Origin: a virus
Reading direction: 5' to 3' (one strand)
DNA: 29,281 bases
IMG/VR virus record: IMGVR_UViG_3300021197_001062
Coordinates: 1-29,281 of that record
The notes under the pieces are model-generated. The model made no database searches. It was not told the DNA's origin and worked only from the letters and a program-made list of their open reading frames with translations. Shown here piece after piece: positions 1 through 29,281 of this stretch. Numbering within the stretch: position 1 is the stretch's first letter; the number at the start of each line of letters is the position of its first letter. A program made the position numbers and the translations under genes.

Positions 1-479
1 AAAAATTAAGTAAGAAATTATTTAAAGAGTTTAAAGACAAATTAGGTATAAAAAGAGAAAAAACAACTTTAACTTCAGAAGAAGAAAAAAAGGCATGGTC
101 TAATCCTAAGAGTTTTATAAAAACAAATAAAAATGTAATTAGAGCCTTAAATGATTTAAAAACATTATACACAATAAAGTTAATAGTAACAGAAACAATT
201 ACCAAAGATAAAGAAGGAAAGGAAAAGCCGCCCAAATATACAGTGAATACCTTTATGCTATCTCCAAAGCAAGAGTTAGTCCCTCCTATTGTTCCAAAAG
301 GAAAAGGCGGAGGAAGCGAAGCCTCTCCTTTTAAGCAAAGGCAATCAATCCCTCATATTAGGGGAGAAGAGTCTCCTTTATCTGGGTTCGATAAAAAACC
401 TTATGAAGTTAAAAATGACATTAACTTATTCGCTAAAAGAATAAATAAAAAATTAAAGGAATTAAATATGGTGATTTGA
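1..479 (+). CDS. Unidentified virion-module protein, 5' end cut by the window edge
   Basis: The frame that starts at base 3 is open from the window edge to the TGA at 477-479, giving about 158 visible residues. A GTG at 243 is only an internal codon, because the frame is open upstream of it. The visible part is Lys/Glu-rich, then has a Gly/Pro/Ser-rich linker (around KGKGGG) and a basic C-terminal helix ending near KKLKELNMVI. The last codons contain GGTGAT, which serves as the ribosome-binding site of the connector gene that starts at 481, so the two genes look translationally coupled. Its place before the connector suggests a head or neck role, but I do not recognise the family. Confidence 0.75.
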   Translation, partial: KLSKKLFKEFKDKLGIKREKTTLTSEEEKKAWSNPKSFIKTNKNVIRALNDLKTLYTIKLIVTETITKDKEGKEKPPKYTVNTFMLSPKQELVPPIVPKGKGGGSEASPFKQRQSIPHIRGEESPLSGFDKKPYEVKNDINLFAKRINKKLKELNMVI

Positions 480-480
480 A

Positions 481-1602
481 ATGCCGATAGCATCCTCCCC
501 AAGTGACTATACCGCAATTGATGTTGATTACTCAACAGGAAAGGGTTTCTATACAGATAAAGGTGCAGTATCGGACTTACTACAAGTACCTGCATTTTCA
601 TCATCAACTTACCCAAGTCAAGCACAAGTAGGTTCAATAATAAAAACTGTTGAAGGCCTAGTTGATGAAAAGGTAAAGCGTTCTTTTAGACCTATCATAT
701 GGAAAAATGAGTTTCATAATTTTGAATTTATTCGCCATCCTATGCAATCTTATTATGGAGGATATGTAGGTTTTATTCAATTAGATACTCTTAAGGTTAA
801 AAAGATTATTTCACTAAAGGTATGGCAAGGAAACCAATATCAAGAATTAGCATCAGCATCAGCAAGCATTACATTAGACTCATCTAACTATAATGATTTA
901 AGAAGCATTACATTACAACTACCTAACAGTGGTTCTTCTTGGATATTATACTTTACAGGAGAAGGAGGAACTTCTGCTAACAATACTTTCAATAACAGTT
1001 TTGGTTCAAAGACTACTGCACAAGAGATATGTCATTTGATAAATGAAGAATATCCGGCCAATACTGCTCAATTTACTAATGCTACAACTAACAAGTCTAA
1101 AAATTCTGAAGCGGATTCTTCTATTGCTATCTCTGATTTCTTTTATGCTAGTGTTGACCCCGATGATGGTAACAAAGTAAACATTTCTAGCCTTTTAGCG
1201 GGCGAGGATGGCTCAAATTGCACCATAGCAATAGCAGATAAAGCGGGTGAGACATCAAACACTGCCTCAACTCCATTCACTGATATGCAAGATATGAAGA
1301 GACTTGGTTCTTTTTGGACTATTGGGGATGAAGGCCGAATCTTTTTCCTTAGAGACTATCCTTACCATACTCAAAATTCAATCATAGTAACTTATGTTGC
1401 GGGTGATGGAAGAGTACCTTCATTAATCCACAAAGCAACTACTATGTTAGTAGCGGCTGAATTGTTAAGACATGACGACCAAACCATTCTTATTGCTGAA
1501 ACAGGCGGTAATATATCAACTAAAGAAAAATATGATATATTAGTTAAAGAAGCCAATGCTTTAATTAAAGGTAAAGGGGATATGGTATTCCTTATTGATT
1601 AG
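481..1602 (+). CDS. Putative head-tail connector (adaptor) protein
   Basis: This 373-residue protein starts at an ATG preceded by GGTGAT. Residues about 50-70 (VGSIIKTVEGLVDEKVKRSF) form an amphipathic helix like those that open HK97 gp6/SPP1 gp15-type connectors. The C-terminus (MLVAAELLRHDDQ to the end) is again helical, and the middle is beta-rich and Ser/Thr/Asn-rich. The family is usually 100-200 residues, so the central 200 residues would be an extra domain inserted between the terminal helices. In such viruses the connector forms a ring between portal and tail. The location upstream of the tail-terminator and tail-tube genes agrees. The call rests on architecture and position; it could be another neck protein. 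Confidence 0.5.
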   Translation: MPIASSPSDYTAIDVDYSTGKGFYTDKGAVSDLLQVPAFSSSTYPSQAQVGSIIKTVEGLVDEKVKRSFRPIIWKNEFHNFEFIRHPMQSYYGGYVGFIQLDTLKVKKIISLKVWQGNQYQELASASASITLDSSNYNDLRSITLQLPNSGSSWILYFTGEGGTSANNTFNNSFGSKTTAQEICHLINEEYPANTAQFTNATTNKSKNSEADSSIAISDFFYASVDPDDGNKVNISSLLAGEDGSNCTIAIADKAGETSNTASTPFTDMQDMKRLGSFWTIGDEGRIFFLRDYPYHTQNSIIVTYVAGDGRVPSLIHKATTMLVAAELLRHDDQTILIAETGGNISTKEKYDILVKEANALIKGKGDMVFLID

Positions 1603-1610
1603 GTGTTAGT

Positions 1611-1868
1611 ATGAATATTGATGCTTCGATAAGAGGATTTAGAAAATATCTTGATATTGAAAAAGAAAGACAAAAAGGAATGAAAGAATTATCTGAATTG
1701 TTAGGAATGGACTTTACTTTTAGTGATGAAGAAATGATTAGGAATGCAGAAAGTAATTTTTCTAAAGCGATTGAAAAGGAAATACAGAAGGAAATAAAAT
1801 CCACTATCAATAATATGAATAAAATAGGTTCAATCGGTACTGCTAAAAAAATAAACCCACCATACTAA
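1611..1868 (+). CDS. Small charged neck-region protein
   Basis: An 85-residue protein that starts at an ATG behind GGTGTTAGT, eight bases after the connector stop. It is mostly predicted helix and rich in Lys and Glu (for example DIEKERQKGMKELSE), with no Cys and no membrane segment. It lies between the connector and the tail-terminator candidate, where tailed viruses often encode head-closure or neck proteins. I do not recognise a family. The real-gene call rests on start context, tight spacing and matching strand. Confidence 0.7.
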   Translation: MNIDASIRGFRKYLDIEKERQKGMKELSELLGMDFTFSDEEMIRNAESNFSKAIEKEIQKEIKSTINNMNKIGSIGTAKKINPPY

Positions 1869-1880
1869 GGAGAAATAATT

Positions 1881-2390
1881 ATGGATGAAGTATCTTTGCT
1901 AATAGATTTAGTAAGTAGTAAATGGTCTTCTTCTGTTAGTACTTTACAAAGTGCAGGGACTATTTCAGCAGACCACGCAGGTACTCCTAATTTTGTTGAT
2001 GTAAGAACATTACAAAAAAATAAAGGGGTAAGGTATGATTTAACCGCTAAAGATGTAATTATCTTTTTTGAAGATGGTCAGAATATAGAATACCCTACGA
2101 TTAACTTTGATATTAGAAATGAGACTTATACTTTCACAATGCACATACGCACGATTCACGATGAAAGGGCCGGAACGGATGCTGATTTTGGAAAAGATAG
2201 GCTAAGGGCTTTATACTTGATTGCCCGTCATGCACTTGAACGGGGTCGTACAGGTTACACTGCAAGCGACGGTTCTAAGTTTAATCAAATATTTGTAGGC
2301 TCTAGAAATGAAAGTAATGACCGTTCAAAAAGATTATTCGGATATAAAATGAGCATAGAAGCAAAAAGATTCGCATTAACACTCCCTTAG
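1881..2390 (+). CDS. Putative tail terminator / tail completion protein
   Basis: This 169-residue protein has a strong Shine-Dalgarno (AGGAGA) seven to eight bases before its ATG. The layout fits small tail-terminator proteins: an N-terminal helix (DEVSLLIDLVSSKW), a beta strand (YTFTMHIRTIHD), a long helix (GKDRLRALYLIARHALE) and a final beta strand (YKMSIEAKRFALTL). Terminators cap the tail tube and join it to the neck. It sits directly before the tube gene, where these genes usually lie. The assignment is by fold impression and gene order, not by a diagnostic motif. Confidence 0.5.
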   Translation: MDEVSLLIDLVSSKWSSSVSTLQSAGTISADHAGTPNFVDVRTLQKNKGVRYDLTAKDVIIFFEDGQNIEYPTINFDIRNETYTFTMHIRTIHDERAGTDADFGKDRLRALYLIARHALERGRTGYTASDGSKFNQIFVGSRNESNDRSKRLFGYKMSIEAKRFALTLP

Positions 2391-2420
2391 TAAGTTTGTA
2401 AAAGGAAAGGAGAGATTAAC

Positions 2421-4019
2421 ATGACAGATAGTGGTATATTTTTAGGTAGCGGCGCATCAATGACTTTTGTTCCAGAGGTGGACTTTTATTTCCAACCTGC
2501 GACAACTAGCACAACTCAAATTCAATTTTTACAATCAGCATTGGCTCAGTTTCAATTAGTTGATGATATGTATGTTGGTTGTGCTATTGATTGGTATAAT
2601 GCCGGAGTTTATACTTCTTCTCACACTGTTACTTCTAACGACAATGATACCTTTACTATTACACCTGCTACAAGTACGGCGGTGGATATTTCAGCAGATT
2701 CATTCGTATTAAGAGCATATGGCGCACCATGCCCTGCCCCCGATTCAGAAGATGATGGAACAGGTAAAACAAGACTTCATGCTGATAATTGGCTTGGATT
2801 AATTGAAACTGCGGCATTCCCTAATATTGAAGTTGAAATGAAGCAATTGAATCTTTCTCTCGGTGGTACAAGAAACTTTACTCATCAATACAAAGGTATT
2901 GAAACTGCATCTGGCGGTAACTTGGCTTTGATGTGTAATCATGTAACTTGGCTTTATTATGCTTTAGGTAAATGTACTGAAGTAACTCCGGCATCGACAA
3001 GCACTTCTAACCACCCAACAAATTACCATACAGGAACTAACTCCCATAAATTATACATTGATGACGGAGCAACCGCTAATTCTCATATTGATGAGGGGCC
3101 ATTTATCCATAGAGTTAATGCCGTTGGTTCAGCAGGTGCTTCTGTTCATATTGTTCCTCCAATCAACCCACTTGTTGAATCTGCACCACAAACTAACTTT
3201 GATAACATCACTTATCCGGTTGCCGCAACAGGAGGATATATTACATATAAATTTGAAGAATCCAATAGCGACCATTTACCATCATTCGCACTTGAATATT
3301 CACTAAGTAAATTAGCAGGTACAGTGGCAACTCATTATCAATCCGAAAATCATGCAAGTGCAGAAGATTTAAACTTCGTTAGGGTAGCAAGAGGAAATAG
3401 AGTAAATACTCTAACAATGACCGCTAATGAAAATGAAGAATTAAAAATGACTATGGACTTGAATACAAGAGCAGTAACGGGAATACCACAGACTATGGCG
3501 ACAGGTACAGGTTATGAATCAAGAGGCGGATTACATTCTGATGAAAATTCATCCTTGTTTAACTTCACATCAGAACCTACTCATTTAGAACCGTTTTTCT
3601 TTTCTGATGGCAGTATTTCAGTATTCGGGCAAGAGTTTTTAAAGATTACTAACTTTACACTGACTATCAACAATAACTTACAAGATAAGAGATTTGTCGG
3701 TGTTGGTAATAAGTCCATTAAAGACGGTATTCCAGCACAAAGAAACTATGAAATAGCGATTACTGCTATGGTTACAGATGATACACTATTCACTGAATTA
3801 TTAAACCAAGACGAAAACAATGTTGCTAGTGAATCTATTGATTTGGTATTTACTAAAGATAGCGGAGAATCGCTTACTATGGCTTTTGATGATTACTTTA
3901 CAACTGCTAACACATGGACTGTTCCTGATGATAAAGGGCCAATTACAGTCGAAGCAACATTAATGCCAAGGACATTAACTAATTGTACTACTATTACTCA
4001 TTGGGTATTACAGGGGTGA
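2421..4019 (+). CDS. Major tail tube protein (putative)
   Basis: A 532-residue, beta-rich, Thr/Asn/Ser-rich protein with a GGAGAG ribosome-binding site. The C-terminal part (FLKITNFTLTINNNLQDKRF, then YEIAITAMVTDD) resembles tail-tube folds, in which a central sheet builds the tube wall. An earlier segment (LNLSLGGTRNFTHQY) looks like another strand pair. At over 500 residues it is larger than most bacteriophage tube proteins, so surface domains are likely. Gene order supports the call: it lies between the terminator candidate and the chaperone plus tape-measure pair. No sheath gene was seen downstream, so the tail is probably non-contractile. Confidence 0.65.
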   Translation: MTDSGIFLGSGASMTFVPEVDFYFQPATTSTTQIQFLQSALAQFQLVDDMYVGCAIDWYNAGVYTSSHTVTSNDNDTFTITPATSTAVDISADSFVLRAYGAPCPAPDSEDDGTGKTRLHADNWLGLIETAAFPNIEVEMKQLNLSLGGTRNFTHQYKGIETASGGNLALMCNHVTWLYYALGKCTEVTPASTSTSNHPTNYHTGTNSHKLYIDDGATANSHIDEGPFIHRVNAVGSAGASVHIVPPINPLVESAPQTNFDNITYPVAATGGYITYKFEESNSDHLPSFALEYSLSKLAGTVATHYQSENHASAEDLNFVRVARGNRVNTLTMTANENEELKMTMDLNTRAVTGIPQTMATGTGYESRGGLHSDENSSLFNFTSEPTHLEPFFFSDGSISVFGQEFLKITNFTLTINNNLQDKRFVGVGNKSIKDGIPAQRNYEIAITAMVTDDTLFTELLNQDENNVASESIDLVFTKDSGESLTMAFDDYFTTANTWTVPDDKGPITVEATLMPRTLTNCTTITHWVLQG

Positions 4020-4025
4020 TTTCAG

Positions 4026-4163
4026 ATGGTTTCTTATCGAGAAAAATACTTAGCAGAAAGAGCAAGAATCGAAGCCGCTAAAAAAGCCCCTAAGAAAACC
4101 CCTAAAAAAGAGACTACTACGGAGACTAAAAAAGAGGAACCTAAGAAGTCTAAATTAGAATAA
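4026..4163 (+). CDS. Small Lys-rich protein downstream of the tail tube gene
   Basis: A 45-residue reading frame starting MVSYREKYLAERARIEAAKK and ending KKSKLE. GGGGTGAT lies just before its ATG and overlaps the stop of the tail-tube gene, which is the start context used throughout this window. After an amphipathic N-terminal helix it is a low-complexity run of Lys, Pro, Thr and Glu (repeats like APKKTPKKE), so it is probably disordered and basic. It could bind nucleic acid or act as a scaffold, but nothing in the sequence decides this. No family recognised. Confidence 0.65.
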   Translation: MVSYREKYLAERARIEAAKKAPKKTPKKETTTETKKEEPKKSKLE

Positions 4164-4165
4164 TA

Positions 4166-4209
4166 TTCCACCAACACCGTTTGTTCGTTTGTTGGTTTTG
4201 TAGGTGGAA
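4166..4209 (+). promoter_or_regulatory. Hairpin that would mask the ribosome-binding site of the tail-assembly chaperone
   Basis: TTCCACC (4166-4172) is the exact reverse complement of GGTGGAA (4203-4209), and GGTGG is the ribosome-binding site of the ATG at 4214. A second inverted repeat, CCAACA (4171-4176) with TGTTGG (4190-4195), lies inside and shares two bases with the outer stem, so the two may compete or stack. This is the main non-coding gap in the virion operon. Folding would lower translation of the chaperone relative to the tail tube; this role is inference. Confidence 0.45.
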
Positions 4210-4213
4210 GAAT

Positions 4214-4582
4214 ATGTTAGATAAAAAAGTTATAACAGATAAGAATGTGCTTTTTGCACTGAGCGAATCGACACTACATTATATTAAAGTGTCACCCGAA
4301 TTAGATGAATACCTAAAGGTATGGGTTAAAGAACCCACTTGGCTTGAAGCCGAGAAAGCCTTAAATTCAGTCATGAAAATTGACTCTCGTACTCAATCTT
4401 TTGACCTTGACCTAAACGGTATGTATAGGTACATGGTTGAAAACTTTATTGAAAAGACGGAACCTTCATTATCAACTATTGATATGTTGCGTCTTAGCCC
4501 ATATGTGGGTAGTCAGATTAAAGAAATCCTTCCTAATCCAATGAATCTGATGCAGGAGGATGACGAAAAAAAGGATGATTAA
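4214..4582 (+). CDS. Tail assembly chaperone, first ORF (gpG-like)
   Basis: A 122-residue protein. I chose the ATG at 4214 (MLDKKVITDK) over an in-frame upstream start because GGTGG lies six bases before it and the upstream codons fall in the hairpin region. The protein is acidic and mainly helical (WVKEPTWLEAEKALNSVMK, then a C-terminal SPYVGSQIKEILPNP) and ends in Asp/Glu/Lys. Position between tail tube and tape measure, size, and a second overlapping ORF in another frame are the marks of the lambda gpG/gpGT type. These chaperones bind the tape measure during tail assembly and are not in the finished virion. Confidence 0.7.
   Translation: MLDKKVITDKNVLFALSESTLHYIKVSPELDEYLKVWVKEPTWLEAEKALNSVMKIDSRTQSFDLDLNGMYRYMVENFIEKTEPSLSTIDMLRLSPYVGSQIKEILPNPMNLMQEDDEKKDD
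4560..4582 (+). other. Candidate programmed ribosomal frameshift region (+1 or -2)
   Basis: The 23-base overlap of the two chaperone ORFs contains GAAAAAAAGG (4565-4574), seven A in a row. In the first frame it reads GAA AAA AAG GAT GAT TAA, so the classical heptamer A AAA AAG is present in register. However, a -1 slip meets TGA at 4576-4578 at once, while a +1 or -2 slip enters the second ORF. The gpG/gpT genes of many tailed viruses use such slippage. Confidence 0.45.
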
Positions 4583-4784
4583 GGGTGCATTTAAGGGCAA
4601 AGATACAAGCCCTAAAATAGCCTCCTTAATCACTGTTTATATGCTTTCTAAGGCATTGGCAATAAGTCCTTTAGAAGTGTATAAAATGCCTGTTGGTCTA
4701 GTTAAAGACTTATTACAGGTACATGGAGTTGTCGAAGAAATAAAATCCGAAGAAATGGATAAGATAAAAAAGCAAGCAAGGTGA
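4560..4784 (+). CDS. Tail assembly chaperone, second ORF (gpT-like)
   Basis: A 74-residue frame in +1 register relative to the preceding ORF and overlapping its last 23 bases. It has a short basic N-terminus, then helices (SLITVYMLSKALAISPLEVY, PVGLVKDLLQVHGVVEE), and ends five bases before the tape measure. AGGAGG (4554-4559) touches the ATG at 4560, which is too close for normal initiation there; an ATG at 4575 is another possible start. In most tailed viruses this part is made only as a frameshifted extension of the first ORF. The frame is real; its mode of expression is open. Confidence 0.65.
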   Translation: MTKKRMIKGAFKGKDTSPKIASLITVYMLSKALAISPLEVYKMPVGLVKDLLQVHGVVEEIKSEEMDKIKKQAR

Positions 4785-4788
4785 TTAA

Positions 4789-6978
4789 ATGAGTGAAGAG
4801 TCGATTGATGCAGTATCTCAATCGTTATCCACTTTAACTGCTAATCTTGCTCAGAATCAAAAAATATTAGAAAAAGGTAGTAATACTCTAGTTTCGTGGG
4901 CTAGTTCCACAGGAAAAGCAGGTCAAAATTGGACTACCTTTAGCCGTCTTACTTCCGGTACAGGTATTTGGAAGTTACAAAACTACCTTCGTGGTACTTT
5001 AGAAATGATTGGTAAGTTTAGTGATTCCACTAAAAATCAAATAAAAGAACAGACTGAAAATGAAAAGAAGTTAGCAGAGACTGTTAAGGGTGTTAAAAAA
5101 ATAAATGAAGAATATACCGCTTTGCAAAAAACCTATACAAGACACGAAAAATTAGGAAAAAGACTTCAAGGAATTGACAAAGCCGAACAAAGGGCATTAA
5201 AAAAGAGACAGAAGTTAGTCGATGCAGCAGAAAAGAAAGATAAAGGCCTCATACAAACTAAAAGAGAATTACTTGATAGTTTAGATATGCTTGAAAAAAT
5301 AAGAAAAGAGAATCTTGCCCAACAACAGAAAGGAGTTAAACTTAGTATTGCAGATAGTAAACACCTAAAAGAAATGCAAGAAAAATATGCTTTAAGCATG
5401 TCTGCTTTAGATAAAAGGCAGAAAGAATATAGGGCAACAATAGAGGCAACAACAGGCCAAGAAATAAAATCAATAAAAGAAATAAAAGAAGGTTTTGAGG
5501 CTAAACGACAAAAACGAAAGGAATTAGCAAAATTAAGTGACCAGCAAAAGGAAGCATTAGAATCCACTCATGCCTACAATCAAGCAATAATTACAGGTAA
5601 AAGTGAAGTGGAGGCTTATGCCGCAGGTTTCACGCAATTGTCTGAAAATGTTAAACAGAATCAAGAAACCTTTGATGCGTATAAAGAAAAAATGTCCGAA
5701 GCCCTAAAGGTAAAGGAAGCATTTGACGCAGGGATTCAAAGTCCTGAATTTGCTGAATTAGGTAAAAAGGTTGGTATGAAGGGAAGTGAAGGAGAACGGG
5801 GCAAAGTAAGGGGTGAAAACTTTAAAGAAAATAATGAAGCATTTGGTAAAGTATTAAAAAATGCAGGTAAAGGTCTTGCCGCACCTATTGTGGGTGGCTT
5901 TAAATTCCTTAAAAACCCAATAGAAAATATAAAAAAATTAGGGCCTATGATTGGGAAATTGCGGAGCATTCCTACTTTAGTAAAAAACTCAAAATTGGCC
6001 ATGAAAATAAGAATGAAAGGATTAGCATTCCAAAAATTCATGAAGCCCGTTCTTAATATGGCATTCAAATTCTTAATATTCGGTATATTAGGAATGATTG
6101 CGCTATTAGCAATTGCTAAAGTAGCCTATGATATTATGGGGGTGATGGCTGAGTTTGGCATATTCGATGATATGAAAGAAATATTCTTGGCGGCGGTTGG
6201 CATATTGACTTCTGTGTTTGGTATAATAGGTTCATTTATGGATGGCGATTTTTCTGCTATGTTTGATTACTTAGGAACAATAATGTCTGCTTTAATGACA
6301 ATAGGCTGGAATTTATTACAGATATTTGTTAAAGGTATATTTGCTATTGCTGTTGGTATATTCTATTCTATTATAGATATGATGGTTTGGTTGGTTGAGG
6401 GTGGGTGGAAAGTAGCACTACCAGCACTGATAAAGGTAGGAGTCACATTATTAGGACTTTACTTTATTAAATACTTAGTCATGCAAGCACTTTTACTGAT
6501 AGGAGTTTATGCTTTGCCTATTATGATGTTTGTTTTAGTAGCCGCCCTTATTTATGCAGTATTTAGAATGGCGTATAAGAAGTTTGAACCTGTTAAAAAT
6601 CTTATAGATTTGATTTGGGGCGGTATTTCAACCGCTTGGGGTTGGATTACAGATATTTGGGCTTCAGTAAAAGGTTCTATTAACGATGTATTGGATTGGT
6701 TCGGTGCAGATGGATTAGCAACAGGTGGATTAACTCATGGTAATACCAATTTAGTTGGTGAAAATGGGCCAGAAAGGGTCAGATTACCAGCAGGTTCAAG
6801 AGTTTATTCTAATTCACAAAGCAAGTCTATGAGTGGAGGTTCCACTGTGATTAACAATAATATTACTATTAATGCTAAAGATACTTCCGACCAAGAGTTA
6901 AGAAGAATTGCAGATAAGATAGGCACAATGGTAAATAATAGAATTAATAGAAATGTTTCTTCTAGGACTTTGGGGTGA
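4789..6978 (+). CDS. Tail tape measure protein
   Basis: This 729-residue protein starts at an ATG behind AGGTGATTAA. Residues about 75-310 are long, highly charged coiled-coil helices. Residues about 420-590 hold four to five hydrophobic segments (for example ILGMIALLAIAKVAYDIMGV), as usual for tape measures that insert into the host membrane. Residues about 643-670 carry the familiar GGLTHG, LVGENGPE and LPAGSRV motif found near the C-terminus of many tape measures. The C-terminus is Asn/Ser-rich. At roughly 0.15 nm per residue the tail would be about 110 nm long. It sets tail length and travels with the genome. No peptidase or lysozyme-like domain was recognised. Confidence 0.9.
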   Translation: MSEESIDAVSQSLSTLTANLAQNQKILEKGSNTLVSWASSTGKAGQNWTTFSRLTSGTGIWKLQNYLRGTLEMIGKFSDSTKNQIKEQTENEKKLAETVKGVKKINEEYTALQKTYTRHEKLGKRLQGIDKAEQRALKKRQKLVDAAEKKDKGLIQTKRELLDSLDMLEKIRKENLAQQQKGVKLSIADSKHLKEMQEKYALSMSALDKRQKEYRATIEATTGQEIKSIKEIKEGFEAKRQKRKELAKLSDQQKEALESTHAYNQAIITGKSEVEAYAAGFTQLSENVKQNQETFDAYKEKMSEALKVKEAFDAGIQSPEFAELGKKVGMKGSEGERGKVRGENFKENNEAFGKVLKNAGKGLAAPIVGGFKFLKNPIENIKKLGPMIGKLRSIPTLVKNSKLAMKIRMKGLAFQKFMKPVLNMAFKFLIFGILGMIALLAIAKVAYDIMGVMAEFGIFDDMKEIFLAAVGILTSVFGIIGSFMDGDFSAMFDYLGTIMSALMTIGWNLLQIFVKGIFAIAVGIFYSIIDMMVWLVEGGWKVALPALIKVGVTLLGLYFIKYLVMQALLLIGVYALPIMMFVLVAALIYAVFRMAYKKFEPVKNLIDLIWGGISTAWGWITDIWASVKGSINDVLDWFGADGLATGGLTHGNTNLVGENGPERVRLPAGSRVYSNSQSKSMSGGSTVINNNITINAKDTSDQELRRIADKIGTMVNNRINRNVSSRTLG

Positions 6979-6982
6979 TTAA

Positions 6983-7639
6983 ATGACATATGTATATTTA
7001 AAATTCGGACAATATTCAGAAACAGACAGTAGTGATTTAACTATCAATACAATACCTTTGAATGTTACATCAGTAGGAGTTTCTGTTAGTAAGACCATAC
7101 CTGCATTTCCTATTCCTTTCTCCGGTATAGTTACGGGAGAATCTGTTACTGCGGCTTTAGATTTAGGAATGGCTACTAAACAAATAGATTTATCAGGATT
7201 TATTTCTGAAACTACTCTTAGAAAAACAAGAACGGCTTTTGATGGGGCAACAGAAGATGACGATACTGCAAGGGTTTTTACTGCACATGAAATAGCACAA
7301 ATGATTGCTTCGGGTGTTGATTCAACCGGATTACAGAATAACCAATCAATGAATGAATTAGTTATTTTATATCCTTCAAATGTTGATGAAAAATATAGAG
7401 ACAGAGATGTTGACGGAACGGGTAGTAGAGGTCATTTAATTCCGTTTAATTTTGCTTCAAGGGGAGCAGAAGGATTTGGGGATAATGACGGCGTATCATT
7501 TAGAGGTTCAAAATTTCCAGAAAATTCAACTAGCACAGGAATGACAGGATTTATACGAAGTTTTAGTTTTAACATGGAAGCCGAAGCAATTGATTTAAGT
7601 TTCAGTATGCAATTTGAAGTAGCAATTATTGGGCCGTGA
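6983..7639 (+). CDS. Putative distal tail protein (Dit-like)
   Basis: A 218-residue protein starting at an ATG behind GGGGTGATTAA that overlaps the end of the tape-measure gene. It is beta-rich, with amphipathic strands at the N-terminus (TIPLNVTSVGVSVSKTIPAF), a short helical middle (ARVFTAHEIAQMIASG) and a final strand pair (IRSFSFNMEAEAIDLSFSMQ). It is the first gene after the tape measure, the usual place of the distal tail protein that starts tube growth and holds the hub. Assignment is by position and fold type; no diagnostic motif was found. Confidence 0.5.
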   Translation: MTYVYLKFGQYSETDSSDLTINTIPLNVTSVGVSVSKTIPAFPIPFSGIVTGESVTAALDLGMATKQIDLSGFISETTLRKTRTAFDGATEDDDTARVFTAHEIAQMIASGVDSTGLQNNQSMNELVILYPSNVDEKYRDRDVDGTGSRGHLIPFNFASRGAEGFGDNDGVSFRGSKFPENSTSTGMTGFIRSFSFNMEAEAIDLSFSMQFEVAIIGP

Positions 7640-7643
7640 TATT

Positions 7644-8918
7644 ATGTATGAAGTCTTAACAGGAAAGCAACGCTCTTTGGTTTTTCCAATTATGTGTAAT
7701 GCGTTTGTTAAAATGGACTATTCAGATAATGTACCCAATACAGGAAATAATTTAACAACAGAAGATGATGTAGGTTATGGTATTTGGTCGCACAAAGGTT
7801 CGTTTACCTTTGAAGCATTAATTACTCCTTATGAGATTAATGGAAACAATGCTCATCAAGCAGCAGTGGCTTTAGGTGTTAATGCGTTAGGTGTAGGTAA
7901 TGTAACTACTAATTTAAGTAAAAAGATAATGTCTGGCCTACCCCAATCGACTTACGCATTAAGTGATGGAGATAGTAATGATGAAACAGAAATGCAAAAT
8001 GATTTATATTTATCAAGGTTTAATAGACTAACCCATGAGATGATGATTTTTAATAATGATAATTTTAAAATATCATTACTAAATGCTACAAATACAACTC
8101 AAAACCAACCTGCTCAATACAAAATAAAAGTTGATGTTAAATTAATGTCTAGTGGTTTCGGTTTAGCCACTAAAACAGTTACTTCTGATGTTGTAATTGC
8201 ACCAAGTAAAGGACATGCTTTCAGATATAATGCTACTAATGGCTCTGACTTATTTGATGGATTTAATAGTAAAGGAAGAGTAATGTATGCTAAAGTGGCT
8301 ACAACACATAGTAGTTCAAGTGGTGCTATGGCAGAAGGTGGCGAAACTTTTACACTTGCTAGTGCTACTCATCCTATACATGGAAATCAACAAGACCTTT
8401 ATGTTCGTAGTGGATTTACCTTTACTTCTTTAGGTGCAGTTAGTAGCGTTAGTGGCGCAGACATACAATTAAGCACGGATAGCACAAGGCCAGCAGTGGC
8501 AAGCGGCACAGACATATATTTACCAACTTACAAGCACCCGTCGTATATAGACCAAATGTTTCATGTAGGTTGTGTTTTTAATGACAGAACAGAAAGAATA
8601 AGTTTATACTTAAATGGAGTTGTAATTAAAGAAGAAACCCACCAAGTTAGCACTACTATTCCCTTTGAGTTTTCTAAAACAGATACTTATATTGGTTCTA
8701 ATGGGTTAAATGATATGACTACAACCGGCATTACTGATGCAATTAGTGGAGGTAGTGCTACCGGCCCAACAGCCGCTACTACATGTAAACAGTTTATGGG
8801 TGAATTTCATGAAATGTGTATTTCTAATAGAATAAAAAATATTTCTGAAATAGATAACTTAATGCCTACATATAACGATGCTTTATTATATTTAAGATTT
8901 GAAGAGGTGGATTTATGA
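7644..8918 (+). CDS. Tail-tip protein with LamG/concanavalin-like domain
   Basis: The ATG at 7644 (MYEVLTGKQR) is preferred to the in-frame TTG at 7629 because GTGAT lies just before it. The protein has about 424 residues. Its C-terminal part shows the LamG_3 pattern: a strand with ISLYLNGVVIKEE, then TYIGSNG, then FMGEFHEMCISNRIKNISEI, and finally LLYLRFEE. Such jelly-roll domains bind sugars or act as structural decorations. The N-terminal 150 residues are also beta-rich (GIWSHKGSFTFEALITPYE). The gene lies between the distal-tail candidate and the hub, so it is probably a baseplate or adsorption protein. The ligand cannot be read from the sequence. Confidence 0.65.
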   Translation: MYEVLTGKQRSLVFPIMCNAFVKMDYSDNVPNTGNNLTTEDDVGYGIWSHKGSFTFEALITPYEINGNNAHQAAVALGVNALGVGNVTTNLSKKIMSGLPQSTYALSDGDSNDETEMQNDLYLSRFNRLTHEMMIFNNDNFKISLLNATNTTQNQPAQYKIKVDVKLMSSGFGLATKTVTSDVVIAPSKGHAFRYNATNGSDLFDGFNSKGRVMYAKVATTHSSSSGAMAEGGETFTLASATHPIHGNQQDLYVRSGFTFTSLGAVSSVSGADIQLSTDSTRPAVASGTDIYLPTYKHPSYIDQMFHVGCVFNDRTERISLYLNGVVIKEETHQVSTTIPFEFSKTDTYIGSNGLNDMTTTGITDAISGGSATGPTAATTCKQFMGEFHEMCISNRIKNISEIDNLMPTYNDALLYLRFEEVDL

Positions 8919-11900
8919 CTCGTATTTTTGCTGAATCTATTGAAAAGGTTGAAGTGTCGGGAGTAGCCACCGATTCTTCTTCAAACCCAACAAGAATAAC
9001 TAAGGCTTCTATGGGTAATATATACGCTGGAATGGGAGTTTCTTACAAGACAGGTGCTTCTGCCGCTACTATTCCAGATAATTCATATATTACTAGCACT
9101 TCTCACAGTTCCAATTATGTCACTATGAATAATAATAGTGGCCAAACTGATTCTGACCATACAGTTATTTTTAACAAAAGCAATGTTAATGTTCCTACTA
9201 ATCCTAAATTTAGAACCTTTGGTGCATATTCTGGAAGTGAAAGACTATACACTATTATTTACGAACAGCCTCCATCGGCTACTGAAACTTTTATTCAACA
9301 GGCTACGGTTGGAGAAACAGAACATTCTAATTTAGAAACAACAGAAGGTTTTAGAATTAAAAATTACAGTAGTATACTAAATGAAGGTTATCAATTAAAT
9401 ACTGCTGATTTAACTACTGATAACTACTTTGTTCTTATTCATTCTGACGACCATCTAAAACACCACTTCGCTAAGATTACTGAAATTAATGCCGATGATG
9501 TAGCAGGAGATTCTTTTGATTTTGAACCAAGATTAGGAACTGAAATTTCCGAAGGGACTAAGTTTATGATATTTAAAGGCCCACCTGTTTCTGACAGTGG
9601 CAGAAATTGTAAAATCTTAGCGGTATCGGCAGGTATTAAAATGGACTTACAAGATTCATTAATTTGTTCTTCTCCTTTATTTTATTTCTTCAATGATAAC
9701 TTAGATAAAGATAATCAATTAGACCACAATATTAAGTATTTTATGAAGTTTATAGGAGCAAGTAATACAGGTGCTAGTACTGTTAATAAAACAAGAACAC
9801 CTTCTATAAAAAATACATTTGTTACTTCCGCTTATTTTCAAAATAAAATAAAAGATTATAGTAAGTTTTCTATGAATATTTCTTTAACTGATAACCTAAA
9901 GAAAATAGATTCGCCAGATTATTATTTATCTGGAAATGCACCTTTAGCAATAACTAACGAATTTGCTAATGGAGATACCTTAACTGATTGGACAGAAACA
10001 ACTGATTTTACAGATTATAACGAGTGTTTTCCTAATGCTAGAAGAGACACTGATAACGATGTTTTTAATACAGATTCTTTAGACACTTTAGGCCCAATAA
10101 GATATATTCATTATGATTTTTCACCAACAAGAGCAAATAAATTATACAATGTAATAGACCTGCAACTAGAAGAATCCATAGGCTCAAGAGGAACCTATGC
10201 AGAAATGAAGGCAGTTGACACTAAAAGAATACTGCCCATTAAAACTACTGCCTTCGATGATTTAAGAATTAGGCATAGATTACATAAAGGAAAATTTAAT
10301 GATTGGTTTGCACTAAAAGCATTTATTAAAGCAAGAGTGGGTACTACTAATGAATATACCTTTACTACTGAATATGATTTAGCCACTATGTTTAATGTAG
10401 GGGATGAAGTTAAAATAGGTGACATAATTCTTATTGTCGATACAATAGATGCAATTAATAATTCAGGGGCTAGTGGTAAAGAACAGGATATTACATTCAG
10501 AGCAGAAACTAGGCCGGACAATTCGGAAGTGTCTGCTTCTAAATTTGCTTCTTCTAGTTATGTTTTAGCGGAATCCGCAGTTATTTACAGAAGGGCTTGG
10601 AATAGCGTAGATAGCACTCTTTTAACTTCTTTCGACCTAATAGAAAACAGAAATAATAATCTATATGTTAAATTAATATCGGGTAATTTCGGTTTCTTAG
10701 AGGCCACCGTCACTGCTTCTGATAGAAATAAAGAAATGTTAACTTTAGATTTTACTACAACCAATAGGTCAATTTCTTCTTTAGATTATATGGAGGGTTC
10801 TTATTACATAGAAGTAGAAAAGTTTTCAGGTAGTATTGAAAAAATAGGTTACTACAAAGAAAATGGACAGACTATTATGGATATTGCGGGGCGTTCAGAT
10901 ATTAGAAAATTACTAGGCCCAATTATTAATAAGAATACTTTACATTCACAGGACATGATTTATTCAACAAAATCTCCTTATTCTGTTCTTACTAAATCAG
11001 GAATAACCGATGCTAAAATAACCTCTGCATCATTTACCAGTACCAGTGTAACTGTTTCTGATTTAGGAGGGGCATTAACTAATGATAATAAAGGAGTATT
11101 ATTATTCGCATATACAGCCGCACACGGCCATTACGCTTATTTAGGTGAATTACAAAGCGTATCTAGCAATACTATTACTTTAAGACATAAGGCACTCATG
11201 GAAATTGGAGGACTTACGGCTCCAACAGATAGCGGCATTACTTATAATTATGAATTATATTACAGTAGCACTACTCATTATATGTTCAATAAATCTCTTT
11301 CAGCCAATACTAAAACAAGCACTGTCTCGACTTTAAGCGGGTCTTCAAGTAAAGGATTATATTTTAATGGAGGTTATTCTATAAATACTAACTTAAATGG
11401 ATTGGAAGGCTCGGAACTAGTTAATACTAGTGCTAACACAGTTAATGCAGAATCGCTAGGATATTATATTTCATCAGTTAAAGGAGTAAAGGAAAGTCCT
11501 ATATTTGAAGCGAGATTAGACGATAATAAAACTAATACTGGAACTCAACAATTTTCTACTTTTGATACTGTAAACACTCTGTTAGATTTCACAGTAGTTA
11601 GTACATCGTCTGAAGGCGACAATACTGTAATTGAGTTAGCCCCCTACATTCCATTAACTTTAGGAAGAGTCGATATAAACCATGCAAATTTGTTTGATAC
11701 TGATTTTAGTACAACTACTTTAGGGACAGTTTACTCAAGTAATGTAGGAGAGTTTTATTTTAGAGTAGAAAATAGTAGCAGTACTGAGGCTCTTTCTGGC
11801 ATTGCTAATACTAGAAAATATCACGGAGAACCCGTATATGCTGATAATAATGGAACCGTTACTTATTTGGGTAAATTTATTCAAGCAGATATGCTTGAAG

Positions 11901-14900
11901 ATGGCACTACTCATTACATTTATGTCAGTAAACCTCTACCAATAGACATAGATGGACAGACTATTAAAGTATTAAATTATCAAACTGATGGCGAAACTAG
12001 TCACAAAACTCATGAAATGAATTTTTTGAATGGAGCGCATTTACACGGCGGAAAAACAATAATGAGAATGCCGTGTAATTTTTTAAGTATTAGTGAATCA
12101 TCTATGGGACAATTAGCACCATTTAATTATTCTCTATACCAAGGCGCACCAACCGAAGAAATATGTTATGTTGATAAATATGGTTCTCCCCATTATCGGA
12201 TATTTAATATAGAACATGGAGATTACAATAAAACCACTGATATTATCTCTTCTTACCCTACTAATGCTTTATATTATAGTGAAAGTTTTTCCAAGATAAA
12301 ATACTATGCTAATTCTTATAGGGGAGTAGGTCATAATTCAATTCTTCATAGCGGTAAAACAGGTAAAAATGCAGATGATAGCCATATTTTACCCGAAAGT
12401 AGGGGTTGGTTTCCTGCTAGCGGCTCTAGATTTTGGGATAAAACAATTTATTATTCAGGGGAAACAGAAGACTTAGTAGGTTTATACCCAACTCCTGCAA
12501 CTAGTATGCTAAATGGGGGATATGGATATGTAAGGGGTGAAAGTCCCTATACTGCAAAAGACAATATGAATTTTATAGACCCTAAAATCGCTAGAATGTT
12601 CTTGTTTGTTAATTCTGATATTATGGGATATTCTTCTAATAGAAACGATAGCCTACTACATCCTACTCTTTCTAGAAATATTACAGGATATAATATAATG
12701 CTTCTAAATGACCCTAGCACAACTGACCATTCAGATAATAAAGAAGGAGTATTAGGAACAAGTAAAAATATTAATTTTACAGACTCTCATTATACTAGTG
12801 GGTCGATTTCTTCCTGTGACACTGATGTAAGTAGCCTAAAGCAATTTTCTATAATGAGATTAACTGAAATGGTAGTTGATTACTCCTTTAATCAGATAGA
12901 CCCCGAAAATACAGTTAATAAAAGCAAAACATATCCTATATGGTATTATAACGGTAAGTCTATACAGGATTTATCTGCCGCTTTTACAGGTAATGGCCCT
13001 ACAACAGCCAATTTTGTTTCTGATGCAATAGAGTGTGATAATGACCCTTCTTCACTAGTTTCAGTCAGAGATATTATTTATGATGCTAGAGGAAGATATA
13101 TCGGCCAAGTGGATTCTACAACCGCAACTGCCAGCACAGGAGGTTCACCTGCATATAAAATTAATTTAGCAAACGGCCCAATTAAAACAAATGCAGGTGC
13201 ATATGTTAATAATGAAACTATTTATGTTGTTCCCGATGGGGCCATGCCACCTTGGGGCGGTGGTAGTTCTGCATTTACTACACAATCCGCAAGAATAGAA
13301 GGTCATGGCCCTGCTGATACTTTTGCGGGGTTCGATAATGCAAATCATATGTTAAAGACAATGGTTGCTAGAAGAGTGGGTACTTCTTATTATGGAGAAT
13401 CCGGTGCTTTTGAAGACTATTATGGAAATGGCGCAACATCGAATTTAGGCGAAGGCGGAGGTGATTCTCACCGTGACCCTAACTTGTGGCTTCCTGTTAA
13501 TATGGATGCAACTAGTGTTTTAGGGGATGGTAGTTCTACTATAAATTGGCATCCTTCCTTAGTCTTTGAAAAATTAAAAGCCTTTAATTTAGAAAGCGAA
13601 TCAAATGACTGTTCAGCAGAAGAATTACTTTACAAAGGAATGTTACCTTTATTCTTAGATAGATTCAAAGTTGAAAATGCCGATGGCGCACAAGCAAGTA
13701 AAGGGATGGTTGGTCAACCTATTATGGGCAGTAGTTTTAGAAAAATTGCACAAACAAGTTTCAAAGATTTGGCTATTGTTAGTATGAAAACACAGTTTGA
13801 CTTTGCTAAATGGGAAGACGAAAGTTTGGAATCTAATTCTCATGCTGATGGTAAAACCGCAGATGGAGTGTTAATGGGATTCAAACCAAGATTGTATATT
13901 AATGAAGATGTTGATTTCTCAATGGCTATTGCGACTGATAGTACAGCAGGTTCGGGCACTACTTTTGGCACTAATCCTAAAATTATCCAAGTAAGCAGTA
14001 CTGCTACTTTAAGAGTGGGAATGCAAGTCGATGACCATTCTAAAATACCTGCTAATTCTTATATTACCCAAATAGATGATAGTACTTTATTTAGAATAAA
14101 TAATGATGTAAATTCGGGCGCAACTTCGGGAATCTCTGCTGATTTTTCAACAAAGAAAAGACAGATAGGAGGACAAGTAACCTACAATTATGTTATTGAT
14201 ACTTCGGAAGAAATAGCCGTTAATTCTTTACTTAGCGGAACTTCAACAGCAGAAGGAAATATCAATAGAATGTGGTTGGACTTAGTTAATGACTTAACGG
14301 GTTGCTATTTAGTCAGCGAAAAAGGCAAGTATTATGATGATTCTAATTCAGTTCAGTCTTATTCCACTAACCTTGTAACTAATCCTTCTTTAAACAATCA
14401 AACTCCTGATATTATAGCATATATTATTTCTCATGAGATTGATACTACTAATACTGCAAGTAGGCATATAATAACTACTGATAAAGAATTAGATTGGATT
14501 GGTTGGTATAGAATAATGCAACCTAACCACACTTGTTTTTATAGTCACTCTCCTAAAGAAATACGATTGAATGAGTTATCATCAAAATACACTAAAATAA
14601 ATGGAGAAAATGCTTGTTATACAGAAATCCAAGACTATACTTTAGTTGATTCCGCAGGTAAAAGGACTTTAGGAACAGGTATTGGTTCGGGTGCTACTGC
14701 CGACCATAATAATACAGGAGGGCAGGAAGCAGCATTGTCTATGTATATTTTAGTCGGCGTTGACCAAACTGATTATTCAAACACTAAACCAGTTGTTACT
14801 GATGTAACAAAATCAAGAATCATGATTACAGGCTCAACAACCGCAGGTCTAGGATTAGATACTTCTATGGTATTAAGTGATGGAGATAATTTTACTAAAA

Positions 14901-15970
14901 CTTCAGTTAAATTTACGGACAATTCCGACGATATTGGATTTTTCTTAACCTTTGGAAATCTACCAGAACTAAACGGGGTAGTTTCTATTAGCGAAACCTT
15001 TAATGTAACAGTTGATATAGATGTCTCTGATGCCAAAAGAGCATTAATAGGAACAGGGACTACTATTTGTAATGAAGCAGAAGACTTAATTAATACTTTA
15101 ATGGAAGAAAATGATATTGAATTTACTTCTACTCCTGCGGATTATCCTCTATTTTTAGCACCTAACTATCAAGGAGTGGATTTATTTAGCGCAATAAATG
15201 ATTTACTGGCTAAAAAGAATAAAGTTTTATTTCATGATAATGATACTTTTCAAATCAAAGATAAGGATGACGCTTCATTCTATACAGGAGTTTTAATTAA
15301 AGATACAGGAGATACTGAAATTTATGATTATGAAAAATCAGAAAACATGTTTGATTTGTATAATGAAATAATAGTGTATGGAAAGTTTGATAAATCCACA
15401 AGAAGGCAGGTAAAAAGCATCAATCAAGTAGGTAAAAAGACTTTAGAAGTTTATGACGACACCTTGAAAACTCAGGAAGAAGTAGATACAAAAGCCCTGC
15501 AATTATTAATGTTACACACAGACTTGAATCAAAAAATAACAGTAACTTTAGGTCATAAAAATGTATCTCAGATAAGAGCAGGAGATATTGTAGAATTAGA
15601 GATAAGCAGAGAAAATATTCATAGAAATCAACATATCGTACTTCAAGTAGAACATTTATTACAAGGAAATATGAAATTAGAATTAGGCAGATACTCTAAA
15701 CAACTAGAAGATAGATTTGCAGAGTTAGCAATACAACAGAAAAACATTAGAGCAAATATAAGAAATAGCGATTTCGATACAAGTACTGTGTATAATACTT
15801 TCTTAGAAGAGATTAAATTAAAACCCATGAGGCTTTTAATTAGAGAAAGGAAGAGTAATGGCGGAGCCACTTTAGGCTTCGGGACAACTCTAAATACCAC
15901 TGTGCGCCCATTAGGACATACAGGTGGTATCGGCGTTACCATCACTGATTTATTGGGGGAAGACTATTGA
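8915..15970 (+). CDS. Giant baseplate hub / tail-associated protein
   Basis: This 2351-residue protein takes a quarter of the window and starts with an ATGA overlap behind GAGGTGG. Residues about 2035-2295 look like a tail hub: a strand-rich segment, the helix EAEDLINTLMEEN, a strand with IIVYGKFD, a helix with VDTKALQLLML, and strands around RAGDIVELEIS and LQVEHLLQGNMKLELG. Hub proteins form the ring at the tail end that the genome crosses. The first 2000 residues are beta-rich, Ser/Thr/Asn/Asp-rich and nearly without Cys, and were not recognised. They contain two copies of a short IP-x-x-SYIT module (residues 35-86 and 1697-1744) that also occurs in the tail fibre. No peptidoglycan hydrolase or peptidase motif was seen, in keeping with an archaeal host. 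Confidence 0.7.
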   Translation: MTRIFAESIEKVEVSGVATDSSSNPTRITKASMGNIYAGMGVSYKTGASAATIPDNSYITSTSHSSNYVTMNNNSGQTDSDHTVIFNKSNVNVPTNPKFRTFGAYSGSERLYTIIYEQPPSATETFIQQATVGETEHSNLETTEGFRIKNYSSILNEGYQLNTADLTTDNYFVLIHSDDHLKHHFAKITEINADDVAGDSFDFEPRLGTEISEGTKFMIFKGPPVSDSGRNCKILAVSAGIKMDLQDSLICSSPLFYFFNDNLDKDNQLDHNIKYFMKFIGASNTGASTVNKTRTPSIKNTFVTSAYFQNKIKDYSKFSMNISLTDNLKKIDSPDYYLSGNAPLAITNEFANGDTLTDWTETTDFTDYNECFPNARRDTDNDVFNTDSLDTLGPIRYIHYDFSPTRANKLYNVIDLQLEESIGSRGTYAEMKAVDTKRILPIKTTAFDDLRIRHRLHKGKFNDWFALKAFIKARVGTTNEYTFTTEYDLATMFNVGDEVKIGDIILIVDTIDAINNSGASGKEQDITFRAETRPDNSEVSASKFASSSYVLAESAVIYRRAWNSVDSTLLTSFDLIENRNNNLYVKLISGNFGFLEATVTASDRNKEMLTLDFTTTNRSISSLDYMEGSYYIEVEKFSGSIEKIGYYKENGQTIMDIAGRSDIRKLLGPIINKNTLHSQDMIYSTKSPYSVLTKSGITDAKITSASFTSTSVTVSDLGGALTNDNKGVLLFAYTAAHGHYAYLGELQSVSSNTITLRHKALMEIGGLTAPTDSGITYNYELYYSSTTHYMFNKSLSANTKTSTVSTLSGSSSKGLYFNGGYSINTNLNGLEGSELVNTSANTVNAESLGYYISSVKGVKESPIFEARLDDNKTNTGTQQFSTFDTVNTLLDFTVVSTSSEGDNTVIELAPYIPLTLGRVDINHANLFDTDFSTTTLGTVYSSNVGEFYFRVENSSSTEALSGIANTRKYHGEPVYADNNGTVTYLGKFIQADMLEDGTTHYIYVSKPLPIDIDGQTIKVLNYQTDGETSHKTHEMNFLNGAHLHGGKTIMRMPCNFLSISESSMGQLAPFNYSLYQGAPTEEICYVDKYGSPHYRIFNIEHGDYNKTTDIISSYPTNALYYSESFSKIKYYANSYRGVGHNSILHSGKTGKNADDSHILPESRGWFPASGSRFWDKTIYYSGETEDLVGLYPTPATSMLNGGYGYVRGESPYTAKDNMNFIDPKIARMFLFVNSDIMGYSSNRNDSLLHPTLSRNITGYNIMLLNDPSTTDHSDNKEGVLGTSKNINFTDSHYTSGSISSCDTDVSSLKQFSIMRLTEMVVDYSFNQIDPENTVNKSKTYPIWYYNGKSIQDLSAAFTGNGPTTANFVSDAIECDNDPSSLVSVRDIIYDARGRYIGQVDSTTATASTGGSPAYKINLANGPIKTNAGAYVNNETIYVVPDGAMPPWGGGSSAFTTQSARIEGHGPADTFAGFDNANHMLKTMVARRVGTSYYGESGAFEDYYGNGATSNLGEGGGDSHRDPNLWLPVNMDATSVLGDGSSTINWHPSLVFEKLKAFNLESESNDCSAEELLYKGMLPLFLDRFKVENADGAQASKGMVGQPIMGSSFRKIAQTSFKDLAIVSMKTQFDFAKWEDESLESNSHADGKTADGVLMGFKPRLYINEDVDFSMAIATDSTAGSGTTFGTNPKIIQVSSTATLRVGMQVDDHSKIPANSYITQIDDSTLFRINNDVNSGATSGISADFSTKKRQIGGQVTYNYVIDTSEEIAVNSLLSGTSTAEGNINRMWLDLVNDLTGCYLVSEKGKYYDDSNSVQSYSTNLVTNPSLNNQTPDIIAYIISHEIDTTNTASRHIITTDKELDWIGWYRIMQPNHTCFYSHSPKEIRLNELSSKYTKINGENACYTEIQDYTLVDSAGKRTLGTGIGSGATADHNNTGGQEAALSMYILVGVDQTDYSNTKPVVTDVTKSRIMITGSTTAGLGLDTSMVLSDGDNFTKTSVKFTDNSDDIGFFLTFGNLPELNGVVSISETFNVTVDIDVSDAKRALIGTGTTICNEAEDLINTLMEENDIEFTSTPADYPLFLAPNYQGVDLFSAINDLLAKKNKVLFHDNDTFQIKDKDDASFYTGVLIKDTGDTEIYDYEKSENMFDLYNEIIVYGKFDKSTRRQVKSINQVGKKTLEVYDDTLKTQEEVDTKALQLLMLHTDLNQKITVTLGHKNVSQIRAGDIVELEISRENIHRNQHIVLQVEHLLQGNMKLELGRYSKQLEDRFAELAIQQKNIRANIRNSDFDTSTVYNTFLEEIKLKPMRLLIRERKSNGGATLGFGTTLNTTVRPLGHTGGIGVTITDLLGEDY
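9017..9172 (+). repeat. IP-module copy 1 (protein-level repeat in the giant hub)
   Basis: Residues 35-86 of the hub follow the pattern GM-V, then IPDNSYIT, a short variable stretch, then a strand, Asn/Ser-rich residues and TVIF. Copies 2 (14003-14146) and 3 (17750-17890) share this pattern. The DNA is not closely repeated. Confidence 0.5.
14003..14146 (+). repeat. IP-module copy 2 (protein-level repeat in the giant hub)
   Basis: Residues 1697-1744 of the hub read LRVGMQV, KIPANSYITQID, FRINND and end SADF. The spacing and the IPxNSYIT core match copy 1 some 1660 residues earlier. It is probably a small beta domain. Confidence 0.5.
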
Positions 15971-16320
15971 TAAGTGATAAATTCAAATCGTTATTAGCGG
16001 CTCAAGCAGTTACCTTAATTACTGCTGGAAAGGTAGGGCAAGGTGGTAATTCGACTAGCCCCGCATCCACTGATTTAGATGTTGACATCGGAGCATCACC
16101 CTCTTCATATACAATTACTAGCCTAAAAGCCGGAGAAAATACTGTTGAATTTGGATTAAAAATAGCAGGTTCAGATACCTCCATAGTAGGTAAAGTAATT
16201 AGAGAAGCAGGTTTTTTTGATTCTTCTGGTAATATGTTAGCAAGATTTAGTTTTGATGGTATAGGGCCACTTACAACTACAAGTGATTTAGAGATATTTT
16301 TTATAATGGAGATTGAGTAA
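15967..16320 (+). CDS. Small fibre-associated tail protein
   Basis: A 117-residue protein that starts with TTG at 15967, overlapping the hub stop; GGGGA lies seven bases upstream and no suitable ATG exists. Its C-terminal half (VIREAGFFDSSGNMLARFSF, then LEIFFIMEIE) matches the pattern seen in N-terminal domains of phage tail-collar/fibre proteins (consensus like vkEiGlfd-dGnLia). The N-terminal half is Gly/Ser/Ala-rich. It probably links the fibre to the baseplate. The motif resemblance is from memory of the family, without an alignment. Confidence 0.55.
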   Translation: MISDKFKSLLAAQAVTLITAGKVGQGGNSTSPASTDLDVDIGASPSSYTITSLKAGENTVEFGLKIAGSDTSIVGKVIREAGFFDSSGNMLARFSFDGIGPLTTTSDLEIFFIMEIE

Positions 16321-16321
16321 T

Positions 16322-18913
16322 ATGGTTGAAAATAATCCGCACTTTATTAGTGCAAACAGCACAGGAACATTAGGTCAAATAACTGATGGGATAGATTATC
16401 CCCATACAGGTTTAATAAAATCATTAAGCCAAATGGCAAGAGGAAATATAGTAATTAAAAATAACTCAAATGATTTCGATATTACACAGGCTAGTAGTGG
16501 AAATGTTATACAAGTCAGTGCAGGTTCTTATTTTAGAGATGGTAAATTATACACTGCTTCTGCTGCTAATTTTACTACAAGTGCATTTACCACAACATAC
16601 GATAAAGGCTATCATATGTTAGTAGTTAATTCAAGTAATGCTCTTGCTATTAGACAACCTACCGCTAATGATAGGGTTCCTGCTTATACTGCGGGAGATA
16701 CTATTATTGCTTTGATTGAGTACACTAGTGCTACTGCTTACGGTTCTAGATTAATACAGTTTTTAACCACTGATAAAACAGAAAACTCGATAAATATAGG
16801 TTATAATAATAGCGGCGTATATGCTACTACTTCTGAAATTACAGGTGCTTCTGGCGGAACTACTATTACTAACACATTTGGCGATTTTACAATAGATAAC
16901 CAAGATACTAATGACCAAATAATTTTACAATTAGGTACTGATACTGATGCTACCGCAGTAGTAATTAAAGACGATACCGGAAATAATAAATTTGTAGTTA
17001 CGGGGGATGGAAAAACTGAAGCAAAGGGTACTTTAGAAGTAGGTACTGATTTAAAATTATCCACATCTTCTGATGATGCTATTATAGAGAATGTAACCAG
17101 CGATAAAGATATTATTTTCAAAGCAAATGATTCAGATGGTGGCGGTGCAGGTCAAGAAATAATGAGAATTGATGGTTCTACTTCAAGAGTAGGTATTGGG
17201 GCAACAGCACCCACAGCAAAATTAGAAGTTAGTGGAGACACGGCAATTTCAAGAAGTGCTGATTCAGGACAAACAAGAACATTAAGTATCGAAGGTGCAA
17301 GAAACGCAGCAGGAACAGATTATGCTAGAATTGATTTAGAAAATTATGATTCTCACGGCCCTACTTCTTATGTCGGTGCAAGAATTAGTGCAGTTAATGA
17401 TGCAGATGGAGTTGATGATGGGAGTTTAGTATTATCTACTGCTAATGCTGGAACATTAGCAGAAAGAATGAGAATTGATGATGAAGGGAATATTGGTATT
17501 GGAACTGATACCCCTACAGCATTACTGCATCTTAAATCAGCAAACTCCCTAGAACCAAGATTGCTCATTGAAAACACTAATACTGATGATGACGAACCTT
17601 CGTTAGTATTGAGAAAAAATAGCCCAACTCCTAATGCACTCACAAATCCAGCACAATTTACAGACGCTACTTGTGATACTAACCATACATCGGGATTATC
17701 TGATGGTTCAAGCACAAGTGTTAGACATATTACACATGTCGCTAATGCCAACATTGTTGTAGGGTTAGAGGTTACAGGAACAGGTATTCCTTCAGGTAGC
17801 ACAGTAACAATCGTAGCAATTAACAACTCTACTTGTTTTACAATTAGTCATGACACTGACGCTACAAATACAAACACCACTCTAACTTTTGAAAGTTCAG
17901 AAATAGATGATATAGGTATAATTAGATTTGAAGGAGAAGATAGTGTGGGTACAAATACTCTTTATGCTCACATTCTCGCAGAATCAAGATATGTAACAAA
18001 TACACAAGAAGCAGGTAAGATGAACTTTAATGTAATGCACCAAGGCACTTCAAGACGATTGTTTTTAGTTCAAGGCAGTAGCACTTCTTCCGGTAGTGTT
18101 CATATTAATGATGGACAATACGATGTTGATTTCATAGTTGAAGGTACGGGAGATACTGCTCTGATTAGAGCAGATGCAGGTAACGATAAAGTTGGTATTG
18201 GTATAAGTACCCCAAAAACAAAACTAACAGTAGAAGGCGCAATCACATTAAAAGAACAAGCGAATGCTGATGCTGATACTGCGGCTTATGGTCAATTATG
18301 GACTAAAACTGGTGCTGGAAGTGAACCTAATGAATTGTATTTTACTAATGAGGCAGGTAATGATATTAGATTGACAAACGGGGCAACAGGGCCACTATTA
18401 ACAGGACTACATTCTATTTACATCCCTGCTTCTGCTATGTACCCTAATACTTCATTCGGCTGCTCTGCTTTAACTCAAGTTGAATTGTCTAATGGGCCTG
18501 AAATAAAAGTATTAGATTTTGATACTGCTTCTGATGAGTTTTGCCAATTTACTATTTCATTCCCTAAGTCTTGGAATGAAGGAACATTAACTTATGAAGT
18601 TTATTGGATGGGTGGAAATACAAATACAAGTGATGTTGTTTGGCAATTAAAAGGAGTTTGTTTTGACGATAGCGACCCCGTTGATACTACATTTGGAAGT
18701 CCTGCAAATACTACGGCAAAGGCTCATAGTGGAACTGTTAATGATATTAATAGGTCTGTAAGTGCTTCTGCTTGTACGGTAAAGAATGCCACTACCGATT
18801 CAATTACCTTTTTCCAACTTAATAGAGATGTTTCTGCTGATGGTTATAACGCCGATGCAAGATTATTAGGAATGAAGATATTCTATACAATTGATGCGGG
18901 GAATGATGAATGA
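16322..18913 (+). CDS. Tail fibre / receptor-binding protein with VGIG repeats
   Basis: I chose the ATG at 16322 (MVENNPHFIS), because GGAG lies ten bases before it; an in-frame TTG at 16313 is too close. About 863 residues. Three copies of the fibre repeat VGIG-x-x-x-P-x-x-K-L-x-V occur at residues 289-305, 390-406 and 623-639, each preceded by a short MRID- or IRAD-like strand. Residues 477-523 carry the IP module also seen in the hub. The C-terminal 190 residues (from HSIYIPASAMYP through FDFDTASDEF-like and SFPKSWNEGTLTYEVYW segments) look like a jelly-roll head domain common in marine phage fibres. VGIG-repeat fibres often end in a self-cleaving S74 chaperone; none is visible here. It probably makes the host contact. 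Confidence 0.75.
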   Translation: MVENNPHFISANSTGTLGQITDGIDYPHTGLIKSLSQMARGNIVIKNNSNDFDITQASSGNVIQVSAGSYFRDGKLYTASAANFTTSAFTTTYDKGYHMLVVNSSNALAIRQPTANDRVPAYTAGDTIIALIEYTSATAYGSRLIQFLTTDKTENSINIGYNNSGVYATTSEITGASGGTTITNTFGDFTIDNQDTNDQIILQLGTDTDATAVVIKDDTGNNKFVVTGDGKTEAKGTLEVGTDLKLSTSSDDAIIENVTSDKDIIFKANDSDGGGAGQEIMRIDGSTSRVGIGATAPTAKLEVSGDTAISRSADSGQTRTLSIEGARNAAGTDYARIDLENYDSHGPTSYVGARISAVNDADGVDDGSLVLSTANAGTLAERMRIDDEGNIGIGTDTPTALLHLKSANSLEPRLLIENTNTDDDEPSLVLRKNSPTPNALTNPAQFTDATCDTNHTSGLSDGSSTSVRHITHVANANIVVGLEVTGTGIPSGSTVTIVAINNSTCFTISHDTDATNTNTTLTFESSEIDDIGIIRFEGEDSVGTNTLYAHILAESRYVTNTQEAGKMNFNVMHQGTSRRLFLVQGSSTSSGSVHINDGQYDVDFIVEGTGDTALIRADAGNDKVGIGISTPKTKLTVEGAITLKEQANADADTAAYGQLWTKTGAGSEPNELYFTNEAGNDIRLTNGATGPLLTGLHSIYIPASAMYPNTSFGCSALTQVELSNGPEIKVLDFDTASDEFCQFTISFPKSWNEGTLTYEVYWMGGNTNTSDVVWQLKGVCFDDSDPVDTTFGSPANTTAKAHSGTVNDINRSVSASACTVKNATTDSITFFQLNRDVSADGYNADARLLGMKIFYTIDAGNDE
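17186..18238 (+). repeat. Three VGIG-type fibre repeats
   Basis: Copies lie at 17186-17236 (RVGIGATAPTAKLEVSG), 17489-17539 (NIGIGTDTPTALLHLKS) and 18188-18238 (KVGIGISTPKTKLTVEG). This short repeat is common in trimeric fibre shafts of tailed viruses. Confidence 0.8.
17750..17890 (+). repeat. IP-module copy 3 (protein-level repeat in the tail fibre)
   Basis: Residues 477-523 of the fibre read IVVGLEVTGTGIPSGSTVTI, then a variable loop and CFTISHDTDA, and end LTF. It is the best-formed copy and matches a pattern common in phage fibres (VGM-V-G-GIP-GT-V). Confidence 0.55.
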
Positions 18914-19353
18914 GTTTTGGTTATGTTGTTTGTGGATTTGGTTCACATCCATCAAGAGGAACACCTTTAGCGGCTCAAATCATAATAGACGGCTCTGCAC
19001 CTTTAATTGATTTAGTAGAACATGCCGATGTTGCGGGTAGTGGGGCTTTTACTACGGGTACTGGTGGAATCCCAATATGGGATGTTTCAGTGCTTGCTAC
19101 TGGCGGTACTGGAAGTTATACTTATACTTGGAGTAATACGGAATTAGACGACGCTTCAGGCGTATATAGCGTTAATTCGGCTGGAACAACAAATGCGGCT
19201 AGATACAATACTTTGGCTATTGCTGGAACAATTCCGGGAAGTGCTTCAGACCCACCAAATGACTGTCTTTATGACCTTACATGTGATATAGATGATGGTG
19301 TTAATAGCGTACAGGTAAGTGTTCAATGTGCGGTACTTGCTATTCCACTATAA
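18910..19353 (+). CDS. Small Ig-like / PKD-like tail-tip protein
   Basis: A 147-residue protein joined to the fibre gene by an ATGA overlap. Residues about 55-75 (WDVSVLATGGTGSYTYTWS) and 120-140 (YDLTCDIDDGVNSVQVSV) are the paired strands of an Ig-like or PKD-like domain, with the typical G-G-x-G-x-Y-x-Y-x-W core. Two Cys in the last third (DCLYDLTCDID) could pair. Such domains decorate virions and help adhesion. As the last virion gene, it may be an accessory adhesin carried with the fibre. Ligand unknown. Confidence 0.6.
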   Translation: MSFGYVVCGFGSHPSRGTPLAAQIIIDGSAPLIDLVEHADVAGSGAFTTGTGGIPIWDVSVLATGGTGSYTYTWSNTELDDASGVYSVNSAGTTNAARYNTLAIAGTIPGSASDPPNDCLYDLTCDIDDGVNSVQVSVQCAVLAIPL

Positions 19354-19379
19354 ATACTCCAATTTAGAGTATATTTTTT
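19354..19379 (+). terminator. Terminator of the virion operon
   Basis: ATACTC (19354-19359) and GAGTAT (19367-19372) form a six-pair stem with a seven-base loop, followed by six T (19374-19379). It lies directly after the last + strand gene. The stem is weak; in archaea the T tract alone can stop transcription. Confidence 0.6.
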
Positions 19380-19382
19380 ATT

Positions 19383-19435
19383 AAAAAAAACCAAAAAAAA
19401 ATGGGAGAAGTAGCCTGTTAAAGACTACTTCCCCC
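19383..19435 (-). terminator. Strong intrinsic-type terminator of the replication operon
   Basis: Read on the - strand, GGGGGAAGTAG pairs with CTACTTCTCCC (eleven pairs, one G-U) around an eleven-base loop (+ strand 19403-19435). Two T tracts of nine and eight follow (19393-19401 and 19383-19390 as A on the + strand). The stop codon of the zinc-ribbon gene (19418-19420) lies in the loop, so the hairpin overlaps the coding end. Confidence 0.7.
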
Positions 19436-19576
19436 TTTAGTTTTGTCTGACCAAATACCGCCGCATTCACGGCATTCCCATAATTTGAGTCTTTCATTAG
19501 AACCTACATAGAATCCCAATAAACGCTTCGCTAAGGTAGCGTTATTACAATACTTGCAAGTCTGTTTTAAACTCAT
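19418..19576 (-). CDS. Four-Cys zinc ribbon protein
   Basis: A 52-residue protein (MSLKQTCKYCNN to SDKTKGGSSL). CKYC and CREC, about 25 residues apart, form a typical zinc ribbon with aromatic Trp and Tyr residues around the second knuckle. Its ATG overlaps the stop of the upstream membrane protein (ATGA), with GGTGA nine bases before. It is the last gene of the replication operon and its stop lies inside the terminator hairpin loop. Zinc ribbons of this size bind nucleic acids or proteins such as transcription factors; the target is unknown. Confidence 0.75.
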   Translation of the reverse strand: MSLKQTCKYCNNATLAKRLLGFYVGSNERLKLWECRECGGIWSDKTKGGSSL

Positions 19577-19728
19577 TTCTTTTTGTCACCTTCAGATTCT
19601 CCAATTAATCTCTTCATGTATTCTTCAACGCTATCATCAGTGATGTTAGTACCACCAAATGCCGCAAAGAACAGAAGAGTAATAATTACAAGGAAAATCA
19701 AAAGACCAAACCATTCTGCTGTTGTCAT
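19573..19728 (-). CDS. Small single-span membrane protein
   Basis: A 51-residue protein with one clear hydrophobic segment at residues about 6-25 (WFGLLIFLVIITLLFFAAFG), followed by an acidic then basic tail (DDSVEEYMKRLIGESEGDKK). Its start overlaps the exonuclease stop (TAATG) and its stop overlaps the zinc-ribbon start. A short N-terminus and charged C-terminus suggest the tail faces the cytoplasm. It could anchor replication to the membrane or act in lysis, but nothing fixes its role. Confidence 0.7.
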   Translation of the reverse strand: MTTAEWFGLLIFLVIITLLFFAAFGGTNITDDSVEEYMKRLIGESEGDKKK

Positions 19729-20321
19729 TACCATTCAACTCCTAATTCTACAAATTCTTCTTTCTCGATAGAGAATGCTTTTACCATGCCATTATCCTGT
19801 CCGTATTTCCAAAGGTCGTAAACTAGTTGAGTATCTTTCATACAATATTCAACTACTTCGTCATATTTACCCATTTTCCATAGTTTAGGTGCATCTGCAC
19901 TGTCCATTAACTTAGAATCATCCAATGAACATTTCACTAGATTCTTCAATTGCATTCTTTCGCCATGTTCTTTAAGAATATATTTACTTGTATCAATATA
20001 CCTTTCTTCTCCTAGATACTTATGAATGCAATAAATATCTAATGAATCTCTTAATATTGGCAAATCGAAAGCGGCTAAGTTATGTCCTAACAATACTCCG
20101 TCTTTTTGTAAATGATTATCTAAATCATACTTTAATTCAGATAGGCTCTTTACTACATGACCAGACTTTGCAAATGAATCTAAAGGCTCATCGACATAAA
20201 TAGTACCGTTAGACCCATCCCAAGTAGCAACGGTTGATACTTGAAACATATGAGTATTACCGAAACCACCTATGTCGTGAGACATATTCTTAGTTTCAAT
20301 GTCTAACGCCAATACTGACAT
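19728..20321 (-). CDS. Stand-alone DEDDy 3'-5' exonuclease
   Basis: A 197-residue protein. The ATG at 20321 is preferred to the in-frame GTG at 20330, because GAGTGAT serves as its ribosome-binding site. The three exonuclease motifs are complete: ALDIET (Exo I, D7 and E9), GHNLAAFDLP (Exo II) and YCMKD (Exo III, Tyr variant). This is the RNase H-fold family that includes the proofreading domain of PolB. The polymerase in the same operon already has an exonuclease domain, so this one may process recombination ends, remove primers or serve repair. Confidence 0.85.
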   Translation of the reverse strand: MSVLALDIETKNMSHDIGGFGNTHMFQVSTVATWDGSNGTIYVDEPLDSFAKSGHVVKSLSELKYDLDNHLQKDGVLLGHNLAAFDLPILRDSLDIYCIHKYLGEERYIDTSKYILKEHGERMQLKNLVKCSLDDSKLMDSADAPKLWKMGKYDEVVEYCMKDTQLVYDLWKYGQDNGMVKAFSIEKEEFVELGVEW

Positions 20322-20326
20322 TAAAA

Positions 20327-20554
20327 TCACTCAGTACCATTAGACCATAGTTTAGAGATTTTTTGTGCATTTTCGTCAACATCTTCTTCGTTGCTTCCAA
20401 TCTTTCTTTTTAAGAAAGCGACAATGTTTGCTCCTGCAATACTTAGCATAGAACAACATTCCCATCCTTCATCTCCATAAGTATCTAAAGTTTCTATAAT
20501 TACTTTTGGCCCTTTTGTTACATCAAAAACTACATATTGGTTTTCCCATTTCAT
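20327..20554 (-). CDS. DUF4177-like small protein
   Basis: A 75-residue protein starting in an ATGA overlap with the helicase gene, with GGAGG upstream. The pattern YVVFDV, TLDTYGDEGWECCSM and IVAFLKRK resembles DUF4177 proteins, which form a small alpha/beta sheet, share a GxEGWE core and have no known activity. The C-terminal 20 residues are acidic. The role in replication is unknown. Confidence 0.6.
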   Translation of the reverse strand: MKWENQYVVFDVTKGPKVIIETLDTYGDEGWECCSMLSIAGANIVAFLKRKIGSNEEDVDENAQKISKLWSNGTE

Positions 20555-22083
20555 TTCTTTTCCTCCTTTAATTTAATAAATACTGAACGCCCTTGTTTGT
20601 CTGCTTCAAATAAGTGAGCATTTTGATTCCATAATTCATACATTCTAGATTTACCAAGACTAGTTTCTTTCTTAACCCTTTCTAAAAATGTTTTCTTGTT
20701 AACAAAACCATCTTCATCTGCTTTCATTTCTGTGAATACTTTGATAAATTGGGGTTGCTTGCCTTTGTCAGCAATTTGCTGTGACCTCACCTTGAGGCTT
20801 CGTTCTAGCCAGTCCACCAATGTCATATAACACTGTCGGACAATAGTGGTGGCCTGTCGGACATTGTACCCCGTAACTATGAACCTTTCTTCTTTATTGG
20901 TGATAGAGGGGCTTTGGGCTACACTACATAGAACAGACATTTTAATGAGAATTTTAAGCAATCGGGTAGTAAAATTAGATGCAATCTTCCTAACTTCGGG
21001 CCTAGTTGACTGAATATAGTCTTCCATACCTTCGTACTCAAACTCTAATACTTCATTGAAATCAGGAGAAAAGGTCATGACTCTAAGGCCATCTTTATCT
21101 ACTTCTTCCCATCTTTCTTTTACTGTTGAATAAATCTTAAATAATCTCTTAGCGTGTTTATCAATCGGTAGATTACTTTCCATTACTTTACCAGCATAAA
21201 ATATCTGTTTTCTTCTCATTTTATCTTGAATAAAAGGAGGAACATCCCATATGAACACTAGCATTCTTTGTAGTACTCCCTTTTCTGTTATTACAGATTC
21301 TAGTTTATTAGGAGGATAAGTCATCGCTAACACTGAACGCTCATTAAAGCAGAACATAGTATCGCCATCTTTTAACTTTTTAGAAACAATCCAAGACTCA
21401 CCATGCAAAGTATTCATAAAAGTATTCAACATAACGATAGCGTCTTGCTTATGTTGGGTTTGATGGAAAATACCTGAATATTCAAATTCATCCCAATGGG
21501 CTAACCCGCTACCTTCTAATTCACCAGCAACTCTTTTCTGAACAAATTGACCTTTATCATCTCCTTCGGTAATCATCTCAGGAGTATAATGACCTGTCAA
21601 TGCCGCATCAGTATAAAGAGTGGTTGAGAAAGTATTGAAGTGTTTTGGTTTTTTTGCTTCAAATTCATTCTCATATGTAGATGGAATCAATTCTGCTAAT
21701 GGATGGCTGTTAGTATCATTTATCATTTTAAATACTCTTTTAGATACAGGGCCGACAAAGTTATACAATGTTGATTTTCCCGTACCGGAAGTTTGAATCT
21801 GTAAAAAATGTATTCTTGAATCTTCAACGCTGAATCCATTTGGTACTTTAATAAAGTCTTTACATATCTGTCCTAATATTACAAAGAATGAAGCCGCCGC
21901 AGGAATATCATTATAATGAGCAACATTACAAGCATCCTCTTGAAATGCTTTTACTGCCGCAGGTAACACTCCTGAAAATGATTTCATATTTTCTTCGTAT
22001 TCTTGTAAATACGCTATTTCATCTTCATCAGCATACATAGCGTTTGTATGGATTCTCTCTTCTTCTAATTCATCTTCATTCAT
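20551..22083 (-). CDS. P-loop ATPase, putative replicative helicase (DUF3987-like)
   Basis: A 510-residue protein with an acidic N-terminus. A Walker A motif lies at residues 98-105 (TSGTGKST) and a Walker B-like motif at about 194-200 (LAHWDEF). The segment around PNKLESVITEKGVLQRMLVF resembles the sensor region of DUF3987 primase-associated ATPases. The C-terminal 70 residues (from FIKVFTEMKADEDGF on) look like a winged helix that could bind DNA. It follows the primase and nuclease genes and is the only helicase candidate in the window, so it may unwind DNA at the fork. Start: ATG behind AGGTGA, overlapping the ERCC4 gene by ATGA. Assignment to DUF3987 is by motif layout. Confidence 0.65.
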   Translation of the reverse strand: MNEDELEEERIHTNAMYADEDEIAYLQEYEENMKSFSGVLPAAVKAFQEDACNVAHYNDIPAAASFFVILGQICKDFIKVPNGFSVEDSRIHFLQIQTSGTGKSTLYNFVGPVSKRVFKMINDTNSHPLAELIPSTYENEFEAKKPKHFNTFSTTLYTDAALTGHYTPEMITEGDDKGQFVQKRVAGELEGSGLAHWDEFEYSGIFHQTQHKQDAIVMLNTFMNTLHGESWIVSKKLKDGDTMFCFNERSVLAMTYPPNKLESVITEKGVLQRMLVFIWDVPPFIQDKMRRKQIFYAGKVMESNLPIDKHAKRLFKIYSTVKERWEEVDKDGLRVMTFSPDFNEVLEFEYEGMEDYIQSTRPEVRKIASNFTTRLLKILIKMSVLCSVAQSPSITNKEERFIVTGYNVRQATTIVRQCYMTLVDWLERSLKVRSQQIADKGKQPQFIKVFTEMKADEDGFVNKKTFLERVKKETSLGKSRMYELWNQNAHLFEADKQGRSVFIKLKEEKK

Positions 22084-22775
22084 ATTTTCACCTTCTTTTC
22101 ACTGTTTAATGTGTCTAATATTCTTTGTGCGGTTTTTTCACCGATACCATCCATGTGACACAACTCATGAACTGTTTGTTCGCCTATCTCCATAATACTT
22201 CCGTATTCTTTAATAAAGGCTTTAGCCTTCTTTAAAGAGACACCTTTTATACTAGTTAATACATCTAACCTTAAATCATCAGTTGTTATTCTTTTAAATA
22301 TCTCTGGCCTAATTACATCTCTTTCAATAGGCTTCATTTTACATATGGCACTTATGATTAAGGCCGCTTCTTCTTCTGTTGGAACCCAAAAAGCCTTTAC
22401 ATCAGTATCTAAGGTAATCCTTCCTATACCGCCTAAAAACTTATTGTTTAGCATTATACTTCTTGCAGGTTCTTGAATGTTAGATTTACCATGTCTTTTA
22501 ACATTATAAATCGCTTCTTCTAAAGTACCATAGATAATTACTATATTAGTTTTATAGTGCCTATCCATGTTATCTATTTGAGTCCATATTCTTTTACTCA
22601 TAACCGAACCTAAAAAATCAGTTGTTGATTTTGCTTCAAAGCATACATCATCAAAAACATAATCTCCAATCTCAAGCCATTTCTTTTCAGTCTTAATACC
22701 TAAACCTTTACATTTAGACTGTACTAATTTAACTAATTTAGAACCATCTTTTTCTCTGCTATCTATTACTAACAT
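22080..22775 (-). CDS. ERCC4/XPF-family nuclease with two HhH motifs
   Basis: A 231-residue protein. The ATG at 22775 fits the GGTGAG site better than the in-frame GTG at 22784. The N-terminal domain has IDSRE (D5, R7, E8), GDY (37-39) and EAK-x3-D (E47, K49, D53), the catalytic pattern of the ERCC4 fold, where ERK-x3-D is usual, so Arg is replaced by Ala. Two helix-hairpin-helix motifs follow at about residues 174-195 (SIKGVSLKKAKAFI) and 205-223 (MDGIGEKTAQRIL). Such Mus81/XPF/Hef-like nucleases cut branched or flapped DNA at forks and recombination intermediates. It overlaps its neighbours on both sides in the primase-nuclease-ATPase cluster. Confidence 0.85.
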   Translation of the reverse strand: MLVIDSREKDGSKLVKLVQSKCKGLGIKTEKKWLEIGDYVFDDVCFEAKSTTDFLGSVMSKRIWTQIDNMDRHYKTNIVIIYGTLEEAIYNVKRHGKSNIQEPARSIMLNNKFLGGIGRITLDTDVKAFWVPTEEEAALIISAICKMKPIERDVIRPEIFKRITTDDLRLDVLTSIKGVSLKKAKAFIKEYGSIMEIGEQTVHELCHMDGIGEKTAQRILDTLNSEKKVKI

Positions 22776-22776
22776 A

Positions 22777-23817
22777 TTACTCACCTAAATAATCTGGATA
22801 ACGCCAGCACTTACCAACACAGTAACCTTCACTAATTAACTTATTACAGAATGGAGTTTTATAATTACCAAATACTGTAAACTTAGCATGTTTTCTAGTT
22901 GTATGTTCATCCCAATCTAACCATACTTCATCATTAGATTCAACCAATTGTTTGATTTCTTTTACAATTAAGTCTAATACTTCTTGTTTTTCCTTCAATG
23001 AATTTAATGGTCGCCTACCTGTTAACAAATCTCTATACCAAGAAACCAAGTATGCTCTAGCAATATGCGACGGATTCTCCGTCATTATAGCATTGTGTAA
23101 ACAAGGCAATATTGGGAGTTTTCCTGTATATTTTGGGACAGAAATTTCACCTTCAACGGCTTCGATAGGGGGTACATCAGGAAAAGTGACCTCGATATTA
23201 CCACCTATTTCAAAGCGTAAATGCCTTGGTTTGGTTGCTAACTCTAGTATAGTATCTAAACTATGGCTAAGGTCTTCCTTCTGTAAAGGAATGCAGTATA
23301 GCGGATTGCCGTAATAATTAGATGACATATTTACGGTGTTGGGTACTCTTCTCAATCTAGTAGTTTGACCTACTCTATCATCAAGAGTCGTTTTACCAGT
23401 AATGTTTGCTTTAAGAAATGTTTTAATTTCTCTAAAGAAGGTCTGAATACTTCTGATATTATCAGCAGGTTCACCAAATAAAAATAAATGAAAACCTCTT
23501 CCTGAAAAGAACATAGTGTATCTCCAATCTCTTTCTAATACTCTTTGCATTACCATCTTCAAATCCCTCCATGCGTATTCTAAATCATTATCATGCCCGT
23601 CAAAATCTAAAAATATTCTATCTAGAATTACCGATGAATCTACCTTTGCCGTTTCTGAAAAATGTTCAAAGTCATAAACTGTCGTATAAACATTTGTCCT
23701 ATTATTTTGAGCGTTAACAAACTCAGCATATTCATTCCTCGATAAGACTACTTTTCTTTTCATCTGCGGTGCGTTCTTTATGTGGCTCCCCGCCCATACT
23801 TCCCTCGGATATTTCAT
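22777..23817 (-). CDS. Archaeo-eukaryotic primase with PriL-like Cys-rich C-terminus
   Basis: A 346-residue protein. The ATG at 23817 is preferred to TTG at 23832 because GGAGGT lies seven to eight bases before it. AEP motifs: FLDFDG (D71, D73), SGRGFH (105-110) and the LDDRV and LRRVPNTVN region (146-163), which give the metal-binding and nucleotide-binding residues. The C-terminal half has Cys at 239, 324, 333 and 337 in a pattern like PriL (PC, then a helical region, then FGNYKTPFC, then GYCVGKC) where four Cys bind a 4Fe-4S cluster. So one protein probably combines catalytic PriS-like and initiating PriL-like functions. It makes primers for the polymerase encoded upstream. Confidence 0.85.
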   Translation of the reverse strand: MKYPREVWAGSHIKNAPQMKRKVVLSRNEYAEFVNAQNNRTNVYTTVYDFEHFSETAKVDSSVILDRIFLDFDGHDNDLEYAWRDLKMVMQRVLERDWRYTMFFSGRGFHLFLFGEPADNIRSIQTFFREIKTFLKANITGKTTLDDRVGQTTRLRRVPNTVNMSSNYYGNPLYCIPLQKEDLSHSLDTILELATKPRHLRFEIGGNIEVTFPDVPPIEAVEGEISVPKYTGKLPILPCLHNAIMTENPSHIARAYLVSWYRDLLTGRRPLNSLKEKQEVLDLIVKEIKQLVESNDEVWLDWDEHTTRKHAKFTVFGNYKTPFCNKLISEGYCVGKCWRYPDYLGE

Positions 23818-24106
23818 TGTTATTACCTCCAAAATTCACTGTTGCTGTATTTAGCATATTTCTTATTACACCGGCTATTTCGCCGGATAGTTTTGTATTT
23901 ATTGCTTCTCTCATCATATCTTCAAAGGTATGTCCTACAAAGGATTCATTGACTCTTACATCTCTAAGCAAATCAAATCTCTCAGATAGTTTAGATTCTG
24001 AATAAATCTCATTACATAACAGGTCAATAGTTTGCTTTAGGTTTGATATTTCACTAAATGTCCAATCTCTCGCTAGTACCTTTTGTTTTATTAAATCGTT
24101 ATTCAT
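23732..24106 (-). CDS. Unidentified helical protein overlapping the primase gene
   Basis: A 124-residue protein. The start has a GGGGG-rich site six to seven bases upstream and an ATGA overlap with the previous gene. Residues 1-90 are helical with a leucine-rich pattern (SNLKQTIDLLCNEIY, FEDMMREAINTKLSG); the tail is acidic and Gly/Asn/Lys-rich. The last 86 bases overlap the start of the primase gene in another frame, which is the longest overlap in the replication cluster. It may assist primase, but no family was recognised. Confidence 0.65.
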   Translation of the reverse strand: MNNDLIKQKVLARDWTFSEISNLKQTIDLLCNEIYSESKLSERFDLLRDVRVNESFVGHTFEDMMREAINTKLSGEIAGVIRNMLNTATVNFGGNNNEISEGSMGGEPHKERTADEKKSSLIEE

Positions 24107-24231
24107 AAGTGAACCCCCTTCATTCTATTAGGCAGCACTTTAGTCCAATTACAAGTATCGCAACAATGGCCGCCTTTACTTAGATAATGACCGTAGCCTT
24201 CTATTTCTTCTTTACATAATTTACATTTCAT
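24103..24231 (-). CDS. Short zinc ribbon protein
   Basis: A 42-residue protein starting MKCKLCKEEIEG and ending RMKGVHL. CKLC and CCDTC give a four- to five-Cys knuckle pair about 20 residues apart, with His and Trp between and after. GAGG lies upstream, its ATG overlaps the preceding stop, and its TGA overlaps the next ATG, so it is embedded in a coupled gene chain. It probably binds one zinc ion. Target unknown. Confidence 0.7.
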   Translation of the reverse strand: MKCKLCKEEIEGYGHYLSKGGHCCDTCNWTKVLPNRMKGVHL

Positions 24232-24320
24232 TCCTCTTCACCTTTCTCTAACCATTCACTTTCGGGCATTCTTAACAATAATCCTATCTTTCTTAGAAGT
24301 CTTTTAATTAAAAAAAACAT
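24228..24320 (-). CDS. 30-residue amphipathic peptide (low-confidence gene)
   Basis: Reading from the ATG at 24320 gives a 30-residue peptide: a hydrophobic and basic first half (MFFLIKRLLRKIGLLL) and an acidic end (SEWLEKGEEE). A longer frame opens upstream at 24425 but overlaps the Cas4-like gene by about 100 bases and lacks a good site. The stop overlaps the zinc-ribbon start (ATGA). Upstream is GTTTGAT, a weak match to the usual site. It may be a membrane-active peptide or a leader that couples translation. Confidence 0.45.
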   Translation of the reverse strand: MFFLIKRLLRKIGLLLRMPESEWLEKGEEE

Positions 24321-24324
24321 AATA

Positions 24325-25230
24325 TCAAACCCAAGTATCTTCTTGTGCCGCATCGCATATTCCAAAGAATGAACAGAATGAGCAAGTCTTGTAAAAGAAT
24401 TTAGCAGGGAATTGACTATTCTCATAAGACCAAATTAAATGGGCTATATGATTCATTACAGAAGTCATTGTTCTTTTTGCTACCTTTTGTGAAAACACAT
24501 AATTAGAAACAGGATAGTACCAACCCCAATGAGTTACCTTCTTTTCGGGGTCTAATCCATTTTGAATAAGCACTTCATCGGGAGAGTTTTCAATCAACAG
24601 TTGATAAAATGCCATTTCTTTACGCATCATAGTTTTCTTGTAGTCTTTCCACGGCCCCGTTTTATATTCAAAAGGAAGATAGCCGCCATCCACTTCAAAG
24701 ATACGGTCAATAATTCCTTGTATGTGTATTACATAATCTCTTCTTAGAGGATATTTAGGGTTAGTATCTTTGTCAATAGTTATATTAGCATCGAATTTAC
24801 CTTCATTACAAACAGGTAAGTATTCATCTAACTTATCTTCTGCCCTTGCTTCAATAAAACGCTCGGCTTCAAATGCGGATTGCGTCATGGATATATCCAA
24901 GTAATCATCAATAGGATGAAGACTTTGACAATACTCAAACACTTCATCAGCACTCATAGATTCTGCTTTTTTAATATCAAAATCATTGAAAAAGTTTTCT
25001 CTTGTAGTGTGACAAATAGTTCCCTTCAACATAGCGTCTGTTTGGTCTTGAGGCAAACGCTGAATATAAGAAAAATCGTACTTTTTCTGACACCATTGAA
25101 ATGTTCCAAGAGAAGATTTCGTTATTTTCAATATAGGCATACTTGGGTCTTCATAATTTTCAGGCTTCCAATCGTAAGTAAAATCTTGCATAGAAGAAAT
25201 TACTGCATTATACTTTTCATCATTATTCAT
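24325..25230 (-). CDS. Cas4/RecB-like PD-(D/E)XK nuclease with Fe-S cluster
   Basis: A 301-residue protein starting at the ATG at 25230 behind GGTGG. Core nuclease residues: H74 (GTICHTTRE), D175 in QGIIDRIFEV, E188 and K190 in FEYKTG, and a following MAFYQLL helix (motif QxxxY-like). Cys47 and the C-terminal C283, C286 and C292 (TCSFCSFFGIC) match the four Cys that hold a 4Fe-4S cluster in Cas4 and AddB-type enzymes. These are 5' to 3' exonucleases that prepare DNA ends. No Cas1, Cas2 or CRISPR array is near, so this is a viral recombination or replication nuclease, not an adaptation module. Confidence 0.85.
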   Translation of the reverse strand: MNNDEKYNAVISSMQDFTYDWKPENYEDPSMPILKITKSSLGTFQWCQKKYDFSYIQRLPQDQTDAMLKGTICHTTRENFFNDFDIKKAESMSADEVFEYCQSLHPIDDYLDISMTQSAFEAERFIEARAEDKLDEYLPVCNEGKFDANITIDKDTNPKYPLRRDYVIHIQGIIDRIFEVDGGYLPFEYKTGPWKDYKKTMMRKEMAFYQLLIENSPDEVLIQNGLDPEKKVTHWGWYYPVSNYVFSQKVAKRTMTSVMNHIAHLIWSYENSQFPAKFFYKTCSFCSFFGICDAAQEDTWV

Positions 25231-25231
25231 A

Positions 25232-26119
25232 TTACCACCAATCATCTAATTTTCTTTGTATTTTACCAGTTCTTATACTAGATAAGTCCCATTTCATAGC
25301 CTTGTAAATAGGCTCGGCCTTTTTTAAGACCTGTTCTGCGTAGTGTGACCAATCAACCGTATAACTTTCAAAGTCTGCATAGGTTGTGCCGGAAACATAT
25401 TCCACGCTTCTTATTTCCTTAGTCAAAGGATTTGTATAACTATCGTTAACACTCTTTACTTTAAGATAAAGATAAGAGTCGTCAAAGGTCATATCCTTCT
25501 TTTCCCAACCATATAATACACCGGCAATACCGGAACCAAATGTGGGTTTTTTCCCTTCTAAAGTAGTGAAGTTTTTAGTATCGTTACTGCACTTTTTACA
25601 CCATCCCATTTTCAAACAATCGGTGATGTGATATTTAGTATTACATTTACCGCACTTAACCATAAAGCGATTAGATTTTAACCTACTTCTTTTGATGAAG
25701 TTTTTAATCTCTATCTCACCATTAAGAGTAGCAGTATATTTATCATGCAAGTATGCTAAGATTTCAGTTTCCGTTTTAGAGTTAACCCACATCTTTAGTA
25801 CATCAGTCTGAATAGTTTTTGAGAAGGGAGTTTCACTAACTCTCTTCGCAGTAAAACCCGTCATGGTAAACTTAGGTTTATCTAAATAATTACCATCCTC
25901 CCATACAATCATACCGGCATTTCTATTCTTAGTTACTCCTACTCCTAAAGCAGAATAGTATTTCTCAAACTCTAATACTACGGGGTGTTCATCTAATCCC
26001 ATAACATTAGGAAAGGATTCTCTAACGCTAGTTTCAATTTCTTTGATACATTCTTCTGCTCTTTCGATAGAGTCAATCTGAACATAAATAGAATCAGTAT
26101 GTCCGTAAACTACTTTCAT
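25232..26119 (-). CDS. polB: DNA polymerase B, C-terminal part (motif C, thumb)
   Basis: A 295-residue protein. The ATG at 26119 is preferred to GTG at 26128; GGAGTGAT precedes it. It opens directly with motif C, MKVVYGHTDSIYVQID, where family B polymerases have YGDTDS; the first Asp is His and the second (D9) is kept. Next come the KNRNAGM segment (KKRY-like) and GFTAKRVSETP, both typical of the palm-thumb region. Residues 156-177 hold CGKC, Cys168 and CKKC-like Cys pairs, a zinc-ribbon insert in the thumb. The end (VDWSHYAEQVLKKAEPIY) matches PolB C-termini. With the part at 27522-29189 it makes up about 850 residues, the usual length. Confidence 0.9.
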   Translation of the reverse strand: MKVVYGHTDSIYVQIDSIERAEECIKEIETSVRESFPNVMGLDEHPVVLEFEKYYSALGVGVTKNRNAGMIVWEDGNYLDKPKFTMTGFTAKRVSETPFSKTIQTDVLKMWVNSKTETEILAYLHDKYTATLNGEIEIKNFIKRSRLKSNRFMVKCGKCNTKYHITDCLKMGWCKKCSNDTKNFTTLEGKKPTFGSGIAGVLYGWEKKDMTFDDSYLYLKVKSVNDSYTNPLTKEIRSVEYVSGTTYADFESYTVDWSHYAEQVLKKAEPIYKAMKWDLSSIRTGKIQRKLDDWW

Positions 26120-26124
26120 AAATA

Positions 26125-26334
26125 TCACTCCAATGGATGTTCTATATCTTTATCTCCAAGAGTCCACTTTAGGGCTTTGATTACTCCTTCCAATGCCTTG
26201 TAGTTTCTCATGTGATATATGCGGTCTTTCTTATTTGGACTCTGCATTTTAGTATAGTGCATGTTTTGTTTTCTTTCTGCTTTTTCAAGCATAGTGTGTA
26301 TTTCAGTCCAAGTCCTATCATAAGTAAAGGGCAT
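26125..26334 (-). CDS. Small basic protein between the polymerase parts
   Basis: A 69-residue protein beginning MPFTYDRTWTEIHTMLEKAE. The ATG at 26334 has GGTGGGG upstream and overlaps the previous stop (TGATG); an in-frame TTG directly before is unlikely. It is helical, basic in the middle (QSPNKKDRIYHMRNYK) and ends in an acidic tail. It ends just before the C-terminal polymerase part. No family recognised. Confidence 0.65.
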   Translation of the reverse strand: MPFTYDRTWTEIHTMLEKAERKQNMHYTKMQSPNKKDRIYHMRNYKALEGVIKALKWTLGDKDIEHPLE

Positions 26335-26558
26335 CAATTCCCCACCTTATCGGGCGCATACACTGAATTATTAAAATGTAATTCGGGGTGAAGGCTTTTA
26401 AGGTCATTTTGTATTTCGTGAACTGCCTTTGCTACATGATATACAGAAGCCCTTCCTTCTTCGTCTAATTCTAATAATCGAATCCTTTCTTCAAGTCTCT
26501 TTATTCTATCCACTAATGCTTCGTTTTCCATTGTTAATCTTTTTATTTCTTCATTCAT
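26334..26558 (-). CDS. Coiled-coil protein between the polymerase parts
   Basis: A 74-residue protein. Residues 1-35 (IKRLTMENEALVDRIKRLEE and on) form a clear heptad coiled coil; the rest has a helix (VAKAVHEIQNDLKSLH) and a short tail. GGTGAT lies before its ATG, which overlaps the stop of the preceding small gene. It would form dimers. It could bridge other proteins of the cluster, but this is speculation. No family recognised. Confidence 0.7.
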   Translation of the reverse strand: MNEEIKRLTMENEALVDRIKRLEERIRLLELDEEGRASVYHVAKAVHEIQNDLKSLHPELHFNNSVYAPDKVGN

Positions 26559-26686
26559 ATTATCACCGTTACTATTGTTAAAATGGTTGCTATGTTTACG
26601 ACATTTACCATCATTAATATCTTGTTACTTTTTGCTATCATAGCCAGCAATTCTTCTAATAACTCATTAGTCTTATCCATCATCAT
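26555..26686 (-). CDS. Small protein with C-terminal membrane segment
   Basis: A 43-residue protein with three ATG codons in a row at its start (26686, 26683, 26680); GGTG lies upstream. The first 20 residues form an acidic amphipathic helix (KTNELLEELLAMIA) and the last 20 a hydrophobic segment (ILMMVNVVNIATILTIVTVI), so it looks like a tail-anchored membrane protein. Its stop overlaps the next start (ATGA). It lies in the chain between the polymerase parts. Function unknown. Confidence 0.6.
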   Translation of the reverse strand: MMMDKTNELLEELLAMIAKSNKILMMVNVVNIATILTIVTVII

Positions 26687-26695
26687 ATTAAACAC

Positions 26696-27169
26696 CTAAA
26701 GTTTAGATGTGAAGCCTCTATGTATTACTTCTTCATCTTTATTTATCCCTTCTCCAATTAAACTTTCTAGAAATGCTTTTCCATCAGGAGTAAGAACATC
26801 GCTAACATAATTAACTTTTAACTTTTTAATTTCTTCAAAAGCAAGTGTGGCGTAGCCCTTTCTTCTTTCCTCTTTCATTATCCATATATGGTCAAGAGAT
26901 TCTAATTTTTCAGGTATTAGTCTATCTACTGTTAAGAACCCAACAGTTTCACATTCTCCCTCAGTTTCTTCACCATCTTCATCTGTTTCCACATACATTT
27001 TTTTGATAAAGTAAAAATCTCCCATAGAGAAGTATTCACATATGGTATAGTTTTGTGATTCATCAAAATCTTCTTTCCAACCATCATACAATCTAAGAAA
27101 ACATGCTAAATGGTCACAATGAAATTCACATTCTACAATATATATTTCTTCTTTTACCTTATTCCTCAT
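26696..27169 (-). CDS. GNAT-like N-acetyltransferase
   Basis: A 157-residue protein starting at the ATG at 27169 (MRNKVKEEIYIVE); the in-frame GTG at 27178 overlaps the GGTGTT site. Residues about 80-115 follow the GNAT core: a strand (VGFLTVDRLI), the central strand (LDHIWIMKEERR) and the acetyl-CoA loop RKGYATLAFEEIKK, which matches R-x-x-G-x-A. A helix and final strand follow. The first half is acidic and contains several Cys and His. The substrate is unknown; GNATs in viruses may modify proteins, small molecules or antitoxins. It is an unusual gene to find between two polymerase parts. Confidence 0.6.
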   Translation of the reverse strand: MRNKVKEEIYIVECEFHCDHLACFLRLYDGWKEDFDESQNYTICEYFSMGDFYFIKKMYVETDEDGEETEGECETVGFLTVDRLIPEKLESLDHIWIMKEERRKGYATLAFEEIKKLKVNYVSDVLTPDGKAFLESLIGEGINKDEEVIHRGFTSKL

Positions 27170-27317
27170 TATTAACACCTTGTTCTATATCAGTAATGAT
27201 AGCATGACGCTTCAAGTTATTCATCATTTGAAATATCTCCTTTATTTCTTGCATGGTAATATCCCATGTTTCTTCTGTATCATACGATACTTTCACTATT
27301 ACATATTTAGTCTTCAT
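27159..27317 (-). CDS. Small unidentified protein between the polymerase parts
   Basis: A 52-residue protein from the ATG at 27317 (MKTKYVIVKVSYDTEETWDI), with GTGAT upstream, rather than the longer frame that runs into the previous gene. It has a beta strand, then a helix (TMQEIKEIFQMMNNLKRH) and ends with an acidic tail, so it may form a small alpha/beta fold. Its end overlaps the GNAT start by eleven bases. Function unknown. Confidence 0.65.
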   Translation of the reverse strand: MKTKYVIVKVSYDTEETWDITMQEIKEIFQMMNNLKRHAIITDIEQGVNNEE

Positions 27318-27318
27318 A

Positions 27319-27525
27319 TTAATCACATTTCCTATAAACATGCCTAGAATCAGATACACCTATCAATACACAATGCCTTGAAAGGTATTGGCCTATTGAT
27401 GTATTACTTTCAATATAGTTTGATTTATAGCGTTCTACTAATTTCTCTCTTATGGTAAGAGCAGTGAAAGGTTCTTTCATTTCTGCTATAATTTTGTCAG
27501 TCCATACTTGGCATCTTTTATTCAT
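27319..27525 (-). CDS. Winged-helix-like small protein
   Basis: A 68-residue protein that starts in an ATGA overlap with the N-terminal polymerase part, behind AAAGGAGATG. Its order of helix (KIIAEMKEPFTALTIREKLV), helix (NTSIGQYLSRHCV) and a short strand pair (IGVSDSRHVYRK) suggests a winged helix-turn-helix that could bind DNA. It might regulate the operon. The fold call is by pattern only. Confidence 0.55.
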   Translation of the reverse strand: MNKRCQVWTDKIIAEMKEPFTALTIREKLVERYKSNYIESNTSIGQYLSRHCVLIGVSDSRHVYRKCD

Positions 27526-29189
27526 ATTTTCATCTCCTTTGCTTTAAATGCCGCTAATCTAATTGCTTCTCTTGCACTTGCAGTTATTGAAGCGGCTAAA
27601 TCAACATCAGCCCAAGCAAAACCAGTATATCCGATTATGCCATAAAAAGATGCAGATAGGCGTTTTACCGCCATTTGGTTATTATACCACTTAATGTAGG
27701 CTTTATTATTATTCGATTCCCTAGCCTCTCGCATAAGACGCTTATATTCATTTCGCAGTTCCTTTAATTCTAGAACAGATTTAGGCAACAAACCTAACTT
27801 ATCCGTCTTGTAATAAAGCATCTCCACTTCGGTAACTTCGCTGAAATCTCTAGGCGTTAGGATATTAACTCCAAACTCCGTAGGTTCAGATGATTTAGTT
27901 TCAAAAGAAATGTTTCGTGCTATCATCATACTTGGGTACAATCCGCTATAATCAAACGCCGCCACATTAAGATGTAGTCCGTTAGTGTCTTCGCTTAACG
28001 GGTCATAAATCATGGCTCCTTTATACGATTCTTTCTCAGCCTTTTTGTTTCCTGTTGGTGCTATCCACCAAGCATTTCTCATAAAGTAAATTGAACCCAT
28101 ATGACTTGCATAAAAACAAGCATCAAAGGGTGCTTTCAATAATCTTTGCAGTGCTATAATCGCCTCACTACAATAATTAGTTTCATCTATTTCAACAATC
28201 AATTCAACATCTTTCAAAGCATATTGCAAATAAGTTTCAGTATCTTCTAACCAAGCCCTGCGGTAAAACTCGTTAGGGTCTGGGAATTTTTCACTTACTA
28301 GTTTCTTTTTACCTAATAGGATTTCTGAAACATAATCTAAACTTAAAGAAGGTAATGTTCCTCTTTGTGAATCATTCCATTGTCTTTCAAAAGCAAGGTC
28401 TAGATTGAGGGTTATGCGACCCCCTATGGGCTGTTCGATAGGTGAAAACCCCTTTTCACCCTTAATGTATTTGAAGCCACCCTTGCTCTTTTTAAGGCCA
28501 TCTATGCGGTTAATTGGAGACATTCTATTAGGGTTGATTCCTAATGCACAGCATCTTTCAAGAAGTTTAGGTATATCTGCAAAGTTACCAAACCATGCAA
28601 TTAACATATCAGGGTCTTTGTCTATCATAGTATTAATGAAGTGTTCAAGCATATGCTTTTCATCACTACAATAATTCATATTGCTTATCTCTAAAGAATT
28701 ATCGAATATATTCAATTCGTTTTCTTTAGGAAACCAAACCCATTGATGGTATTCTTTATCATAATTATCATACATTACAATAGTAGTAATCTTATCGTGG
28801 TGTTCCCCGCCTTGTTGCCATTCCATATCCCAATACCATTTACGCATTTTATACTCCGGCATTTCTGAAATAGTATCAACTGCATATCTAAAGGTATAAG
28901 GTACATCTGCTTCGTATGTTTTACTAAACATCTTTCTAGCAGAATAGATGTCAAAGGAGTTTTCCACATATACTCTCTTTAGACTTTCTTTATCTAGATT
29001 AACCCAATCACCTCTTTCGTACTCAAAGTTTCTTCTGATATACTTACTAGGTGAATAATTAGCATGTTCTTTTTCGTCTTCCTTGACATAAAAATAAGGT
29101 CTAAATGCTTCCATTAGAAACTTCTTTTCTCCATTTTCTCTCCAAGATTTAAATACATGCTTTCCATCCATACACCTACTAATTATCAT
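27522..29189 (-). CDS. polB: DNA polymerase B, N-terminal part (exonuclease, palm motifs A and B)
   Basis: A 555-residue protein starting at an ATG behind GGGGATTGA. Exonuclease motifs: WDMEW (D121, E123), GNFADIP (D205) and YALKD (Y323, D327), so proofreading looks intact. The YKGAMI segment (389-394) and motif A (DYSGLYPS, 413-420) follow. Motif B is K509-R-L-S-A-S-F-Y-G, where Asn is usual at the Ala513 position. The protein stops at KAKEMKI, right where a full-length polymerase would run on into motif C. Motif C begins the separate gene at 26119. This part alone lacks the second metal-binding site, so it must pair with the other part to polymerise. No intein residues are seen at the break. 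Confidence 0.9.
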   Translation of the reverse strand: MIISRCMDGKHVFKSWRENGEKKFLMEAFRPYFYVKEDEKEHANYSPSKYIRRNFEYERGDWVNLDKESLKRVYVENSFDIYSARKMFSKTYEADVPYTFRYAVDTISEMPEYKMRKWYWDMEWQQGGEHHDKITTIVMYDNYDKEYHQWVWFPKENELNIFDNSLEISNMNYCSDEKHMLEHFINTMIDKDPDMLIAWFGNFADIPKLLERCCALGINPNRMSPINRIDGLKKSKGGFKYIKGEKGFSPIEQPIGGRITLNLDLAFERQWNDSQRGTLPSLSLDYVSEILLGKKKLVSEKFPDPNEFYRRAWLEDTETYLQYALKDVELIVEIDETNYCSEAIIALQRLLKAPFDACFYASHMGSIYFMRNAWWIAPTGNKKAEKESYKGAMIYDPLSEDTNGLHLNVAAFDYSGLYPSMMIARNISFETKSSEPTEFGVNILTPRDFSEVTEVEMLYYKTDKLGLLPKSVLELKELRNEYKRLMREARESNNNKAYIKWYNNQMAVKRLSASFYGIIGYTGFAWADVDLAASITASAREAIRLAAFKAKEMKI

Positions 29190-29281
29190 TCAATCCCCTC
29201 TAGTAAACGGTGCTTTAACCACCATCTTATTTGGCCCTACAATCAATAACGGAAAGTCATCTCGTACATAGAAATTAAGTA
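29190..29281 (-). CDS. C-terminal end of an unidentified gene cut by the window edge
   Basis: The - strand frame is open from the window edge to the TGA at 29190-29192, giving 29 residues (from LNFYVRDDFPLLIVG to FTRGD). The stop directly abuts the polymerase ATG, and the GGGGAT of the polymerase site falls in its last codons, so the genes look coupled. Too short to assign. Confidence 0.55.
   Translation of the reverse strand, partial: LNFYVRDDFPLLIVGPNKMVVKAPFTRGD

Follow-up and report, generated by a model that had tools for sequence, protein, structure and literature searches.

The two overlapping tail assembly chaperone genes of this virus probably share a programmed frameshift signal, and we consider it likely that in the window (the whole IMG/VR record IMGVR_UViG_3300021197_001062, 29,281 bases) and its branch this signal directs a -2 shift and derives, through the change of one base, from the -1 signal of the family. 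Judged by the frames of the two ORFs, most junctions of this gene pair are in the -1 state, and the window's register is a minority state displaced by one base. Comparison of related junctions argues strongly for programmed frameshifting and moderately for the -2 direction in the window, where a single missing base appears to have turned the usual -1 slip into a -2 slip.

ORF A ends in GAG GAT GAC GAA AAA AAG GAT GAT TAA, with GAA at 4565, AAA at 4568, AAG at 4571 and, after the two GAT codons, TAA at 4580-4582. The two ORFs meet at GAA AAA AAG, and the run of seven A spans 4566-4572 (Table 1). ORF B overlaps ORF A one frame forward, which equals two back, and is open to 4784. A -1 shift would terminate at once, because the -1 frame reads GGA (4573) and then TGA; after a -2 or +1 slip the next codon would be AGG (4572), followed by ATG ATT AAG of ORF B. 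Re-pairing two bases back is possible for both tRNAs on AA_AAA_AAG, with ORF B open from 4572. The window thus falls outside the class of junctions that enter ORF B by a -1 shift, its ORF B being closed in that frame by the TGA at 4576. The preliminary description had reported an overlap in the +1 register over seven A, a classical -1 heptamer in register, an immediate TGA after -1 slippage, and entry into the second ORF by +1 or -2, and direct reading bears out each of these points; the SD-like AGGAGG, the 3' stem-loop and the -1 register of most relatives had no place in it.

Table 1. Features at and around the joint of the chaperone ORFs (window coordinates).
Feature	Positions	Strand	Description
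Tail tube protein gene	2421-4019	+	PF18906, E 4.7e-14; upstream of ORF A
ORF A	4214-4582	+	122 aa, tail assembly chaperone, gpG-like
Internal SD-like AGGAGG	4554-4559	+	7 nt ahead of the heptamer
Slip site AAAAAAAG (AA_AAA_AAG)	4566-4573	+	contains the -1 heptamer A_AAA_AAG, 4567-4573
ORF B as entered after -2 (or +1)	4572-4784	+	AGG ATG ATT ..., T-like domain, 70 aa + stop
TGA ending a -1 shift one codon on	4576-4578	+	read from sequence
3' stem-loop	4576-4632	+	family-shared stem begins at 4578, 4 nt past the heptamer
Tape measure protein gene	4789-6978	+	phrog_1538, E 1.3e-4; downstream of ORF B

The assignment of both ORFs to the tail chaperones, made earlier from the letters, is upheld by PHROG matches, fold matches and the flanking genes. 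ORF A of the window matches phrog_25860 (E 3.9e-5). Among 48 members of the family, ORF A has matches to PHROG tail assembly chaperones in 46, and ORF B matches phrog_9001, also a tail assembly chaperone, in 28. When the AF2 model of ORF A (pLDDT 84) is compared with PDB structures, YqbN ranks first (VIA Z 6.3), ahead of the HK97 tail assembly chaperone (Z 3.6) and of a third entry at Z 2.0; Foldseek alone matched it weakly to the first two of these (E 0.3 and 2.3). The AF2 model of ORF B (pLDDT 94) is helical, and a Foldseek search with it gave no match of note; a search of the phage collection with ORF A and the tail tube protein gave no match. The order of tail tube, chaperone pair and tape measure genes is that of lambda, and the pair is of the G/GT type, with overlapping chaperone ORFs between the tail tube and tape measure genes.

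Eight IMG/VR searches with ORF A proteins or alignments, from which the best 80 of 161, 138, 420, 346, 346, 346, 336 and 325 relatives were kept, yielded 620 overlapping loci corresponding to 234 distinct junction regions, the window included; these junctions are no census, because each search took the best 80. The two ORFs overlap in all 234, and separate ORFs with their own ribosome-binding sites, which the preliminary description had named as evidence against frameshifting, were found in none. ORF B lies in the -1 frame in 224 junctions and in the +1/-2 frame in 10, namely the window (L001), L002, L003, L004, L007, L008, L009, L015 (under which L018 and L020 are grouped), L061 and L063. In L235, around 2845-2916, ORF B meets a stop after 17 codons while the slip site and the upstream ORF are intact, which is either a sequencing error or decay; this locus was retained in the junction counts. 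The record IMGVR_UViG_3300021958_000021 (184,733 bases) has two tail-chaperone loci, L027 and L202, at contig ranges 144498-156854 and 56528-62869, and represents either two viruses joined or a chimeric assembly.

An in-frame X_XXY_YYZ heptamer lies within the overlap in all 224 -1 junctions of the enlarged set, which was searched with Y = A only. The most frequent form is A_AAA_AAC (137), followed by G_GGA_AAC (46), A_AAA_AAG (12) and G_GGA_AAT (10); G_GGA_AAA (8), A_AAA_AAA (7) and G_GGA_AAG (4) are rarer. This frequency is much above chance: across 187 junctions, the body of ORF A has X_XXY_YYZ at 115 of its 17,765 in-frame positions, and in the same set all 177 -1-register junctions have the heptamer inside the short ORF overlap. 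GAAAAAAAG is present in each of the 10 +1/-2-register junctions, all of which keep AA_AAA_AAG, the SD-like element and the stem. The preliminary description had named conservation of the A run and register in relatives as a check; a slip site is conserved in both registers, and the window's own register occurs in 10 of the 234 junctions, the window included. The A two bases upstream that a -2 slip needs is found in all 10, which is not significant because 122 of 156 A-type -1 sites have it too. Up to the point where the heptamer ends, the frame of ORF B holds no start codon (ATG, GTG or TTG) in any of the 224 -1 relatives, and in 83 of them such a codon is also absent for at least 35 nt past it; in those 83 the conserved start of ORF B would be reachable only by a shift of frame at the heptamer.

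The upstream SD-like element of a backward-frameshift cassette is present. An AGGAGG-like stretch precedes the heptamer by 7 nt in 138 junctions and by 10 nt in 41, that is, in 179 of 187, and the remaining 8 have GGTGA-type stretches. The mean anti-SD energy is -10.85 kcal/mol versus -5.71 in synonymous recodings (0 of 100 replicate means were as low), computed with an assumed anti-SD, from which that of the host may differ. A stretch complementary to this anti-SD at or below -5 kcal/mol lies upstream in 234 of 234 junctions. The window's spacing of 7 nt is unchanged from that of its -1 relatives. A review (PMC5009743) gives SD spacings of 3 nt for +1 shifting and 9-14 nt for E. coli -1 shifting; the window lies just outside the latter range.

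A 3' stem-loop under selection is likewise present, and it is weaker in the G_GGA class. In the window, positions 4574-4650 fold with an MFE of -24.3 kcal/mol (z -3.56; 0 of 200 shuffles as good). Among 60 random -1 junctions and all 10 +1/-2 ones of the 187, 60-base windows starting 5 nt past the heptamer have a mean z of -3.48 against dinucleotide shuffles, and control windows have a mean z of about 0 at +30, +80 and +140 and about -1 at -120 and -60. For covariation, we aligned 100 junctions after removing near-duplicates and leaving out 28 G_GGA rows; a 12-bp stem drawn from the 50 rows with at least 14 pairs of a window-like fold was then tested on all 100. It is paired in 77.9% of cells, versus 66.7% in shuffles and 43-54% when slid, and two-sided changes occur in 209 cells, versus 86 in shuffles, and in 11 of the 12 pairs. 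Given that RNAalifold over all 100 rows gave no pairs and that the stem was chosen on half of them, the exact pairs differ between subgroups. In the G_GGA class an MFE at or below -12 was reached in 21 of 32 junctions, and a comparison of the stem region with Rfam gave no family above its cut-off.

It is in the spacer to this stem that the window's group departs from its relatives. In the alignment with its relatives, the stretch from slip site to stem is one base short in this group: the shared stem starts 4 nt past the heptamer in the group's seven aligned rows and 5 nt past it in nearly all -1 rows (the -1 junction L282 has an insertion there). Spacers based on MFE structures are 2-4 nt in all 10 +1/-2 junctions and 0-21 nt, mostly 2-8, in -1 junctions.

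We infer that one mRNA would give both ORF A alone (gpG-like) and, at a low rate, an ORF A-ORF B fusion (gpGT-like). The AGGAGG on the 5' side and the stem-loop on the 3' side would hold the ribosome on GAA AAA AAG, where the two lysyl-tRNAs would slip two bases back, from AAA-AAG to AAA-AAA, and reading would restart at AGG into ORF B. Ribosomes that slipped by only one base would meet the TGA and release a near-normal ORF A product. The one-base change between slip site and stem would have displaced ORF B by one frame and, in the same step, made the spacer one base shorter, which is expected to favour -2.

The preliminary description had treated +1 and -2 as equally suitable. Both do fit the letters, but the evidence leans to -2, because the SD spacing is retained, the spacer is shortened and the length of the fusion is unchanged. 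According to a review (PMC7618472), the spacer that best suits -2 shifting is 1-2 nt shorter than the one for -1. With a -2 slip, 11 residues separate the PNP motif from the slip and 31 separate the slip from the PLEVY-type motif, values equal to the family mode in 10 of 10 junctions, and this modal spacing is also found in 110 of the 128 -1 junctions that have both motifs. These 10 junctions offer few independent tests, because they are related and perhaps go back to one event on ORF B.

Programmed +1 shifting, which we regard as unlikely though the strongest competitor, would have the P-site lysyl-tRNA move from AAA to AAA (4569-4571) while AGG enters the A site, giving a fusion with one lysine fewer. 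The window sequence permits this; for another tailed virus of archaea, HSTV-2, the shift at the corresponding genes is interpreted as +1, and antizyme +1 shifting, too, has a short spacer to its 3' structure, with a cassette that gives +1 or -2 depending on the host. Against it, the A site holds neither a stop codon nor an evidently slow codon, the SD spacing is 7 nt and not 3, and the stimulators are identical in kind to those of the -1 relatives. The fusion would also be one residue shorter than the family mode, as in 12 of the 128 -1 junctions.

We think it improbable that there is no frameshift and that ORF B is started independently, by translational coupling to the end of ORF A. Two ATG codons, at 4560 and 4575, are in the ORF B frame, the second of them five bases from the ORF A stop. 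However, in the window's group these codons lie 0 and 15 nt from the AGGAGG, whereas the distance for ORF A starts peaks at 5 nt (117 of 180 scored); starts of the tape measure gene are looser, mostly 1-8 nt from the SD, with four at 16 nt. One of the 10 junctions, L009, lacks the second ATG, and the AGGAGG is kept in -1 relatives although no ORF B start can come after it. Transcriptional slippage on the seven-A run, which would make mRNAs with one A fewer or two more that are decoded normally into the fusion, is the least probable reading even if polymerase slippage is known to be aided by hairpins: 68 of 224 -1 junctions are G_GGA_AAN sites, in which long A runs are lacking, and among the 156 A-type -1 sites the heptamer is preceded by a non-A base in 34, all with the same register and cassette, and the SD-like element has no evident role in transcription.

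The register follows ORF B and not ORF A. On the ORF A tree (77 proteins), the window's register needs six changes, at least four of them forced by well-supported branches, and a single clade for it is rejected by the AU test (p 0.0001); on the ORF B tree two changes suffice, and a single clade is not rejected (AU p 0.43). Between L061 (+1/-2) and L043 (-1), a single base differs in the 279 nt that lead up to the heptamer, and identity is 98-100% along the 900 nt ahead of the ORF A stop; their divergence begins at the end of the A run, identity falls to 42-70% across ORF B and the tape measure gene, and it returns to 89-99% from about 1,950 nt downstream. The arrangement of L061 is repeated in L063, from another sample, which speaks against an assembly chimera, and L020 and L041 have the same identity pattern at lower values. 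Among 184 junctions (the 187 minus three with short flanks) there are 145 pairs with close ORF A; ORF B is divergent in 22, and 11 of these pairs cross registers.

On a -2 reading of the window, the A7G site may be a two-way slippery joint, taken as -1 or -2 according to its spacer, at which recombination, by putting a new ORF B and tape measure gene behind a nearly identical ORF A, spread the -2 register to several lineages; we hold the chances of this extension to be evenly balanced. Across the 177 junctions compared, the correlation is 0.68 between ORF A and ORF B and 0.46 between ORF B and the tape measure protein. ORF B thus tracks ORF A better than it tracks the tape measure protein family-wide, so exchange would be occasional. 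Our expectation that ORF B and the tape measure protein would co-vary in the family as a whole is refuted by a partial correlation of 0.10 given ORF A; in pairs with nearly equal ORF A, the correlation is 0.68. In the absence of family-wide covariation, joint exchange is claimed only for the pairs in which it was seen. In L043, L061, L020 and L041, a single block that comprises ORF B and the tape measure gene, at about 0 to +1950 nt relative to the stop of ORF A, is replaced, and such replacement between near-identical flanks is possibly an exchange of tail length.

Frameshifting at this gene pair takes several directions in known systems. Tailed phages use -1, -2 or +1, with -2 in Mu, according to PMC5009743 and PMC8211752, which read HVTV-1 and HCTV-1, -2 and -5 as -1 and HSTV-2 as +1. 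The earlier statement that lambda uses -1 and Mu -2 agrees with PMC5009743. Lambda G/GT resembles the window in the order of tail tube, chaperone pair and tape measure genes and in a slip site near the end of the first ORF, but lambda shifts -1, whereas in the window a -1 shift meets a stop, and an SD and a stem are both present. The Mu tail chaperone genes, as described in PMC5009743, are read by a -2 shift, and ORF B of the window likewise lies two bases back; Mu, compared here by description, is a bacterial phage, and the window's site keeps a -1 heptamer and a -1-frame stop.

Two archaeal viruses come closer in different respects. The homologous chaperone of HVTV-1 (Druskaviridae) has GGAGG, a 10-nt spacing and G_GGA_AAG, like the G_GGA class described here; unlike the window, this high-G+C virus of a halophile has ORF B in the -1 frame and another heptamer. 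The archaeal myovirus HSTV-2 has a chaperone pair with ORF B in the +1/-2 frame, like the window, but at its site (GAC GGG GGC GGC GAG TAG) a +1 shift on GGG is possible and -2 re-pairing is not, and there is no A run. PRRSV nsp2 has a single site at which -2 leads to a long fusion and -1 to an immediate stop, as proposed for the window; its shifting differs in being carried out by a eukaryotic ribosome, stimulated by protein and without a 3' RNA structure. The heptamer of E. coli dnaX is A_AAA_AAG. The combination of this heptamer with an SD and a 3' stem-loop, described in PMC5009743, is shared with the window, but dnaX shifts -1 into an early stop, whereas the product frame of the window is -2/+1.

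The virus probably infects archaea, as its XPF/Hef-type nuclease, and its split PolB and chaperone, both with characterised relatives in haloarchaeal viruses, suggest. The best solved matches of the nuclease are 2bhn/2bgw XPF and 1j22, which we take to be archaeal proteins. The B-family polymerase is encoded in two separate minus-strand ORFs, at 25232-26128 and 27522-29189, with other ORFs between them; 17 of the 20 best-listed matches among 1,817 records are haloarchaeal viruses, and the second PolB ORF (25232-26128) matches HVTV-1/HVTV-2 only (3 records). ORF A and the tail chaperone of HVTV-1 are remotely homologous (hhalign probability 76, E 2.3e-5). No relative was found when host genome contigs were searched with the ORF A alignment and with PolB.

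According to the ICTV profile of Aoguangviridae, magroviruses have a PolB labelled as N- and C-terminal parts, a tail assembly chaperone gene and low G+C, and they are akin to Druskaviridae, the family of HVTV-1. The window's G+C content of 34-36%, PolB in two ORFs, XPF-type nuclease and HVTV-1 matches fit this profile. The window may therefore belong to Magrovirales, viruses of Poseidoniales archaea.

If the proposed reading is true, the window would hold an archaeal case of -2 frameshifting. A literature search on magroviruses, archaeal and haloarchaeal tailed viruses and archaeal frameshifting, including PMC8651126, PMC10160649, PMC12999244, PMC7318539 and PMC10885494, turned up no report of a -2 shift in an archaeal virus or of frameshifting in magroviruses; a report of an A-B fusion product was not found either. 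Nature would also have supplied a pair of signals between which one base decides which way the ribosome slips: the 224 -1 and 10 -2/+1 signals are otherwise similar, their chief difference being a single base in the spacer ahead of the stem, and in one instance the ORF A genes found with the two registers are near-identical. Slip direction has been studied before by varying the spacer between slip site and structure, and few cases of recoding are known in archaea; the one-base natural difference makes spacer control of slip direction directly testable on archaeal-domain ribosomes. The frameshift site would, in addition, be a recombination joint across which the register can change, and in genomes of archaeal viruses the pair may be split or misnamed by gene callers.

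The leader of ORF A (4166-4208; TTCCACCAACA...TGTTGG...GGTGGA) is nearly invariant among the junction loci. Its motif occurs in a single copy in the window, and a comparison of the leader with Rfam gave no family above its cut-off. CCACC and GGTGG are both present in the ORF A leaders of 158 of 182 junction loci, an inverted repeat that would mask the SD of ORF A itself (GGTGG), which suggests a translational switch.
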